Positions 1-64,000 of a stretch of 64,000 nt of DNA are shown here, piece after piece; position 1 is the stretch's first letter, and the number at the start of each line of letters is the position of its first letter. The notes beneath the pieces were generated by a model that saw only the letters and a list, made by a program, of their open reading frames with translations, ran no database searches and was not told the origin of the DNA. The translations under genes and the position numbers were made by a program. Source of the DNA: Paludibacteraceae bacterium. Lineage in GTDB: Bacteria; Bacteroidota; Bacteroidia; Bacteroidales; Paludibacteraceae. The DNA is taken from the NCBI GenBank assembly GCA_017461505.1, contig JAFTXV010000008.1, positions 41,349-105,348 of the forward strand, given 5' to 3'.

Positions 1-2
1 TA

Positions 3-443
3 CAAACATTGACGATTGGTAGTATTGAAGATATTCATACCTTACTGACCAAAGAGTTGTCCGTTGATAAAGGATTGCGCCATCGCCGTGTAGGTATCAC
101 AGGCACTAAATATCGTCCTTTGGATAATGAGTTTCAGATTCGCGAAGCGATGCGTGATACATGTAATCTTATCAATAGCCGCAGCAATGTGTTTGAAAAA
201 GCATTGTTGGCGTTGGTGTTATTGAGTTATATTCAACCATTTATGGACGGAAATAAGCGCACGGCACGTATCACTAGCAACGCTTTGTTGATTGCTAATG
301 GATGTTGCCCATTGTCCTTCCGCTCGGTAGATTCGATTGATTATAAGAAAGCGATGTTGATTTTCTATGAGCAGAATAATCTGCACGCTTTCAAGCAGAT
401 TTTTATTGATCAATACGAATTTGCGGTAAAAGAGTATTTTTGA
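3..443 (+). CDS. Fic family protein, 3' part only
   Basis: The frame is open to the left edge, so the N-terminus is missing; the first TTG at position 9 is probably internal. The readable 144+ residues carry the Fic core: an upstream helix and the active-site loop IQPFMDGNKRTAR. Fic enzymes transfer AMP or another phosphate-containing group to protein hydroxyls using the His of HPFx(D/E)GNxR. Here that His is a Gln (CAA at 234-236), while the Phe, Asp, Gly-Asn and Arg positions are kept. Either this is a Gln-type Fic subgroup or the protein has lost AMPylation activity. There is no gene directly downstream. Family assignment is firm; activity is uncertain. Confidence 0.85.
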   Translation, partial: QTLTIGSIEDIHTLLTKELSVDKGLRHRRVGITGTKYRPLDNEFQIREAMRDTCNLINSRSNVFEKALLALVLLSYIQPFMDGNKRTARITSNALLIANGCCPLSFRSVDSIDYKKAMLIFYEQNNLHAFKQIFIDQYEFAVKEYF

Positions 444-814
444 TTTTTTATCTAAGAAGTTCCTTGCGGGTTAGGGGACCACGATAGGACATCTCTGGGA
501 CATCTGTGGGCTTTCGGTGGCTTTCAGTTTTCTGTTTTTTACCTTTCCGTTTTTCGGTGTGTCTCTATAATAGTGTTGCAAAAATCTTCGGCGCGGAAGG
601 GGTTTTGCGCCGAAGATTTGAGAAAGTGGAGGGTAAAATGATATATACAATACGCGGGAAGTGTTGTATTTATGGGACTTCCCGCGTGAGTGTATTTTTT
701 TGAAATAAGTTTTCGCGTGCCGAAGATGGTGCAAAGATGTATAATAAATTCCACACACACATACACACGTTAGGCGATCACTGTTGCTACGTCACAAAAA
801 CGGCATAGCAACTT
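444..814. other. Gene-free spacer with two perfect hairpins
   Basis: I find no convincing gene here. There are two perfect inverted repeats: 13 bp arms at 582-594 and 607-619 (12-bp loop) and 11 bp arms at 652-662 and 677-687 (14-bp loop). Neither is followed by a clear T-tract. The spacer separates the Fic gene from the convergent sigma-factor operon, so one hairpin may end transcription. Confidence 0.5.
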
Positions 815-1117
815 TCACATGGATATGAACATACTATAATCTGCACCATCATCAAGAATGCTTTGGCCAGTGGTTTCTACTGCAACTACAGGCACTATAA
901 AATCGTTTTTTTTCTCACTTTGGTGATTGATAAACAAACCAATGAGTAACCCTATTGCGGCGGCAACGGGAGTGGTTATCCATCCCCAATACTGACTGCG
1001 ATGGTGTGTTGGCGAATGCGTTATTTCTGGTGATGCTGCTATATGTAGTTTTGCATCTTGCGCTTCACGCAAACGGCGTGCAGAAGCAGTTAGTTGATCT
1101 TCAAATGTATTATTCAT
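815..1117 (-). CDS. Small membrane protein, probable anti-sigma partner
   Basis: The 100-aa product has a charged N-terminal half (residues 1-45), one membrane helix at about 46-63 and a short outer tail, which suggests N-in/C-out topology in the inner membrane. Its start overlaps the end of the ECF sigma gene by 8 bp, so the two are translationally coupled. Bacteroidales ECF sigma genes are often followed by such single-pass proteins, some of which hold the sigma factor. I see no recognisable anti-sigma zinc motif (HxxxCxxC), so this role rests on position and topology only. Confidence 0.6.
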   Translation of the reverse strand: MNNTFEDQLTASARRLREAQDAKLHIAASPEITHSPTHHRSQYWGWITTPVAAAIGLLIGLFINHQSEKKNDFIVPVVAVETTGQSILDDGADYSMFISM

Positions 1118-1685
1118 AATCTTTTAATTTTAGTCGTAGATGATTAGTTAGTGTGTGTAGGCGTGACTTGACTGTTCCTTCTGGTACACCAATAATTACT
1201 GCTATTTCGGGAACCGTTAACTCTTGCGTAAATCGTAATTCAAATAATAGTTGTTGTGATTCGTCTAAACGAGATAGTGCTTGTAGCAATGCTTGGTCAA
1301 AGGTGACGGCATCAAGTTGAATCGTTGTCGTCTCTTCTTCGATAGGTTCTTCAGTGGATAATGACTCTAAATATGCTTGTTTACGTTGGTTGCTGCGGTA
1401 GGTATTCTTGCATAGATTATAGGCTACAGAAAAAAGCCAAGTACGGAATGGTTGACTTGCTGAATATGATGTACGTGATATCCACACTCGTACAAAAGTT
1501 TCTTGTAGTAAGTCTGCTGCTTGTTGTTCATCCCCTCCTAATCGGCGAAAGAAAAATCCTTGCAATAATCGCGCATATCGGCGATGTAACTCGTTAAAGG
1601 CTTTTTCATCGTTCATCAGACGAACACGCTTCATGAGTTGTTCGTCTGATGTTGATTTATAATTTGTAAATAATGAGAATATCAT
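1110..1685 (-). CDS. ECF RNA polymerase sigma factor
   Basis: The 191-aa product has the two domains of a group 4 sigma-70 factor. Region 2 (about residues 25-95) contains DLLQETFVRVW for core binding and -10 melting. Region 4 (about 130-185) contains a helix-turn-helix ending in PEGTVKSRL for -35 recognition. It sits between an exported TPR-like protein gene (4-bp ATGA overlap upstream) and the small membrane protein gene (8-bp overlap downstream), so the three form one operon. Such modules usually answer an envelope or periplasmic signal; the actual signal is unknown. Confidence 0.9.
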   Translation of the reverse strand: MIFSLFTNYKSTSDEQLMKRVRLMNDEKAFNELHRRYARLLQGFFFRRLGGDEQQAADLLQETFVRVWISRTSYSASQPFRTWLFSVAYNLCKNTYRSNQRKQAYLESLSTEEPIEEETTTIQLDAVTFDQALLQALSRLDESQQLLFELRFTQELTVPEIAVIIGVPEGTVKSRLHTLTNHLRLKLKDYE

Positions 1686-2911
1686 TTCTGCTTATCGTTT
1701 AGGAGATTAATGTATTTCACTTTCTCCTCATCTGGCAAGGATGTTTGTACCACGGCAGATATTAATGATCGCATCAATTGATTAGCGTGAAGCGTATCAC
1801 CGCTTTCCTTGTAGCTCTTGACAACTGGTGCAAGCATAACTACATAATTGAGTTGAATGCGCTCGCTTCCCTTCCATTGTTCTTCGTAAACAAAGTTTGG
1901 CTCTGTGATATATTGCAGGTTATACTTCGTTTCGACATTATGTTTTGCAATAGCCATATTATCGTAACGCTTCGTACTATAACGAAATGCAAGTCCCTCA
2001 TTATATAGATTCTTCTTAAAGGAATCTATTTCGGGATAGCTATCTGTTGGGAAGAAATAAATAGGGCGTTTGCTATTATCAATAATATGCTCTAATAAGT
2101 CTTGGAAATAATCATCCATTGCAGTGTACTCTTTCTTGACCTCAAAATCTTTGATACCCAGGAAGTCGCACAAGGCTTTGCGGTAAGTATCTACAAAAAG
2201 GAAGGAAACAGGAACAATGATTTTATCTGTATGTTGGTTGAGTGCTTCTTGAATGACCAAAGATGTATATCCGGGTACATCGCCATTAACAAAATAGATG
2301 GCGTTTTCCTCCATGCCTTGCAGCGAGTTATAGGTATAACGCAACAAATAGGACGGATAAGCATTGGTTGTGTAGAGATGTTGAGCAAACTTAGTGAGAT
2401 GTTTCTGTTCTACATTAGGTGTTTTATCTTTTGCTAAGGTTTTGCCACTCATCCAAAGATAAGAGATTAGTGTCTCTGCATCTTTGCGGGCAATATTGTC
2501 TGGCATTAATTGCAGGGCTTGCTTTGCATACGGATCTGGATTACCACTACGAACGGCTATTTCAGTCATGTACATGCAGAGATTATAAGTGAACGAATTA
2601 GGAATATTCTCTTTCATCTTATCGAGAATAGCCTGTTTGCGTTGAGTGCGTCCCCAGTCCTCAGCCAACATGTCTGCATAACGCGCTGCCTCAAAGGCTT
2701 GTTGCCATGCGTGCTCGTCTGTGGGGTTAGTTTCTGCTTTCTGTAGCCATAAGCGTTGCTGCGTTTCATACCAAATACTATCGTGTTTATCCACGACAAT
2801 ACCACGTATCTCTTGTGGTTCTTCTTTCTCCAATGCTGTGAAGGCATTAATAGTTCCAATACTGCCAAGCAAAAGAATTACGACGGCTGTAAGAATAATT
2901 TTACGTTTCAT
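1682..2911 (-). CDS. Exported/anchored protein of unknown function, first gene of sigma operon
   Basis: The 409-aa product starts with a signal peptide or anchor (hydrophobic residues about 7-24). The middle is alpha-helical and resembles tetratricopeptide repeats (about 55-175), with a domain of unknown type after it (about 190-340). I recognise no catalytic motif. Because it shares 4 bp with the sigma factor gene it probably acts in the same pathway, for instance as sensor, target or effector in the periplasm. A clear promoter was not found upstream. Confidence 0.6.
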   Translation of the reverse strand: MKRKIILTAVVILLLGSIGTINAFTALEKEEPQEIRGIVVDKHDSIWYETQQRLWLQKAETNPTDEHAWQQAFEAARYADMLAEDWGRTQRKQAILDKMKENIPNSFTYNLCMYMTEIAVRSGNPDPYAKQALQLMPDNIARKDAETLISYLWMSGKTLAKDKTPNVEQKHLTKFAQHLYTTNAYPSYLLRYTYNSLQGMEENAIYFVNGDVPGYTSLVIQEALNQHTDKIIVPVSFLFVDTYRKALCDFLGIKDFEVKKEYTAMDDYFQDLLEHIIDNSKRPIYFFPTDSYPEIDSFKKNLYNEGLAFRYSTKRYDNMAIAKHNVETKYNLQYITEPNFVYEEQWKGSERIQLNYVVMLAPVVKSYKESGDTLHANQLMRSLISAVVQTSLPDEEKVKYINLLNDKQK

Positions 2912-3001
2912 TTTGTAGTTTTTATTAGTGATTATTACTCTGTTTTGAGTGCGCTCTCACTGCTGCATACACCGATAATTGGTAATCGTTCATTATTTTG
3001 A

Positions 3002-3337
3002 CAAAAATTGTGCTAAATGAAACTATCTATTCCACATAATCTGATTTTAGTATTAATTGACAAAGAATGTGAGACCTAAAAAACGATTTAATAATTTTTT
3101 AATATTTTCTTAATACCTATATAATGATATGGTAGTACTTTTGCACAGGATTTGAAAGAAAGAAGTTAGATCGCTGCGCTTGTAGATGGTAGATCGCCAC
3201 TGAAGTGGCTGTAGATCGGGCTAAAAGCCCTGTAGACTACAGCGAAGCGCACTACAGTGAGCAATGCGAACGATCTTCAGCGAATGCAATGAGCGATCTA
3301 ACAGCGAAGCGATCAATAAAACAATTATAATACATTT
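3002..3337. repeat. Spacer with a GTAGATC hairpin-repeat element
   Basis: Positions 3166-3313 are a chain of short stem-loops separated by a conserved linker reading TGTAGATGGTAGATC. Examples are the stems GCCAC/GTGGC near 3195-3209 and GGGCT/AGCCC near 3218-3230. The second half (3241-3313) repeats the theme in reverse (AGCGAAGCG, GAGCGATCTA). The same linker and stems recur in frame inside the aldehyde dehydrogenase gene near 43031-43087. A weak -7-like box (TACTTTTG, 3136-3143) precedes it and could serve the transporter gene downstream. Confidence 0.75.
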
Positions 3338-5062
3338 ATGGGAATTTTACAAATCTTTACGCTCCTTGGAGCACTCGGAATGTTCCTCTACGGAATGAAT
3401 CTTATGTCCTCTGGACTGCAAAAAGCCGCAGGCGATAAACTGCGTAGTTTCCTGTCTGCCATGACCTCTAACCCTGCTAAAGGTGTGCTGACTGGTCTTG
3501 GCGTCACAACCGTTATTCAATCATCATCCGCCACCACAGTCATGGTGGTGAGCTTCGTGAATGCTGGTCTTTTGACCCTGAGCCAAGCCATCAGCGTGAT
3601 CATGGGTGCGAACATCGGTACGACCGTTACCGCATGGATGGTAGCCTTCTTGGGTTTCAAAGCCGATATCTCGCTCTTGGCGGTGCCTATGATGTTGCTC
3701 GGTTTCCTGTTCTCGAACTCTAAGAAGAACCAATATCAAAACATTGGCGAGTTGATTGTAGGTTTCTCGCTCTTGTTCCTCGGTTTGTCGTTTATGAAGA
3801 ACTCTGTACCCGACTTGCGTGAGACCCCACAAGTGTTGGAGTTTGTGACCACATGGGCAAGCCACGGCTTTGGTTCGGTACTGCTGTTCTTGGCATTCGG
3901 TACGGTATTGACATTGGTGCTGCAATCATCTTCAGCTACGATGGCGATTACGCTCATTATGCTCAGCATGGGTTGGATACCTTTCCACATGGCGTGTGCG
4001 ATGGTGTTGGGCGAAAATATCGGTACGACCATCACAGCGAATATCGCGGCATCGGTGGGTAATACACAAGCGAAACGCGCGGCAATGTCACACACGATCT
4101 TCAACGTGTTTGGCGTAATTTGGGCGCTGATATTGTTCCAGCCATTTACCGCCTTGGTGGGTAAGATTATTGAGTTGTTTGGTTTGCCAAACCCAGCGGC
4201 AGATGGCTTTGCGGTTGTTGAGGGTAGTGTAGATACCAGCACAGCAGCGTTGTACGGACTGAGTATGTTGCACACGCTGTTCAACACCATCAATACCCTG
4301 TTGTTGATTTGGTTCGTAAAACTGATTGAGAAAGCTGTGGTGTGGATTATCAAACCAAAGAACCAAGAGGCAGAGCCCTTCCGCCTCAAATATATCTCTG
4401 CGGGTCCGTTGGCTACGCCAGAGTTGGCTGCAGAGCAGGCGTTTGATGAGATTGTACACTTTGCAGAGATCTCTCGCAACGGATTGGGCTATGCCAAGCA
4501 AGCGATTGCAGCCGATGCAAAGCATTTTGATGAGTTCCGCGAGAAACTGGTGAAATATGAGGAAATCAGTGACCGCATCGAGTACGAGATTGCTGCCTTC
4601 CTCAATGGCGTATTGGCTGGCGATATTAGTGAGGCAACCTCTATGAAAATCAAGGCAATGTATAAGATTATCGGTGAGTTGGAGTCGCTGGGCGATTCGG
4701 GCGAGGCTATTAGTCGTATGCTTAGCCGCAGGAATGAACACAAGAAGAGTTTTGATACAGCGACTATCGGGAAGATTAACTTGATGATAGCAAAGGTGGA
4801 TAGCGCGTACGAGGTGATGATTGCCAACCTGACTGCTGCGCACGAGGGTAGATTGACGACTATCAAGAACGCGTATGATGCTGAGGAGCAGATTAATGTG
4901 CTGCGTAATGAGTTGCGCGAGGCAGAGATAGAGGCGCTTGAGGATAACCAAAAGAACTACCAAACGAGCGTGTATTATATCGATATTATCAACGAGCTTG
5001 AGCACATGGGCGACTTTATGATTAACATCTCGCAGAGCTTGGAGAGAGCGTTCGTACATTGA
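3338..5062 (+). CDS. Na+/phosphate cotransporter with PhoU-like tail
   Basis: The 574-aa inner-membrane protein has the duplicated Na/Pi-cotransporter signature: QSSSATT (61-67) with GANIGTT (90-96), and QSSSATM (195-201) with GENIGTT (224-230). Transmembrane segments fill residues 1-340. The C-terminal 200 residues are a cytoplasmic helical PhoU-like domain that probably senses phosphate status. Family members import inorganic phosphate with sodium. It is monocistronic and ends in a bidirectional terminator shared with the alcohol dehydrogenase gene. A sodium-coupled importer fits the likely sodium-pumping V-ATPase at 28.9-36.2 kb. Confidence 0.92.
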   Translation: MGILQIFTLLGALGMFLYGMNLMSSGLQKAAGDKLRSFLSAMTSNPAKGVLTGLGVTTVIQSSSATTVMVVSFVNAGLLTLSQAISVIMGANIGTTVTAWMVAFLGFKADISLLAVPMMLLGFLFSNSKKNQYQNIGELIVGFSLLFLGLSFMKNSVPDLRETPQVLEFVTTWASHGFGSVLLFLAFGTVLTLVLQSSSATMAITLIMLSMGWIPFHMACAMVLGENIGTTITANIAASVGNTQAKRAAMSHTIFNVFGVIWALILFQPFTALVGKIIELFGLPNPAADGFAVVEGSVDTSTAALYGLSMLHTLFNTINTLLLIWFVKLIEKAVVWIIKPKNQEAEPFRLKYISAGPLATPELAAEQAFDEIVHFAEISRNGLGYAKQAIAADAKHFDEFREKLVKYEEISDRIEYEIAAFLNGVLAGDISEATSMKIKAMYKIIGELESLGDSGEAISRMLSRRNEHKKSFDTATIGKINLMIAKVDSAYEVMIANLTAAHEGRLTTIKNAYDAEEQINVLRNELREAEIEALEDNQKNYQTSVYYIDIINELEHMGDFMINISQSLERAFVH

Positions 5063-5064
5063 CG

Positions 5065-5180
5065 TTTAGAGGACGCTCGCGTTCGGCAATTGATGCGCAC
5101 AGAACTCGCTTGGCGAGTTGAAAGCGCTCAATGCCTCCGCTCTCCCCACTCGCTCACGAAGCTCGTGGGGCCCCCGATTG
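5065..5180. repeat. Composite palindromic repeat (partial CTCGC hairpin element and CCCC...GGGG element)
   Basis: Positions 5065-5081 match 16851-16867 exactly (TTTAGAGGACGCTCGCG). A palindrome AACTCGC/GCGAGTT follows at about 5103-5119. Near 5153-5174 a CCCCAC...GTGGGG hairpin runs into GCCCCC, resembling the GCACCCC...GGGGACCCC elements at 9195, 16886 and inside lysS. No gene is present. Confidence 0.6.
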
Positions 5181-5205
5181 ATGGCTATTGTTTAGTGTTT
5201 AGAGA

Positions 5206-5239
5206 AACAATGCACAAGCTTTTTGGCTTGTGCATTGTT
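5206..5239. terminator. Bidirectional rho-independent terminator
   Basis: Arms at 5206-5219 and 5226-5239 pair over 14 bp (core CAATGCACAAGC) around a T-rich loop. It lies between the convergent transporter and alcohol dehydrogenase genes. Two heptamer units (GTTTAGT, GTTTAGA) sit directly before it. Confidence 0.75.
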
Positions 5240-5258
5240 GTTGTATGTTACGGGAGGA

Positions 5259-6425
5259 TTAATAGCAGGCTTTGAGAATAGCCAGAATATCTTTGGCGTT
5301 GAGTTGTTTGTAGCCGCCACCAGGGATGGTGGAGTTGGCGATTAGTGGTAGCATCTCTTCGGTTGCACCCACTTCGCGGAGGGTAGCAGGAATGCCTAAT
5401 TCAGCGATAAATGCTTCGAGGCGATTGATACCCTCTAATGCAATCGCTTCGTCGCCCTGCCCCTTATCTTCTACGCCCCAGATATGCTTGGCATAGCGCA
5501 CAAAACGGTGCAAGCCGTAGCGGTAGATATAGCGGTAGTAGGCAGGCGAGATGATAGCCAGACCAATACCGTGTGCGCAGTCGGTATAAGCACCCAATTG
5601 GTGCTCAATCATGTGCACTTCCCAGTCTTGCGTCTTGCTCAGTCCGAGTATTTTGTTGAGTCCCATAGTGGCGCACCACATGATATTGCTGCGTGCCTCG
5701 TAATCTTCTTGATTGACAATAGCTTTGCGCGAAGCGGAGATGAGTGAGAGCATTAGTCCTTCTAAAAGGTAGTCGCTCGTGCAGTCGTCATCGCCTGAGA
5801 AGTATTGTTCCATCAGATGAGAGAAGACATCAAAGATACCGCTAATCATCTGATACTTAGGCACAGAGTAGGTGTATTCGGGGTTGAGGATAGAGAAGCG
5901 TGGAGTGACCAATGCCAATGGATAGACACGGCCAATCTTCAGGTTCTCTGCCTCGTTGGTGATGACTGAGCCAGAGTTCATTTCGCTGCCAGTACCTGCC
6001 ATCGTGAGGATACTACCTACAGGTATGACGCGGTTGGTCACGGGCTCCTGATTGACGTAGTAGCGTTGCCATACATCGCCTTCGGCGTAGGCAGCACAAG
6101 CGATACCTTTGGCGCAGTCGATGACCGAACCGCCACCCACAGCGAGGATAAGGTCGATATTGTGCTCACGCACAAGGCGCGCGCCTTCGAGCAACTGGGT
6201 ATAGCGAGGATTGGCATTGATTCCTGCTAGTTCCACGACATGCTTACCTTCGGCTTGCAGGATATTCATTACTTGGTCATAGAGACCGATCTTCTTGATA
6301 GATGCTTTGCCGTAAACGAGCAGGATATTCTTTCCGTACTCACGAAGTTCGCCAGCAAGCTTGTTGATGGCTTTCTTGCCAAAGTGAATCCGCGTAGGAT
6401 TCTGATAGGTGAAGTCGTATAACAT
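5259..6425 (-). CDS. Iron-containing alcohol dehydrogenase (YqhD/BDH type)
   Basis: The 388-aa product is a group III metal-dependent alcohol dehydrogenase. The NAD(P) domain holds GGGSVIDCAKGI (about residue 100). The metal domain holds FDVFSHLMEQYF and HMIEHQLGAYTDCAHGIGLA, whose histidines bind iron or zinc. It most resembles NADPH-dependent butanol/aldehyde reductases, so a role in disposing of reductant or aldehydes is likely. I chose the ATG at 6425; the frame extends to a GTG at 6446, but those seven codons lie in repeat DNA. The substrate cannot be read from the sequence. Confidence 0.9.
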   Translation of the reverse strand: MLYDFTYQNPTRIHFGKKAINKLAGELREYGKNILLVYGKASIKKIGLYDQVMNILQAEGKHVVELAGINANPRYTQLLEGARLVREHNIDLILAVGGGSVIDCAKGIACAAYAEGDVWQRYYVNQEPVTNRVIPVGSILTMAGTGSEMNSGSVITNEAENLKIGRVYPLALVTPRFSILNPEYTYSVPKYQMISGIFDVFSHLMEQYFSGDDDCTSDYLLEGLMLSLISASRKAIVNQEDYEARSNIMWCATMGLNKILGLSKTQDWEVHMIEHQLGAYTDCAHGIGLAIISPAYYRYIYRYGLHRFVRYAKHIWGVEDKGQGDEAIALEGINRLEAFIAELGIPATLREVGATEEMLPLIANSTIPGGGYKQLNAKDILAILKACY

Positions 6426-6432
6426 ATGTTTG

Positions 6433-6475
6433 TGTTTAGTGGACACGTCTTTGCCGCTACTGTTTAGTGTTTAGA
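6433..6475. repeat. GTTTAGT heptamers flanking a variable core
   Basis: The spacer between the GNAT and alcohol dehydrogenase genes reads GTTTAGT, a 21-bp core, then GTTTAGT GTTTAGA. The same plan occurs at 11535-11583 and 36968-37053. On the minus strand these heptamers encode the last residues of the GNAT protein (ALNTKQ) and its stop codon. Confidence 0.65.
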
Positions 6476-6960
6476 GCTACCCTCTGATACGCTATTCGGG
6501 GTGAGCCGTTACGTGTGTAGATGCTGCCACAGCGGGTAAATTGGGCTTGCTCAATGAGGTGAATCATGCGGGTGTTGGCTTGGTGGGTGTCAATGCAGAT
6601 ATTGCTGCATTGCGCTGAACACCAGTCGAGTACGGTGCGGAAAATTCCTCGTAGCTGCCCATTAGAGGCGATGCGATGAATGGTGCCGTAGGGTAGCGTG
6701 TCGTCTAACCATTGCCCGTCCTCAATATATTGATAAGTAGGGTCTGCACCTATGATAAAAACGAAAGTAGCACAGGGCACTCCTTCGTGCACAATGACAT
6801 AACTCACGCCGCGTTGGATGTCGTTCTCCAACTGCTCGCGAGTAGGGTAACTATCGCCCCATTGCGTAGGATTGCCATCAGCAGCCATCTGCGCGCGAGC
6901 ATAAGCGAAGATTGCTGTAAGAGCGTCAAGGTCGGCGTATGTGGTGGGGCGGATAGTCAT
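6457..6960 (-). CDS. GNAT family N-acetyltransferase
   Basis: The 167-aa single-domain protein begins with the typical beta-strand and loop (IRPTTYADLDALTAIF) and has an acetyl-CoA binding region near HRIASNGQLRGIFRTVLDW (about 95-113), where Gly and Arg replace the usual RxxGxG/A pattern only loosely. The cytoplasmic enzyme would transfer an acetyl group to an unknown amine. Its start is 3 bp from the stop of the metallophosphoesterase gene, so they are co-transcribed. The final six codons and the stop lie in heptamer repeat DNA, so the original protein probably ended a few residues earlier. Confidence 0.8.
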   Translation of the reverse strand: MTIRPTTYADLDALTAIFAYARAQMAADGNPTQWGDSYPTREQLENDIQRGVSYVIVHEGVPCATFVFIIGADPTYQYIEDGQWLDDTLPYGTIHRIASNGQLRGIFRTVLDWCSAQCSNICIDTHQANTRMIHLIEQAQFTRCGSIYTRNGSPRIAYQRVALNTKQ

Positions 6961-6963
6961 GTA

Positions 6964-8001
6964 TCAGTTGTGCAAAGTGATGACGGTTATTTCTGCGGGT
7001 ACGCCGAGGCGGACAGGTAGGGTGCAACCAATGCCCGTGTTGATGTAGAGGGATTGGGTAGCGTGGTGTGGCGTGGTGTAGTGTTGTGTAGCATTGTTTA
7101 GTGTGGTGTGATACCACCCCTCTGATTCGGTGAACATAAGTGAGGAGAGAGGGTAGCCAAAGAGGCGCACTTGTCCTGCATGCGTGTGTCCGCTGAGAGT
7201 CAGCGGGATGTCGGTAGTAGGTACTACCTCTCCTCGCCAATGCGATGGATCGTGCGTTAGCAATATTTGCAATTTCTCGCCTTTAGCCTCATCGCCTAAT
7301 TGCCTTATCGCCTTCATAATATCTCCTCGGGATATGGTCTGAAATCCTTGTCCCTGACAGGAGGTGTTGTCCACGCCAATGATTTGCAGGTAAGCGCTGT
7401 CCCGCTGAATGAGATAGGACTGATTACGAAGCAGTTGCCAGCCTAATGTGTCGCGTTGGTAGGCGGTTAGTTGTTCCACTTTTTGCTCTTTCTGTTCATC
7501 GGTTAGTCCGTGGTGGTAGAGTGCAAAATCGTGGTTGCCGAGGACACTCATGATACCATCTTTGGCATGCAGTTGGCGGAGCATATCCGTGAATGGAACA
7601 GCTTCTTCTACACCAAAGCCCACGAAGTCACCCGTAAAGCAGATAAGGTCGGGTTGTTGAGCGTTGATGGTATCTATCACGCGTTGCAGGAATGCAGGAT
7701 TGTCGGCAAAGGAGGAGAGGTGCAAGTCGCTGATATGCACAATCTTATATCCGTTGAAGGCGGCGGGTACCTGAGGCGACGTGTAGGTGGTAGGTTGTAC
7801 ACGCAGTTGGAAGCGTCCGAACCAATAGCCATAAAGCATAGTGCCCATGAAGAGAAGCACGAGTGCAAGTCCTGTATAGGCAAAAGGTGCATACGGCATA
7901 GTGTGATGACATAGCCGTGCAACAATCCAACAGAGTAGCCATACAAGGGTAGGGCAGAGAAATAGCACTACGATGCAGAATATAAGAAAAGAGGTAAACA
8001 T
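6964..8001 (-). CDS. Membrane-anchored metallophosphoesterase with two repeat-derived insertions
   Basis: The 345-aa protein has two N-terminal membrane helices (about 3-30 and 42-60) followed by a calcineurin-like phosphoesterase domain. Metal-binding motifs are HISDLHLS (about 88-95), GDFVG, GNHDF and SGHTHAGQ. Relatives hydrolyse phosphodiesters such as lipid or nucleotide derivatives; the substrate here is unknown. I chose ATG 8001 because the -7 box lies at 8006-8013, which leaves almost no 5' leader. Two stretches look inserted: residues about 229-239 (octamer repeat) and 298-317, encoded by exactly six decamers at 7051-7110 between EGWY and LYINTGIG. Confidence 0.85.
   Translation of the reverse strand: MFTSFLIFCIVVLFLCPTLVWLLCWIVARLCHHTMPYAPFAYTGLALVLLFMGTMLYGYWFGRFQLRVQPTTYTSPQVPAAFNGYKIVHISDLHLSSFADNPAFLQRVIDTINAQQPDLICFTGDFVGFGVEEAVPFTDMLRQLHAKDGIMSVLGNHDFALYHHGLTDEQKEQKVEQLTAYQRDTLGWQLLRNQSYLIQRDSAYLQIIGVDNTSCQGQGFQTISRGDIMKAIRQLGDEAKGEKLQILLTHDPSHWRGEVVPTTDIPLTLSGHTHAGQVRLFGYPLSSLMFTESEGWYHTTLNNATQHYTTPHHATQSLYINTGIGCTLPVRLGVPAEITVITLHN
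7051..7110 (-). repeat. In-frame decamer array (6 x 10 bp) inside metallophosphoesterase gene
   Basis: Read on the coding strand the units resemble TACACCACAC and TAAACAATGC. Six units make 60 bp, or 20 codons. The word ACACCACACTAAACAAT also occurs in the leader before aspS (near 60864-60880), and related decamers lie before fabD (53254-53293). Confidence 0.8.
7278..7317 (-). repeat. In-frame octamer array inside metallophosphoesterase gene
   Basis: Plus-strand units GCCTCATC, GCCTAATT, GCCTTATC follow each other at 8-bp spacing. They encode QLGDEAKGEK-like residues and belong to the family also seen at 8267, 25147, 34348, 47495 and 52918. Confidence 0.65.
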
Positions 8002-8005
8002 GGTG

Positions 8006-8036
8006 CAAAGGTAAGGAAAAAATTGCAAGTGTGCAA
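8006..8036 (-). promoter_or_regulatory. Promoter of metallophosphoesterase-GNAT operon
   Basis: On the minus strand: TTGC, exactly 19 bp, then TACCTTTG (8013-8006). The expected start point falls at or next to the ATG at 8001, so the transcript is probably leaderless. Confidence 0.75.
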
Positions 8037-8118
8037 ATATTTCGTGGAAAAAGTTTTAGAAGTTTTAGTGGTTTTAAAGGTTAGAGGTAATGAGGTATGC
8101 CACAGTGAAAAAACGCTA

Positions 8119-8162
8119 CCCTAGCGCAATGGTAGCGCAATGGTAGCGAAATGGTAATAGGA
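8119..8162. repeat. 11-bp tandem repeat, 4 units
   Basis: Units such as TGGTAGCGCAA and TGGTAGCGAAA repeat at 11-bp spacing just past the end of the DUF4465 gene. Three other arrays with 11-bp units and different words are at 20286, 44033 and 58940. Confidence 0.7.
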
Positions 8163-8181
8163 TAATGCTTGGAGATTTGTA

Positions 8182-9135
8182 TTAGAAATTGGTGAGTGAT
8201 TGTCCCATAGTGTTGTAGGTTTTGCCGTCGCGGATGATGAGGAGTTGACCATTGTAGAGGATTTTTGGGCTCTTAGGCGATGAGGCGATAGGGCTATTAG
8301 GTAAGGCGGTATCGTCTTTTGGAAAGCGGACTGCTACATCGTCGTAGGCGAAATAAGCAGGTGCATTGAGTCCCCATTGACCATATAAGTCGTTAGTACC
8401 AACGATATTGAAGGCTACAGCATTCACTTCGCCCAAGACTGATAGGTCCCATTTCTGCCACTCTGTTAGAAGGCTATCTTTTCCGTTGTAGAGAGCAAAA
8501 GTAGTGCGGCTGATCTCATGGCCATTGGCATCTTGTCCTACGGCTATGGCGTACAACTTGGTTGTATCGTTGGCAGGAGGATTATAGCCATCGCCATACA
8601 CCAGCGAATTAAGCACATAACAGATGTTGGTGATATATATGTGGTCAATCACGCGTGCTTTGCCGTCTGCAAAAGCAATAGTCTGCATAGTGCTATAGTC
8701 TGCATTGTAATCATCTACATGACCATTGTGTACGCAGAAGTTCTTGGAGCCATTGTTGCCGCCATGGATGGTAGCGAATTGGAGTTCGTACCATGCGGTA
8801 TTAGCAGGTAGGTCGTTGTTGGTGAAGCCAGGGTTGGTGAAGTTGGAGATGGCATGTCCTCCATTCCAATAAGGTGCTGTAAAACTGTGGGTTAGTAGGG
8901 TGTTCTGAGCATCGCACCATGTGTAAACGCCGCCTGCGGTGTAGGTGAGGGTGCCATTGTACTGAGCATCATCCACGAGATCCGACCAAGTGGTGATGGT
9001 CTTGTTGGCATACTCGAGGGTGTAGGGCGTGAAGTGCGCATCTGCGTCCTCGAAAGTAAGGGTTCGTAACTCGTAGTCCTGTGCAAGGGCTACATTAGCA
9101 AGGCATAATGCCGCAAGAAAAATAGATTTCTTCAT
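8182..9135 (-). CDS. DUF4465 protein, probable cobalamin-related exported protein
   Basis: The 317-aa product has a signal peptide (residues 1-18, ending ALAQ) without a lipobox Cys. A DUF4465 domain covers about 22-270 (TFEDADAHF, WSDLVDDAQYNG, GGVYTWCDAQNT, WNGGHAISNF). The last 25 residues (NGQLLIIRDGKTYNTMGQ) resemble the C-terminal tails of many secreted Bacteroidales proteins. DUF4465 genes often lie in B12 transport loci, and to my knowledge some members (BtuH) bind cobalamin on the cell surface. The cobalamin riboswitch upstream supports such a role, but no TonB receptor or btu gene is adjacent. Between domain and tail lies an octamer repeat (residues about 277-290). Confidence 0.8.
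   Translation of the reverse strand: MKKSIFLAALCLANVALAQDYELRTLTFEDADAHFTPYTLEYANKTITTWSDLVDDAQYNGTLTYTAGGVYTWCDAQNTLLTHSFTAPYWNGGHAISNFTNPGFTNNDLPANTAWYELQFATIHGGNNGSKNFCVHNGHVDDYNADYSTMQTIAFADGKARVIDHIYITNICYVLNSLVYGDGYNPPANDTTKLYAIAVGQDANGHEISRTTFALYNGKDSLLTEWQKWDLSVLGEVNAVAFNIVGTNDLYGQWGLNAPAYFAYDDVAVRFPKDDTALPNSPIASSPKSPKILYNGQLLIIRDGKTYNTMGQSLTNF
8267..8306 (-). repeat. In-frame octamer array in DUF4465 gene
   Basis: Five 8-bp units (for example AGGCGATG, AGGCGATA, GGGCTATT on the plus strand) encode the Pro/Ser-rich stretch PNSPIASSPKSPK. It lies at a domain boundary, where an insertion is most easily tolerated. Confidence 0.75.
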
Positions 9136-9179
9136 GTTAGTTTGTTGTTTAAAGGGTTAATATTATTTGCTCGTTTCTC

Positions 9180-9240
9180 TCGCTGAGCTCATTAGAGCAC
9201 CCCAAAAATCAGCAGATTTTTCGGGGACCCCGCTGGCTAT
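9180..9240. repeat. GCACCCC...GGGGACCCCGC hairpin element
   Basis: GAGCACCCC (9195-9203), a variable stem (AAAAATC/GATTTTT), then CGGGGACCCCGCTG (9222-9235). The flanks match 16886-16927 and, inverted, 52736-52770 within lysS; only the stem differs. Confidence 0.75.
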
Positions 9241-9270
9241 CAGGCGAGAGGCGAAAGGCAAAGTATTAAC

Positions 9271-9345
9271 CACACCTCCCTGACCATCTACTTCGGATTT
9301 TCCCAAATGCGAAGTAACATGGCAGGTTGATGGTCAGGGGGTGTG
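9271..9345 (-). promoter_or_regulatory. Nested hairpin in the leader of the DUF4465 gene
   Basis: Outer arms (CCCTGACCATC and GATGGTCAGGG) and inner arms (TACTTCG 9289-9295, CGAAGTA 9310-9316) form a large stem-loop between the riboswitch and the start codon at 9135. It may be the expression platform, a terminator or an mRNA-stabilising structure. There is no clear U-tract. Confidence 0.5.
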
Positions 9346-9499
9346 TGGATAGGCGTTTAGACTCCCGAGAAACACACTGACCATCGGATACAACAAACGG
9401 GTGCTTGACCAAACTGTCAACCACCTATACGCGTATATGCGTACCATAGATACTATTGAAAACCTTTGCGTCATGTCGTTGGCTCGATTCCCCGAGAGC

Positions 9500-9680
9500 G
9501 TTCAACTTCACCAACTCCACGTTGGTGGCACGCAGCAGGTCTTCTGACTTATCGCTCCTTCTGTTCAGCCTTCCCAGTTCGCTTAGAACCAGTGACTTAT
9601 AAGAATTTGAACATCGGATTGCGAATCACAGCAGCGGGACTGTGCAGGACTCTCACCTGCTTCCCTTGACTGAATGCGGT
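9500..9680 (-). promoter_or_regulatory. Cobalamin riboswitch
   Basis: On the minus strand the conserved core is present: GCAGGTGAGAGTCCTGC followed by CAGTCCCGCTGCTGTGA (9660-9626), a GGGAAGG-type segment near 9575, and the B12-box-like AAGTCAGAAGACCTGC (9550-9535). A following hairpin CACCAAC/GTTGGTG (9528-9510) fits the regulatory stem. It lies in the roughly 550-nt leader of the DUF4465 gene and should lower its expression when cobalamin is plentiful. Confidence 0.9.
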
Positions 9681-9681
9681 G

Positions 9682-9712
9682 CAAAGGTAGTGTATTTTTT
9701 TTGACTATGCAA
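9682..9712 (-). promoter_or_regulatory. Promoter of riboswitch-DUF4465 transcript
   Basis: TTGC, 19 bp, TACCTTTG on the minus strand, ending at 9682. Transcription would start close to 9676, just before the first riboswitch helix. Confidence 0.75.
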
Positions 9713-9801
9713 GTTTTGATGCGAAAAAGTATAATATTCGCATTTTTTGAGGGAAAAGTTAGGTGATGAGAGTGTAAAGGGGAGGATTTTATCTGATAAG
9801 A

Positions 9802-10230
9802 TTATACAGAAGGTTTGCGGAAGATGATGCAATCTTGCAAAGTGAAATTGAGTAGTCCAGAGAAAAGCATAGCGACAAGATTGCAGAGTACAACATCCCA
9901 TTGAAACCAATGTTGAAATAGTAGTGAAATACCCAAACGAACAACAAAAGCAAATATGCAAGACACATTGTATCGTAAGAACCGTGGTAGAACGGACACA
10001 AAGGGAGAAGCAGAAACCCTATCGCGCCACACGAAAAAGTGTGCTACAAGATAGTTGGTGATGACTGCTGCCTCGAACGAAATACAAGGAGAAATGATAT
10101 ATTCTCCTACATAATCATGCAACCAAAAGTCCGAGCAGAGCCACAATACCAACATATCTACTGCGGTTCCGATCAATGAGGAACTTGCATACTTGCCTAA
10201 ACGGATGGCTGTGCGCCAAAACTTATTCAT
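9802..10230 (-). CDS. GtrA-like membrane protein
   Basis: The 142-aa protein has four predicted membrane helices (about 12-32, 45-66, 83-103, 108-130) and the GtrA features SSLIGTAVDMLVLW near the start and a Trp/Arg-containing central loop. GtrA proteins take part in moving polyprenyl-linked sugars or in cell-surface polysaccharide synthesis. It overlaps the upstream phosphatidyltransferase gene by 8 bp, so both are made from one transcript and may modify surface lipids or glycans. Confidence 0.8.
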   Translation of the reverse strand: MNKFWRTAIRLGKYASSSLIGTAVDMLVLWLCSDFWLHDYVGEYIISPCISFEAAVITNYLVAHFFVWRDRVSASPFVSVLPRFLRYNVSCIFAFVVRLGISLLFQHWFQWDVVLCNLVAMLFSGLLNFTLQDCIIFRKPSV

Positions 10231-10936
10231 TTTTTTTCAGTGGGTCAAGTCTTGCGAAATAACGTGCGTCTTTGATAAAGCAGAATAGATACATCACGAA
10301 CATAATCGCTGCCACAGTACAACCCACATAGTCCATAAAACGGCAGGTAGTTTCTACGCCAAGAATAACATGTGTACGGCTAAACGCTTGCAGATGAGGT
10401 GAGCAAATAACTATGGTATTGAGAATAATCACCAATAGTCGAAACTCTGTAGGTCCCATCTTGGCGTAAGTCAAGCGGAACTCACTTTTTAGGTGCGCAT
10501 TGATAGATACATAGACCTCTAACATCAGATACATCACCAACACCAACATAGCTACGCCCATATTCATCATTGGTGATAGTCCAATACCACCGAAGATGGC
10601 TAATTGGCAAAGTAGGTCGGTGTTATGGTCGAGGTAATAGCCATAAATGGGGCGTTGCGTGTTGCGTACACGCGCAAGTGTTCCGTCCAAAGAGTCGCCA
10701 AACCAATTGACTATCAATCCAAATGAGGATAGCCATAGCCATTGGTAACTAAAATAGGTTAGTACGAATCCTGTGCCAGTGAGTAACGCACCGAATACGC
10801 CTATCAAGGTGAGCATATCCGATGTAACCCAAGAGGGGAGATGATTTGCCATTTTGACAAGTACTTTCTTTTCTATGCCATTGAGCACAGATGTTTGAAT
10901 GCGAGTCGCTTGTTTGACTTGTGAATCAGGTTTCAT
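10223..10936 (-). CDS. CDP-alcohol phosphatidyltransferase
   Basis: The 237-aa membrane enzyme carries the family signature around residues 83-110: GDSLDGTLARVRN followed by GYYLDHNTD, with the four metal/CDP-binding aspartates intact. It joins a phosphatidyl group from a CDP-lipid to an alcohol such as inositol phosphate or glycerol phosphate; the acceptor cannot be told from the sequence. It follows mntP by 16 bp and overlaps the GtrA gene by 8 bp. The long minus-strand series from 14767 down contains several other membrane-lipid genes. Confidence 0.85.
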   Translation of the reverse strand: MKPDSQVKQATRIQTSVLNGIEKKVLVKMANHLPSWVTSDMLTLIGVFGALLTGTGFVLTYFSYQWLWLSSFGLIVNWFGDSLDGTLARVRNTQRPIYGYYLDHNTDLLCQLAIFGGIGLSPMMNMGVAMLVLVMYLMLEVYVSINAHLKSEFRLTYAKMGPTEFRLLVIILNTIVICSPHLQAFSRTHVILGVETTCRFMDYVGCTVAAIMFVMYLFCFIKDARYFARLDPLKKNE

Positions 10937-10952
10937 ATAGTTTAGTGTTTAA

Positions 10953-11531
10953 TTATTTGATTATTCCTTCTATAAATATTTTCAATCCTATCAGTATGAG
11001 ATCAATGCCGCCTATTAATTTGGCATTAAAATGGAAGTGGTCGCCTGCGAGTTTTCCTACAATAAATCCTACAAGAGAAAATAAACAACCAGTTAGTGCA
11101 ATAATGCCTATTGCACGCCATATAATTTCGGAATAAGGGACAAATACTACACCTGTGACCAACGCATCTATTGATGTTGCGAATGCTAATGCAAGCAACA
11201 TGCGCAGAGATAATCCGTCATGTGTATCAAATTTCTCAGGCTTGAATGATTCGTAAATCATTTTGCCACCAATATAGCCAAGCAGTACCAACGCAATCCA
11301 TGGTGCAAAGCGTTCTGTAAAGGATGTAAACAAAGAACCCGCAAAATATCCTATCAGTGGCATCATTCCTTGAAATAGCCCAAAGATGATAGCCATCAGG
11401 AGCGGCGTTGTAGTTTGTCGGTTAGAGTGGCGCGGCAAAGGTGAGCGCGTAACTAATCCCTCGCAAGCAGCGACCGAGAAGCAGTCCATTGATATACCAA
11501 TGGCTATAAGAAAAATATTGAGTGTTGACAT
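10953..11531 (-). CDS. mntP: MntP-type manganese efflux pump (copy 1)
   Basis: The 192-aa protein has six membrane helices and the duplicated DUF204/MntP pattern: IGISMDCFSVAACEGL near the start and FATSIDALVTGVVF near residue 118, both with the membrane-embedded Asp. Family members export Mn2+ to prevent intoxication. A paralogue lies at 37057-37626, sharing most of the motif residues. No manganese riboswitch-like leader is apparent upstream; the spacer instead holds the GTTTAGT repeat. Confidence 0.88.
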   Translation of the reverse strand: MSTLNIFLIAIGISMDCFSVAACEGLVTRSPLPRHSNRQTTTPLLMAIIFGLFQGMMPLIGYFAGSLFTSFTERFAPWIALVLLGYIGGKMIYESFKPEKFDTHDGLSLRMLLALAFATSIDALVTGVVFVPYSEIIWRAIGIIALTGCLFSLVGFIVGKLAGDHFHFNAKLIGGIDLILIGLKIFIEGIIK

Positions 11532-11534
11532 ATT

Positions 11535-11583
11535 GTTTAATGTTTAGTGGACGGCGCGAGGCGCCAACCGTTTAGTGTTTAGG
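11535..11583. repeat. GTTTAGT heptamers flanking a GGCGC hairpin
   Basis: Two heptamers (GTTTAAT, GTTTAGT), a core with the hairpin GGCGC-GAG-GCGCC, then two more heptamers. Same design as 36968-37053, where the loop differs (CAG/AGA). Confidence 0.75.
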
Positions 11584-12658
11584 GGGTTATTATTCGATAT
11601 GTGAGATAAGCAGCGTAGGTGAGAAGGAGGATGGCTCCGTGCCAACGCTTAATCTCGTGTTTCTTGGTGAGATATACGAAGAGCATCACAAAGACACTAC
11701 CCAATGCAGCCATCAACGCATCTATCTCCAGTCCGTGGTAGCCAGGCAAGGCTTTGACGCATGCGCTCGTACCAAGGATGAAGAAGATATTGAAGATATT
11801 GCTACCTATGACATTACCTAACGCAATATCGCAGTTCTTTTTGAATGCTGCCATACAAGAGGTTGCCAGTTCGGGCAATGATGTACCCAATGCCACAACA
11901 GTAAGACCGATAATCGCATCGCTCACACCTAAAGAGTGTGCAATAGAAGTAGCACTCTTGACTATCAACTCGCCTCCGACAACCAAGCCCACCAGTCCAC
12001 CGAGAATCAATGCCAATGCACGTTTGGCAGACATAGGTTTGTAGCCCTCGTTGCTCTCTGTTTGTGGTGCGCTACCAATACCTTTGAAATTATGCCAAAG
12101 GAAGATGAGGAAGAGAATGAGCAATATACTACCACCGATACCTGAGATGAAGCCCGCTTTACCTTGTCCAACGTTGATTGACCCTAAATCGCTGATAGAT
12201 GGTTGGTTGATGCTCATATTGAATAAATGCTCAATTTGCAACCATGATGGGCTGTTGTATACCGCAAACAGCAAGACCAATAGTGCTGCCAACATACTGA
12301 AAGGTATGTCAAACTTGCGAGTAGCTTTTTGCGATGAAATCGGGAAAATTAGTGCAGTAAAGCCCAATATCACGAAGATATTGATGATATTACTACCCAG
12401 CACATTGGTGATGGCAATCTCGGTGCTTCCTTGTCCTACTGCCACCATGTTTACCACGAACTCAGGCATACTGGTACCGAAAGCCACTACGGTCAGACCA
12501 ATCACAATATCGCTCACGCCATATTTCTTTGCCAGACCCGAAGCACCGTCCACGAGGAAGTCAGCCCCCTTGATGAGGGCTGCACAGCCCACAATAATCA
12601 GTGGTACTGCTACCCAAAAGCCGCCTATGGCGAGCCAATTGTCTAAGAAGTCAAACAT
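11579..12658 (-). CDS. Calcium/sodium antiporter (CaCA family, YrbG type)
   Basis: The 359-aa protein consists of two inverted repeats of five helices. Each contains the ion-binding alpha motif: GTSMPEFVVN with GSNIINIFVILG in the first half and GTSLPELATS with GSNIFNIFFILG in the second. It exchanges cytoplasmic Ca2+ against Na+ or a similar cation. I chose ATG 12658; the frame runs to a TTG at 12676. The ATG is 1 bp beyond the stop of the cardiolipin synthase gene, so translation is coupled. Confidence 0.9.
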   Translation of the reverse strand: MFDFLDNWLAIGGFWVAVPLIIVGCAALIKGADFLVDGASGLAKKYGVSDIVIGLTVVAFGTSMPEFVVNMVAVGQGSTEIAITNVLGSNIINIFVILGFTALIFPISSQKATRKFDIPFSMLAALLVLLFAVYNSPSWLQIEHLFNMSINQPSISDLGSINVGQGKAGFISGIGGSILLILFLIFLWHNFKGIGSAPQTESNEGYKPMSAKRALALILGGLVGLVVGGELIVKSATSIAHSLGVSDAIIGLTVVALGTSLPELATSCMAAFKKNCDIALGNVIGSNIFNIFFILGTSACVKALPGYHGLEIDALMAALGSVFVMLFVYLTKKHEIKRWHGAILLLTYAAYLTYRIITP

Positions 12659-12659
12659 T

Positions 12660-13892
12660 TTATAATAAGTGTGCAAATGGTTTAACGATTACTTGCAGCA
12701 ATCGCTCTTTGAAGGAGCGTTGTTGCCACCAGTCTTGCGGAATCATGTCGCAGTACCACATGTCTTGTTCGAAGATCTGCCGCATTTGTTGAGCAAAGAT
12801 TGTGTCATAGACAAACGCATTCACTTCGGAACTTTGCGTAAAACTGCGGAAATCAATGTTTGAAGAACCTACGGTGGCTATCTTATCATCTGCTACCCAC
12901 GCTTTGGCGTGGATAAAACCAAAGGTATGGAAATAGACTTTCACTCCTGCTGCCAGTAGTGGTTTGAGATACGAGCGCGAAGCGTAAGAGATAAAGATAG
13001 ATCGATCACCCCGTTTAGGAATCATCAGTCGCACATCTACTCCGCGTTTGGCAGCCTCGCATAAAGCTTCTTCTAACTGTTTCGGTGGCAGGAAATAGGG
13101 AGATTGGATATACAAGTATTGCTTCGCAGAGTCCGCCATTTGTATCATGGCTTGCAGAATAGGTGGCATGCTGTCCTCTGGGTCGGAAGCAACGATTTGG
13201 ATGGGGCATGGTGCTCGGTGTAGAGTGTAAGGTGTAGAGTGTAAAGGCAGAGGATCAGATTGTTTGCGCCAATCATCCATGAATACTTGTTGCAATTGTT
13301 GGCATGCTGCGCCCTCAATGCGCAGGTGTGTATCGCGCCAATCGCCATTGTGTACGCCCTTTAGGTAACGCTCGGCGATATTCATTCCGCCCATATAACC
13401 AATATGCCCGTCAATGACTACAATCTTGCGGTGGTTACGGTTGTTGGAGTAGGCAGACGGAATAGGCAATACGGGGTTGTAACGATGTACCTTGACACCA
13501 GCCCTTTGCATCTCTCGAAAGAATGAGTGTTTGACTATACTACCTGGAAACGCATCGTAAATGACCAATACAGGAACACCCTCGTTGGCTTTTTTCATCA
13601 ATGCCTCTCGCACCACCATACCCAACGAATCCTTCTCAAACTTAAAGAACTGAAACAGTACATATTCTTTCGCGCAGTCAATATCGCGCAAGAGGGAAGG
13701 AATGAGTTGGGAGATATTGGTGTATGTCTCTATGTTATTGCCTTGTGTGGCATGCTCTAGCGATAGCGATTGCTTTAGTTCACGGAGTTGCGCAGAAGGT
13801 TTGTATTGCCTTCTCCGAACAATATCACACACAATCGCGCCAATAACAACAATGGCGAGAGCGACAATGATAATTATTTGATTGGTTTTCAT
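12660..13892 (-). CDS. Cardiolipin synthase / phospholipase D family
   Basis: The 410-aa protein has an N-terminal membrane helix (about 4-24) and two PLD catalytic motifs: NHRKIVVIDGHIGYMGG (about 150) and HAKAWVADDKIATVGSSNID (about 328), each HxKxxxxD. Cardiolipin synthases of this type condense phosphatidylglycerol molecules at the inner membrane. It overlaps the upstream gene by 4 bp. Residues about 215-227 (LPLHSTPYTLHRAP) are encoded by a heptamer repeat at 13214-13248 that also occurs in spacers, so this loop is probably an insertion. Confidence 0.88.
   Translation of the reverse strand: MKTNQIIIIVALAIVVIGAIVCDIVRRRQYKPSAQLRELKQSLSLEHATQGNNIETYTNISQLIPSLLRDIDCAKEYVLFQFFKFEKDSLGMVVREALMKKANEGVPVLVIYDAFPGSIVKHSFFREMQRAGVKVHRYNPVLPIPSAYSNNRNHRKIVVIDGHIGYMGGMNIAERYLKGVHNGDWRDTHLRIEGAACQQLQQVFMDDWRKQSDPLPLHSTPYTLHRAPCPIQIVASDPEDSMPPILQAMIQMADSAKQYLYIQSPYFLPPKQLEEALCEAAKRGVDVRLMIPKRGDRSIFISYASRSYLKPLLAAGVKVYFHTFGFIHAKAWVADDKIATVGSSNIDFRSFTQSSEVNAFVYDTIFAQQMRQIFEQDMWYCDMIPQDWWQQRSFKERLLQVIVKPFAHLL
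13214..13248 (-). repeat. In-frame heptamer array in cardiolipin synthase gene
   Basis: Five 7-bp units (CTCGGTG, TAGAGTG, TAAGGTG, TAGAGTG, TAAAGGC on the plus strand). The spacer array at 15923-15957 uses the same words. The orientation is such that the coding strand reads TACAC-type units without stop codons. Confidence 0.75.
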
Positions 13893-14410
13893 CGATTTTT
13901 ATTTCGTTTTCGTTCTTCACGGCGCAGTTGGCGTTGGTATGCACGGCGTTGGCGTTCTAAAGCGCGCTCTTGGTGCTGCTTCCACATTGCCTCTTGGCGC
14001 GCTTGAATCTCATCCTGATGCTTCTCCATATACCGCTGTAACCATGTCTTGCGCGGACGGACTACGGCAGGTGCTTCTTGCGTATTTGTGACCGTCACAT
14101 CATAGTAACTCTTGCGTTTGAAGATACGGTATATCCACCATAGCCACGAGCGCGAGAAGGTGATATGCGTGTAGGCGTTGTCTTCTGATAGAAAGGTAGT
14201 ACTCGTAGAAACAGTGAAGTTGAGTGACTTCCCTTTTTTGCCAATAGGAATATATTTTCCGCTTCGAATGGTCAAAAAATACGCACCTTGAGGGAGCGTA
14301 AAACGCGCTTGAGGAGTTGACATCATGCCTACCAACCTGCCATTAACTACAATCTCGTAACGGCGCCCTACACTCAGCCCTTGGTGCGTGATAACAATAT
14401 TATGTTCCAT
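13889..14410 (-). CDS. Protein of unknown function with basic coiled tail
   Basis: The 173-aa protein starts with a beta-rich domain (about 1-85; VNGRLVGMMSTPQARFTLPQGAYFLTI) that resembles small PEGA-like or DUF2846-like surface domains. A hydrophobic, aromatic stretch follows (WLWWIYRIF, about 88-96). The C-terminal 50 residues are strongly charged and helical (RQEAMWKQHQERALERQRR). No catalytic motif is visible. It overlaps the cardiolipin synthase gene by 4 bp and follows a DnaJ-like gene, so it probably works at the membrane with one of them. Confidence 0.6.
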   Translation of the reverse strand: MEHNIVITHQGLSVGRRYEIVVNGRLVGMMSTPQARFTLPQGAYFLTIRSGKYIPIGKKGKSLNFTVSTSTTFLSEDNAYTHITFSRSWLWWIYRIFKRKSYYDVTVTNTQEAPAVVRPRKTWLQRYMEKHQDEIQARQEAMWKQHQERALERQRRAYQRQLRREERKRNKNR

Positions 14411-14419
14411 AGTTAAATA

Positions 14420-14767
14420 TTACTTTATATTTCGTTGTTGTTTGATATGTTCGTATGCTTTTTGAACTGCACGGAATTTCTCCGCTGCCCATTTTTGTTC
14501 TGTTTCAGATGCATTGATTTGTCGATCTGGATGATACTGCATTGCCATTCTACGATAAGCCTTTTTGATCTCATCATCCGTCGCACTGGCAGTCAGCCCC
14601 AAAGTGGTATATGCCTGCTGCATGCCGTATGTCGGTTGCTTTGGTTGTGGTGGCGGTTGATAGTCGTAGGAACGATAGTCGTGTTGATTATTAGGATTAT
14701 CACGCATATCTATAATGCGTATATTTCCGAACAACCATAAAAATAAGATTGATAGTAGTATAAACAT
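14420..14767 (-). CDS. Membrane-anchored J-domain protein
   Basis: The 115-aa protein has an N-terminal membrane helix (about 1-15), a Pro/Gln-rich linker, and a J domain at about 50-112 with the essential HPD tripeptide (MQYHPDRQ). J domains stimulate ATP hydrolysis by DnaK-type chaperones. The lack of zinc-finger and C-terminal domains makes it a class III DnaJ that would recruit DnaK to the membrane. It is the first gene of the minus-strand series. Confidence 0.85.
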
Positions 14768-14925
14768 TTTATTTTCTTTTATTAGTTCCCTTTTCGTAGT
14801 TCCCGCTGTTTGACCGAATATTGCATATTTTGCTATAGCTGTCCACCTACAATACTCGCAGCGGGAGATTACGAAAAAGAGATTATCACTAACTTATAGG
14901 CGAAAACTGTGCCAAAAGGTCATAA

Positions 14926-14962
14926 AAAAGCCCCTTGACAGAGGTTTTCCGTCAAAGGGCAA
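14926..14962 (-). terminator. Rho-independent terminator of the AraC gene
   Basis: Minus strand: GCCCTTTGAC, a 10-12 nt loop, GTCAAGGGGC, then TTTTTT. It lies 23 bp beyond the stop of the regulator gene. Confidence 0.8.
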
Positions 14963-14984
14963 ATGTGTGTATCCATTTGGACAA

Positions 14985-15839
14985 TTACCTCTGTTCGCGA
15001 TACGACAATGCTGACATGCCTGTCAGGCGGTGGAAGTACTTGCAAAAACTGCTAGCAGAGGAAAAGCACATATCAACAGCTATCTCTTTGACACTCATAT
15101 TGGTATTGGAGAGCAATGACTTAATTTCAGCTATCGCTATTTTGTCTATAATATCCGTGGGCGTAGATTGAACAGTATTTCGGCAAATGGCTTGCAGGTA
15201 TTTGGTTGTAATACACAATTTTTCTGCATACCAACTTGCACTGCGTTCCCTGCCTTTAGTCTCTTGCAATAGGCGCATAAACTCAAGCATTAGTTGTTGC
15301 TTGCGGTCGGTGGATTGGTCTATCTCAAGGCGTTGAGATGGGTGTTGCTGCATCTCTTGGTCAATCCATGCTAGCAGTTCAAAGATAGCCGATTGGCACA
15401 GCAAATATTGAATACGCTGGTGATAGATATTATCGAGTTCGGTGTGAGACAATAGTATATTATAGTATTGTTGCATGTGCTCACGCACAGATGAGGAAAT
15501 AGTCTGTACAGGATGGGCGTGAAGGAACTGAATCTTCTTGTGCCACTCTTTCTCTATTTGCAGGCAGGAGTAGATGGTTTCATCCATCTGCGAGGTGGGA
15601 TTGATGATGATATTGCACTGCCAGTCGGGCGAAAGGGCAAGTATAGCGAGCTCTGCTGCAAAGCTACCAAATAGCACCATTTGTGAAGTCAGGTGGTAGT
15701 GGACATGATTAAACTCAATGTCTGCCCAACCTTTTGTAACCAATAGGGTGTAGTTGGCAGTAGCAGGCATACCTTGCTTATCGCCGAGTTGACGGATATC
15801 GTTGCTAGTTGTGATGTGTTGGAATAGGTTAGTTGGCAT
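14985..15839 (-). CDS. AraC family transcriptional regulator
   Basis: The 284-aa protein has a variable N-terminal sensing domain and a C-terminal AraC DNA-binding domain (about 185-282) with two helix-turn-helices, the second marked by FSSASSFCKYFHRLTGMSALSYR. The ligand is not predictable. I chose ATG 15839: the frame extends to a TTG at 15866, but that codon lies within the -7 box (15864-15871). The gene is single, with its own promoter and terminator, and no obvious target gene adjoins it. Confidence 0.88.
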   Translation of the reverse strand: MPTNLFQHITTSNDIRQLGDKQGMPATANYTLLVTKGWADIEFNHVHYHLTSQMVLFGSFAAELAILALSPDWQCNIIINPTSQMDETIYSCLQIEKEWHKKIQFLHAHPVQTISSSVREHMQQYYNILLSHTELDNIYHQRIQYLLCQSAIFELLAWIDQEMQQHPSQRLEIDQSTDRKQQLMLEFMRLLQETKGRERSASWYAEKLCITTKYLQAICRNTVQSTPTDIIDKIAIAEIKSLLSNTNMSVKEIAVDMCFSSASSFCKYFHRLTGMSALSYREQR

Positions 15840-15863
15840 AGCTAAGTGGGATTGATTAGCCTG

Positions 15864-15894
15864 CAAAGGTACTGAAAATTTTTGATATATGCAA
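15864..15894 (-). promoter_or_regulatory. Promoter of AraC gene
   Basis: TTGCATATAT...TACCTTTG with a 19-bp spacer on the minus strand. It shows the extended -33 word TTGCRTATRT shared by many promoters here. Confidence 0.75.
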
Positions 15895-15922
15895 GAAAAA
15901 TCGCTTTTTGGGGCGATTTTTT

Positions 15923-15980
15923 TAGGTGTAAGGTGTAGAGTGTAGGGTGTAGAGGCTGGGAATACCCGAATGCATTCGGG
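15923..15980. repeat. Heptamer array (5 units) plus CCCGAAT hairpin
   Basis: Units TAGGTGT, AAGGTGT, AGAGTGT, AGGGTGT, AGAGGCT at 15923-15957, followed by the palindrome CCCGAATGCATTCGGG (15965-15980). The hairpin, with the preceding AATA, recurs at 16991-17011 with one altered loop. Confidence 0.75.
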
Positions 15981-15997
15981 ACAATATCATGGTGTTC

Positions 15998-16171
15998 TTA
16001 GACTGAGAACTCCAACAAACACTTGTGGCAGAGGCATTGGTTGGGATATTGCGCTGCCAGATGTGCACGAGTAGCAGGAGAGAGTTCCACGCCTGCACAT
16101 TGGCACTTAGCGGGATTCTCGTGCTGGCAAATAAACGCAGCTCCACAGCGCGGACAAGATTTGTGTTCCAT
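15998..16171 (-). CDS. Cysteine-rich CWC family protein
   Basis: A 57-aa gene: ATG at 16171, TAA at 16000-15998. The product begins MEHKSCPRCGAAFICQ and has nine cysteines and several histidines, arranged as CPRCG, IC, CQC, and CLCHKCL. This matches the small Cys-rich CWC family, which probably binds zinc; its function is unknown. It starts 12 bp past the stop of the acetyltransferase gene and is probably its operon partner. Confidence 0.8.
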   Translation of the reverse strand: MEHKSCPRCGAAFICQHENPAKCQCAGVELSPATRAHLAAQYPNQCLCHKCLLEFSV

Positions 16172-16182
16172 AGTTGCTTGAG

Positions 16183-16770
16183 TTACCTATCCCATGATTT
16201 GTGTTTGTCGGCTTCGGTGATGGGGCGGACGGGGCGGCAAGGATTGCCCACGGCGACTACATTGTCGGGGATGTCTTTTACCACGACGGAGCCACCGCCA
16301 ATGACAACATTCGAACCAATCTTCACGCCTGGCATCACATGTACACCTGCTCCAATCCATACATTATCACCCACTGTGATGGGGTAGGCATACTCCAAGC
16401 CCTGATTGCGGCGTTCGGCATCAATAGGATGACCAGCTGTGTAGAAACCACAGCTGGGAGCAATAAACACATTATCGCCAAAAGTGACTTTGGCACCATC
16501 GAGAATGACGGTATTGTGGTTGGCGAAGAAGTTCTTGCCTACTTCGATATTGTAGCCATAATCGCACCAGAAAGGTGCCAGAATGCAGCAGTTATCGGAT
16601 TTCTTACCTAATAGTTGGCTGAGAATCTGTTGTTGGTGGATCTCATCGGAGGGGCGTAGTTGGTTGAACTGGTAGCACAAGTCTTTGGCTACTTGACGCT
16701 CGCGAATGAGCTCGGTATCGTAGTTCGCATCGTACAGCATCTGCCGTTGCATTTTTTCTTTTTCGGTCAT
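16183..16770 (-). CDS. Sugar O-acetyltransferase (LacA/Maa type)
   Basis: The 195-aa protein has the N-terminal maltose-acetyltransferase segment (YDANYDTELIRERQVAKDLCYQFN) and a left-handed beta-helix of hexapeptide repeats (about 65-185), with the catalytic-type His in GFYTAGHPIDAERR. Relatives acetylate maltose, galactosides or similar sugars with acetyl-CoA in the cytoplasm. I chose ATG 16770, 21 bp below the -7 box; the frame extends upstream only with non-ATG codons. Confidence 0.9.
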   Translation of the reverse strand: MTEKEKMQRQMLYDANYDTELIRERQVAKDLCYQFNQLRPSDEIHQQQILSQLLGKKSDNCCILAPFWCDYGYNIEVGKNFFANHNTVILDGAKVTFGDNVFIAPSCGFYTAGHPIDAERRNQGLEYAYPITVGDNVWIGAGVHVMPGVKIGSNVVIGGGSVVVKDIPDNVVAVGNPCRPVRPITEADKHKSWDR

Positions 16771-16790
16771 GATAAAAAGAATTAATGCTG

Positions 16791-16821
16791 CAAAGGTAGT
16801 GCTTTTTCGGGATATGTGCAA
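16791..16821 (-). promoter_or_regulatory. Promoter of acetyltransferase-CWC operon
   Basis: TTGCACATAT, then TACCTTTG after a 19-bp spacer, minus strand. Confidence 0.75.
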
Positions 16822-16850
16822 GAAAATGGCGACTTTTTCGCTATTTTCAG

Positions 16851-17221
16851 TTTAGAGGACGCTCGCGTGGCGAGCTACAGTTTAAGAGCACCCCATAACG
16901 CCACGAGCGTTATCGGGGACCCCGCTGAGGTTAGAGGCAAGAATATTTGCCAGACCACTGGCAAAAACTAGACATGTGGCTGGAGGTGAGAATACCCGAA
17001 TAACATTCGGGATAATGGACATAGAAGTTCCTTGTGGAATACTCGATAGTAAGTAGAGGGTGTTGGGGAGTCGGGACACGCTAGACGAGACACCGTCGAG
17101 CGTTGAATATGTAGCAACACCGTTAAGCACTGGATAGAACTGTATAATTAGTTATCGTGTTTTTTTTAGTCGCTCTTGATAAACAACGCTACTCTTGCGT
17201 GAAGGTAGCGCAAGAGTAGCG
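16851..17221. repeat. Gene-free spacer packed with palindromic repeats
   Basis: Four elements lie here. 16851-16888 is a CTCGC hairpin element with TTTAGAG/TTTAAGAG flanks (same family as 51426 and the fabD insertion). 16886-16927 is a GAGCACCCC...CGGGGACCCCGCTG element. 16995-17011 is CCCGAAT/ATTCGGG. Arms CGCTACTCTTGCG at 17187-17199 and 17209-17221 form a perfect 13-bp inverted repeat. After the second element the sequence reads GAGGTTAGAGGCAAGAAT, the array-end motif seen elsewhere. No gene is seen. Confidence 0.7.
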
Positions 17222-17255
17222 AAAAAAGTTATTACTATTTGTTGACTCTTAGGTC

Positions 17256-18551
17256 TTATAAGAGGACATACTTATTTTTATCAGGATTAGCAATATCTTT
17301 TTGTACATGCCATATTTTTATTCGCGCATTGTCCCAACCGTTATTGTTGATTATGCGTAGTTTACGTAATTCTACAGTTTGTTTTTTTGCTTTTTTATTG
17401 GTATCATAAACATTTTGGGCTGCTTGTTTGATATATGTAGCATAATCATGTGGCATAACTGCTTTTTTATCTGCCAATCTCCACGAATCTTTTGTCTTAA
17501 CAACATCAAATGTGAGTGTTTCTACTTGAACACTATAAGATTCGGATAGATATTGCTCCAAACTACATGTTCGCTGCGTATTAGGTTCTGTTACTGTTGC
17601 GATTTTTAAGATGCCTTTGACCAATAAATCGGAAATCAACGAAGCTACCGTATCTTTCTCTCCATCTGGAACTTCTACATAAAATTCACTTTCAGGAGGA
17701 ATGCTTACATACAATTTTGTTTTTTCCTCCAACTTTAACATATCGTTCAAGACCATTTGCGTGTAGCGTTCTTCTTCCAAATCAAGGAATAACTTGTGAA
17801 TTAAATTTGCTGCTTCAGGATTTTCCTTTGAGAGTTTTTGCGGTTTAAGATTACTTACAAACTGTTGATATTTTCTTTCAAGTTCTGCTTTTCTTTCCGC
17901 TTCTGCATATGCTTCGTACTCTTGTTTTGATACTTCTTTTATTTCATTAGTAGATATGAAGTTTGCTATTCGTAGTATGGTAGGTGTAACGTTACCCCAT
18001 TTGCCAAACGAAGCAATCTCTCCATATTTTGTCCAGTATGAAAAGTCAGTAATAGTATCAAGCTTCACAACTGTGGACTTAGTCATTTTGACAGCTTTTT
18101 GTATCACACTTTTCCCTTTATTGTTTTTATACGAAACATATACCCATTCGGATTTACATTCATATTTCTCTCCTTTGTTATATTCTATCCATGTATTTTG
18201 CTTTGAAGGTAATTTCAAAATGGTTATTCTGTCATTCCTTCTGCTTTCACCCAAGAAATTTGAGTATAGTTGTCCTGTACTAATAACCGCATCGTCGGAA
18301 ATATCATAAGCATATATTGTTATGGAACTTCCCATTGGATAACCATTCTGGTCGGTCATACGAAGTTTTTCTTGTATAACTCGTTCCCAACCACGAGAAC
18401 TAACGATTATTTCTAACTCTTGAGGATATGACTCAGGAGACCAAGTGTATTCTTGAGAATACTTAGGGTAGAAATAGTCGCTTACTTTTTCTTGTGCTTG
18501 AATAGCCAATGTAAGAACTGCACTAATGACTACAAATAGTATTTTTTTCAT
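17256..18551 (-). CDS. Exported protein of unknown function
   Basis: The 431-aa product has a signal peptide (about 1-19, cut after IQAQ). No lipobox. Residues 200-260 are rich in Glu/Lys and predicted helical (EYEAYAEAERKAELERKYQQF). I recognise no family and no catalytic motif. The gene is more AT-rich than its neighbours and stands alone between repeat-filled spacers, which would fit an accessory gene. A periplasmic or surface location is likely. Confidence 0.6.
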   Translation of the reverse strand: MKKILFVVISAVLTLAIQAQEKVSDYFYPKYSQEYTWSPESYPQELEIIVSSRGWERVIQEKLRMTDQNGYPMGSSITIYAYDISDDAVISTGQLYSNFLGESRRNDRITILKLPSKQNTWIEYNKGEKYECKSEWVYVSYKNNKGKSVIQKAVKMTKSTVVKLDTITDFSYWTKYGEIASFGKWGNVTPTILRIANFISTNEIKEVSKQEYEAYAEAERKAELERKYQQFVSNLKPQKLSKENPEAANLIHKLFLDLEEERYTQMVLNDMLKLEEKTKLYVSIPPESEFYVEVPDGEKDTVASLISDLLVKGILKIATVTEPNTQRTCSLEQYLSESYSVQVETLTFDVVKTKDSWRLADKKAVMPHDYATYIKQAAQNVYDTNKKAKKQTVELRKLRIINNNGWDNARIKIWHVQKDIANPDKNKYVLL

Positions 18552-18927
18552 GTTATTAAGAATTTAAATTGCCTACTCTTTGTCGGATTTTCGGCATACT
18601 CCGTATTTTAAGTGTTTGATTTATTGTTTATTAATTGGATTTTATATACATACAAAAAGCGTGAACTTTCGTTCGCTTCAATTTGATTTTCTGAGGTTCT
18701 CGACTACCTTTAAGTATTCAAATCTACGCACGGAAAACTCACGCTGTAAACGCGAGCGTGCATAAACCGTACTTGAATACTTAATGATTTCTAAAAGTGT
18801 CGAGTTTTCAGAAAATCAAGTCTGGGCTTATAACGCTATATTAAATATGTCGGGCAACGGTATCGTTGCGGATTAACTATAAACTATGAATGATGAGTTA
18901 TGAATTTTGAATTAGGAGTTGGGTGGG
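18552..18927. repeat. Spacer with a 137-bp nested palindrome and a heptamer array
   Basis: Arms pair in three blocks around one centre: 18683-18694 with 18808-18819 (TTGATTTTCTGA), 18699-18704 with 18799-18804 (CTCGAC), and 18710-18721 with 18773-18784 (TTAAGTATTCAA). At the centre is another stem, CACGCT/AGCGTG. Then a heptamer array of seven units (for example AAACTAT, GAATGAT, GAGTTAT) runs from 18874 to 18922, next to the stop of the following gene. No coding sequence. Confidence 0.75.
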
Positions 18928-19389
18928 TTAGAAGTCACCAGACCAGCCATGCCCTAAGTCCCAATGCTCATCATAGACAAACTCAAAAAATGGCAATGCA
19001 AAGTGCTGATTGATCAACTCTGTCAACTCGTCTTGTATATCTTCCGCCCACTTGCCAACAAAAACAATGAACTTATCAATATTCCATGCAACACGACCTC
19101 GAGGTATCATCGTATAATCTCCCGTGAAACGAGTGGGTTTATGCGATGCCAAAGCACGGAAATACTGCTCTTTCCATACTTGACGATGCAATTTAGGATA
19201 ATTGATAAAAGGTAATCCCTTATTAGCAGCCTCCTCAATCATCTTTGGTGTCAGCTCTTTCTTATACACACCAAAGAACTCGTGTTCTTGAGGGTCATAC
19301 CAAAAGATACCCACTGAAGGCATCTCCTCATCAAAGGATTTCATGCTCGCCATTTGAGCCTCTTTTTGTTCTTGTGTTAAAGTTGTCAT
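18928..19389 (-). CDS. Protein of unknown function (153 aa)
   Basis: The product is soluble, with no signal peptide. Visible features are FWYDPQEHEFFGVYKKEL, a central GDYTMIPRGRVAWNIDKF segment and an acidic, aromatic C-terminus. I do not recognise the family. I chose ATG 19389; the frame is open to 19605, but that part would include the -7 box at 19540-19547. It has its own promoter and a leader of about 145 nt. Confidence 0.65.
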   Translation of the reverse strand: MTTLTQEQKEAQMASMKSFDEEMPSVGIFWYDPQEHEFFGVYKKELTPKMIEEAANKGLPFINYPKLHRQVWKEQYFRALASHKPTRFTGDYTMIPRGRVAWNIDKFIVFVGKWAEDIQDELTELINQHFALPFFEFVYDEHWDLGHGWSGDF

Positions 19390-19539
19390 ATTGTATTCAT
19401 TTGAACATCGCGCGTATTCTTGGTTCAAGAAAAGCAACTGCCTCATCAGCAGTATAGTATTTCTTTTGTACATTGTTGACGCTTCCGCTCTCTGAGCCAA
19501 AAGGCATCTCTTGTGGGGTTTATTTTGACCTTTGCGGCG

Positions 19540-19570
19540 CAAAGGTAGTGCTTTTTTTTGATATATGCAA
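19540..19570 (-). promoter_or_regulatory. Promoter of the 153-aa gene
   Basis: TTGCATATAT and TACCTTTG, 19 bp apart, minus strand. Confidence 0.75.
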
Positions 19571-19678
19571 GAAAATGGCGAATTTTTTACTCGGCGAGTT
19601 AGCACCGAGCACTAAACTGGTAGCGGGAGGCAAGTTCCCCAATACAATGGGGGGGAATGGACAAAGATTCTCAAGGTA

Positions 19679-20023
19679 TTATTCAGAAGCGTGGATGAGG
19701 GAGCCGATGATGAAGCCACGGAGAGTGGTGTAGGGATTGGGGTGAGTGTTGGGATAGCGGTCGGCTTTCTTGCGGTAGGCAGCGTATTTATCCTCCCACT
19801 CGGAACGGAGTTCGGGGGTGTTCAAGATGACCGTGGTTTGGTTGACTGCGTCCTTGAAAGCCGTGATAGTGCGTTGGCGTTCGGGCGCAATAGGACCTTT
19901 ATACGGATGTTTGATTGCATAAGCATGCGTGCGACCATTGCGAGTGCGCATAACAATCTTTTCTTTAGAAGCGAGTTTGCCCGACATGGAGTCGAAAGGA
20001 TGAGAGAGGGTTGTTCTAGCCAT
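19679..20023 (-). CDS. Small conserved-looking basic protein (114 aa), function unknown
   Basis: The product begins MARTTLSHPFDSMSGKLASK, then IVMRTRNGRTHAYAIKHP, and ends in a Tyr/Pro-rich segment. It is soluble and basic. Its plan (a P-x4-GK start, a V-x-R segment, a Tyr/His stretch, then a helix with F-x-x-A) resembles the 126-aa product at 59103, by eye only; the two may be distant relatives. It has its own promoter with a leader of about 145 nt. Confidence 0.6.
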   Translation of the reverse strand: MARTTLSHPFDSMSGKLASKEKIVMRTRNGRTHAYAIKHPYKGPIAPERQRTITAFKDAVNQTTVILNTPELRSEWEDKYAAYRKKADRYPNTHPNPYTTLRGFIIGSLIHASE

Positions 20024-20170
20024 ATATGAAACAAAAATTATAGTTTATTATACAAAATGATCCAAAATATCAAAGTAGATGTATTTTCAACAACCTAAAC
20101 AACAATAGTCAACAACATTGCGCGGACCAACATCGTCCGCGCTCGGCGAATTGAGCGTGAAACGAGATGG

Positions 20171-20201
20171 CAAAGGTACAATATTTTTTCCATATTTGCA
20201 A
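20171..20201 (-). promoter_or_regulatory. Promoter of the 114-aa gene
   Basis: TTGCAAATAT and TACCTTTG, 19-bp spacer, minus strand. Confidence 0.7.
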
Positions 20202-20285
20202 GTTTTTGGAGAGAAATTAGTGATTTTAGTTTGAAATAGTGAAAGTATTTGATAAATACGGTATTCCTACGGTGTGAATAGGGTA

Positions 20286-20340
20286 ATCTATCGTGTATCT
20301 AACGTATATCTATCGTGTATCTATCGTATATGTAACGTAG
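20286..20340. repeat. 11-bp tandem repeat, 5 units
   Basis: Units alternate ATCTATCGTGT and ATCTAACGTAT over exactly 55 bp, inside the 590-bp spacer between the 114-aa gene and mutA. The rest of that spacer holds the two divergent promoters and no gene. Confidence 0.8.
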
Positions 20341-20448
20341 TTGATAGCGGAAGAGTAGCGGGGGATAATAGATTGCTCGCGTGAGAGCTGTAGAAAAGAG
20401 CGAAAAGAGGCAAATTATGACTTTTTATTAAAAAAATACGTTTCGCGC

Positions 20449-20479
20449 TTGCGTATGTGCGAAATTTTTACTAATTTTG
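20449..20479 (+). promoter_or_regulatory. Promoter of mutA-mutB
   Basis: TTGCGTATGTGC and TAATTTTG with a 19-bp spacer. The leader to the mutA ATG is about 130 nt; I see no B12-box in it. Confidence 0.75.
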
Positions 20480-20614
20480 CGCCCAAAATTATGGTTTCGC
20501 CAATATGGCAAGCAAAAACATGCTAAAAAACATATATTTGACGGCACAGAGTGCTTATAGGATATAGGAACAGAACAAACAAATTAACATTATTATACTA
20601 ACTTTTCTAAAATC

Positions 20615-22501
20615 ATGGCAGAAGAAAAATTGAACATGTTAGCCGAGTTTCCCGCCATCTCTACCAAAGCATGGAAGGAGAAAATCGTAGCTGACCTCAA
20701 GGGCGCCGATTTCGACAAGAAACTCGTATGGCGCACCACAGAAGGCTTCAACGTACAGCCTTTCTACCGTCAAGAAGACCTCAAAGGTCTGAAAACTACT
20801 GTATCTGCACCAGGTCAATTCCCTTACGTGCGTGGTACCAAAACCAACAACGAGTGGGCTATCCGCCAAAACATCTGCGCTTGCAAGAACGCTCGCAAAG
20901 CTAATGCAAAAGCGTTGGACGTACTCAGCAAAGGTGTGAACTCGTTGGGCATCTGCTTGAACGCAGAGAAACTTACCTATCGCTACATCAAGACATTGCT
21001 TGAGGGTATCCAACTCGACAAAGTAGCACTGAACTTCAGCGTATGCGCTTGCAAAGCTCCTCAATTGGCAAACATCTTGGTTCGCCTCGTAGGACGCAGC
21101 GGATATGACTTCAAAGCAGTGAAGGGTAGCATCAATGTGGACCCAATCAAGAACATGCTCCTCAAGGGTAAACCACTCAGCCGCGAGAAAGTAGCAGAGA
21201 AGATCGTGGCTACCGTGAAAGCTGCTAAGACATTAGTGAACTTCCGCGTGGTAGGTGTGAACTCAGTAATCCTGAACAACTCAGGTGCATACTGCGCTCA
21301 AGAGTTGGCTTACGCATTGGCTTGGGGTGCTGAATACATGACCATGATGACCGAGGCAGGTTTGCCAAACTACTTGGCTGCTCGTGAGATTCGCTTCAAC
21401 ATGGGTATCGGCGGTAACTACTTTATGGAGTTGGCTAAGTTCCGCGCTGCACGTCTGTTGTGGGCAAAGATCGTAGAGGCATACAAAGCTCCTATCTTCA
21501 CTGCTGCATTGAAAGACGCTGCGAAGATGAATGTTTGCGCAGAAACAAGCCGCTTCAACATGACTATCTTTGATGCATACGTAAATATGCTTCGTACACA
21601 AACAGAGACTATGTCTGCTGCATTGGCAGGTGTGGATGAGATCGTGGTTACTCCATTCGACGCTACTTACGAGGTGCCAACCGAGTTCGCAGAGCGTATC
21701 GCACGCAACCAACAACTCCTACTGAAAGAGGAGTCACACTTCGACAAGGTGGTTGACCCAGCTGCTGGTTCATACTACATCGAGAACTTGACCAACGCTA
21801 TCGCAGCTGAGGCATGGAAGCAATTCCTCGCTATCCAAGAGCAAGGCGGTATGTACGAGATGGTAGCCGCAGGTAAGGTACAAGAAGCAATGGCAGCTAA
21901 CTTGAAGACTCGTTTGGCTGATGTGGCTAAACGCAAAGAGGTGTTGCTGGGCTCTAACCAATTCCCTAACTTCACCGAGAAGGCAGGCAAGAAGATCAAA
22001 GAGACAGGTTGTGGTTGCGGTTGCTGCAAGACCAAACCAGAAGGTGCTATCGCTACCTTGCCAGTGGCTCGAGCTGCTGAGGAGTTTGAGACCTTGCGTC
22101 TGGAGACAGAAGGTGCTAAGAAACAACCAGTGGCATTCATGTTGACCATCGGTAACTTGGCAATGCGTATTGCTCGTGCACAATTCTCTTGCAACTTCCT
22201 CGCATGCGCTGGTTACAAAGTAATCGACAACAATGGCTTCAAATCTGTGGCTGAAGGTATCAAGGCCGCTCGCAAAGCAAAAGCAGATATCATCGTACTC
22301 TGCTCAAGCGACGACGAGTATGCAACATACGCTCCACAAGCATGGTTGCAACTTGAGGATGCAAAAGAACTCTTTATCGTGGCGGGTGCTCCTGCTTGCA
22401 TGGAAGACTTGCAAAAACTCGGTATCGAGAACTTTATCCACGTTCGCGTAAACGTACTCGAGACACTAAAGAAATTCAATGCTCAACTTCTAAATAAATA
22501 A
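20615..22501 (+). CDS. mutA: Methylmalonyl-CoA mutase small subunit
   Basis: The 628-aa protein is the non-catalytic beta subunit of the heterodimeric mutase that interconverts methylmalonyl-CoA and succinyl-CoA, the key step of propionate production in Bacteroidales. The TIM-barrel part spans about 40-450 ([41 protein letters not shown]). The C-terminal B12-like fold lacks the cobalamin-binding DxHxxG, as expected. Between the domains (about residues 467-476) is an unusual cluster, GCGCGCCK. The mutB gene follows after 7 bp. Confidence 0.95.
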
Positions 22502-22508
22502 TGCGATT

Positions 22509-24653
22509 ATGAAACCAAATTTTAAAGATATTGATATCAAGAAAGTGGCTGCTTCGCATGTAGAAGGAGCCAATGAAGCTAACTGGAAAACACCTGAACT
22601 CATCGATGTTAAGCCAGTTTATACCAAAGAAGACCTCGAGGGTATGGAACACCTCAACTACGCTTCAGGTATCCCACCATTCCTCCGTGGCCCCTATAGC
22701 GCCATGTATCCTCTCCGTCCTTGGACCATCCGCCAATACGCAGGTTTCTCTACTGCAGAGGAGTCTAACGCGTTCTATCGCCGTAACTTGGCTTCAGGTC
22801 AAAAAGGTCTGTCTGTAGCATTCGATCTTCCAACTCACCGTGGTTACAACGCTGACAACATGCGCGTGGTAGGTGACGTGGGTAAAGCAGGTGTAAGTAT
22901 CTGCTCGCTCGAGGACATGAAAGTGTTGTTCGCTGGAATTCCATTGAACAAGATGTCTGTGTCTATGACTATGAACGGTGCCGTGTTGCCTATCTTGGCG
23001 TTCTACATCAACGCAGGTTTGGAGCAAGGCGCTAAACTCGAAGAGATGGCTGGTACTATCCAAAACGACATCCTCAAAGAGTTCATGGTGCGTAACACCT
23101 ATATCTATCCTCCTAAGTTCTCAATGAAGATTATCGCTGATATCTTCGAATATACTTCACAAAACATGCCTAAGTTCAACTCTATCTCTATCTCTGGTTA
23201 CCACATGCAAGAGGCAGGTGCTACCGCAGATATTGAGTTGGCTTACACCTTGGCTGACGGTATGGAGTACCTCCGCGCTGGTGTGAACGCAGGTATGGAT
23301 GTTGATACTTTCGCTCCACGCTTGTCATTCTTCTGGGCTATCGGTATGAACCACTTCATGGAGATTGCTAAGATGCGTGCTGGTCGTATGTTGTGGGCAA
23401 AGATTGTGAAGTCGTTTGGCGCAAAGAACCCAAAATCAATGGCATTGCGTACTCACTGCCAGACATCTGGTTGGTCACTCACCGAGCAAGATCCATTCAA
23501 TAACGTAGGTCGTACCTGTATCGAGGCCATGGGTGCAGCGTTGGGTCACACCCAATCATTGCACACCAACGCATTGGACGAGGCTATCGCATTGCCAACT
23601 GACTTCTCTGCTCGTATCGCTCGTAACACTCAGATTTACATCCAAGAGGAGACAAAGGTATGTAAGGCTATCGACCCATGGGCAGGTTCTTACTACGTTG
23701 AGCAACTCACTCAAGAGCTCGCTGACAAGGCTTGGGCACACATCCAAGAAATTGAGAAGCTCGGCGGTATGGCTGCTGCTATTGAGACCGGTATTCCAAA
23801 AATGCGTATCGAGGAGGCAGCTGCGCGCACACAAGCACGCATCGACTCTGGCGAGCAAAAGATTATCGGCGTGAACGAGCACCGCTTGGCTCACGAGGAT
23901 CCAATTGATATCCTTGAGATCGACAACACTGCAGTACGCGAGGAGCAAGTGGCTCGTTTGCAAGAGCTCCGCGCTCACCGCGATGAGGCAGCTGTACAAG
24001 CTGCGTTGGCAGAGATTACTGCTACTGTACAAGAGTGGGCAGATGGTAAAAAGTGCTCTAACAACTTGCTCGCTTTGGCAGTTAAGGCAGCAGGTCTGCG
24101 CGCATCATTGGGCGAGATCTCTGACGCTTGCGAGAAAGTGGTTGGTCGCTATTCAGCAACAATTAGAACTATTTCAGGCGTGTACGCATCAGGAACTAAG
24201 AATGACGAGTTCTTCGTTAAGGCACAAGAACTCACAGCAGAATTTGCTAAGAAAGAGGGTCGTCAACCTCGTATCATGATTGCTAAGATGGGGCAAGACG
24301 GTCACGACCGTGGTGCAAAGGTGGTAGCTACTGGCTACGCTGACTGCGGTTTCGACGTGGATATGGGTCCATTGTTCCAAACTCCTGCTGAGGCAGCTAA
24401 ACAAGCTGTTGAGAACGACGTTCACGTTCTTGGTGTATCTTCACTTGCAGCTGGTCACAAGACTCTTGTACCACAGGTGATTGAGGAGCTCAAGAAGCTT
24501 GGTCGCGAGGATATCATGGTGATCGCTGGTGGTGTAATCCCAGCGCAAGACTATGACTACCTCTACAAGGCAGGTGTGGCTGCTATCTTCGGCCCTGGTA
24601 GCCCAGTGGCTAAGTCAGCTTGCACCATCATGGAGCTGTTGATGGCTGAGTAA
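22509..24653 (+). CDS. mutB: Methylmalonyl-CoA mutase large (catalytic) subunit
   Basis: The 714-aa alpha subunit binds substrate in its TIM barrel ([22 protein letters not shown], about 58-79, includes the catalytic Tyr region) and adenosylcobalamin in its C-terminal domain, where DGHDRG contains the cobalt-ligating His599. It forms the active enzyme with MutA. The epimerase and the MeaB/ArgK chaperone genes are not next to it, so they must be elsewhere. B12 dependence links it to the riboswitch-controlled gene 14 kb upstream. Confidence 0.97.
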
Positions 24654-24706
24654 TCATGCCGTAACATATTCATCTGGAGGGCATGCCCTCTGGATGTTCC
24701 AACTGG

Positions 24707-24738
24707 GAGAGTCAGCTTGGTTGCTGGCTCTCTCTCTA
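24707..24738 (+). terminator. Possible terminator after mutB
   Basis: Stem GAGAGTCAGC/GCTGGCTCTC around a 6-nt loop, followed by a CT-rich rather than T-rich run. A GAGGGCATGCCCTC palindrome precedes it. Confidence 0.5.
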
Positions 24739-24746
24739 GTGAAGAT

Positions 24747-24795
24747 AGATTCGTGATTCTAGTTTCATGATTCTGGATTCGGGAGTCGGGACTCA
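24747..24795. repeat. Heptamer array, 7 units
   Basis: Units AGATTCG, TGATTCT, AGTTTCA, TGATTCT, GGATTCG, GGAGTCG, GGACTCA fill the leader up to 14 bp before the serine dehydratase start codon. Confidence 0.8.
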
Positions 24796-24808
24796 AAAAA
24801 TAATAAAT

Positions 24809-26023
24809 ATGAAAACAATTCGTGAGATATATCGTATAGGATATGGTCCTAGTAGTAGCCATACTATGGGACCTCGTAAGGCAGCTGAGATTTTTCTGGA
24901 GCATCATCCCGATGCTGCAAAGTATCAAGCGCACTTGTATGGCAGTTTGTCGGCTACAGGCAAAGGTCACTTGACCGATGCAGCCATTATCGATGTGATT
25001 CCAGAGGTGGAGATTGTGTGGCATGATGAGTTTTTGCCATTTCACCCCAATGGCATGCGTTTCTACGCGTGGAACGAGATAGGAGATTTGCTAGATGAGT
25101 GGACTGTATATTCCGTAGGTGGTGGAGCATTGGCAGAAGATCCTGCTTCATCGCCTCATCGCCTTATCGCCTCATCGCCTAGCGGCGAAGCGTCCATCTA
25201 TCCACTTACTCGTTTGAGCGATATCAAGGATTATTGCGATAAGATGGGTTGGGATTATTGGGAATATGTGGAGCACTATGAGGGTAAAGAGATTTGGGAT
25301 TATCTGCGTGAGGTGTGGCAAGTGATGCGTGAGGCAGTAGAACGTGGATTGGACCACGAAGGGGTATTGCCCGGACCATTACACCTCCGTCGCAAGGCAG
25401 CGAGCTATTATATTAAGGTGGCAGGGTATAAGGATAACCTTCGTACACGCGGATTGGTATTCTCTTATGCGCTGGCAGTAAGTGAGGAGAATGCATCGGG
25501 TGGTAAGATTGTTACTGCACCTACCTGTGGTTCTTGTGGTGTGTTGCCAGCGGTGCTGTACCATACATGGCGTTCGCGCGACTTCTCCGAGACGCGTATC
25601 TTACATGCGTTGGCTACAGCCGGATTGATTGGTAATGTCGTGAAAGAGAATGCCTCCATATCTGGTGCCGAAGTAGGTTGTCAGGGTGAGGTTGGTGTGG
25701 CATGTGCGATGGCGTCAGCTGCTGTAAATCAGTTGTTTGGCGGTACGTTGGCGCAGATTGAGTATGCTGCCGAGATGGGCTTGGAGCACCACTTGGGTAT
25801 GACTTGCGACCCCGTATGTGGCTTGGTGCAGATACCGTGTATTGAGCGTAATGCTTTTGCGGCTGCTCGTGCATTGGATAGCAATATGTATGCCGCTTTC
25901 TCCGATGGAACGCATAGCGTATCGTTTGACCGAGTGGTGGATGTGATGAAGCAGACGGGCCATGACCTGCCATCGCTCTATAAGGAAACGGCACAAGGAG
26001 GATTAGCAAAGGATTATAAATAG
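24809..26023 (+). CDS. sdaA: L-serine ammonia-lyase, iron-sulfur type
   Basis: The 404-aa single-chain enzyme deaminates L-serine to pyruvate in the cytoplasm. The beta part begins with the conserved GPSSSHTMGPRKAAEIF; the alpha part holds the [4Fe-4S] cysteines in CGSCGVLPAV and CDPVCGLVQIPC. I chose ATG 24809 because the longer frame to 24767 runs through a heptamer repeat. Residues about 113-126 (SSPHRLIASSPSGE) come from an octamer repeat at 25147-25186 placed between the beta strand region and the following IYPL segment. A heptamer element begins right after the stop. Confidence 0.92.
   Translation: MKTIREIYRIGYGPSSSHTMGPRKAAEIFLEHHPDAAKYQAHLYGSLSATGKGHLTDAAIIDVIPEVEIVWHDEFLPFHPNGMRFYAWNEIGDLLDEWTVYSVGGGALAEDPASSPHRLIASSPSGEASIYPLTRLSDIKDYCDKMGWDYWEYVEHYEGKEIWDYLREVWQVMREAVERGLDHEGVLPGPLHLRRKAASYYIKVAGYKDNLRTRGLVFSYALAVSEENASGGKIVTAPTCGSCGVLPAVLYHTWRSRDFSETRILHALATAGLIGNVVKENASISGAEVGCQGEVGVACAMASAAVNQLFGGTLAQIEYAAEMGLEHHLGMTCDPVCGLVQIPCIERNAFAAARALDSNMYAAFSDGTHSVSFDRVVDVMKQTGHDLPSLYKETAQGGLAKDYK
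25147..25186 (+). repeat. In-frame octamer array in serine dehydratase gene
   Basis: Units TTCATCGC, CTCATCGC, CTTATCGC, CTCATCGC, CTAGCGGC. Same family, other strand, as 34348 and 47495 (GGCGATGA words). Confidence 0.8.
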
Positions 26024-26115
26024 AACCAAGAGCCAAGAACCAAGACATATCACTATCGACTAACCAGACGACACATTTTAGTCTTTGCTCCTGGTTCCTT
26101 GCTCCTTACTCAAAC
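26023..26115. repeat. Two heptamer arrays in inverted orientation
   Basis: The left array (GAACCAA, GAGCCAA, GAACCAA, ending GAC at 26046) and the right array (26081-26115), read on the other strand as GAGCAAG, GAACCAG, GAGCAAA, GAC, face each other across a 34-bp core. The whole lies between the serine dehydratase stop and the aspartokinase start. Confidence 0.75.
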
Positions 26116-26122
26116 AAAGAAT

Positions 26123-27436
26123 ATGAAAGTAATGAAGTTTGGTGGCACCTCTGTAGGTTCGCCACAAAGAATGAAAAGTGTAGTTGAACTGATTGCAGAC
26201 GGTGAGCAAAATCTTGTGGTATTGTCTGCAATGTCGGGCACTACCAATAGTCTTTTGGAGATTGCAGACTACCTCTATAAGCAAAACCAAGAGGGTGCCA
26301 ATGCCTGTATTACCAAACTAGAGGATAAGTACCGCCAACATATTGACCAACTCTATACTACCGATGAGTATAGGAATCAGACTTGGCAATTGTTGCATAG
26401 TATTTTCGACTATATTCGCTCGTTTACGAAGGGTGATTTTGCTGCTCGTGAGGAGAAAATTATCGTGGCGCAAGGTGAGATACTGAGTACCAATATGATG
26501 ACCAACTACCTCTTGGAGCAGGGCTATAACGCAGTCTTATTACCTGCACTCGAGTTTATGCGCACCAACCAAGATGGTGAGCCAGATTTGAAGTATATTC
26601 AAGAGCATGCTAGCAAACAATTGGCACTTTATCCAGATAAGCAAATCTATATCACTCAGGGATTTATCTGTCTCGATGCCGAGGGCGAGATTTCCAATCT
26701 GCAGCGTGGTGGTAGCGACTATACGGCTTCGCTACTCGGTGGCGCATTGTCGGCGTCGGAGATTCAAATTTGGACAGATATCGATGGCATGCACAACAAC
26801 GACCCTCGTTTTGTAGAGAATACTACTCCTGTGAGTCATTTGCACTTTGACGAGGCGGCTGAGTTGGCTTATTTCGGCGCAAAGATTTTGCACCCAACAT
26901 GTATTCAACCTGCCAAATACGCCAACGTGCCTGTTAAACTGCTCAATACGATGGATCCTACTGCGCCTGGTACGGTGATTAGCAATATGGTAGAGCATCG
27001 CAAAATCAAGGCGGTAGCGGCCAAAGATAATATCGTGGCGATAAATATCACTAGTAGCCGAATGTTATTGGCATACGGCTTCTTGCGCAAGGTATTTGAG
27101 ATCTTTGAGAATTATAAGACCAGTATCGATATGATTTGTACCTCAGAGGTGGGTGTGTCTGTGTCAATAGACGATAAAACAAATCTCTTGCCCATACTCA
27201 ACGAACTCAAGAAACTGGGTGTTGTGGAGGTAGATGACAATATGTGTATCATTTGTGTGGTAGGTGATTTGGATTGGAGAAATGTGGGCTTCGAATCGGT
27301 GGCTGCTGAAGCGTTGAAGGATGTACCAGTGCGCATGATTTCGTATGGCGGTAGCAATCACAATATATCGTTCCTCGTTTCTGCTCACGACAAGAAGCGT
27401 GCCCTTGAGTCACTGAGTAAGTATTTGTTTTGGTAA
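26123..27436 (+). CDS. lysC: Aspartate kinase
   Basis: The 437-aa enzyme phosphorylates aspartate, the first step toward lysine, threonine and methionine. The kinase domain has the N-terminal MKFGGTSVGSPQRMKSV and GSDYTASLLGG; two ACT domains fill about 300-437 and probably mediate feedback inhibition. I chose ATG 26123 because the frame upstream (TTG 26099) is repeat DNA. The next gene, 54 bp on, is diaminopimelate decarboxylase, so the pair serves lysine or peptidoglycan precursor synthesis. Confidence 0.95.
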   Translation: MKVMKFGGTSVGSPQRMKSVVELIADGEQNLVVLSAMSGTTNSLLEIADYLYKQNQEGANACITKLEDKYRQHIDQLYTTDEYRNQTWQLLHSIFDYIRSFTKGDFAAREEKIIVAQGEILSTNMMTNYLLEQGYNAVLLPALEFMRTNQDGEPDLKYIQEHASKQLALYPDKQIYITQGFICLDAEGEISNLQRGGSDYTASLLGGALSASEIQIWTDIDGMHNNDPRFVENTTPVSHLHFDEAAELAYFGAKILHPTCIQPAKYANVPVKLLNTMDPTAPGTVISNMVEHRKIKAVAAKDNIVAINITSSRMLLAYGFLRKVFEIFENYKTSIDMICTSEVGVSVSIDDKTNLLPILNELKKLGVVEVDDNMCIICVVGDLDWRNVGFESVAAEALKDVPVRMISYGGSNHNISFLVSAHDKKRALESLSKYLFW

Positions 27437-27478
27437 GAGGTTAAAGGTTAAAGATTAGAGGCTAGAGGTTAGAGTTAT
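27437..27478. repeat. Heptamer array between lysC and lysA, 6 units
   Basis: Units GAGGTTA, AAGGTTA, AAGATTA, GAGGCTA, GAGGTTA, GAGTTAT, then AGGCAAGA, starting immediately after the lysC stop. Same words as the in-frame arrays in cinA. Confidence 0.85.
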
Positions 27479-27490
27479 AGGCAAGAAAAT

Positions 27491-28633
27491 ATGATACCAC
27501 AAACTCCGTTTTATTACTATGATACCGCGTTGCTGCGTGCTACATTGGCTGCTATAGCCAAGGAGGTTGCGCCATATCCCAACTACCATGTGCATTATGC
27601 CATGAAGGCGAATGCCAATCCTCGTTTGCTGGAGATTATTCAGCAGGCAGGTTTTGGGGCTGATTGTGTGAGTGGTGGTGAAGTACAGAGGGCCATAGAT
27701 GCGGGATTTCCTGCGGACAAGATTGTGTATGCTGGAGTAGGGAAGAGCGATTGGGAGATTTTGACTGCATTGAGGAATGATATCTTCTGCTTTAATGTTG
27801 AGAGTATTCCAGAGTTGCAGGTTATCAATGAGTTAGCTGCAAAAGAAAGCAAAGTGGCAAGGGTGTGTCTACGCATTAATCCCGATGTTGAAGCGCATAC
27901 GCATGCTCATATTGTCACGGGGATGGCGGAGAATAAGTTTGGTATAGCGTTGAAGGATTTGTTGCACGTAGTGGAGTTAACGAACGAATTGCCGAATATC
28001 TCCTTTGAGGGATTGCATTTCCATATTGGTAGTCAGATTACGGATATGCAAGATTATGTGGCATTATGCGAACGGGTAAATCTTATTCAGAACCAATTGA
28101 ATCAACTCAATATCTATCCTTCAGTAATCAATGTAGGTGGTGGTTTAGGTGTTGATTATCAGATGCCAGATCTACATCCAATAGCTGATTTTAATGCTTA
28201 TTTTCAAGTATTTGCACAACACTTGCAGTTGCGCCCCAATCAGTCGTTACACTTCGAGTTAGGTCGTGCTATAGTAGCACAATGTGGCTCGCTAATTACA
28301 CGGGTTTTGTACGTTAAGCAAACTGATACCAAGCAGTTTGCCATCGTAGATGCAGGTATGACAGAATTGATTCGCCCCGCATTGTACCAAGCAAAACACA
28401 AGATTGTGAATTTGACTTCGCGGTTGGATATACAGGAGAAATACGATGTGGTAGGTCCGATATGTGAGTCTAGTGATGTGTTTGATAAAGATTTAGTGTT
28501 GCCCGTTACCCAGCGTGGGGATATTTTAGCAATACGCAGTGCAGGTGCGTATGGTGAGTCCATGGCGTCAACCTACAATTGTCGTAGTTTACCTAAAAGT
28601 TTTACGGATAAAGAAGTTGAGATATCCATTTAA
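27491..28633 (+). CDS. lysA: Diaminopimelate decarboxylase
   Basis: The 380-aa PLP enzyme converts meso-diaminopimelate to L-lysine. The PLP-lysine is in HYAMKANANPRLLE (near residue 40), the phosphate-binding loop is GGGLGVDYQ, and the C-terminal CESSDVFDKD with GAYGESMASTYN completes the active site at the dimer interface. It is somewhat shorter than typical LysA (about 400-420) but has all motifs. A hairpin terminator follows. Confidence 0.93.
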   Translation: MIPQTPFYYYDTALLRATLAAIAKEVAPYPNYHVHYAMKANANPRLLEIIQQAGFGADCVSGGEVQRAIDAGFPADKIVYAGVGKSDWEILTALRNDIFCFNVESIPELQVINELAAKESKVARVCLRINPDVEAHTHAHIVTGMAENKFGIALKDLLHVVELTNELPNISFEGLHFHIGSQITDMQDYVALCERVNLIQNQLNQLNIYPSVINVGGGLGVDYQMPDLHPIADFNAYFQVFAQHLQLRPNQSLHFELGRAIVAQCGSLITRVLYVKQTDTKQFAIVDAGMTELIRPALYQAKHKIVNLTSRLDIQEKYDVVGPICESSDVFDKDLVLPVTQRGDILAIRSAGAYGESMASTYNCRSLPKSFTDKEVEISI

Positions 28634-28655
28634 GACATGGATAATATTCCTATAA

Positions 28656-28699
28656 GGCCGCATAATTGGTTGTATAACTGATTTTGCGGCTTTTATTTA
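28656..28699 (+). terminator. Terminator after lysA
   Basis: GCCGCA...TGCGGC stem with an AT-rich loop of about 25 nt, followed by TTTTATTT. Confidence 0.6.
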
Positions 28700-28759
28700 T
28701 AGCCAATTGGTAGATGAGACGAACAAAAATCACATAAATTAATAATTTTAAATTATTAT

Positions 28760-28790
28760 TTGCTTAATTCAAAAAAAAGTAGTACCTTTG
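28760..28790 (+). promoter_or_regulatory. Promoter of V-ATPase operon
   Basis: TTTGC, 19 bp, TACCTTTG. The leader to the first ATG is about 85 nt. Confidence 0.8.
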
Positions 28791-28880
28791 TAGCGAAATT
28801 GGGTTTTTGTGGATTCTTGCGGTTGAAATGCCTAAAAAAAGAAAGAAAATGTAGCACGAAATAATAAAAAACTATATACA

Positions 28881-29465
28881 ATGAATCTATCAGAATTAAC
28901 AAACAAGATCTACGCAGAAGGCGTAGAGAAAGGTAATGCAGAGGCAGCAGCGATTGTAGCAAAGGCTAAAGATGAGGCGGCTGCTATCGTAGCTAAAGCC
29001 GAGAAAGAGGCGGCAGAGAAATTGGCTGCAGCTCAAGTTAAATTGGCAGAGATGGACAAGAATGCTCGTGCCGAGTTGAAACTCTTTGCTGAGCAAAGTG
29101 TAAGTGCCATCAAGACAGAAGTGACTAACTTGCTCACAGACCAATTGGCGACCGACAGCGTGAAAGCTGCAACTGCTGACGCAAAATTCATGCAAGGCGT
29201 GATTGCAAAGCTCGCTGAGCAAATGGCGAAAGATGGCAATGTGACCATTGAGACAGCTGACGCTGAGGCGTTGAAAAAGTATTTTGCTGCTAATGCAAAA
29301 GGTTTGCTCGAGAAAGGTGTGAAAATCAGCGAGGTGAAAGGCATCAAAACCGACTTCGCTATCGTATCAGAGAAAGGTGGCTACAAATTGGCTTTCGGCG
29401 AGAAAGAGTTTGTAGAGTACTTTAAAGAGTTCTTGCGTCCACAATTGATCGATTTGTTGTTCTAA
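28881..29465 (+). CDS. atpE: V-type ATPase subunit E
   Basis: The 194-aa protein has a long Ala/Lys/Glu-rich N-terminal helix (about 10-75, coiled-coil), the peripheral stalk portion, and a C-terminal globular head. Subunit E ties the catalytic head to the membrane part. It is first in the operon E-DUF2764-A-B-D-I-K, and its stop overlaps the next start codon by 1 bp. Confidence 0.88.
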   Translation: MNLSELTNKIYAEGVEKGNAEAAAIVAKAKDEAAAIVAKAEKEAAEKLAAAQVKLAEMDKNARAELKLFAEQSVSAIKTEVTNLLTDQLATDSVKAATADAKFMQGVIAKLAEQMAKDGNVTIETADAEALKKYFAANAKGLLEKGVKISEVKGIKTDFAIVSEKGGYKLAFGEKEFVEYFKEFLRPQLIDLLF

Positions 29466-30184
29466 TGGGATACGAATGTTTACTGGCTGGTTTGCCTGAT
29501 TTGAAGGCGGGTGCAGAGTCTCCAATGACCATGGAGGCTTTGTTGACACTTTTTGGAGAGGTGCTCTCCAAGAAGGATATGCACCTGCTCCAGATGCTTC
29601 GCATGCCATCTGATGCACCAGAGGTGCTCGACTTGATAGCTCGTAACGACGAGAAATATGCCGAGCAAGAATGCTGGTGGACGGATGTGCGCGAGAGCTT
29701 GTCGGAGACCGACTTGCGCATGCAAGCATTGTACGAATTGGGGCTAACAAGCAAGAATCAGTTTATTCGCGACTGGTTCGCCTTCAACCAAGATATGAAC
29801 AACGTGCTGACCGCTGTCATCTGTCGTCGTCATGGCTTTGATGTAAAGAAGGCAATCGTTGGACATAATACTGTGGCGGAGATTCTGCGTAAGGACTTAC
29901 CACAGAAGGATTTTGGTTTGTCGGCAGAGATGGACAACCTAGAGAACGTGATGGCGCTGGTGGATATCACCAATCTCATGGAGCGTGAGAGACAGATGGA
30001 TGCTATCCGTTTTGCATGGCTGGAAGAGAAGAATAAGTTTGTGTACTTCTCGATTGAAAATGTATTGGCTTACTACTTGCAGGCAGAGATGCTGAATCGC
30101 TGGGCTCTCCTTACTGTAGAACAGGGAGAAAAAGTCTTCAGAGAATTAGTAAGTGATATGAAAAAAGGAATAAAATTAGATTAA
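29465..30184 (+). CDS. DUF2764 protein of V-ATPase operon (subunit C-like)
   Basis: The 239-aa, mostly helical protein (YECLLAGLPDLKAG at the start) belongs to DUF2764, found in Bacteroidetes-type V-ATPase operons in the place of subunit C. It probably links the central stalk to the membrane ring. Overlap with atpE and a 3-bp gap to atpA support coordinated production. No separate genes for subunits F or G/H are seen in the operon. Confidence 0.85.
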   Translation: MGYECLLAGLPDLKAGAESPMTMEALLTLFGEVLSKKDMHLLQMLRMPSDAPEVLDLIARNDEKYAEQECWWTDVRESLSETDLRMQALYELGLTSKNQFIRDWFAFNQDMNNVLTAVICRRHGFDVKKAIVGHNTVAEILRKDLPQKDFGLSAEMDNLENVMALVDITNLMERERQMDAIRFAWLEEKNKFVYFSIENVLAYYLQAEMLNRWALLTVEQGEKVFRELVSDMKKGIKLD

Positions 30185-30187
30185 GAT

Positions 30188-31945
30188 ATGACAACAGGAA
30201 AAGTAAAAGGTATCATCGCCAACCTGGTGACTGTGGTGGTAGATGGACCTGTATCACAAAACGAAATCTGCTACATCAAGCTCGGTGAGACCCGATTGAT
30301 GGCAGAGGTCATTAAGGTGATTGGCGACAATGTTTATGTACAGGTGTTTGAGAGCACCCGTGGATTGAAAGTCGGCAATACCGTAGAGTTTACAGGACAC
30401 ATGCTGGAGGTAACCCTCGGTCCTGGTCTTTTGAGCCGTAACTACGATGGTCTGCAAAACGACCTCGATAAGTTGACCGGCGTTTTCCTCCAACGTGGTG
30501 AGTACAACTTCCCACTCGACGAGGAGAAGTTATGGAAGTTTGAGCCAATCGCTAAGGTAGGCGACAAGGTAGAGGCTGCTGCATGGTTGGGTGAGGTAGA
30601 TGAGAACTACCAACCACACAAGATCATGGTGCCATTCGTATTCGAAGGCACATACACCGTGAAGAGCATCGTAGCTGCTGGTGAATACAAGATTCACGAC
30701 ATAATCGCTGTCTTGACCGACGCTGAGGGCAATGACCACAATGTGACCATGGTACAAAAGTGGCCAGTGAAGAAAGCCGTTTTGGCATACAAGAGCAAAC
30801 CACGTCCATTCAAGTTGCTTGAAACAGGTGTGCGTACAATCGACACCGCTAACCCAATCTGCGAGGGCGGTACAGGATTTATCCCTGGTCCTTTCGGTAC
30901 TGGTAAGACCGTGCTCCAACACGCTATCTCTAAGCAAGCAGAGGCAGATATCGTGATTATTGCAGCCTGCGGTGAGCGTGCAAACGAGGTGGTGGAGACC
31001 TTTACCGAGTTCCCAGAGTTGGAAGACCCACATACAGGTCGCAAGTTGATGGAGCGTACCATCATTATCGCCAACACATCTAACATGCCTGTGGCATCAC
31101 GTGAGGCATCTGTATATACCTCTATGGCTATTGCAGAGTATTACCGTTCGATGGGATTGCGCGTATTGTTGATGGCTGACTCTACTTCACGTTGGGCACA
31201 AGCATTGCGTGAGATGTCTAACCGTTTGGAGGAGTTGCCAGGTCAAGATGCATTCCCAATGGACTTGTCTGCTATCATCGGTGCGTTCTATGCGCGCGCA
31301 GGTTACGTGTACCTTAACAATGGTAAGACAGGTTCTGTAACCTTCTTGGGTACTGTATCTCCTGCGGGTGGTAACCTGAAGGAGCCTGTGACTGAGGGTA
31401 CTAAGAAAGTGGCTCGCTGCTTCTACGCATTGGAGCAAGCTCGTGCTGACCGCAAGCGTTACCCTGCTGTGAACCCAATTGACTCTTATTCAAAGTATAT
31501 TGAGTATCCTGAGTTTGAGGAGTATATTACCAATCTTATCGATGGTGAGTGGCTCGGCAAGGTGAACGATATGAAGACCTACTTGCAACGTGGTAAGGAG
31601 ATCCAAGAGCAAATCAACATCTTGGGTGACGACGGTGTACCTGTAGATTATCACGAGGAGTTCTGGAAAGCCGAGGTAATCGACTTCGTGGTTCTCCAAC
31701 AAGATGCGTTCGATAAGATCGATGCTGTCTGCCCAATGGAGCGTCAACAATACATCCTCAACCTTGTGATGGATATCTGCAAGCACGATTATGACTTCAA
31801 GGACTTCAACGATGTAAGTACCTACTTCAAACGCGTGATCAACCTCTGCAAGCAGATGAACTATTCTGAGTTCAAGAGCGAGGCATTCAACCAATATCAA
31901 CAACAACTCAACGACCTTCTCGCTGAGAAACAAATCAAAGCATAA
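30188..31945 (+). CDS. atpA: V-type ATPase catalytic subunit A
   Basis: The 585-aa subunit carries the nucleotide-binding P-loop GPFGTGKT (residues 234-241), the catalytic Glu region GERANEVVE, and the arginine-containing SRWAQALREMSNRLEELPG. A2 hexamer positions alternate with subunit B, and ATP hydrolysis here drives ion pumping (or the reverse yields ATP). The V-type non-homologous region (about 115-190) separates it from F-type beta subunits. Confidence 0.96.
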   Translation: MTTGKVKGIIANLVTVVVDGPVSQNEICYIKLGETRLMAEVIKVIGDNVYVQVFESTRGLKVGNTVEFTGHMLEVTLGPGLLSRNYDGLQNDLDKLTGVFLQRGEYNFPLDEEKLWKFEPIAKVGDKVEAAAWLGEVDENYQPHKIMVPFVFEGTYTVKSIVAAGEYKIHDIIAVLTDAEGNDHNVTMVQKWPVKKAVLAYKSKPRPFKLLETGVRTIDTANPICEGGTGFIPGPFGTGKTVLQHAISKQAEADIVIIAACGERANEVVETFTEFPELEDPHTGRKLMERTIIIANTSNMPVASREASVYTSMAIAEYYRSMGLRVLLMADSTSRWAQALREMSNRLEELPGQDAFPMDLSAIIGAFYARAGYVYLNNGKTGSVTFLGTVSPAGGNLKEPVTEGTKKVARCFYALEQARADRKRYPAVNPIDSYSKYIEYPEFEEYITNLIDGEWLGKVNDMKTYLQRGKEIQEQINILGDDGVPVDYHEEFWKAEVIDFVVLQQDAFDKIDAVCPMERQQYILNLVMDICKHDYDFKDFNDVSTYFKRVINLCKQMNYSEFKSEAFNQYQQQLNDLLAEKQIKA

Positions 31946-31950
31946 CGACT

Positions 31951-33279
31951 ATGGCAAAAGCATTTCAAAAGATTTATACACAAATCACAGCTATCACCAA
32001 GGCTACTTGCTCATTGAAAGCTGAAGGTGTAGGTAACGACGAGCTCGCTACCGTGAATGGCAAACTCGCACAGGTCGTTAAGATCATGGGCGATGATGTG
32101 ACTCTCCAAGTGTTTGAGGGTACCGAGGGTATCCCAACCAACGCAGAAGTAGTGTTCTTGGGCAAAGCTCCATCACTCAAGGTGAGCGAGCAATTGGCTG
32201 GCCGCTTCTTTAACGCATATGGTGATCCTATTGATGGTGGACCTGCAATTGAGGGTACAGAAGTAGAGATCGGTGGTCCAAGTGTGAACCCAGTTCGCCG
32301 TAAACAACCATCTGAACTCATCGCTACTGGTATCGCAGGTATCGACCTCAACAATACATTGGTGTCTGGACAAAAGATTCCATTCTTTGCTGACCCTGAC
32401 CAACCATACAACCAAGTGATGGCTAACGTTGCTCTCCGCGCTGAGGCAGATAAGATTATCTTGGGCGGTATGGGATTGACCAACGACGACTATTTGTACT
32501 TCAAGAACGTGTTCTCTAACGCAGGTGTATTGGATCGCATCGTGTCTTTCGTAAACACCACTGAGAACCCACCAGTAGAGCGTCTGTTGATTCCAGATAT
32601 GGCATTGTGCGCTGCTGAGTACTTCGCTGTACAAAAGCACGAGAAAGTGTTGGTGCTCTTGACCGACATGACCCTCTACGCTGACGCACTCGCGATCGTA
32701 AGTAACCGTATGGATCAAATTCCTTCTAAGGACTCTATGCCAGGTTCACTCTATTCTGACCTTGCTAAGATCTACGAGAAAGCGGTACAATTCCCAGAGG
32801 AAGCAGGTGGTGGTTCTATCACTATTATTGCTGTGACAACCCTTTCTGGTGGTGATATTACTCACGCTATTCCAGATAACACCGGTTATATCACCGAGGG
32901 TCAGCTGTATCTCCGTCGTGATAGTGATATCGGTAAGGTTATCGTGGATCCATTCCGTTCGCTCTCTCGTTTGAAACAGTTGGTTGCTGGTAAGAAAACT
33001 CGCGAAGACCACCCACAAGTGATGAACGCTGCTGTTCGCCTGTATGCTGACGCCGCAAACGCTAAAACCAAACAAGAGAACGGTTTTGACCTCACTGAAT
33101 ACGATGAGCGCTGCCTTGAGTTCGCTAAGGCATATTCAACACAAATCTTGGCTATTGACGTGAATATCAATACCACCCAGATGTTGGATGTGGCTTGGAG
33201 CTTGTTCGGCAAATACTTCAAACCAGAAGAGGCAAACATCAAACAAGAACTTGTAAATAAGTATTGGCCAAAAGCATAA
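31951..33279 (+). CDS. atpB: V-type ATPase subunit B
   Basis: The 442-aa subunit forms the head with subunit A. It lacks a P-loop, as in all V-type B subunits, and has the arginine finger segment LSRLKQLVAGKKTREDH. It starts 5 bp after atpA. Length and motifs are typical. Confidence 0.96.
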   Translation: MAKAFQKIYTQITAITKATCSLKAEGVGNDELATVNGKLAQVVKIMGDDVTLQVFEGTEGIPTNAEVVFLGKAPSLKVSEQLAGRFFNAYGDPIDGGPAIEGTEVEIGGPSVNPVRRKQPSELIATGIAGIDLNNTLVSGQKIPFFADPDQPYNQVMANVALRAEADKIILGGMGLTNDDYLYFKNVFSNAGVLDRIVSFVNTTENPPVERLLIPDMALCAAEYFAVQKHEKVLVLLTDMTLYADALAIVSNRMDQIPSKDSMPGSLYSDLAKIYEKAVQFPEEAGGGSITIIAVTTLSGGDITHAIPDNTGYITEGQLYLRRDSDIGKVIVDPFRSLSRLKQLVAGKKTREDHPQVMNAAVRLYADAANAKTKQENGFDLTEYDERCLEFAKAYSTQILAIDVNINTTQMLDVAWSLFGKYFKPEEANIKQELVNKYWPKA

Positions 33280-33285
33280 TAGATT

Positions 33286-33927
33286 ATGGCTATTAATTAT
33301 CAATTTAATAAAACATCGTTGCAGGCTTTGGAGAAAGACCTCAAGATGCGCCAAAGAACTTTGCCTACGCTGCAGAGCAAAGAGTCGGCTCTCCGACTTG
33401 AAGTAAAGCGAGCTAAGGACGAGATCAAGGCGCTCGACGAAGAGGTAAATCGCCGTATCAAAGACTACGATCAGATGTTAGCACTCTGGGGCGAGTTTGA
33501 CACGAGTCTCATCCATGTGGACGATGTGCGCATGTCGATCAAGAAGATCGCGGGCGTGCGCGTGCCTGTGTTGGAAGAGGTAGTGTACTCAACCAAGGAG
33601 TTTAGCATCTTCTCTTCTCCTAAATGGTTTGCAGACGGTTTCAACCAACTCAAAGCTATTGCCGACGTAGGTATTCGTCAGGAGTTTGTGCGCCGCAAGG
33701 TGGAACTTCTGGACTACGCTCGCAAGAAGACCACCCAAAAGGTGAACCTCTTTGAGAAAGTGCAAATACCTGGTTTTCAAGATGCTATCCGTAAGATCAA
33801 ACGGTTTATGGAAGATGAGGAGAACCTGAGTAAGTCATCGCAAAAGATTGTAAAATCCAAACGCGAGGCAGAGGCACGTATGGCAGAGGAGTTGGCTAAG
33901 AAAGAAGGAAAGGGGGCACAAGCATGA
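33286..33927 (+). CDS. atpD: V-type ATPase subunit D
   Basis: The 213-aa central-stalk subunit has two long antiparallel helices (about 8-75 and 130-205), as in other D subunits, with a C-terminal Lys/Glu-rich end. It rotates inside the A/B head. The stop overlaps the atpI start by 4 bp (ATGA). Confidence 0.92.
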   Translation: MAINYQFNKTSLQALEKDLKMRQRTLPTLQSKESALRLEVKRAKDEIKALDEEVNRRIKDYDQMLALWGEFDTSLIHVDDVRMSIKKIAGVRVPVLEEVVYSTKEFSIFSSPKWFADGFNQLKAIADVGIRQEFVRRKVELLDYARKKTTQKVNLFEKVQIPGFQDAIRKIKRFMEDEENLSKSSQKIVKSKREAEARMAEELAKKEGKGAQA

Positions 33928-35693
33928 TTACGCAAATGAAGAAATACACCTTCTTGGTGTTCCATCGTGAGTATGAGGCCTTCCTTGAACAATTGCGCGA
34001 GGCTGGAGTAGTGCACGTGACCGAGAAAGCTGCTGGTATGGCAGAAGATGAGCACTTGCAAGCACTCCTGACTGAGGTGGAAGCTACCCGCAAACTCATT
34101 GCACAAGGTGCTCCTGATCAATTGATTATGGAGAAAAACAACCTCGAGCAACGCATCGCTGCTACGAAGAAAGAAGCAGAAAAGATGGCAGTATGGGGTG
34201 ACTTCTCTGCAGAGCGTATCGAGGAATTGAAGCAGGCAGGTTATACTCTCCGTTACTTTACATGCTCCAAGAAAACCTTCCAAGAAGAGTGGGGTATCGT
34301 GGTAGCAGAGCAAGGAGCGACAGTGTACTTTGTACAGGTGACTTCGTCAGGCGATGAGGCGATGAGGTTACTAGGCGATGAGGCAGGTGTTTGCCAAGAG
34401 CAATACCTCAACCAAAAGTCTGCTACTGACTTGATGAAGGATGTAGAGGGACTGAATGGTCTTTTGGTAGCACAAAATGCGCGTATCGAACTATGGGCTA
34501 AAGAGAATATCCCTGCATTGGAGGCGAAGCTCGTAGAGCTGAAGCAACGAATTGATTGGCAACGTGTTACGCTCAATACTGACTCCGAGGCTGATGGCAG
34601 TTTGAAGATTTTGGAGGGCTTCTGCCCTGTAGATCAAGCACCTGCGCTCAACGAATTGTTGGCTAAGCAAGAGGTATATTACCAAGAGGAAGACCCTCAA
34701 GTGGAAGATAATACACCTATCAAATTGCGTAATAACAAGTTTACCAAGTTATTTGAGTCATTGACGGGTATGTACGGTTGGCCTAATTACAATGAGTATG
34801 ACCCTACGCCAATTTTGGCACCATTCTTCTTGCTGTTCTTTGCATTATGTATGGGCGACTGTGGGTATGGTATTATGCTGATGATCATTGGCTTACTGAT
34901 TACGAAGAAGAAACTCAACATCGCCATGTTCGAGGGTCTTGGTCCTATCATCACGGTGTTGGGTGTCGGTACTACGGTCGTTGGCTTCTTCCTCGGCACG
35001 TTTATGGGCTTTGACTTGTATGCAGCCGAATGGGTGCCTCAAGTACTGAAGAACGTGATGATCAAGGGTAGTGTGTCCGTAGCAGGCATGACCTACGATT
35101 TGCAAATGGTGATGGCACTCGGTATTGGTGTGTTCCATATCTGTTTAGCAATGATAGTGAAAGCAATCTGTAGTACGCAGCAATTGGGCTTTAAGGAGAA
35201 TATCGCCAACTGGGCATGGACATTGCTCATCGTAGGTGGTCTGATTGTGACTATCTTGGGCATGACTGTATTGCCTCAAGAGGTATTCAAATGGGCTATT
35301 ATAGCTGTGGCAATAGTTTCAGCTTTGGGTATATATGTGTTCAATACTCCAGGTCGTAACCCATTGATTAACATTGGTTTTGGTCTTTGGGATACCTATA
35401 ATAAGGCTACAGGTATCTTGGGCGACGTGCTCTCTTATATCCGTCTGTATGCGCTTGGCTTGGCAGGTGGTAAGTTGGGTGAGGCATTTAATACCTTGGG
35501 CGAAATGGTATTGGGCGATAGCATTGTATCTTGGGTACCATTTGTACTAATCTTTGCTATCGGTCATGTTTTGAACTTAGCAATGTCAGCCCTAGGTGCA
35601 TTCGTTCACCCATTGCGTTTGACATTTGTGGAGTACTTCAAGAACGCCGGATACGAGGGTAAAGGTACGCTGTATCAACCATTTAAAAAGTAA
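33924..35693 (+). CDS. atpI: V-type ATPase subunit I
   Basis: The 589-aa subunit (a-type) has a cytoplasmic half (about 1-290) with coiled segments and a membrane half (about 295-585) with seven or eight helices. The ion-conducting half-channel includes SYIRLYALGLAGGKLGEAFN, with the essential Arg. ATG 33924 overlaps atpD; ATG 33936 is an alternative. Residues about 142-155 (SGDEAMRLLGDEAG) are encoded by an octamer repeat (34348-34387) in the cytoplasmic half. Confidence 0.93.
   Translation: MITQMKKYTFLVFHREYEAFLEQLREAGVVHVTEKAAGMAEDEHLQALLTEVEATRKLIAQGAPDQLIMEKNNLEQRIAATKKEAEKMAVWGDFSAERIEELKQAGYTLRYFTCSKKTFQEEWGIVVAEQGATVYFVQVTSSGDEAMRLLGDEAGVCQEQYLNQKSATDLMKDVEGLNGLLVAQNARIELWAKENIPALEAKLVELKQRIDWQRVTLNTDSEADGSLKILEGFCPVDQAPALNELLAKQEVYYQEEDPQVEDNTPIKLRNNKFTKLFESLTGMYGWPNYNEYDPTPILAPFFLLFFALCMGDCGYGIMLMIIGLLITKKKLNIAMFEGLGPIITVLGVGTTVVGFFLGTFMGFDLYAAEWVPQVLKNVMIKGSVSVAGMTYDLQMVMALGIGVFHICLAMIVKAICSTQQLGFKENIANWAWTLLIVGGLIVTILGMTVLPQEVFKWAIIAVAIVSALGIYVFNTPGRNPLINIGFGLWDTYNKATGILGDVLSYIRLYALGLAGGKLGEAFNTLGEMVLGDSIVSWVPFVLIFAIGHVLNLAMSALGAFVHPLRLTFVEYFKNAGYEGKGTLYQPFKK
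34348..34387 (+). repeat. In-frame octamer array in atpI
   Basis: Units CAGGCGAT, GAGGCGAT, GAGGTTAC, TAGGCGAT, GAGGCAGG over exactly 40 bp. The spacer array at 47495-47534 has the same words. Confidence 0.8.
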
Positions 35694-35720
35694 ATAACAA
35701 ATAAATTAATAAACAAATAA

Positions 35721-36185
<465 letters not shown>

Positions 36186-36214
36186 TTCCACTCATTGGTC
36201 ATAGACCAACAATA

Positions 36215-36250
36215 AATAATGGAAGAGGTGAAAACTTCTTCCATTATTTT
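36215..36250 (+). terminator. Terminator of V-ATPase operon
   Basis: 12-bp stem (AATAATGGAAGA, 36215-36226, with 36237-36248), 10-nt loop, then TTTT. Confidence 0.8.
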
Positions 36251-36357
36251 ATATCTTTGTCTACACATTGAAATACTATTTCTGAAATAAACTGCTTGTT
36301 ATTTGATAAGTTGTGTATATTAACAGAAATGCTAAGTAAAAAAAGTGTTTGCTAAAC

Positions 36358-36388
36358 TTGCGTATGTGCTTTTTTTGTAGTAACTTTG
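36358..36388 (+). promoter_or_regulatory. Promoter of def
   Basis: TTGCGTATGTGC and TAACTTTG, 19-bp spacer, about 30 nt before the ATG. Confidence 0.8.
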
Positions 36389-36418
36389 TAGCCTATTTGA
36401 AATAATGTGTAATAATTT

Positions 36419-36967
36419 ATGATACTACCTATTTATTTATACGGGCAACCTGTATTGCGTAAGCCCACCGAAGACATTACCCCCGAGTCATTAGACCTCC
36501 AGCAACTGCTTGCAGACATGTGGGAGACACTAGCCGTAGCCGAAGGATGCGGACTTGCTGCGCCACAGATTGGTAAAGCCATTCGTCTGTTTATCGTAGA
36601 TGGTACCGAACTGGCAGAGGATTATCCAGAGTGTCAAGACTTTAAGAAAGTATTTATCAACCCTGAGATCATCGAAGAGAGCGAAGAGGATGCTACTTTC
36701 TCCGAGGGATGCTTGTCATTGCCAGGAATCTCGGAGAATGTGATTCGTCCTGCTAGCATCACCATCCGCTATATGGATGAGAATTTCACAGAGCACACAG
36801 AGACCTATGAAGGCTTTGCTGCACGTATCATCCAACACGAGTATGACCACTTGGAGGGACACGTCTTCACCGATCGCATCTCCCCAATCCGCCGTCAGTT
36901 TGTCAAAACCAAACTTACTAATATCGCCAAAGGCAAAGTCGCTGCACGCTACCGTACCAAACGATAA
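36419..36967 (+). CDS. def: Peptide deformylase
   Basis: The 182-aa metalloenzyme removes the formyl group from new proteins. All three motifs are present: GCGLAAPQIG (about 40-50), EGCLSLPG (about 98-105) with the metal Cys, and QHEYDHLEG (about 138-146) with the two metal His and catalytic Glu. Length is normal. The downstream spacer is filled with a heptamer array that starts right at the stop codon. Confidence 0.96.
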   Translation: MILPIYLYGQPVLRKPTEDITPESLDLQQLLADMWETLAVAEGCGLAAPQIGKAIRLFIVDGTELAEDYPECQDFKKVFINPEIIEESEEDATFSEGCLSLPGISENVIRPASITIRYMDENFTEHTETYEGFAARIIQHEYDHLEGHVFTDRISPIRRQFVKTKLTNIAKGKVAARYRTKR

Positions 36968-37053
36968 TGGTTTAAGGTTTAAAGTGTAAAGTGTAAGGTG
37001 TAAAGTTTAGTGTTTAGTGAACGGCGCAGAGCGCCTACTGTTTAGAGATTAGA
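36968..37053. repeat. Composite element: 7 heptamers, GGCGC hairpin, 2-3 heptamers
   Basis: Units GGTTTAA, GGTTTAA, AGTGTAA, AGTGTAA, GGTGTAA, AGTTTAG, TGTTTAG (36968-37016), core with GGCGC-AGA-GCGCC, then GTTTAGA, GATTAGA. It fills the whole def-mntP spacer. Confidence 0.85.
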
Positions 37054-37056
37054 GAG

Positions 37057-37626
37057 ATGAGCATTATAACGATTGTATTATTAGCAATAGGACTAGCCAT
37101 GGACTGTTTTGCGGTGTCGGTGTGCAAGGGACTGACATCGCCACACGGCTACGTACCTCGCTATATCAAACCGATGCTGATGGCATTGCTCTTTGGCGTA
37201 TTTCATGCTGGCATGCCGTTGATAGGCTATTTCGCAGGCAGTCTGTTTGCTTCGTTCTTTGAGCGCTTTGCGCCTTGGATTGCACTAGTGTTGTTGGGTT
37301 TTATAGGCGGAAAGATGATCTATGACTCGCTCCACGATGACGATGACAAGACACACTTGGCGGATTTCTCCTTTTGGGGACTTCTCTCCTTGGCTTTTGC
37401 CACTTCTATGGATACATTGGCTACGGGTGTGATTTTTATTCCTCATCCAGAGGTATTGTGGATGGCAATAGGCGTGATAGCGTTGACCTGTTTCCTGTTT
37501 TCGATGACAGGCTTTGTGATTGGGCACTTGGTAGGTACACGCTTAAAAATAAATGTAACTATTCTTGGCGGAGTGATTCTAATCCTGATAGGTGTAAAAA
37601 TATTTGTAGAAGGTCTATGTTTTTGA
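37057..37626 (+). CDS. mntP: MntP-type manganese efflux pump (copy 2)
   Basis: The 189-aa protein has six helices with the paired motifs GLAMDCFAVSVCKGL and FATSMDTLATGVIF. It is clearly related to the copy at 10953-11531 (same GYFAGSLF-SFxERFAPWIALVLLGxIGGKMIY segment). Two pumps in one genome could differ in ion or regulation. The next gene (DUF3109) begins 10 bp before its stop. Confidence 0.88.
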   Translation: MSIITIVLLAIGLAMDCFAVSVCKGLTSPHGYVPRYIKPMLMALLFGVFHAGMPLIGYFAGSLFASFFERFAPWIALVLLGFIGGKMIYDSLHDDDDKTHLADFSFWGLLSLAFATSMDTLATGVIFIPHPEVLWMAIGVIALTCFLFSMTGFVIGHLVGTRLKINVTILGGVILILIGVKIFVEGLCF

Positions 37627-38198
37627 TTCAAAATACATTAGTTAGCTTGGATGTCCTGGAGAAGGACTTCTGCTGCGACTTGGATAAATGTCGCGGTTGT
37701 TGTTGCATCGAGGGTGATGCGGGTGCACCATTGACAGACGAAGAGGAGGAGAAGATCCGTGAGATACTTCCTATTATCCTGCCTGATATGACCAAGGAAG
37801 CACGTGCCGTAGTAGAAGCACAAGGGTTGTCGTATCTCGATCCATCCGGTGAAAAAGTCACATCTATCGTTAATGATAAAGATTGTGTCTTTGCCCGCAC
37901 TGACCACAATGGCTGGTGCTATTGCCTTATCGAGAAAGCATACAATGCAGGGAAGATTGATTTCAAAAAGCCTATTTCATGCCATCTTTATCCTATCCGC
38001 CTTAATCATGTAGGCGATATGATTGGGGTGGAGTATCATCGTTGGGATATTTGCCATTGTGCCCGCCAACTGGGAAAGAAACTGCATTTGCCTATCTATC
38101 AGTTTCTTAAAGAGCCACTTATTCGTCGTTTCGGGCAAGAGTGGTATGATGAACTCTGCCTTGTTGCCAATGAATGGCACAAGCAGGTTAAAGGTTAG
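37617..38198 (+). CDS. DUF3109 family cysteine-rich protein
   Basis: The 193-aa protein has a cysteine cluster at the start (FCCDLDKCRGCCCIEG, about 19-34) and further Cys/His pairs (DCVFARTDHNGWCYC, SCHLYP, CHCARQLG). This pattern is typical of the DUF3109/YkgJ-like proteins, which may bind Zn or an Fe-S cluster; function is unknown. I chose ATG 37617, inside the end of mntP. The last three residues (VKG) and the stop codon lie in a heptamer repeat. Confidence 0.85.
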   Translation: MFLIQNTLVSLDVLEKDFCCDLDKCRGCCCIEGDAGAPLTDEEEEKIREILPIILPDMTKEARAVVEAQGLSYLDPSGEKVTSIVNDKDCVFARTDHNGWCYCLIEKAYNAGKIDFKKPISCHLYPIRLNHVGDMIGVEYHRWDICHCARQLGKKLHLPIYQFLKEPLIRRFGQEWYDELCLVANEWHKQVKG

Positions 38199-38219
38199 AG
38201 GTTATAGATTAAAGGCAGA
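38185..38219. repeat. Heptamer array across the DUF3109 stop codon
   Basis: Units AGGTTAA, AGGTTAG, AGGTTAT, AGATTAA, AGGCAGA. The stop of the DUF3109 gene (TAG, 38196-38198) is part of the array, and cinA starts 2 bp after it. Confidence 0.8.
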
Positions 38220-38221
38220 GA

Positions 38222-39520
38222 ATGAAAGCAGAAATCATTACCATAGGCGATGAATTGCTGATTGGGCAGGTGGTAGATACCAACTCGGCATGGATGGCAG
38301 AGCGCCTCAATGAGGCGGGGATTGAATTGTATCAGATTACCTCCGTACATGATGATCGTGAACATATACTCAAAGCATTGGATGAGGCCTTCTCTCGTGC
38401 AGATATAGTTCTCACCACGGGCGGCTTGGGTCCTACCAAAGATGATATCACCAAGCATGTGATGTGCGAATACTTTGGCACATCACTCGTTGAGGATGCT
38501 AGTGTGCGTGCGCATATACATGAACTATATAAGGAGCGCCCCGAGGTGCTCAATCGCCTAACGGCTACCCAATGGCTTGTACCAGCATCTGCAACTATCC
38601 TGCCCAATAGAGTAGGCAGTGCACCGATTATGGTGTTTGAGAATGAGGTTAAAGGTGAAAGGTTAGAGGTTAGAGGCGAGGGACAAAATTCAAAATTCTT
38701 AATTGCTATGCCTGGCGTGCCGCATGAGATGAAGATTGCTATGACAGAGCAGGTGATGCCGTATATAAGGTTAAAGGTTAGAGGTGAAAGGTTAGAGGCT
38801 GGTGATATTATCCATAGAACAATTTTATTATCTGGTATAGCAGAGTCCACCTTGGCAATTCGCATCGAGGACTGGGAAAATGCTTTGCCCGATAGCATGC
38901 ACCTCGCTTATCTGCCCAAAGATGGCACAATTCGTTTGCGACTGAGTACGTATGGCGAGGCGACAGCTGAAGAACTCCAATCACATATTGACACCCTTCT
39001 TCCGCTTATCAGCGATTATCTGCTTGCCACCGAGGACATCTCGCTAGAGGCATTGGCTGGTCGTTTACTCAAGCAGCATGCCATGACTATTGCTACCGCT
39101 GAGAGTTGCACTGGTGGTCGTCTAGCAGCTGCATTGAATGTGCAGTCGGGCTCATCGGCTTATTATATGGGTTCGGTGGTAGCATACGACAATCGTATCA
39201 AAGAGCAAGTGCTGGGCGTTGCGCATGATACGTTAATGGAATACGGCGCTGTGAGCGAACAGACGGTTCGCGAGATGGCTGAGGGTGTTCGCACACTAAT
39301 GAATACGGATTATGCCATTGCTACCTCTGGAATAGCAGGTCCAACAGGTGGTACAAAAGATAAACCCGTAGGAACCGTATGGATTGCTTGGGCTACACCA
39401 ACAGGTACAGAAGCACGATGTTTCCATTTTGGCGTAGCTCGTGAGCGTGAGCAAATCACCATGCGTGCAGTCAACGAAGCTCTTATTCATTTGATAAAAT
39501 CCATAAAGACGAAACACTAG
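38222..39520 (+). CDS. cinA: CinA family protein with two in-frame repeat arrays
   Basis: The 432-aa protein has the N-terminal MoCF-like domain (IGDELLIGQVVDTNSAWMAE; TTGGLGPTKDD) and the C-terminal nicotinamide-nucleotide amidase domain (ATAESCTGGRLAAALN, SGIAGPTGGTKDKPVGTVWIA). It probably recycles damaged or spent pyridine nucleotides. Residues 142-162 and about 182-194 are heptamer-encoded (EVKGERLEVRGEG and RLKVRGERLEAG), flanking the conserved LIAMPGVPHEMK. All catalytic motifs survive. Confidence 0.93.
   Translation: MKAEIITIGDELLIGQVVDTNSAWMAERLNEAGIELYQITSVHDDREHILKALDEAFSRADIVLTTGGLGPTKDDITKHVMCEYFGTSLVEDASVRAHIHELYKERPEVLNRLTATQWLVPASATILPNRVGSAPIMVFENEVKGERLEVRGEGQNSKFLIAMPGVPHEMKIAMTEQVMPYIRLKVRGERLEAGDIIHRTILLSGIAESTLAIRIEDWENALPDSMHLAYLPKDGTIRLRLSTYGEATAEELQSHIDTLLPLISDYLLATEDISLEALAGRLLKQHAMTIATAESCTGGRLAAALNVQSGSSAYYMGSVVAYDNRIKEQVLGVAHDTLMEYGAVSEQTVREMAEGVRTLMNTDYAIATSGIAGPTGGTKDKPVGTVWIAWATPTGTEARCFHFGVAREREQITMRAVNEALIHLIKSIKTKH
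38645..38707 (+). repeat. In-frame heptamer array 1 in cinA (9 units, 63 bp)
   Basis: Units begin GAGGTTA, AAGGTGA, AAGGTTA, GAGGTTA, GAGGCGA and drift to AATTCAA/AATTCTT. Sixty-three bp equal 21 codons. The second unit has GGTGA instead of GGTTA exactly where GGT-TAA would be read. Confidence 0.85.
38767..38801 (+). repeat. In-frame heptamer array 2 in cinA (5 units)
   Basis: Units AAGGTTA, AAGGTTA, GAGGTGA, AAGGTTA, GAGGCTG. Again the only GGTGA unit sits where GGTTA would give an in-frame stop. Confidence 0.85.
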
Positions 39521-39540
39521 CGTTAGCATCTACTATAATA

Positions 39541-41199
39541 ATGAATTTTTTACACGAACTATTCATAACTCACTCTGTGACACAGTCCATCGTACTGTTG
39601 ACATTGGTTGTGTTTCTCGGCCTTTGGTTGGGAGAACGAGTGCGTATTAAGAATTTTTCTTTTGGTGTTACATGGATATTGTTTGTAGGTATTGCGCTCT
39701 CATCGTTTGGTATCACCATTGACGAACAAGTATCTTCGTTTGCCAAAAATTTAGGATTAATCCTATTCATCTATTCCATAGGTTTGCAGGTAGGTCCTTC
39801 TTTTTCGCCATTTGGCAAGAGTGGACTGCGGCTTAATCTGCTGGCAGTAGCGATTGTGGTGCTGGGTTGTGGTATCACCGTGGCCTTGCATTATCTGACA
39901 GGTACTGAGATGACCACCATGGCGGGTATCATGTCGGGTGCGGTGATGAATACACCTTCGTTGGGTGCGGTGCAGCAAACAGCTTCTGATCTGCAAGTAG
40001 CCTCACCCGACATCGCAATGGGATATGCGTTGGCATACCCGCTCAGTATATTGGGACTGATCCTCTCCTTTGAGATCATCCGCTGGTGCTCACGAGTGAA
40101 TCTAAGTCAAGAAGATGAAAAGCTACGTGCGGAACATGTGTCGGAGGACGAACCCATCTGTGTGGATATACGTTTGGCTATTGATAGCGCGATTACCCTC
40201 AAGCAACTGCATGATCTATGTCCCGTAAATGAGATGATGGTCAGCAGAGTGACCCGCCAAGATGGCAGCGATGAACTGGTAGATGCTAGTACCATTTTAT
40301 ATCCCAACGATGTGATTCGTATTGTGAGTGACAAGCGCCACGAGAAAGAGCTACAAGTATTGGGCGAGGTAACGCACTATGGTTTTCGTGGGCGTGAGCG
40401 TTCGCAGCACTTGATTTCTCGCCGTATTGTGGTGACGCGCACGGCATGCAATGGCAAGCGACTGAGCAGTTTTGATGTTCGCCATCGTTATCATGCTACC
40501 ATCACGCGCATCAACCGTGCGGGCGTGGAACTGCTAGCCACTCCCGACTTGGTATTGCAATTGGGTGATCGCATCATGGTGGTAGGCGACCGTGAGGATG
40601 TTCGCCATGTGGCAGATATCTTTGGCAATGAGCTTCGCAAATTGGATTTACCGAACTTGATGCCCATCTTCTTTGGCATCTTCCTAGGTGTACTAGTGGG
40701 TTCCTTACCTATCGCTATTCCGGGAATGAACCTCACCTTTAAGTTGGGACTTGCAGGAGGATCGCTGATTATTGCATTGTTGATTGGTCGCTTTGGTCCG
40801 TACTATAATATGGTCACATTTGCCACCACTTCTGCCAATATGATGTTGCGTCAAGTGGGATTGACCTTGTTCTTGGCAGCTGTGGGGTTGAGCGTAGGTG
40901 ATGGATTTGTAAATACCATTATTGATGGTGGTTATATGTGGGTATTGTATGGCTTCTTGATTACCATTATTCCGTTGCTAGTTGTAGGATTTATAGCGTA
41001 TAATGTATTGAAGATCAATTATTTCAAAGTAGTAGGCCTGCTGATTGGAGCCATGACAGGTGCACCAGCGTTGGGGTATGCGCAAGGTTTGTCAGACAAG
41101 AATGATCAAGCCTCTGTTTGCTATGCTACAGTGTATCCTTTGACAATGTTCTTGCGTGTGATGGCAGGACAATTGTTAATAGTATTATTTTGTTCGTAA
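39541..41199 (+). CDS. AspT/YidE-type transporter
   Basis: The 552-aa membrane protein has two blocks of about five helices (1-185 and 375-552) around a cytoplasmic region with two TrkA-C-like domains (about 205-285 and 290-370). This is the layout of the aspartate:alanine exchanger (AAE) family. The substrate is probably an amino acid or dicarboxylate. Conserved GAVMNTPSLGAVQQ and GAMTGAPALGYAQ are the duplicated transport motifs. It follows cinA by 20 bp. Confidence 0.88.
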   Translation: MNFLHELFITHSVTQSIVLLTLVVFLGLWLGERVRIKNFSFGVTWILFVGIALSSFGITIDEQVSSFAKNLGLILFIYSIGLQVGPSFSPFGKSGLRLNLLAVAIVVLGCGITVALHYLTGTEMTTMAGIMSGAVMNTPSLGAVQQTASDLQVASPDIAMGYALAYPLSILGLILSFEIIRWCSRVNLSQEDEKLRAEHVSEDEPICVDIRLAIDSAITLKQLHDLCPVNEMMVSRVTRQDGSDELVDASTILYPNDVIRIVSDKRHEKELQVLGEVTHYGFRGRERSQHLISRRIVVTRTACNGKRLSSFDVRHRYHATITRINRAGVELLATPDLVLQLGDRIMVVGDREDVRHVADIFGNELRKLDLPNLMPIFFGIFLGVLVGSLPIAIPGMNLTFKLGLAGGSLIIALLIGRFGPYYNMVTFATTSANMMLRQVGLTLFLAAVGLSVGDGFVNTIIDGGYMWVLYGFLITIIPLLVVGFIAYNVLKINYFKVVGLLIGAMTGAPALGYAQGLSDKNDQASVCYATVYPLTMFLRVMAGQLLIVLFCS

Positions 41200-41220
41200 T
41201 TGCTAAATAAAATTATATAT

Positions 41221-41988
41221 ATGTTTGCATTAATTACAGGCGCTAGTTCGGGATGTGGCTATGAATATGCCCGTATAATGGCACAAAAGGGATATAATCT
41301 TCTTATTGTCAGCAACGAAGAAGCCATACATGATAAAGCACAGCTACTTCGCCAAGATTTTGGCGTAGAGGTTGTTTCGTTGGTTCGCAATTTGGGAGTA
41401 CAAACAGCCGCCAAAGAATTGTATGACTATTGCCAGGCAGAGAACCTGAAAGTAGAAGTACTGATTAATAATGCAGGAGTATATCACGACTGCGATTTCT
41501 TGGCGGACTCTGAGGGATTTAATCAATTGATACTCAATCTTCATATGCACACACCCGCCATGTTGATGTACTATTTTGGTCATGAAATGGTCAAGCGAGG
41601 TAAAGGCTATATCCTCAATATGTGTTCAATAACTGCTGATATTGCCGTACAACGCCTGAGCACCTATGGAGCTACCAAAGCATTCTTGAGCAACTTCACC
41701 CGTTCCGTGCATATCGAATTGAAAGAAAAAGGAGTGTATGTGACTAATGTGACTCCTGGAGCCATCAATACGGGACTGTACAATATCCGCCCATGGCTCA
41801 CGAAAATGGGATTGGTACTAGGATATATCGTGCAACCAGATTATTTAGCACGCCGTGCCGTGAGAGCCATGATGAGGGGTAGAGCCAAAGTGTCGGTGCC
41901 AGGAGTGTGGAATACCATATTGCTGTTTTTTGTGGCGTTGATACCTACATGTGTGCTAAGATTGGTTCGTAAATTGAAAATATTTTGA
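41221..41988 (+). CDS. Short-chain dehydrogenase/reductase
   Basis: The 255-aa protein has the cofactor-binding TGASSGCGYEYA, the NNAG motif and the catalytic S-x-Y-x3-K (STYGATKAF, with an upstream Ser in NMCSITA). A hydrophobic C-terminal segment (about 228-245) suggests membrane association, as in lipid-acting SDRs. ATG 41221 is preferred to 41200. The NUDIX gene starts 1 bp after its stop. Confidence 0.88.
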   Translation: MFALITGASSGCGYEYARIMAQKGYNLLIVSNEEAIHDKAQLLRQDFGVEVVSLVRNLGVQTAAKELYDYCQAENLKVEVLINNAGVYHDCDFLADSEGFNQLILNLHMHTPAMLMYYFGHEMVKRGKGYILNMCSITADIAVQRLSTYGATKAFLSNFTRSVHIELKEKGVYVTNVTPGAINTGLYNIRPWLTKMGLVLGYIVQPDYLARRAVRAMMRGRAKVSVPGVWNTILLFFVALIPTCVLRLVRKLKIF

Positions 41989-41989
41989 T

Positions 41990-42541
41990 ATGATTGAGAA
42001 ACTAGAAAATAGAGCTTGGAAAGTACTCAAGTCTGAGAATATATTGAATCTAGGTCCTTGGTTGAATGTGCGACAAGAGTTGGTGGAGTTGCCTTCGGGT
42101 AAGCAGATACCGACATGGTTTGTGTTGGATTTTCCAGATTGGATCAATGTGATAGCGATTACCAAGGATGGTGATTTTGTGATGGAAGATCAATACCGCC
42201 ATGGTCTAGGAGAGACACATTATGAATTGGTAGCCGGTGTGATTGACCCAGGCGAAACACCTTTGCAAGCCGCCCAACGAGAATTGAGCGAAGAGACAGG
42301 ATTTGGTGGGGGAGAGTGGGAACTATTTATGACCTTATCGCCTAACCCAACCAATCATAAGAATCTGAGTTACACCTTCTTAGCAACGGGCGTGGAGAAG
42401 ATTCGTGAGCAACATCAAGAGCCTACGGAAGATATTCGAGTGCATGTGCTGAAGCGCGAGGAAGTGAAGCAACTGCTCGAAACGGGAGAGATAGTTCAGG
42501 CACTGCATGCTGCGCCACTATGGAAGTATTTTGCGCAGTAG
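41990..42541 (+). CDS. NUDIX hydrolase (ADP-ribose pyrophosphatase-like)
   Basis: The 183-aa protein contains a full Nudix box at about 83-105: GVIDPGETPLQAAQRELSEETGF (split: G-x5-E, x7, REL, EETG). The preceding ELVAG and YRHGLGETHYE resemble ADP-sugar pyrophosphatases. It hydrolyses a nucleoside diphosphate derivative; the substrate is unproven. Length is normal. Confidence 0.9.
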   Translation: MIEKLENRAWKVLKSENILNLGPWLNVRQELVELPSGKQIPTWFVLDFPDWINVIAITKDGDFVMEDQYRHGLGETHYELVAGVIDPGETPLQAAQRELSEETGFGGGEWELFMTLSPNPTNHKNLSYTFLATGVEKIREQHQEPTEDIRVHVLKREEVKQLLETGEIVQALHAAPLWKYFAQ

Positions 42542-42563
42542 TGCGTTTAGTGTTTATGGTTTA

Positions 42564-42598
42564 GAAAATGGTGTAGCAAAAATGCTACACCATTTTCT
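42564..42598. terminator. Bidirectional terminator
   Basis: 13-bp stem AAAATGGTGTAGC/GCTACACCATTTT with a short A-rich loop, between the convergent NUDIX and ALDH genes. Heptamers (TGCGTTT, AGTGTTT, ATGGTTT) lead into it. Confidence 0.85.
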
Positions 42599-43979
42599 TT
42601 ATGAGTTTGAATAGCTTATACGGCATGTAGCGGAAGGGCATGTCCACGAAGGTTGGGGTAGAGACTACCGATCGGCGATGCGAGAAGGCTAAGAAACTCT
42701 CCTTGCCATGATATGACCCCATACCCGAATTGCCTACACCGCCAAAGGGCACGTCGTGATTCACTATATGCATAATCACATCGTTCACACAAGCACCGCC
42801 TGAAGATGTGTGGCGCAATACATAATCGCCATTGGTGCCAAAATAATACAATGCCAATGGCTTCTCACGGTCGATAACAAAAGTGATAACCTCATCTATC
42901 TCCTTGAATGTCAGCACGGGGAAGATTGGACCGAAAATCTCTTCTTGCATCACAGGGGCATCTGGACTGACGTCGGTCAGAATAGTAGGGCTCAAATAGC
43001 GCTCGGCGCGGTCGTAGTGACCGCCGTAATAGATAGTAGATTGCTTCGCTGTAGATGGTGGATCGGCTTCGCCTGTAGATGGTAGATATCCAATCAAGCG
43101 ATCGAGGGCTTTGTCGCTGACGATGCGCACGAAGTGTTTTGCTTTTTGTGGGTCTTTGGTCAGCAAGTGTTTCCACTCTTTGACAAGCAATTTGAGGAAC
43201 TCGTCCTTCACCTCTTCATGAATCATCAAGTAGTCGGGCGCAATACATGTTTGTCCTGCATTGAGGGCTTTGCCCCAAGCCACGCGGCGGGCTGCTACTT
43301 TGAGGTCGGCGGACTTGTCAATGATACATGGGCTCTTGCCACCTAACTCCAGCACGACAGGAGTGAGGTGCTTGGAAGCGGCTTCCATGACCATCTTTCC
43401 TAGCGAAGGGCTGCCTGTGAAGAATATTAAGTCCCATCGCTCAGCAAGCAGCATTTGATTAACCTGACGGTTACCCTCAACAATAGCGATATACTCCTCG
43501 GGGAAAGTGGCGCGAATCATCTCAGTAAGTACGCGAGAAACATTTGGCACATAGGGCGAGGGTTTGAGCATAGCCGTACAGCCCGACGAAATCGCACCTA
43601 CCAATGGGTTGAGCAGCAGCTGCACAGGGTAGTTCCATGGGGCAATGATGAGCGTATTGCCAAGCGGCTCTTTGATAACCTTGCTGGTAGCAGGCATAAT
43701 CGCAATAGGCGAACATTTGCGTTCGGGACGCGCCCAACGGCGCATATGCTTGAGGTGATTGCGAATCTCACCATAGACAATGCTCAGTTCGGTGAGGTAT
43801 GCCTCCTCGTAGGACTTGTGCAAGTCTGTCCAAAGGGCTTCAGCAAGTGGCTTCTCATATTGGTGTATGGCGTCGGATAACTTGCGTAGCATTTGCTTGC
43901 GGAAAGGTAGCGCAAGGGTTGCGCCAGAGCGGAAATACGCTTGTTGCTTGCTGTGGGTCGTGGCAATGTAGTTTTGCAT
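42585..43979 (-). CDS. Aldehyde dehydrogenase with repeat-derived insertion
   Basis: The 464-aa class 3-like aldehyde dehydrogenase oxidises fatty or aromatic aldehydes with NAD(P). Motifs: WNYPVQLLLNPLVGAISSGC, GSPSLGKMVMEAA, catalytic Glu in LELGGKSP and catalytic Cys in NAGQTCIAPDY. The C-terminus has a hydrophobic stretch typical of membrane-associated forms. Residues about 298-316 (STGEADPPSTAKQSTI) derive from the GTAGATC hairpin repeat at 43031-43087, between the YLP and YYGGHYD segments. Confidence 0.92.
   Translation of the reverse strand: MQNYIATTHSKQQAYFRSGATLALPFRKQMLRKLSDAIHQYEKPLAEALWTDLHKSYEEAYLTELSIVYGEIRNHLKHMRRWARPERKCSPIAIMPATSKVIKEPLGNTLIIAPWNYPVQLLLNPLVGAISSGCTAMLKPSPYVPNVSRVLTEMIRATFPEEYIAIVEGNRQVNQMLLAERWDLIFFTGSPSLGKMVMEAASKHLTPVVLELGGKSPCIIDKSADLKVAARRVAWGKALNAGQTCIAPDYLMIHEEVKDEFLKLLVKEWKHLLTKDPQKAKHFVRIVSDKALDRLIGYLPSTGEADPPSTAKQSTIYYGGHYDRAERYLSPTILTDVSPDAPVMQEEIFGPIFPVLTFKEIDEVITFVIDREKPLALYYFGTNGDYVLRHTSSGGACVNDVIMHIVNHDVPFGGVGNSGMGSYHGKESFLAFSHRRSVVSTPTFVDMPFRYMPYKLFKLIKKMV
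43031..43087 (-). repeat. In-frame GTAGATC hairpin element in ALDH gene
   Basis: Plus strand: AGTAGATT-GCTTCGC-TGTAGATGGTGGATC-GGCTTCGCC-TGTAGATGGTAGAT. The linker equals that of the intergenic element at 3166-3313. The length (57 bp, 19 codons) keeps the frame. Confidence 0.8.
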
Positions 43980-44032
43980 ATCGTTGAAAGTATTATAATG
44001 TGTCTATTTTCTCTCGGTAATCATACGGTGAT

Positions 44033-44076
44033 GTTCCTATGAAGTCACTATGAAGTCCCTATGAAGTTCCTATAGT
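44033..44076. repeat. 11-bp tandem repeat, 4 units
   Basis: Units GTTCCTATGAA, GTCACTATGAA, GTCCCTATGAA, GTTCCTATAGT in the spacer between the ALDH start and the SDR stop. Confidence 0.8.
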
Positions 44077-44118
44077 GATAGGTGGCACATAAGTGGCAAA
44101 CAAAGGGCAAATAGTTGG

Positions 44119-44922
44119 TTATTTGCGACCAGTAAAGTGGTCCATTGTACGATAGATGCCAAAAACTGTGCCAAAGAGCCAGTCGAATACACGCAATGGC
44201 AGAATAGCTTGCCAGAAACGTATGAAATGATAGTTAAAAGGTATGCCCGCAAAGATGGTATTGCGTTCGATGGCACGGATAATCTTCTTTGCCGTTGGTT
44301 CGGGCTTGAGGATAGGGAAGATAGAGCGCACACCTTGGAACATGCCCGTGCTGATGAAGTAAGGTGCGACGGTGGTGACATGTACATTAGCTTTGCGTTG
44401 CTGTAGTTCGATGCGCATGCTCTCACTCCAACCGATTACTGCCCATTTGCTGGCACCATAGACCGACATTTTAGGGTTACCTAACATGCCTCCTGCCGAA
44501 GCAATATTGCAGATATGTCCACGATTGCGCTTGAGCATATCGGGCAATACTTGCAAGGTGAGCACCATGGGTGCGACAGTATTGACGTCCATCGTGAGGC
44601 GGATATCTTGGATAGTTTGGTGGTCAAACGTATTGTTACCGCGAACAATACCTGCGCAGTTGATGAGGATGTCCACATTGCCACACTCCTCTTTTACACG
44701 TTGGTATGCAGCAATGACCGCATCGCTATCTGCCACATTTACGGCATAGGTAAAGACCGTGCCTAAAGTGGCAAACTCAGCTTTGGTGGACTCGAGGTTA
44801 TCTGGATTTATATCCCATATAATCAGTGATTTCGCGCCTTTCTCTAAAGCAAGACGTCCCATTATTTTTCCTATTCCTGATGCACCTCCCGTGATCAGTA
44901 TATTTGTATTCTTGATTTTCAT
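44119..44922 (-). CDS. Short-chain dehydrogenase/reductase, TetR-divergent
   Basis: The 267-aa protein has TGGASGIGKIMGR, NCAG and the catalytic YGASK, with a Ser in ICNIASAGG. The C-terminal part has a hydrophobic segment (about 225-250). I chose ATG 44922, 52 bp below the -7 box. It is transcribed away from the TetR gene; a palindrome of the kind also found before the acyl-CoA ligase lies over its -33 region. A role in lipid or fatty aldehyde metabolism fits both this and the ALDH next to it. Confidence 0.88.
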   Translation of the reverse strand: MKIKNTNILITGGASGIGKIMGRLALEKGAKSLIIWDINPDNLESTKAEFATLGTVFTYAVNVADSDAVIAAYQRVKEECGNVDILINCAGIVRGNNTFDHQTIQDIRLTMDVNTVAPMVLTLQVLPDMLKRNRGHICNIASAGGMLGNPKMSVYGASKWAVIGWSESMRIELQQRKANVHVTTVAPYFISTGMFQGVRSIFPILKPEPTAKKIIRAIERNTIFAGIPFNYHFIRFWQAILPLRVFDWLFGTVFGIYRTMDHFTGRK

Positions 44923-44973
44923 ATTAAAATAGTTTTTATTAATATTACTACAATTTCTGTACCAAATCGGCGA

Positions 44974-45008
44974 CAAAGGTAGTGCATTATTTTCGAACAA
45001 ACGTTCAG
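44974..45008 (-). promoter_or_regulatory. SDR promoter with TetR-type operator
   Basis: The -7 box TACCTTTG is at 44981-44974. The palindrome GAAC-AAAC-GTTC (44995-45006) covers the -33 region. A matching palindrome lies before the acyl-CoA ligase gene (45755-45766). Confidence 0.65.
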
Positions 45009-45024
45009 TTTTTTTTGAAAAAAT

Positions 45025-45055
45025 TTGCTAGTATAAATTTTTTTTAATACCTTTG
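45025..45055 (+). promoter_or_regulatory. Promoter of TetR gene
   Basis: TTTGC and TACCTTTG with a 19-bp spacer, starting 19 bp beyond the operator-like palindrome. Confidence 0.75.
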
Positions 45056-45085
45056 CAGGCGATTAAGCATAATAATGAGTACATT

Positions 45086-45688
45086 ATGGTAGAAGATAGA
45101 CGAGAAAAAATACTGCTAAAAGCAATCGAATTGTATATGACGGAGGGCTATGCTAATGTGTCAATAACAGACTTGCAGGCTGCATTAAACATGGGGCGTG
45201 GTACGTTATATTACTATTTCAAGGATAAAGAGGAACTATTTCAGGAGGCTGTAAGCATGTATCTTATCCAGCCTAAACAACGTGCCTTGAGTAGAGTAAA
45301 GGATACTGATACCATTCCTGAGATGATAGATACTATGTTGTACTACATCAATCAGTTACAAGATATCTACAATCTAGTTGAAAATAAAAATATCAATATT
45401 TCAAATGTGGTGACAGTGATGTACACTGCATATAGTCGTTTTCCTGAACTACATAAAAAAGCCCGTAAGTTGTATGAACACGAATTGAGTTTGTGGATAC
45501 AAGCTATTAAAAATAGTATGCGCGCGGGCGAGATACGTGGTGATGTGCAAATTGAGACTACTGCTCAGATGTTCCTTCATATAAAAGATGGATGGGATCC
45601 TGGCAGAAGTAGTGTTCCTATCAATTTTGATATGTTTCCACAACAATATAATTACTTATATGAATTAATAAAAAAGCAAAAATCTTAA
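45086..45688 (+). CDS. TetR/AcrR family regulator
   Basis: The 200-aa protein has the N-terminal TetR helix-turn-helix (about 8-55: YANVSITDLQAALNMGRGTLYYYFKDKEEL in two halves) and a helical ligand-binding domain. It lies between the SDR and the acyl-CoA ligase, and both neighbours carry a GAAC-N4-GTTC palindrome in their promoters. It is probably a repressor answering to an acyl-CoA or fatty acid, analogous to FadR of Gram-positive bacteria. ATG 45086 gives the normal TetR start (VEDRREKILLKAIELY). Confidence 0.9.
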   Translation: MVEDRREKILLKAIELYMTEGYANVSITDLQAALNMGRGTLYYYFKDKEELFQEAVSMYLIQPKQRALSRVKDTDTIPEMIDTMLYYINQLQDIYNLVENKNINISNVVTVMYTAYSRFPELHKKARKLYEHELSLWIQAIKNSMRAGEIRGDVQIETTAQMFLHIKDGWDPGRSSVPINFDMFPQQYNYLYELIKKQKS

Positions 45689-45750
45689 TTTTTTTATACA
45701 TTTTATAAAAAAAATATATTATATTTCAAAAAAATAACATAATTGTATAT

Positions 45751-45787
45751 TTTTGAACGCGTGTTCGAAAAATAAATTGTAATTTTG
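45751..45787 (+). promoter_or_regulatory. Acyl-CoA ligase promoter with TetR-type operator
   Basis: Palindrome GAAC-GCGT-GTTC (45755-45766, extended TTGAAC/GTTCGAA) followed by a -7 box TAATTTTG (45780-45787). The operator overlaps the -33 position. Confidence 0.7.
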
Positions 45788-45826
45788 CAACCGAGTTTAA
45801 AAAACCACAATAAAATTTATATAATT

Positions 45827-47479
45827 ATGGAATTGAAACATTATTTGGAGTATCTCCAAAATACGATTGTCAATAAATGGGATGTGTTGGCAATGAAGGA
45901 TTTGGATGGTAACACTTCTTACACCTATGGTGAGATGGCAAACGAGATTGCGCGTTTGCATACGACTTTCCGTGAGTTGGGGATTAAAAAAGGTGATAAG
46001 ATTGCACTTTGCGGTCGCAACTGCGCTAATTGGGGTTTGACATTCTTGGCGATTGAGACATACAAGGCGGTTGCTGTAAGTATTTTGCCAGACTTTACAG
46101 CAGAAGGTGTACATACTTTGGTTAATCACTCAGAGGCAAAATTGCTCTATTGTGGTCCCAACGTACTGAAAAAGATTGATGCCCAAGAGATGCCAGGATT
46201 GACAGCCATCGTATTCATGGATGACTTCAGCCTAAAATACGCTGCATCGGAGAAGGTGGAAAAAGCGTATACTGGTGTAGATGAGGCATTTAAGAAAGAG
46301 TGGCCTAATGGCGTAAAAGCAGAAGATGTGAATTATCCTACGGATAATATCGATGAGTTGGCATTGATCAACTATACATCGGGCTCAACAGGTAATCCTA
46401 AGGGCGTGATGATCAGCCATAAGAACTTGAGCGGAAATATCGATTTCGCTGTGAAGGAAATTCCTCACCAAGCAGGTGATAAGGTGATTTCAATGTTGCC
46501 TATCGCGCATATGTTTGGTTTGATGTTTGAGTTCTTGTACCAAGTGTGCGATGGCGCAGAGGTGTATTTCTTGACCAAAGCTCCAACTCCAACTACCTTG
46601 ATGAAGGCATTTGCGCAAGTAAATCCTTTCATGATTCTCACTGTACCTTTGGTAATTGAGAAAATCATCAAGGGCAAAGTGTTGCCAGTAATCAATAAGC
46701 CATTGATGAAGGTGCTCTGGAAGACTCCTGGTATCAAGAGTCTTTTGCACAAGAAGGTGAGCAACACCTTGTTGCAAGCTTTTGGAGGCAAATTGCGCTT
46801 CTTGATTATCGGTGGTGCTGCACTCAACGAGGAGGTGGAGAATTGTATGCACGATATGCACTTCCCATATTGCGTGGGCTATGGTATGACCGAGTGCGCT
46901 CCGCTGATTACATACGAAAACTGGCGTAAGTACCTCTATCGTTCATGTGGTAAGGGCATCGTAGGCATGGAGCTTCGCATTGATAGTGAGGATCCAACCA
47001 AGAAAGAGGGCGAGTTGCAAGTACGTGGTGTGAACGTGATGATGGGCTACTACAAGAACGAGCAAGCAACCAAAGAGACTTTCACCGAAGATGGTTGGAT
47101 GCGTACGGGTGACCTAGGTATCATCGACAAAGATGGCAATCTCTTCCTCCGTGGAAGAAGCAAGAATATGTTGCTCGGTCCTAGTGGACAAAACATCTAT
47201 CCAGAGGAGATCGAAGATAAACTCAATAGTTTGCCATTCGTGTTGGAGTCGGTGGTAGTGCAACGCGACCATAAATTGGTGGCATTGGTTTATCCAGACA
47301 ACTCAGAGGCTGCTAAAAAACAATTGGCTGGCAAAAACATCTTTGAGGTGATGGATAGCAACCGTCTGGAGCTCAATAAGCAATTGCCTCAATATAGCCA
47401 AGTAACTGCTATTGAGGTGGTTGAGAAAGAATTTGAGAAGACTCCAAAGCGTAGTATCAAGCGTTTCCTCTATAGTTAA
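45827..47479 (+). CDS. Long-chain acyl-CoA synthetase (AMP-forming)
   Basis: The 550-aa enzyme activates fatty acids to acyl-CoA through an acyl-AMP. The AMP-binding P-loop is YTSGSTGNPKGV (about 183-194); the adenine motif is GYGMTECAPL; the hinge is GDLGIIDKDGNLFLRGRSKNM; the C-terminal Lys is in KTPKRSIKRFLY. The longer frame to 45785 lies over the promoter, so ATG 45827 is chosen. It is probably the main target of the adjacent TetR regulator. Confidence 0.92.
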   Translation: MELKHYLEYLQNTIVNKWDVLAMKDLDGNTSYTYGEMANEIARLHTTFRELGIKKGDKIALCGRNCANWGLTFLAIETYKAVAVSILPDFTAEGVHTLVNHSEAKLLYCGPNVLKKIDAQEMPGLTAIVFMDDFSLKYAASEKVEKAYTGVDEAFKKEWPNGVKAEDVNYPTDNIDELALINYTSGSTGNPKGVMISHKNLSGNIDFAVKEIPHQAGDKVISMLPIAHMFGLMFEFLYQVCDGAEVYFLTKAPTPTTLMKAFAQVNPFMILTVPLVIEKIIKGKVLPVINKPLMKVLWKTPGIKSLLHKKVSNTLLQAFGGKLRFLIIGGAALNEEVENCMHDMHFPYCVGYGMTECAPLITYENWRKYLYRSCGKGIVGMELRIDSEDPTKKEGELQVRGVNVMMGYYKNEQATKETFTEDGWMRTGDLGIIDKDGNLFLRGRSKNMLLGPSGQNIYPEEIEDKLNSLPFVLESVVVQRDHKLVALVYPDNSEAAKKQLAGKNIFEVMDSNRLELNKQLPQYSQVTAIEVVEKEFEKTPKRSIKRFLYS

Positions 47480-47494
47480 TGCGTGACTGCATTT

Positions 47495-47534
47495 AGGGCT
47501 AATAGGCGATGAGGCTATTAGGCTATAGGCAAGA
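47495..47534. repeat. Intergenic octamer array
   Basis: Units AGGGCTAA, TAGGCGAT, GAGGCTAT, TAGGCTAT, AGGCAAGA. This is the intergenic counterpart of the in-frame octamer arrays. Confidence 0.8.
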
Positions 47535-47539
47535 TAGTA

Positions 47540-47578
47540 AAAAAATGAGATTGCATGACGCAATCTCATTTTTTTTAT
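47540..47578 (+). terminator. Terminator of acyl-CoA ligase gene
   Basis: Stem AAAATGAGATTGC/GCAATCTCATTTT with a short loop and T8. Confidence 0.85.
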
Positions 47579-47584
47579 TTCCTG

Positions 47585-47612
47585 CCTTTACACCATACAC
47601 TTTACACCAAAA
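47585..47612. repeat. Heptamer array before MATE promoter
   Basis: Units CCTTTAC, ACCATAC, ACTTTAC, ACCAAAA; the reverse complement uses the GTGTAAA words of 36982-37002. It ends at the -33 box. Confidence 0.7.
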
Positions 47613-47614
47613 AT

Positions 47615-47645
47615 TTGCACATTCGCAATTTTTTCCGTACCTTTG
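47615..47645 (+). promoter_or_regulatory. Promoter of MATE gene
   Basis: TTGC, 19 bp, TACCTTTG; the ATG begins 5 bp after the -7 box, so the mRNA is probably leaderless. Confidence 0.8.
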
Positions 47646-47649
47646 CAGC

Positions 47650-48984
47650 ATGAAATTACCATCACTTAATTCTCAAATACTGCGCTTGGCAATTCCGAGT
47701 ATCTTGGCGAATATCACGATCCCATTGGTGGGATTGGTGGATACAGCTATTGTGGGGCATATCGCCAATGCCACTGCGATTGGCGGTATAGCCATAGGCA
47801 CGATGCTCTTCGACTTGCTCTATTGGAATTTCGGTTTCCTACGCGTCGGAACGAGTGGTATGACGGCGCAAGCCTTTGGTCGTGGAGATAGGGTGGAGTG
47901 TGCACGATTGCTGAGCCAGAGTATAGGTATCGCATTGATTGGAGCGGCACTTATCTGGCTGATACAGTGGCTGTTTGTCAATCTGGTTCTAATGCTGGTG
48001 CCCTGTTCGCCTGAGGTGGCAAGCTTCGCACGAGAGTACTTCTTTATTCGTATTTGGGCGGCACCTGCCACCTTGTCGCTGATGGCGTTCAAAGGATGGT
48101 TTATCGGCATGCAAGATACGGTAAGCCCTATGATCACCGACATTTTGGTGAATGTGGTGAATATGGCTGTAAGTTATGTATTAGCTGTTTATACGCCTAT
48201 GGGCGCGCTGGGAGTGGCATTGGGTACGGTGATAGCACAATTTACGGGATTGACAGCGGCTATCGTATTGCTCCTAACCAAATACCGCCAACTATGGCAG
48301 GGACTTTCACCTGTGCGCTTGGCATTTGACGGACAAGGTATGAGGCGCTTGCTTTCGCTGAATGGCAATCTGTTTGTCCGTTCGCTGTGTTTTATGGTGG
48401 TATATGTAGGCTTTACCTCGTTGGCATCCAAATATGGCGATGTAGAACTAGCCGTTAGCACGATTATGATGAAGCTCTTTATGCTCTTCTCCTATTTTGT
48501 GGACGGTTTTGCGTATGCAGGCGAAGCATTGGTGGGGAAATATATAGGTTTGAATCAGGAGTCAGGAGTCAGGAGTCAGGATAAATCAGATGTATCTCGT
48601 GTTGTGGGTTTGCTCTTTGCTTGGTCGTTAGGCGTGGGAGTATTGTTCACGCTGATTTTTGCGCTATGGTCAGGCGGATTTTATCATGCGATGACTTCAG
48701 ACACGACAGTACTGGCTCGTTTGACTGACTATACGGCTTGGCTAATAGCAATGCCTATTGTCTCGACCTTGGCATTTATGTGGGATGGGGTATATGCAGG
48801 CGCTACAGCGGGCAAGCAGATTCGTAACGCAATGATTTATGCAGCATTGGCATTTGTAATAGGTTATCTAGCTACGTATCCATATCTAGATGTCATATCT
48901 ATCTATATCGCCTACTTTGCCCACTTAGCAGCGCGGGTGTTATACCTTACTTTTGCGTGGAAGAAAGTACAGGAGGCGCACTGA
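47650..48984 (+). CDS. MATE family efflux transporter (DinF-like)
   Basis: The 444-aa protein has 12 helices and MATE signatures (PLVGLVDTAIVGHI near the start, FGFLRVGTSGMTAQAFG, and the second-half YVGFTSLASKYG). It exports drugs or metabolites against Na+ or H+. ATG 47650 fits both MATE alignments and the promoter. Residues about 302-313 (ESGVRSQDKSD) come from a heptamer array (48554-48588) in a cytoplasmic-side loop between helices. Confidence 0.9.
   Translation: MKLPSLNSQILRLAIPSILANITIPLVGLVDTAIVGHIANATAIGGIAIGTMLFDLLYWNFGFLRVGTSGMTAQAFGRGDRVECARLLSQSIGIALIGAALIWLIQWLFVNLVLMLVPCSPEVASFAREYFFIRIWAAPATLSLMAFKGWFIGMQDTVSPMITDILVNVVNMAVSYVLAVYTPMGALGVALGTVIAQFTGLTAAIVLLLTKYRQLWQGLSPVRLAFDGQGMRRLLSLNGNLFVRSLCFMVVYVGFTSLASKYGDVELAVSTIMMKLFMLFSYFVDGFAYAGEALVGKYIGLNQESGVRSQDKSDVSRVVGLLFAWSLGVGVLFTLIFALWSGGFYHAMTSDTTVLARLTDYTAWLIAMPIVSTLAFMWDGVYAGATAGKQIRNAMIYAALAFVIGYLATYPYLDVISIYIAYFAHLAARVLYLTFAWKKVQEAH
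48554..48588 (+). repeat. In-frame heptamer array in MATE gene
   Basis: Unit GTCAGGA three times in perfect copies, flanked by ATCAGGA and TAAATCA. Perfect copies suggest this array is young. Confidence 0.85.
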
Positions 48985-49016
48985 AATGCATAAGGTATAT
49001 AAACCTATGCAAATAA

Positions 49017-49045
49017 CAAAGGGACTGCACATTGCAGTCCCTTTA
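49017..49045. terminator. Bidirectional terminator between MATE and pgi
   Basis: AAAGGGACTGC-ACAT-TGCAGTCCCTTT. Confidence 0.85.
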
Positions 49046-49090
49046 TTGATACTAGCTCCTTCCCTTTAGGGAGGGTTGGGGTAGGCTTAA

Positions 49091-50419
49091 TTATAAACGT
49101 GCTTTGATGGCAGCAGACTCTGCCTCGTAGCCTGGTTTGTCGAGCAATGCAAACATATTCTTCTTGTATGCCTCTACACCAGGTTGGTTGAATGGATTCA
49201 CGCCCAAGATATAACCTGAGATACCGCATCCACGCTCAAAGAAGTAGATCAACTCGCCCAAGTAATACTCATTAATCTTTGGCAAAGTGATCTTCATATT
49301 TGGCACACCGCCATCGATGTGCGCGAGCATCGTACCGAGCTCTGCCATCTTATTTACCTCATCCACGCGTTTGCCAGCGAGGAAGTTGAGACCATCGAGG
49401 TTCGCTTCATCGTGTGGGAACTCTACCATATAGTTGCTCTCCTCTACAGAGATTACGGTTTCAAACAAGTGGCGCTCGCCCTCTTGTACATATTGACCCA
49501 TAGAGTGGAGGTCAGTGGTGAAGTCCACACTTGCAGGGAAGATACCTTTGTTCTCCTTACCCTCTGACTCGCCATAGAGTTGCTTCCACCATTCGCTCAC
49601 GAAGTGCAATTTAGGGTGGTAGTTCACCAAGAGTTCGATTTTCTTGCCTTGCTCGCCATAGAGGTAGTTACGCGCAGCTGCGTATTGTGCAGCAGGGTTC
49701 TCAGCAAATGGGGTAGTGCTGCTGCACACCTGCATCATACGCTCTGCACCATCGATCAAGGCGTTGATATCAAAACCTGCGCATGCGATTGGCAACAATC
49801 CTACTGGTGACAATACTGAGAAACGACCACCGATATTATCCTCAATCACGAAGGTCTTGTATCCCTCTTGGGTAGCCAATGTACGGAGCGCACCTTTCTT
49901 AGCGTCGGTGATACAAACGATGAGTTGCTTAGCAGCCTCTTTGCCTTGTTGCTCCTCGAGTTGGGTCTTCAGCAGGCGGAATGCCAATGCTGGCTCGGTG
50001 GTAGTACCTGACTTAGAGATACTGATGATACCGAACTTCTTGTTCTTGAGGAGCGCTTGCAACTCGTAGAGGTAATCCTCACCGATGTTTTGTCCAGCAT
50101 ATACGATAGCTGGTTTCTCGCCCTCAAGCCATGCGAAGCTACTACTGAGTGCGTCAATCACTGCCTTCGCACCCAAATACGAACCACCAATACCAATACA
50201 TACGATTACCTCACATTCACGGCGAAGTAAATCAGCTGTTGCTTGGATGTCTGCCAATTGTGGACGGATATCAGCTGGCAAGTTCATCCAACCGAGGAAA
50301 TCGTTGCCTGCTCCAGTACCTTGTTCTAACATCTCTTGGCATTTAGCCACTTGCTGCTCATAGGCAGCTACTGCCTCTGCGCTAACGGCTTTGGCATAAG
50401 AAAATTGAATATCTTTCAT
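49091..50419 (-). CDS. pgi: Glucose-6-phosphate isomerase
   Basis: The 442-aa enzyme converts glucose-6-phosphate and fructose-6-phosphate. It is the short Bacillus-type form. Motifs: [43 protein letters not shown], and the C-terminal [18 protein letters not shown] with catalytic Lys. The gpsA gene ends 5 bp upstream of its start, so pgi, gpsA and perhaps lysS form a minus-strand unit. Confidence 0.96.
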
Positions 50420-50424
50420 CTCTA

Positions 50425-51408
50425 TTAATTGAATTTTTTAGTTAGTTCTTTGATTGTTGCTTTTGCCGAACGGCGGTTGTATAGGATTTGATATACAGCC
50501 TCTACGATAGGCAGATCTACCTGTACATCCTGATTGGCGAGCCAGATCGCTTTGGTGCCATAATATCCCTCCGCCACCATCTCCATCTCCGTCTGCGCCG
50601 CCTTCACGCTATAGCCCATGCCGATCATCTGACCAAACTGACGGTTGCGCGAGAAGTTGGAGTAGGCAGTCACCAATACATCGCCCAAATAGCCACTCGC
50701 CGTTATATCACGTGGAATGTCCGATTTGGCTTGAGCAAAACGGATCATCTCGTGCATAGCATTAGTCAGAAGTACTGCCTGAAAATTATCGCCATAGTGC
50801 AAACTCTTGCAGATACCTGCTGCGATAGCATAGATATTTTTCATCACGCTCGCATACTCTAGTCCCTCTACATCGTTGCTTGGGGTAGTGCGAACATACG
50901 GTGTATCAAATAGTTGACTCCACTCGCGCGCTTTCTCCATATCCTTACAACCCACTGTGAGGTAACTCAGTCGCTCTAAGGCGATTTCCTCCGCGTGGCA
51001 AGGACCAGCTATCACACCTAAGTTTTCTTCGGGCACGTGGAAATACTTGTGCATGTATTCTGTCACCAGCAAATTCTCATCGGGAATCATACCTTTTACG
51101 GCTGAGATTACCATCTTTTGCGACATATCCACCGTGATATCATCCAGACTTTGCTTGAGATAAGGCGATGGCACTGCCAAGACTATCAAGTCAGATTGAT
51201 CAATCACTGTGTTGAGATCGGTGGAGAAATGAATACGCGACACATCAAAATATGCCCATTCCAAATGGTTCGGATTGCGGCGAATCTCCACAAACTCGTC
51301 AATCACCTCTTGGCGACGGATATGCCAATTGATATCCGTCACATTGTGCATGACGATCTTTGCAAGGGCAGTCGCCCAACTACCTGAACCTATAATTGCT
51401 ACGTTCAT
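50425..51408 (-). CDS. gpsA: Glycerol-3-phosphate dehydrogenase [NAD(P)+]
   Basis: The 327-aa enzyme makes sn-glycerol-3-phosphate for phospholipids from dihydroxyacetone phosphate. The N-terminal [11 protein letters not shown] binds NAD(P); the catalytic Lys is in ISAVKGM; the C-terminal domain has [21 protein letters not shown]. The usual GxGxWG has SWA in place of SWG, a mild variation. pgi follows directly. Confidence 0.95.
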
Positions 51409-51414
51409 ATATTC

Positions 51415-51495
51415 TTGCCTTTAAACTCTAAACTATAGCTCGCTGTTGCGAGCGTCCTCTAAACTGAGAAATAAAGCGTTTGCGCTTTATTTCTC
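51415..51495. repeat. Heptamers, CTCGC hairpin element and lysS terminator
   Basis: Heptamer-like words AAACTCT, AAACTAT lead into the element CTCTAAACT...CTCGC-loop-GCGAG...CTCTAAACTG (51426-51466). A perfect palindrome GAGAAATAAAGCG/CGCTTTATTTCTC (51467-51495 approx.) then forms the lysS terminator and includes its stop codon. Confidence 0.8.
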
Positions 51496-53085
51496 CGGCT
51501 TCATGGTTGGGAACAACAGCACATCCTGGATAGATGGTTGTCCAGTCATGAAGATGGCCAAACGGTCAATACCGATACCAATACCTGATGTAGGAGGCAT
51601 ACCGTACTCGAGCGCACGCATAAAGTCGTGGTCGATGATCATTGCCTCGTCGTCTCCCTTGTCTGCGAGCTTCATTTGCTCTACGAAACGCTCGTATTGG
51701 TCGATTGGGTCGTTGAGCTCGCTGTATGCGTTAGCCAACTCCTTGCCGTTCACCATCAGCTCGAAACGCTCGGTGAGACCTGGTTTTGAGCGGTGCATCT
51801 TGGTCAGAGGTGACATCTCAACAGGGTAGTCGGTGATGAAAGTAGGTTGGATAAAGGTACCCTCGCATGTCTCGCCGAAGATTTCGTCGATGAGTTTGCC
51901 CTTGCCCATCTTCTCGGTATCCTCTACGCCGTATTTCTTAGCCACTACGCGAATCTCATCTTCGCTCATTTGGCTGAGGTCATAGCCCGTCTTCTCTTGG
52001 ATAGCCTCCAAGATTGGCAAACGGCGATATGGCGCCTTGAAGTCCACGATATTATCGCCAATCTTCACTTCGGTCGTGCCGTTCACGGCGATGGCAATCT
52101 TCTCCAGCAGTTGCTCGGTGAAGGACATCATCCAATTGTAATCCTTGTACTGTACATAGAGCTCCATGCAGGTGAACTCTGGGTTGTGGGTGCGGTCCAT
52201 ACCCTCGTTGCGGAAGTTACGACCAATCTCATACACACCCTCAAAACCACCTACGATGAGGCGCTTGAGATACAACTCAGTAGCAATACGCATGTACATA
52301 TCCACGTCCAAGGCATTGTGGTGAGTGATGAACGGACGAGCCGATGCACCACCTGCAATAGCTTGCAGCATTGGGGTCTCTACCTCCGTATAACCTGCCT
52401 CGTCAAACACCTGACGCATGGTGCGGATGATAGTTGCACGCTTTAGGAACACGTCCTTCACACCCTCGTTCACTACCAAGTCCACGTAACGTTGGCGGTA
52501 GCGTTGCTCTGGGTCGTTGAAGCCGTCGTATGCCACACCATCTTTGTATTTCACGATTGGCAATGGGCGCAAACTCTTCGCCAATACGGTTAACTTCTGT
52601 GCGTGTACGCTGATCTCACCCATTTGAGTGCGGAAGGTAAAACCTTCGATACCAATGAAGTCACCTATATCAAGGAGTTTCTTGAACACTACATTATACA
52701 TCTGTTGCTCCACAGTAGTTGCGGTCTCGCCGTTCGCGGGGTCCCCGACGACACTCGTGTCGTGGGGTGCATTTGGAGTTGGGGCTTGAATATCATCGCG
52801 ACTTACATATACTTGGATACGACCCTTCGAGTCTTGCAACTCGATGAAGCTTGCCTTACCCATGATGCGGCGTGACATCAAGCGACCTGCAATACGCACT
52901 GGCTTGCCCGTATACCACGCCTCATCGCCTTTCGCCTCATCGCCTTCAACGTCCACAAATGTGGACTTGATATCGGTAGAATACCCTGTAACTACATACT
53001 CATCAGCAGGATAGGGGTTGATGCCCATGTCCTTCATCTTTTGCAGACTTTCTCTGCGGATTACTTCTTGTTCACTGAGTTCCAT
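51487..53085 (-). CDS. lysS: Lysyl-tRNA synthetase (class II) with two inserted stretches
   Basis: The 532-aa enzyme charges tRNA-Lys. The OB-fold domain is N-terminal (to about 190); class II motifs follow: FLKRATIIRTMRQVFDEAGYTEVETP (motifs 1 region), FEGVYEIGRNFRNEGMDRTHNPEFTCME (motif 2) and GIGIGIDRLAIF (motif 3). Two parts of the OB domain look inserted: about 46-56 (GDEAKGDEA, octamers) and about 100-125 (APTPNAPHDTSVVGDPANGE, a GCACCCC hairpin element). Catalytic motifs are untouched. The promoter is 60 bp upstream. Confidence 0.94.
   Translation of the reverse strand: MELSEQEVIRRESLQKMKDMGINPYPADEYVVTGYSTDIKSTFVDVEGDEAKGDEAWYTGKPVRIAGRLMSRRIMGKASFIELQDSKGRIQVYVSRDDIQAPTPNAPHDTSVVGDPANGETATTVEQQMYNVVFKKLLDIGDFIGIEGFTFRTQMGEISVHAQKLTVLAKSLRPLPIVKYKDGVAYDGFNDPEQRYRQRYVDLVVNEGVKDVFLKRATIIRTMRQVFDEAGYTEVETPMLQAIAGGASARPFITHHNALDVDMYMRIATELYLKRLIVGGFEGVYEIGRNFRNEGMDRTHNPEFTCMELYVQYKDYNWMMSFTEQLLEKIAIAVNGTTEVKIGDNIVDFKAPYRRLPILEAIQEKTGYDLSQMSEDEIRVVAKKYGVEDTEKMGKGKLIDEIFGETCEGTFIQPTFITDYPVEMSPLTKMHRSKPGLTERFELMVNGKELANAYSELNDPIDQYERFVEQMKLADKGDDEAMIIDHDFMRALEYGMPPTSGIGIGIDRLAIFMTGQPSIQDVLLFPTMKPEK
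52736..52770 (-). repeat. In-frame GCACCCC...GGGGACCCCGC element in lysS
   Basis: On the coding strand: GCACCCC, stem ACGACA/TGTCGT with loop CGAG or GAG, then CGGGGACCCCGC. The flanks equal those of the intergenic copies at 9195-9235 and 16886-16927. Confidence 0.85.
52918..52949 (-). repeat. In-frame octamer array in lysS
   Basis: CGCCTCAT twice with CGCCTTT between and CGCCTTCA after; encodes EGDEAKGDEA. Confidence 0.75.
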
Positions 53086-53144
53086 ATCTTTTTGTCCTTA
53101 AAATATATTTCGTATATATGCGCGCATAATGCGCAATTTGGGCA

Positions 53145-53175
53145 CAAAGGTACAACAAAAAATGCACATACGCAA
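53145..53175 (-). promoter_or_regulatory. Promoter of lysS
   Basis: TTGCGTATGTGC and TACCTTTG, 19-bp spacer. The 32 bp from CTTGC to TTTG are identical to the promoter at 59753-59784. Confidence 0.85.
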
Positions 53176-53201
53176 GTAAAACGAATAAAACTTTAAGATA
53201 T

Positions 53202-53232
53202 TTTGTCAAATCATATTTTTTTTCTACCTTTG
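53202..53232 (+). promoter_or_regulatory. Promoter of fabD
   Basis: TTTG, 19 bp, TACCTTTG. The leader contains a decamer repeat. Confidence 0.8.
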
Positions 53233-53253
53233 CACCGTTTTTGTGCGGCGTAC

Positions 53254-53293
53254 AATACTACACCACACTACACCATACTACACGACACAATTA
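53254..53293 (+). repeat. Decamer array in fabD leader
   Basis: AATACTACAC, CACACTACAC, CATACTACAC, GACACAATTA directly before the start codon. Related decamers precede aspS and lie inside the metallophosphoesterase gene. Confidence 0.8.
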
Positions 53294-54210
53294 TGAAAGC
53301 ATTTGTATTCCCTGGTCAAGGTGCCCAATTCTCGGGCATGGGTAAAGACCTATACGACGCATATCCCGAGGCACGCACTATGATGCAGCGTGCCAATGAA
53401 GTGTTGGACTTCAATCTTACCGAAGTGATGTTTGAAGGCACAGACGAGGCCCTTCGCCAAACACGCGTCACTCAACCTGCTATTTTCCTACATTCTATTG
53501 TAGCTGCTCGCTTGATGACAACGCTTCGTCCTGACATGGTCGCGGGGCATAGTCTGGGCGAGTTTTCGGCGCTGGTGGCTGCAGAGGCATTGCATTGGGA
53601 AGATGGTTTGCGCCTTGTTAGCCAGCGTGCTCAAGCCATGCAAGAGGCATGCGAATTGCAGCCAGGCACTATGGCGGCTGTCCTTGGATTGCCTGACGAT
53701 AAAGTATCCGAGATTTGTCAAATCTCTAGCCTTTCGCCTCTAGACTGTAGCTCGCAGAGCGAGCGTTCTCTAGACTGCGACAATGTCGCCGTCGCAGCCA
53801 ACTTCAACTGCCCTGGTCAGGTGGTTATCTCTGGCTCATTGAGTGGAGTAGATGCTGCGTGCAAAGCTTTGAAAGAAGCGGGTGCTAAGCGTGCGTTGAA
53901 GTTGCCTGTAGGTGGTGCCTTCCACTCGCCGTTGATGCAACCTGCGGCAGAGCGCCTGCAAGCGGCAATAATGAATACCACGTTCCGAACACCTAAATGC
54001 CCAGTATATCAAAATGTTAGCGCTAAAGCTGAGATGGATAAGGATGTGATCCAACGCCAAGTGTTGGAGCAATTGACTTCGCCTGTTCGTTGGACACAGA
54101 GCGTGCAGCAGATGATTGCTGATGGGGCAACTACCTTCTACGAGTTTGGTCCGGGAGACGTGCTCAAAGGTCTTATCCGCAAGATCAATGCGGAAGTAGA
54201 GGTAGGGTAG
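53293..54210 (+). CDS. fabD: Malonyl-CoA:ACP transacylase with in-frame hairpin insertion
   Basis: The 305-aa enzyme loads malonyl groups onto acyl carrier protein in fatty acid synthesis. Motifs: FPGQGAQFSGMG, catalytic Ser in GHSLGEFSALVA (near residue 92), the His in GGAFHSPLM, and FNCPGQVVISG. Residues about 143-163 (SSLSPLDCSSQSERSLDCD) interrupt the usual short link between EICQ and NVAVAANFN and are encoded by a CTCGC hairpin element. ATG 53293 gives the family's standard start. Confidence 0.94.
   Translation: MKAFVFPGQGAQFSGMGKDLYDAYPEARTMMQRANEVLDFNLTEVMFEGTDEALRQTRVTQPAIFLHSIVAARLMTTLRPDMVAGHSLGEFSALVAAEALHWEDGLRLVSQRAQAMQEACELQPGTMAAVLGLPDDKVSEICQISSLSPLDCSSQSERSLDCDNVAVAANFNCPGQVVISGSLSGVDAACKALKEAGAKRALKLPVGGAFHSPLMQPAAERLQAAIMNTTFRTPKCPVYQNVSAKAEMDKDVIQRQVLEQLTSPVRWTQSVQQMIADGATTFYEFGPGDVLKGLIRKINAEVEVG
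53726..53790 (+). repeat. In-frame CTCGC hairpin element in fabD
   Basis: CTCTAGACTGTAG-CTCGC-AGA-GCGAG-CGTTCTCTAGACTG (53738-53777, split here) with heptamer-like words before it and GCGACAATGTCGC after. Intergenic copies are at 16851-16888 (inverted) and 51426-51466. Confidence 0.85.
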
Positions 54211-54301
54211 TGCTCTTATCGTTTTGGCGCTTAATCCCAATTCGTTCGAAAGTTTGAATTAAGTACAAAAAAGAGCGACACTTGCGTGCCACTCTGAATG
54301 T

Positions 54302-55126
54302 TTACACAATAATATATTTACGAAGAATGTCACATGTTTTATTGTATTCTTCCAAATAAGTCTGTACTCGTTCTTTATCTGTCATTTGATTATTTCCCAA
54401 AAGTATGTCATGGAATTTTCTTGCTGCATCGTTGTATGTATCTTCAATTATTTTTCTACAATGTGGATTATCTTCTCCTCCTCTCAAAGCAATCATTCTA
54501 AGATATTCATGCATTACCCGTTCAAATTGCTTTTGATATAACTTATCTAAGGGGATGAATGTTTTGTATATTAAAATATTCGGATTTTCTTTGCTTACTT
54601 TTCCTAAACACAGACCATCAAGATTAAGCATTGCAGAATTATGACATTCGGAATCTTCTTTGATTTGTTCGTTATCACTTACAATTTTACTACCTAATTG
54701 AAGTGCACCTGCATTCCGAGATAGAAACAACGCTATTTTGTATTGTTCAGCTTGTTCATCTTTAATGAATCGCTCATAATAGCGTTTGAAGAAATGCGCT
54801 TGAAATACACTAATGAGCAATTTATACTTTGAAGTTACTAAATCTTTTTTAGGCGCCATCGTAATAATCTCTTTTCCGCCAGCTCCCTCGTATTCACAAA
54901 ATACTGTTACTTCTGGATTATTCCACCATGCATGCTTTTTTATTGTTGTTAGATATGTGTATTTATTTTGGCTTTGTGGATGTATATAAAAATCAAAATG
55001 TCGCCATGGATATATACGAGATTTCTGTGCGCTCTTGCAGACTTTTGCTTTTATATCAATATCATAATGTACTTTAACATCACGAAAATCTTTTAGAATT
55101 TCGCGATATATTTCTTCATATGACAT
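54302..55126 (-). CDS. Protein of unknown function in AT-rich cluster
   Basis: The 274-aa product is soluble, with an N-terminal part containing YPWRHFDFYIHPQ and WWNNPEVTVFCEYEG and a helical C-terminal half. No known motif. Starts at 55141 (ATG) or a TTG at 55162 are possible; I chose ATG 55126 (MSYEEIYREI). It is the last of four closely spaced minus-strand genes. Confidence 0.55.
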   Translation of the reverse strand: MSYEEIYREILKDFRDVKVHYDIDIKAKVCKSAQKSRIYPWRHFDFYIHPQSQNKYTYLTTIKKHAWWNNPEVTVFCEYEGAGGKEIITMAPKKDLVTSKYKLLISVFQAHFFKRYYERFIKDEQAEQYKIALFLSRNAGALQLGSKIVSDNEQIKEDSECHNSAMLNLDGLCLGKVSKENPNILIYKTFIPLDKLYQKQFERVMHEYLRMIALRGGEDNPHCRKIIEDTYNDAARKFHDILLGNNQMTDKERVQTYLEEYNKTCDILRKYIIV

Positions 55127-55158
55127 CGTAGATAAAAGCATAAAAGTGGCTTGTAATA

Positions 55159-55521
55159 TCAATCAGCACGCTGTAATACATCTCCTAAATACCTTAATGT
55201 GTCATCATCAGGATTATAGGTTAGCGCCATAATGATTGTACCTTTTGCATCTTCTACCCAATAATTTGAATAATCATAACAAATTTCAACAGTGTATCCT
55301 TCTATATTATAAATAAAATGCGAAGTATTGAAAGATTCGTTTCCAGAAATGCTATGAATAACTGCATTTCCTGATGGTGAAAAGTAGATAGATAACATTT
55401 CAGTTGAAGAACCAACCCAAGCATAAGTATGCCCAATAATAGATTTCGCATTGTTGTTTGTACATCCTATAAAGATAAATGCTGAAAGAATGATAAACAT
55501 TAATGGTAAAAATTTTTTCAT
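55159..55521 (-). CDS. Small lipoprotein of unknown function
   Basis: The 120-aa product has a lipoprotein signal peptide with the lipobox ending FIG-C at about residue 20, then a beta-rich domain (YAWVGSSTEMLSIYFSPSGNAVIHS). It resembles small immunity- or lipocalin-like lipoproteins in plan only. AT-rich like its neighbours. Confidence 0.6.
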   Translation of the reverse strand: MKKFLPLMFIILSAFIFIGCTNNNAKSIIGHTYAWVGSSTEMLSIYFSPSGNAVIHSISGNESFNTSHFIYNIEGYTVEICYDYSNYWVEDAKGTIIMALTYNPDDDTLRYLGDVLQRAD

Positions 55522-55543
55522 GATTGTAATAATTTATTTAGTG

Positions 55544-56740
55544 TTAACAATAAAAATCAATTGAATTTGGTCCGTCCCATTCTTGATCTTGCGCTTCAAC
55601 ATAAGCTGCACGAACTCCATTCTCCTCAAAGAAGGTTCCTTTAGAGGTATGAATAAACACTTCTCCATTCCACTCAATCTCAGATAGAGCATAATGCTTT
55701 ATTCCATTAGGTATTTTTGTTGAAACGATGATTTTATCTTCGTATAAAGTAAACTCAAAAACTGTTGATGCACCATAGTTGGTGGTCACATATACTTTTT
55801 CTTCTTTTAGATTATTGAAATAATCTTGCAATGGTTGATCTGATATCTCAGTAGGACAGCATGGGAACTCTGGATTAGTATGAGGAGCCCATCCTTGCTG
55901 AACTGCATATTTATTAGACGTTTTAAATAAATTAGGTAGTTTCACATCCTCATCTTTTATTTGAGGTTCTTCATTCGTCTTACTATGATACTCTAAAAAC
56001 TCTTTGCCCCAAAAATCCTCATCAAATTTAGATGCTTCTATAGGTTCTCCCCAATTATCCTCCTTATGTGATTCTTCGTGATTTAGCGGTTTACCCCATA
56101 CGTCATATTGAGTTTTATTATTTACGCTTTGATATTGATTTTCATTTTTTAGAGGCGCTATAGCAGTTGGTATCCATGTACTAAATTTTTCATTAAATAT
56201 CCAATTACCGATACCACCAGTTTTCGTATTATTCTTTATCAAATGTAGTTCGTGTAAATGTTTCAAATTGTTAAATGATATTCTAGCTTCTTCTGCTGTT
56301 ACTGCCCCCATCCATGAAAGATTGATATCTTGAGCACGCTGCGCTAATATTTTAGGATTCTCTATAAATTCCTGAAGTGTACAATAATAGAGTATCTTTC
56401 TCAAAGTTAATGGATTATTGAGGGCATTTTCCAATTTTGTTACCCATCTCAAATTCTCGGGTCGATTATTCTGGCGATTTGTATCTATATGATCAACAAC
56501 CAACTGATTATTTTCTGGTTCTCCTAGAAAAGCAAATGCTACAATACGATGAACTACCTCTCCGCAAAAAGCACAATACCCTTTATCATTAGGTGATCCA
56601 AATGTCCATAGACTATCTTTAGGACGAGCTCTATTAGATTTTTGGTGACGCATGATAGCGCCATTATCTCGTACAGAGTAATGTTCACCCTTGTAGTCAC
56701 AATCTTTGACTTCACTAAAGTATTCGTCTGGCGTAATCAT
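55544..56740 (-). CDS. HNH-endonuclease-like protein
   Basis: The 398-aa protein has an N-terminal NUMOD4/HNH_3-like module: VHRIVAFAFLG (about 65-75), VVDHIDTNRQNNRPENLRWVT (about 81-101, split: VVDHID-T-N-R-x-N-x-x-NLRW). This is typical of homing-type or phage HNH endonucleases. The C-terminal 250 residues are of unknown type. It lies in an AT-rich group with a lipoprotein and unknown genes, so it could be a nuclease effector or part of a mobile element; I cannot decide. Confidence 0.7.
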   Translation of the reverse strand: MITPDEYFSEVKDCDYKGEHYSVRDNGAIMRHQKSNRARPKDSLWTFGSPNDKGYCAFCGEVVHRIVAFAFLGEPENNQLVVDHIDTNRQNNRPENLRWVTKLENALNNPLTLRKILYYCTLQEFIENPKILAQRAQDINLSWMGAVTAEEARISFNNLKHLHELHLIKNNTKTGGIGNWIFNEKFSTWIPTAIAPLKNENQYQSVNNKTQYDVWGKPLNHEESHKEDNWGEPIEASKFDEDFWGKEFLEYHSKTNEEPQIKDEDVKLPNLFKTSNKYAVQQGWAPHTNPEFPCCPTEISDQPLQDYFNNLKEEKVYVTTNYGASTVFEFTLYEDKIIVSTKIPNGIKHYALSEIEWNGEVFIHTSKGTFFEENGVRAAYVEAQDQEWDGPNSIDFYC

Positions 56741-56774
56741 ACGATTTTCCTGTCAATTTATATAAAACTTAGTG

Positions 56775-57188
56775 TCATTTTTGCCAAGGCATAGACATTT
56801 TCATAAATTTTTTGTTGCCTTCTATTGTACTATATCTCCACATTTGACCAGTATGCACATTTAGGAGAAAGCACATGTGCGAATTTTCACCACTCATATA
56901 CAATTGATAATTTACTTGAGTTGTATCAACTACCTCATCTGTTTCTTTCTTTATCTCTTCAAATTCCTTTTTTAAGATTCTGTATTTCCACACTGTTCCT
57001 GTATATTTATCTACTAAAAAGGCAAGACTACTTTTTGCAGAAGACTGAATAAATTCATATCTAACATTAATCAATTGCGTTGAAACAGCAGAAGAATTAC
57101 TAACTGAAACATAATTTGAATAACTTTGTGCTTCAAGTGTTATAACAGCCATTAAACATAGTATTAAAATTACCAAATTCTTATTCAT
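56775..57188 (-). CDS. Exported protein with internal duplication
   Basis: The 137-aa product has a signal peptide (about 1-20, ending LEAQ). Two similar halves carry FLVDKYTGTVWKY (about 57-69) and FLLNVHTGQMWRYST (about 108-122), probably two beta-hairpin repeats. Function is unknown. It is the first gene after the promoter at 57236-57266. Confidence 0.6.
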   Translation of the reverse strand: MNKNLVILILCLMAVITLEAQSYSNYVSVSNSSAVSTQLINVRYEFIQSSAKSSLAFLVDKYTGTVWKYRILKKEFEEIKKETDEVVDTTQVNYQLYMSGENSHMCFLLNVHTGQMWRYSTIEGNKKFMKMSMPWQK

Positions 57189-57235
57189 AATCGTATATTT
57201 ATTGTATATGAAACAAACATTTTACTTTCACCCTG

Positions 57236-57266
57236 CAAAGGTACAAAATATATCGCATATATGCAA
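57236..57266 (-). promoter_or_regulatory. Promoter of AT-rich four-gene cluster
   Basis: TTGCATATATGCG and TACCTTTG, 19-bp spacer, minus strand. Confidence 0.75.
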
Positions 57267-57276
57267 ATCAGTTATG

Positions 57277-57633
57277 CTATATTTTTTTTAGAGCCATTGC
57301 CAATACCCTTCGACCTGCATCGGTCATCAGTCCGCGCGCTTCGAGGTCGGCACAGCGTTGTTTGTTGAGTTCTGTCCAGTGGCTGCGTTTGCGGCGAGGA
57401 GAGAGGCGTTGCGCTAGTCTGCCATCGGGAAGGCGCTTCAAGGTGGAGTCAATCCAACCAAAGCACAATGCCTCTTCTACCACATCAATGTACGGAAGAC
57501 AATCGTCACACTCCGCAGGGCGTTTCACGCGATACATGGCTATCCAACATTCTTTTGCCTCTTCGCCGTGCTCCAACAGCCAATTACGCAACTGATCGCG
57601 GTGGGTAAATTCAAGTAGGGTAGTGATTTCCAT
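57277..57633 (-). CDS. YdeI/OmpD-associated-like protein
   Basis: The 118-aa product contains RNWLLEHGEEAKECWIAMYR, VEEALCFGWIDSTLKRLPDGR and RRKRSHWTELNKQR, the hallmark of the YdeI (bacteriocin-protection/OmpD-associated) family. The usual proteins are about 190 aa, so it lacks a C-terminal part. It starts 33 bp after the RhuM gene stop and may share its transcript. Confidence 0.8.
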   Translation of the reverse strand: MEITTLLEFTHRDQLRNWLLEHGEEAKECWIAMYRVKRPAECDDCLPYIDVVEEALCFGWIDSTLKRLPDGRLAQRLSPRRKRSHWTELNKQRCADLEARGLMTDAGRRVLAMALKKI

Positions 57634-57665
57634 AAAGGATTACTTCAGTGAAGTCAAATCGTCGT

Positions 57666-58697
57666 TTATTTTCTCCGTTGCAATGTGTCTTGTAAATCAA
57701 ATAAATCTACTGCTTCAGTTATTTCTTTTTGGTCCTGGATGTTAGCTTCGGCAGCTGCAAGGGCTTTGCGTTTGGCATGGAATAGCTCATATATGGCCTC
57801 TACATGCGCTTCCATCTGTTTGACACTCATACTACCTGCGCCTTGCAAAACGGCTTTGTTTTGGAAATTAAGCAGTCCATCTACCGTCTCGCGCCAATAA
57901 CGTAAATTTAGGTCTTTACGCTCTTTTACGCGCAACTCCGCCGTATCTAAGAATAACACAGTCAGTCGATTGAGTGTATCAATCTCATCCTGCAAAAGGT
58001 AGTTTTTTGCGGTGAATATATCTTGCTTGCGTACCACATTGCCTTTCCAAGAAGTGAGAGCCATGTTTGGTTGAGAAGCATCTGCACGATTGACTATGAT
58101 CTCAGCAGCAGTCTGACCTGTGACCGCGTACAGTAGTTTGTTTTGTGTTTCAGCAAAGAACATCTGCGTGGCTTTGTCCGTTTTGTCGTAATCGCTGCTA
58201 AGTGAAAGCAAATCACGCACTTTCTGATAAAAACGCTTCTCGGATGCACGTATCTCGCGGATACGCTCAAGCAGTTCATCAAAATAATCAGGGCGACCAT
58301 CGGGATTCTTAAGCCGCTCATCATCCATAGTAAATCCCTTAATCAAGTACTCTTTTAGGTGTTGATTTGCCCAAATGCGGAATTGCGTGCCACGCTTACT
58401 ATGCACACGAAAGCCAATCGCAAGAATCATATCCAGCGAGTAGAATGTGACATCGTATTGTTTGCCGTCGGAGGCAGTAGTTAAGTAATTCTTAACAACT
58501 GATTCTGATTGTAACTCACCTTCTTTCAGTATGTTAGATATGTGCATGCTGATATTTGGCTTAGAGGTGTCAAAAAGTTCTGCCAATTGATTTTGATTCA
58601 TCCACACACTGCCATCTCGTGCATAGAGAACTACGCTGGCGCGTCCATCAACGGTATTGTAAATAATCAAATTGCTTTCGTCTTTAGCCATAGTCAT
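57666..58697 (-). CDS. RhuM family protein (virulence/Bro-N-like)
   Basis: The 343-aa protein shows the RhuM core: VWMNQNQLAELFDTSKPNISMHISNIL (about 29-55, HTH-like), SLDMILAIGFRVHSKRGTQFRIWAN, and the C-terminal LNRLTVLFLDTAELRV. RhuM proteins are common in genomic islands and near restriction or toxin-antitoxin loci; their role is unsettled. ATG 58697 (or 58691) lies about 22 bp below the -7 box. Confidence 0.85.
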   Translation of the reverse strand: MTMAKDESNLIIYNTVDGRASVVLYARDGSVWMNQNQLAELFDTSKPNISMHISNILKEGELQSESVVKNYLTTASDGKQYDVTFYSLDMILAIGFRVHSKRGTQFRIWANQHLKEYLIKGFTMDDERLKNPDGRPDYFDELLERIREIRASEKRFYQKVRDLLSLSSDYDKTDKATQMFFAETQNKLLYAVTGQTAAEIIVNRADASQPNMALTSWKGNVVRKQDIFTAKNYLLQDEIDTLNRLTVLFLDTAELRVKERKDLNLRYWRETVDGLLNFQNKAVLQGAGSMSVKQMEAHVEAIYELFHAKRKALAAAEANIQDQKEITEAVDLFDLQDTLQRRK

Positions 58698-58718
58698 GAT
58701 GATTTTGCTTTTATGCTG

Positions 58719-58749
58719 CAAAGGTACAAAATTTATTGCACACATGCAA
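58719..58749 (-). promoter_or_regulatory. Promoter of RhuM gene
   Basis: TTGCATGTGTGC and TACCTTTG, 19-bp spacer. Confidence 0.75.
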
Positions 58750-58827
58750 ATAAAATCGCCAATTTGGGCGATTTTGTTGCAAGTGCCGTTTCAGAGTGCA
58801 TTTTTTTTGAAAGTTATTCCCTAAAAA

Positions 58828-58859
58828 TTTGGAAATTCGAAAATTTTGTTGTATCTTTG
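58828..58859 (+). promoter_or_regulatory. Promoter of the 126-aa gene
   Basis: TTTGG and TATCTTTG with a 19-20 bp spacer; leader of about 240 nt filled by two tandem arrays. Confidence 0.65.
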
Positions 58860-58939
58860 CATAAAAATTAGACAAGCCTAAAATCTCCTTAACGGAGTTT
58901 GCACAGATTGGAAGTATATAGGTATTGTAACCGCAACGA

Positions 58940-58983
58940 ATAGTGCGGTTATTGTCCGGTTATTGTACGGTAATAGTGCGGTG
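58940..58983. repeat. 11-bp tandem repeat, 4 units
   Basis: Units ATAGTGCGGTT, ATTGTCCGGTT, ATTGTACGGTA, ATAGTGCGGTG. Confidence 0.8.
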
Positions 58984-58990
58984 CGAGGAG

Positions 58991-59074
58991 GAAAACTGAA
59001 AGGTGAAAACGGAAAACGGAAAACTGAAAGGTGAAAACTGAAAGGTGAAAACTGAAAACGGAAAACGGAAAGAA
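58991..59074. repeat. Heptamer array, 12 units
   Basis: Three word types only, GAAAACT, GAAAGGT and GAAAACG, in 84 bp. It ends 28 bp before the start codon of the 126-aa gene and is the longest array in the window. Confidence 0.9.
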
Positions 59075-59102
59075 ATACTAACCTTAATTAAAACTAAAAT
59101 CT

Positions 59103-59483
59103 ATGTCACAAGTAACTTACATGGCACCTGTGGAAGAGGTGCGCGGAAAAATCTGTATGAATCGTGGCAATGACTCAGTCATGGTCACACGTCGCAAATG
59201 TTATGGAAAAACTAAAAACGGAACTCCGAGATTAGGTCCAAAAGAGATGTACACCTATCATCTGCATAAAGGAAAATGGTCGGCAGGCGTAGAAGCTAAT
59301 CGTGAACTCTTCAAAGTGGCGCAAAAGCAAGCTATTGCTGAAATGAATAATCCCGAGCGTTTGGTATATTGGCAAACGCTCTTTGAGCAGCAACTTGACC
59401 ATCCTCAACAAGGCGAAAAACAGTACGTTAAACTACAATGTTATATCGCTGCACAACTGCTCAAAGCACTAAAAGCGGGGTAG
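59103..59483 (+). CDS. Small basic protein (126 aa), function unknown
   Basis: The product begins MSQVTYMAPVEEVRGKICMNRG, then VMVTRRKCYGKTKNGTPRLGP and a helical C-terminal half. It is soluble and basic; no motif is recognised. Its plan resembles the 114-aa product at 19679 by eye. The leader contains an 11-mer and a heptamer array. Confidence 0.6.
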   Translation: MSQVTYMAPVEEVRGKICMNRGNDSVMVTRRKCYGKTKNGTPRLGPKEMYTYHLHKGKWSAGVEANRELFKVAQKQAIAEMNNPERLVYWQTLFEQQLDHPQQGEKQYVKLQCYIAAQLLKALKAG

Positions 59484-59510
59484 GGACTTTTCAAAAAAAT
59501 ACTCGTAATG

Positions 59511-59730
59511 CTTGCGTATGTGCATTTTTTGTTGTACTTCGAGGGCACCGACCTCGCTACGCTCGCCCACCTCGTAGCTACGGTCGCGCGCTATGCAGCA
59601 CATACTACAGACACTCGCACTTTTTATAAGAAAATCGGCTTTGCCTTATTGTACGACCTTAATCCTCACTATTATGAGCAAGCTCCCATAGTGGGACTAA
59701 AGTCGTACAAATAGATTGAATCTATTATTT
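59511..59730 (+). ncRNA. Possible small RNA cassette A
   Basis: A promoter-like block (TTGCGTATGTGC, 19 bp, TACTTCGA) and a following CGAGGGCACC...CCACCTCG palindromic segment make 64 bp identical to 60541-60604. Then come a unique part, a 23-bp imperfect inverted repeat (59649-59672 with 59688-59710) and a small hairpin ATAGAT/ATCTAT with a T-rich tail. No ORF is convincing. It could equally be a broken promoter with an inserted repeat. Confidence 0.4.
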
Positions 59731-59752
59731 TCTTATAAATATGCTCGTTTTA

Positions 59753-59784
59753 CTTGCGTATGTGCATTTTTTGTTGTACCTTTG
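59753..59784 (+). promoter_or_regulatory. Promoter of methyltransferase gene
   Basis: CTTGCGTATGTGC to TACCTTTG, identical over 32 bp to the lysS promoter. Confidence 0.8.
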
Positions 59785-59811
59785 CATAGTCATTTACGAA
59801 CGATTGCATTC

Positions 59812-60498
59812 ATGCAATACAATATGAAAACAAGTCATTTGATTATTAGCGGATCATGTAAACTCCTGTGTGGCATAGCCTTGATTGGTTTGCTACTCTT
59901 TTGGCCAGCAGGCACATGGCACTATTGGCAGGCGTGGATGCTGCTTGCCTTGCTGTTTGTACCAATGACCTGCATGGGTATTTGGCTGCTAATCTCCATG
60001 CCTGAACTATTAGCTAAACGGCTGAACAACAAAGAGAAAGAGCAGACACAAAAGCATGTAGTAGCCCTTTCGGGATTGATGTTTATCGGCGGCTTTGTCC
60101 TCTGCGGTTTAGACTACCGTTTCGCGTGGTCAAGCATGCCTCTTTGGGCGACTATTGTCGCCTCGGTAGTCTTTTTGGTTGGGTATGTGCTATACGCCGA
60201 AGTATTGCGCGAGAATGCCTACTTGTCAAGAACGGTTGAAGTGCAAGAGAATCAACAACTTATTGATACTGGATTATACGGCATTGTACGTCATCCGATG
60301 TACACAGCCACTTTGCTTATGTTCCTATCAATGCCGATCGTATTGGGCTCTGCTTGGGCGTTGTTGGTCTTTGGTGTTTATCCTGTACTGATCATCCGAC
60401 GTATAAACAACGAGGAGCAGGTGCTTGCGGCAGGACTACCTGGATATATAGATTACCAGCAACGCGTTCGCTGGCGCCTAGTACCAGGTATTTGGTAG
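59812..60498 (+). CDS. Isoprenylcysteine carboxyl methyltransferase-like protein
   Basis: The 228-aa membrane protein has about five helices and the C-terminal ICMT/PEMT signature GLYGIVRHPMYTATLLMF with a following ..INNEEQVL..GYIDYQQRVRWRLVPGIW. Bacterial members are putative SAM-dependent methyltransferases of lipids or isoprenoids; the substrate is unknown. The frame extends up to 59716 but passes through the promoter, so ATG 59812 or 59824 is right. Confidence 0.85.
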   Translation: MQYNMKTSHLIISGSCKLLCGIALIGLLLFWPAGTWHYWQAWMLLALLFVPMTCMGIWLLISMPELLAKRLNNKEKEQTQKHVVALSGLMFIGGFVLCGLDYRFAWSSMPLWATIVASVVFLVGYVLYAEVLRENAYLSRTVEVQENQQLIDTGLYGIVRHPMYTATLLMFLSMPIVLGSAWALLVFGVYPVLIIRRINNEEQVLAAGLPGYIDYQQRVRWRLVPGIW

Positions 60499-60521
60499 GA
60501 TAGATAAAATCTATTATTTTC
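60499..60521 (+). terminator. Small hairpin after methyltransferase gene
   Basis: ATAGAT-AAA-ATCTAT followed by TATTTTC. The same motif ends cassettes A and B. Confidence 0.55.
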
Positions 60522-60540
60522 AAAAAATATGCTCGTTTTA

Positions 60541-60766
60541 CTTGCGTATGTGCATTTTTTGTTGTACTTCGAGGGCACCGACCTCGCTACGCTCGCCCAC
60601 CTCGAAATTACAGTAGCGAAATGCGGTAAATACTCCAGTACACTCGCAATCATTTGCAACAATAAGTTAGCACTTAATCATCCTATCATTTAGCATCTCA
60701 CAACTAAGCAAGCTTGAATGAGTGCTAAATGATAGGCTGCGATAGATGTCAAATCTATCTTTTTTA
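60541..60766 (+). ncRNA. Possible small RNA cassette B
   Basis: The first 64 bp are identical to 59511-59574. A unique part follows, then a perfect 14-bp inverted repeat (CCTATCATTTAGCA, 60682-60695 with 60723-60736) and a hairpin GATAGAT/ATCTATC (60741-60759) with TTTTTT. The overall plan matches cassette A although the middle sequence differs. No ORF is seen. Confidence 0.4.
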
Positions 60767-60786
60767 CAAATAATTTCTCGTTTTAC

Positions 60787-60817
60787 TTGCGTATTTACAT
60801 TTTTTGTTGTAACTTTG
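60787..60817 (+). promoter_or_regulatory. Promoter of aspS
   Basis: TTGCGTATTTAC and TAACTTTG, 19-bp spacer; the leader carries decamer words (60861-60900). Confidence 0.8.
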
Positions 60818-60860
60818 CACGCTTTTTTGTGTGGAGAAGAGTAGGGGGTGTTCAAACAAC

Positions 60861-60900
60861 GCTACACCACACTAAACAATAGATAACAATACGACACAAT
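60861..60900 (+). repeat. Decamer-like array in aspS leader
   Basis: GCTACACCAC, ACTAAACAAT, AGATAACAAT, ACGACACAAT just before the start codon. The word ACACCACACTAAACAAT also occurs inside the metallophosphoesterase gene (minus strand). Confidence 0.7.
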
Positions 60901-60905
60901 ACAAT

Positions 60906-62693
60906 ATGTTTAGATCACACACTTGTGGCGAGCTTCGCCTCGCCGATGCTGGCAAAACAGTGACCCTCGCAGGATGGGCACAACGAATCCGCAAAATGGG
61001 CGGTATGACATTCATCGACCTTCGTGACCGCTATGGTATCACGCAGCTCGCTTTCCAATCCGATGGCAGCGCAGAGCAAGACGCACTCCTAGAGAAAGCC
61101 AATGGGGTAGGGCGTGAGTTCGTGCTCCAAGTAACTGGCGAAGTCATTGAACGTCAAAGCAAAAACGCGCAAATTCCAACTGGCGAAATCGAAATCAAAG
61201 TAGCCGAGATGAATATCCTGAACGCAGCCGTGACTCCTCCATTTACTATCGAGGACGAGACCGACGGTGGCGATGATATTCGTATGAAATACAGATACTT
61301 AGACTTACGCCGTAACTGTGTAAGAAAGAACCTCGAGCTCCGCCACAAGATGGCCTTCGAGGTGCGCCGTTACTTGGACGAGAAGGGCTTCTTGGAGGTA
61401 GAGACACCCGTTTTGGTAAACTCAACTCCAGAGGGTGCACGCGACTTTATCGTGCCAAGCCGTATGAACCCAGGACAGTTCTACGCTTTGCCACAAAGTC
61501 CACAGATCTTGAAGCAACTATTGATGGTCAGCGGCTTTGACCGTTACTTCCAAATCGTGAAGTGCTTCCGCGATGAGGACCTTCGTGCTGACCGCCAACC
61601 AGAGTTCACACAGATCGACTGCGAGATGTCGTTTGTAGAGCAAGAGGATGTGCTTCAGCTCTTCGAAGGGATGTCTAAGCATCTATTTAAGTCCATTCTC
61701 AATATCGACCTGCCTGATTTCCCACGCATGACATGGGCAGACGCGATGAAATATTACGGTAGCGACAAGCCAGATACACGCTTCGGCATGGAGTTCGTGG
61801 AGTTGCACGATATTTTCCACGCTATTGAGGAACAGAAAGAGGAGAAATTCAGCGTGTTTGCTAACGCCGCTTATATCGGCGGTATCTGCGCAACAGGTTG
61901 TGCAACATATACCCGCAAGCAATTGGATGCGCTCACCGACTACGTAAAACGCCCACAGATTGGCGCTAAGGGTATGGTGTATGCCCGCGTAGAGGCAGAC
62001 GGCAACGTGAAGTCTAGCGTAGATAAATTCTACACCCAAGAGCAATTGCAAGAGGTGGCTAAGGCCATGAACGCTCAGCCTGGTGACTTGATTCTTATTC
62101 TCTCTGGCGACGACGCAATGAAGACTCGCAAGCAATTGTGTGAGCTTCGTTTGGAGGTCGGCAAACAACTTGGACTCCGCGATCCAAAGAAGTTCTCATG
62201 CCTCTGGATTGTGGACTTCCCAATGTACGAGTGGAGCGACGAGGAGCAACGCCTCATGGCAATGCACCATCCATTTACGAGTCCAAAACCAGAGGATATC
62301 CCATTGATGGACACCAATCCAGCTGCTGTACGTGCGAACGCTTATGACATGGTTATCAACGGTGTAGAAGTAGGTGGCGGTAGTATCCGTATCCACGATG
62401 CGGCGCTGCAACAACGCACCTTCGAGATTCTTGGCTTCACACCTGAAGAGGCACAACTTAAGTTCGGCTTCCTCATGAACGCCTTCAAGTTCGGTGCGCC
62501 ACCTCACGGCGGTTTGGCATACGGTTTGGATCGCTTCGTTAGCTTGTTCGCTGGCTTGGACAGCATCCGTGACTGCATCGCATTCCCAAAGAACAACCAA
62601 GGTCGCGATGTGATGTTAGGTGCTCCTGGTCTCGTAGATCAAAAGCAACTGGATGAGCTGATGATTGATCTGAGAGAGATTAAGGCTGAGTAA
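60906..62693 (+). CDS. aspS: Aspartyl-tRNA synthetase
   Basis: The 595-aa class II synthetase has the N-terminal OB fold ([22 protein letters not shown]), motif 1 region ([20 protein letters not shown]), motif 2 ([18 protein letters not shown]), the bacterial GAD insertion (about 295-420) and motif 3 ([15 protein letters not shown]). It charges tRNA-Asp (possibly also tRNA-Asn). No inserted repeats are seen in the coding part. Confidence 0.97.
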
Positions 62694-62701
62694 CAAATAT
62701 C

Positions 62702-62745
62702 AAGTAAGGACCTTAATGACTTTAATGACGTTAAGGTCTTTACTT
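62702..62745 (+). terminator. Terminator of aspS
   Basis: 15-bp stem AAGTAAGGACCTTAA (62702-62716) with 62731-62745, one G-T pair, AT-rich tail. Confidence 0.7.
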
Positions 62746-62860
62746 AAAATTGAAATTATAAAAAAAAAGTTATACGCATTTTTTTAAGTATTATATAAAT
62801 GCTAATTTGGATTATGTAAAATAAGACAAGGAATATTCTCATTATAACAATAGGGTTAGC

Positions 62861-63397
62861 ATGAAACTGATAAAAATACAGTCAAGCAAAGACCCGCTGA
62901 TAGCGCAAGTTCCAGAGCTCTACGAGTCTGCTTTTCCCGAAGCGGAGAGAACTGACACTGAACGTTTCCTGTGGATGATAGACCACTGCCAGGAAATGTC
63001 TTTTTATGCCATCACTGAAGATGACGACTTCTGCGGTATGGCTGTAGTATTTGAATTAGGCATATGTCGTTATCTCCTGTATTTGGCTACGCTTGACATC
63101 CACCGTAACAAGGGTTTGGGCGCATTGACGCTGAAACTCCTGAGGGAAGAGACCAATCTGCCGATAATCGGGGAAGTGGAGCCTCCAACTGATGACATCA
63201 CACGCCGACGCATCGCCTTCTACGAGCGTAACGGTTTTCATGTTGAGTTGGAGGATCCCAGAATCCTGAATGACGCACACCTCGACCCCTCCTGTGTCCT
63301 TATGCTTATCAGTACCCACCCTCTTTCCGATGCCGACGAATGCCAGCGCAGAGTGGTAGACACGGTATACAAGCCTATGCAGGCAGAGGAGGTATAA
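62861..63397 (+). CDS. GNAT family acetyltransferase
   Basis: The 178-aa protein has a GNAT core: YLLYLATLDIHRNKGLGALTLKLL (about 70-93) with the acetyl-CoA loop RNKGLG, and FYERNGFHVE. The acceptor is unknown. Codon choice (more CTG, CGC, TCC) looks different from the genes before it, and the next gene is a Lnu-like nucleotidyltransferase, so the pair may be acquired. Confidence 0.85.
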   Translation: MKLIKIQSSKDPLIAQVPELYESAFPEAERTDTERFLWMIDHCQEMSFYAITEDDDFCGMAVVFELGICRYLLYLATLDIHRNKGLGALTLKLLREETNLPIIGEVEPPTDDITRRRIAFYERNGFHVELEDPRILNDAHLDPSCVLMLISTHPLSDADECQRRVVDTVYKPMQAEEV

Positions 63398-63424
63398 CTC
63401 TGAACCATCATAAATTCGAATTTT

Positions 63425-63925
63425 ATGGTAACTTGTTTTGATGTATGTGAGATTCTTGAAATGCTGTCTGAAGCATCTGTAAAGGTGTTTCTGGACGGCG
63501 GTTGGGGTGTCGATGCACTTATAGGCAGGGAAACAAGAACACATAACGACATCGATCTGTTCGTAGAGAAGAAAGACTACTGTATAACCATATCCGTGAT
63601 TACAGGGAAGGGATACAGAGAAGTTATAATGGACTATACGACCGACAGCCATACTGTCTGGAAAGATGACAACGGAAGAATAATCGATATGCATTGTTTC
63701 GAATATGTAGAAGATGGAATCCTATATGACGGATACATTTTTCCAAGCGAAACTTTCTCAGGTAAAGGAAAAATCGGGAATATTGAGGTGTCCTGCATAA
63801 ACCCGGAGGCACAGGTACAGTTCCATCTTGGATATGAATACGATGAAAATGATGTTCACGACGTTCTGTTGTTATGCAGAACTTTCAATCTTGAGATACC
63901 GGAGCAATATAAAACTCACATCTGA
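63425..63925 (+). CDS. Lnu/LinA-like nucleotidyltransferase
   Basis: The 166-aa protein contains VFLDGGWGVDALIGRETRTHNDIDLF (split: DGGWGVD, RxHxDIDL), the signature of lincosamide nucleotidyltransferases and related aminoglycoside-type enzymes, where the Asp residues bind metal. The C-terminal INPEAQVQFHLGYE with ENDVHDVLLL matches the LinA pattern. It could adenylylate a lincosamide antibiotic or a host metabolite; resistance is unproven. Confidence 0.82.
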   Translation: MVTCFDVCEILEMLSEASVKVFLDGGWGVDALIGRETRTHNDIDLFVEKKDYCITISVITGKGYREVIMDYTTDSHTVWKDDNGRIIDMHCFEYVEDGILYDGYIFPSETFSGKGKIGNIEVSCINPEAQVQFHLGYEYDENDVHDVLLLCRTFNLEIPEQYKTHI

Positions 63926-63936
63926 TTCAATATGCT

Positions 63937-64000
63937 ATGATTACTGATAGTTATGATATTGAAACTGAACCAATGATCAATCTGTTTGATTTCTACGGCA
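63937..64000 (+). CDS. Start of an unidentified gene, cut by window end
   Basis: ATG at 63937 opens a frame of 21 codons (MITDSYDIETEPMIN...) to the edge. Too little remains to name it. Confidence 0.45.
   Translation, partial: MITDSYDIETEPMINLFDFYG

Follow-up and report, generated by a model that had tools for sequence, protein, structure and literature searches.

In most genomes heptanucleotides reportedly form the most abundant class of longer repeats (Mrazek 2007, cited in PMC4679880 and PMC4692102). For long heptanucleotide repeats polymerase slippage has been proposed, and tandem heptanucleotides are also described for Calothrix (both cited in PMC4679880 and PMC4692102). Direct repeats of the heptamer TAACTGA were found in marine Beggiatoaceae, in Cyanobacteria and in some Bacteroidetes; most of them are intergenic, some overlap the stop codon of the upstream gene and a few lie within ORFs, where stop codons limit their placement (PMC4679880). 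The heptamers GGGAATC / GGGGAYT of Xanthomonas and Nostoc are dispersed, and many of them are located on the coding strand less than 50 bp downstream of stop codons (PMC4692102). In addition, the palindromic elements of Rickettsia are inserted in frame in metabolic genes and are thought to be compatible with the fold of the proteins (PMC10969869).

The heptamer arrays described here, from the cinA gene and many further sites of a Paludibacteraceae genome, resemble each of these systems in part. As in the dispersed heptanucleotide repeats of other Bacteria, the units are tandem far above chance and the arrays are mostly intergenic, near or overlapping stop codons. With the TAACTGA repeats they have in common the seven-base direct unit, the mostly intergenic position, the overlap with stop codons and the small number of arrays in ORFs. 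However, TAACTGA is, in the passages that describe it, one word with all forward frames closed (PMC4679880), whereas many words, open mixed units and recurrent loops are found here. Dispersed heptamers and closeness to stop codons are shared with Xanthomonas and Nostoc, whose repeats are characterized in the corresponding passages by runs of at least three G with the capacity to form G-quadruplexes (PMC4692102). The GGTTARA family, in contrast, contains only GG, many other words are AT-rich, and in-gene arrays have coding-strand orientation; the at least four tracts of at least three G typical of a G-quadruplex are absent from the cinA arrays, where the sole GGG follows array 1. In-frame repeat DNA within metabolic genes is a feature in common with Rickettsia, but the elements there are reported as palindromes of about 150 bp (PMC10969869), whereas the present arrays are short tandem heptamers without palindromes and with low flank information beyond the array edges. 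The passages on the class of long heptanucleotide repeats hold neither an in-frame use in conserved enzymes nor lineage-specific words per site. These sources already describe bacterial heptanucleotide arrays, their proximity to stop codons and the restriction that stop codons impose (PMC4679880, PMC4692102). For heptamer arrays recurring in identical loops of conserved enzymes no report was found in the open-licence literature searched.

The window, i.e. the whole stretch of DNA analysed, comprises 64,000 nucleotides and belongs to a 1.74-Mb draft genome (G000; here L and G numbers designate loci and genomes), which is 82% complete. Its features relevant here are the following, all on the + strand:

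27432..27473, +, spacer array beginning at the stop codon that closes the gene predicted at 26099-27436
38186..38213, +, spacer array between the upstream gene and cinA, providing the TAG stop codon of the upstream gene (38196-38198)
38222..39520, +, cinA, 432 codons, open throughout (ORF list; Pfam MoCF_biosynth, CinA_KH, CinA)
38647..38681, +, heptamer array 1, five in-frame units in loop 1, within the MoCF domain, peptide VKGERLEVRGE
38654..38660, +, GGTGAAA unit of array 1 where GGTTARA would give TAA/TAG
38675..38681, +, GGCGAGG unit of array 1, likewise in the GGTTA stop phase, absent from the earlier note
38684..38704, +, second heptamer word CAAAATT CAAAATT CTTAATT in loop 1, directly 3' of array 1, peptide QNSKFLI
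38769..38796, +, heptamer array 2, four in-frame units in loop 2, between the MoCF and KH domains
38783..38789, +, GGTGAAA unit of array 2 where GGTTARA would give TAA/TAG

The product of cinA contains the three Pfam domains of the family (MoCF, KH and CinA) above the cut-off and can be aligned across nearly its full length to the solved CinA-type proteins 6mr3 and 4ct8. Both array sites are gapped in the alignment to 4ct8, and both loops are predicted to be exposed on the protein. Read as strict units, array 1 consists of GGTTAAA GGTGAAA GGTTAGA GGTTAGA GGCGAGG (38647-38681) and array 2 of GGTTAAA GGTTAGA GGTGAAA GGTTAGA (38769-38796). These units confirm that both heptamer arrays lie in frame inside cinA and that the stop-phase unit is altered in both, as had been claimed in the earlier note: the units starting at codon position 1 (38654, 38675 and 38783) are never GGTTA. 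The nine units which the same note had counted at 38645-38707 are really five GGTTARA-type units followed by the CAAAATT-type word at 38684-38704; one extra 21-nt copy of this second word is present in L032 in the alignment with relatives.

For the comparison with relatives, CinA sequences were taken from the best 30 loci of 58 matching genomes (61 drawn) and from the best 80 matches listed in a further scan. The resulting 111 rows yielded 82 distinct CinA of the genus group once the 13 sequences of the outgroup, L126 and all duplicates had been removed. The nearest named relatives by CinA are, among the matches listed, Paludibacteraceae and Bacteroidales genomes mostly assembled from animal guts. 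The loop-1 segment has a length of 90 nt in the window's cinA and of 48 nt in 58 of the 82 genus-group sequences and in all 13 outgroup sequences, and period-7 runs in the loops of the outgroup CinA amounted to 0 of 13 at the detection threshold used. Presence or absence of the array distinguishes L061 and L127 by one 42-nt gap, and one 21-nt difference in cinA exists between L052 and L055. Judged from these alignments, the heptamer arrays of cinA are real insertions; the short loop 1 of relatives and outgroups and the 42-nt gap support what had been proposed before, namely real insertions kept open by selection.

Over most of cinA the identity of L063 and L127 is about 95%, with another divergent stretch near column 660; at loop 1 the two differ in the array and in a short adjoining patch of substitutions. 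This region (about nt 420-500 of cinA) looks like a short-tract replacement by recombination. In loop 2 both share one identical insert, which is not heptameric, contains two small inverted repeats and encodes RSQSELQNGASAYS; it is another kind of repeat-like DNA in that loop. Furthermore, the CinA matches of G012, G016, G040 and G050 stop at query residue 269 or 298 with one internal stop codon each, and these genomes may have lost the C-terminal CinA domain or encode it separately.

The array word is not restricted to cinA. The heptamer doublet GGTKARAGGTKARA has 201 matches in G000, compared with 0 for the reversed control pattern, and occurs in 46 of 61 genus genomes (own included), with counts from 0 to 201. 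All eight close relatives that were checked carry it beyond cinA as well (13 to 145 matches), so the objection foreseen in the earlier note, that close relatives might lack such arrays elsewhere, falls away. Among 295 genomes sampled from the order, 17 contain the word as a triplet. The reversed control has 41 matches in G027, whose own count of the GGTTARA doublet is 0; such matches elsewhere in the genus are expected if other genomes hold other words, and those of G027 probably represent another heptamer word family. Within G000 the arrays were sampled in 39 stretches around arrays plus the window, with genes called by our own hexamer model; 10 of 110 GGTT-GGTT doublets, and the array at C9:257460, lie outside this sample. 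Among the 72 arrays 30 are intergenic, 21 extend across a gene edge and 21 are located wholly within genes. The hosts of GGTTARA arrays include D-Ala-D-Ala ligase, chorismate synthase (AroC), RibD, PheT, IspD, an amylase-type enzyme (presumably the glycogen branching enzyme), a PP-loop protein (which we take to be TilS) and an ABC ATPase with a TOBE domain. The 20 sense in-gene arrays include two matches of two units each, in GcvT (L179) and in a pseudouridine synthase (L163); the former, and perhaps the latter, may be due to chance. A RibD-type gene at L151 (2501-2584) contains a 12-unit array in 21-bp order (GGTTAGA GGTGARA GGTGAGR, four times), which encodes four heptapeptides of the RLEVRGE/RLEVKGE type.

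If the units of the 20 sense in-gene arrays of G000 are sorted by the codon position of their first base, position 1 comprises GGTT 0, GGTG 20, GGCG 6 and GGCA 2, position 2 GGTT 22 and GGTG 0, and position 3, in which both units are harmless, GGTT 19, GGTG 8, GGCG 5 and GGCT 1. Seven arrays of relatives show GGTT/GGTG ratios of 0/5, 9/0 and 3/5 at positions 1, 2 and 3. The empty GGTG cell reflects a stop phase of GGTGA's own, one base on (xGG-TGA), which the earlier note had overlooked. Since an open frame has no stops, the two zero cells of the table arise by construction, and the sole independent test of GGTGA is the comparison of the free phase with the spacers, a small one with 27 units: GGTG makes up 8 of 27 units (30%) in the free phase and 41 of 130 (32%) in the sampled intergenic arrays of G000 (GGTT 89, GGTG 41; p = 1.0). 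The phase pattern is that of a stop-codon filter acting on one pool of units, and the free phase, with its 27 units, shows nothing special about GGTGA.

These counts also decide what remains of the proposed role of GGTGA. Its absence from intergenic arrays is limited to the window with its two spacer arrays; genome-wide, 66 of the 201 exact doublets start with GGTGA and the spacer units include it at the frequency just given, and GGTGA was accordingly rejected as a unit confined to coding arrays. An insertion process tolerated only with this unit is not needed, given the equal frequencies in free phase and spacers and the absence of GGTGA from the phase in which it would itself be a stop (0 GGTG compared with 22 GGTT). 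Tabulated by phase, GGTGA is as common in spacers and in the sole other phase allowed to it, an outcome that the earlier note itself had named as speaking against its reading. Other words are modified in a similar manner: L052 has TTCAACT within a CTAAACG array where CTAAACG would give TAA, and L229 has CCAATCA within a CCAATGA array where TGA would arise. In spacer arrays 53 of 315 readings of four-unit windows in a coding-strand frame (17%) are already open, so that arrays open from the outset are not uncommon.

The location of period-7 runs was analysed in 133 loci (132 of relatives and one own), which remained after 22 of 155 had been dropped as near duplicates. The density is 0.845 per kb in noncoding and 0.153 per kb in coding DNA, a 5.5-fold difference. 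Period 7 accounts for 159 runs in these loci, compared with 9 of period 6, 42 of period 8, 13 of period 9, 3 of period 10 and 37 of period 11. The own locus (L220, two in-gene arrays) was counted for density and for stop-prone words and was excluded from the hydropathy test and from the phase table of relatives.

In G000 the ratio of sense to antisense orientation is 20:1 for the 21 in-gene arrays and 18:3 for those at gene edges. Wholly intergenic arrays between co-directional genes have no strand bias (9 sense, 11 antisense), so only arrays in genes and at gene ends are biased. If stop codons were the only constraint, the antisense orientation would be favoured, given that among readings of GGTTARA-type four-unit windows 17% are open in sense and 38% on the opposite strand; the ratio of 20:1 thus points to the character of the peptide or to a process that itself prefers one orientation. 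Of 56 in-gene arrays from the relatives' loci, 49 are more hydrophilic when translated from the coding strand than from the other (mean hydropathy -1.03 vs 0.66; p = 5e-8; 14 of 70 arrays dropped). Words that would contain a stop if the array were uniform are found on the coding strand of 16 of 59 in-gene arrays of the 133 loci and on the other strand of 36 of 59 (p = 0.0004), with 13 of 72 excluded for lack of a single coding strand. Beside stop codons, stop-prone words are present on 37 of 45 sense strands, compared with 45 of 84 strands of other noncoding arrays (p = 0.001), an excess that is partly due to the inclusion of the stop codon itself in such arrays. Outside genes 20 of 30 sense arrays overlap a stop codon or begin at most 8 nt from it (median 5), and 22 of 26 arrays with sense neighbours on both sides are closer to the preceding stop than to the following start. 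Arrays facing antisense genes are about 180 nt away (medians 182 and 179). Within the 40 bases on each side of the arrays little conservation is seen beyond the first few bases.

Stronger than the stop-phase observation on GGTGA is the recurrence of different words in identical loops. The 82 CinA contain 48 period-7 runs, of which 39 are in the two loops (59 of 432 residues), 9 at the C-terminus and 0 elsewhere; all 33 period-14 runs are within the two loops, and the remaining periods from 4 to 15 yield 0 to 5 runs each. Many of these sequences are related and the run counts are hence not independent. The period-7 runs form 16 word clusters, e.g. AAAATTC, AAAGTCG, AGAGGTG/AAAGGTT, AAACACT, AGCATTC, AATTACG and AATGGAC. 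When mapped on a CinA tree computed from the sequence outside the loops, loop 1 shows 9 words and 13 changes and loop 2 shows 12 words and 24 changes, where changes may be gains or losses and the numbers depend on clustering and detection thresholds.

For AroC and IspD each set comprised the gene of G000 plus the 29 best loci from relatives, out of 59 and 57 matching genomes, respectively (own included). In the 30 IspD sequences all 17 period-7 runs, with many words, belong to two loops (11 at residues 99-112 and 6 at residue 166), and each remaining period between 4 and 15, with the exception of 14, has 0 to 3 runs. In the 30 AroC sequences 6 of 9 period-7 runs share one loop (residues 52-58; L194 contributes two), two are at residues 292-293 and one at residue 81; runs of period 8 (3), 11 (5), 12 (4) and 15 (2) occur as well. 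A search for solved AroC structures at E 1e-70 gave no match, and the threshold was then loosened to 1e-40. In these sequences IspD, and mostly AroC, behave like CinA, with recurrent loops and varying words. Two unrelated words stand side by side within one loop in CinA and in IspD.

The explanation that we consider probable is that heptamer arrays are seeded throughout the genome and that purifying selection, through stop phase, hydrophilic strand and tolerant loop, sets where they survive. The generator would be an expansion in seven-base steps, likely by slippage or unequal recombination. As the pattern of locations indicates, purifying selection decides on the surviving sites, i.e. spacers, often at the stop codon of the preceding gene, and a few tolerant loops of genes. 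Inside a gene three heptamers equal seven codons, and steps of 21 nt would be the ones that survive. An array would be retained only if no unit yields a stop in its phase, and mostly if the encoded peptide is hydrophilic; mixed GGTTARA/GGTGARA arrays can satisfy both demands, and identical loops accept different words in different lineages.

How far words are shared bears on the generator. Slippage alone predicts a private word for each array, and the presence of GGTTARA at dozens of loci of G000 counts against that. Across the genus group shared words exceed the expectation from composition (7.9% vs 3.2-3.5% of pairs). Words are not clearly more alike within than between genomes (6/81 vs 179/2798; 629 of 2000 permutations as high), so a copying process operating per genome is unsupported, and genome-specific words as a rule were rejected on the same counts. 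Among 57 indels of at least four bases, before merging of repeats, no ladder of 7-bp indels was seen between close relatives. It is conceivable, but in our estimate unlikely, that Bacteroidales hold a shared repertoire of heptamers which is actively copied into stop codons and fixed enzyme loops and rewrites the loop with a new heptapeptide in each lineage; if so, it would constantly supply essential proteins with peptide insertions.

A machinery dedicated to copying, such as an RNA-templated reverse transcriptase or a mobile carrier which writes heptamers into stops and loops, would account for one word at dozens of loci in G000, for the 20 of 30 sense arrays at stop codons and for the two unrelated words adjoining in one loop of CinA and IspD, but we regard it as rather improbable. 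RVT_1 (PF00078) is present in 14 of 61 genus genomes, in 5 of 17 with at least 20 doublets and in 9 of 44 others, showing little relation to the number of doublets, and was not detected in the word-rich G000 (82% complete), G014, G034 and G035 (97-98% complete); a reverse transcriptase as common cause was rejected on this distribution, which refers to RVT_1 only and to draft genomes. The little conservation within 40 bases of the arrays, where five loci share a neighbouring 11-bp element, and the lack of a clear within-genome excess of shared words speak against copying as well. There is only a slight probability that the loop peptides are functional and positively selected, e.g. as a shared charged tag VKGERLE: a nearly identical hydrophilic heptapeptide is found across many proteins of G000, and arrays are kept in L061 and L063, which are about 85% identical in CinA, but relatives have quite different peptides or no insert at those loops, and L127 is without the loop-1 array in spite of its identity to L063 of about 95% along most of cinA.

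Phase variation, with arrays as slippage switches for cinA and other genes, is very improbable. Seven is not a multiple of three, and a heptanucleotide repeat has reportedly been linked elsewhere with the phase-variable neuO. However, the hosts are housekeeping enzymes (AroC, PheT, D-Ala ligase, RibD, IspD and the PP-loop protein), the arrays inside genes comprise 2 to 12 units and are mostly mixed, and the sole clean in-gene length change observed is the 21 nt between L052 and L055; single stop codons in the matches of L042 (CinA) and L202 (AroC) are the normal gene end. Chance codon usage or an artefact of the assembly can practically be dismissed as the origin of the cinA repeats. Although G000 is a draft genome of 82% completeness, the six exact doublets in cinA were reached in none of 2000 synonymous reshuffles (mean 0.06) and in none of 2000 codon-order shuffles, and very similar arrays exist at equivalent sites of independent records (both arrays in L061, the first in L063); reshuffles and relatives' arrays together rule this origin out.

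The arrays show how non-triplet repeats can persist in conserved genes, the filter consisting of two interlocking stop phases, a hydrophilic strand and a tolerant loop. Different words in one loop of one enzyme offer many natural replicates for studying the frequent period of seven among bacterial repeats and the spread of words.

Other tandem repeats accompany the heptamers. A conserved flank as sign of a carrier was rejected: there were 142 flank hits, and the five loci inspected trace to an 11-bp tandem element, AATCACTAACT, which in about four to five copies adjoins heptamer arrays of G000 at L149 (about 2400-2490), L152, L158, L163 and L178. At some of these loci the similarity reaches beyond the repeat. 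The period-11 runs of the 133 loci are distributed with 23 outside genes, 5 at edges and 9 in genes. The window itself contains tandem arrays of 8-, 10- and 11-bp units at 7058-7110, 8122-8156, 20286-20339, 25148-25180, 44036-44073 and 53257-53288.
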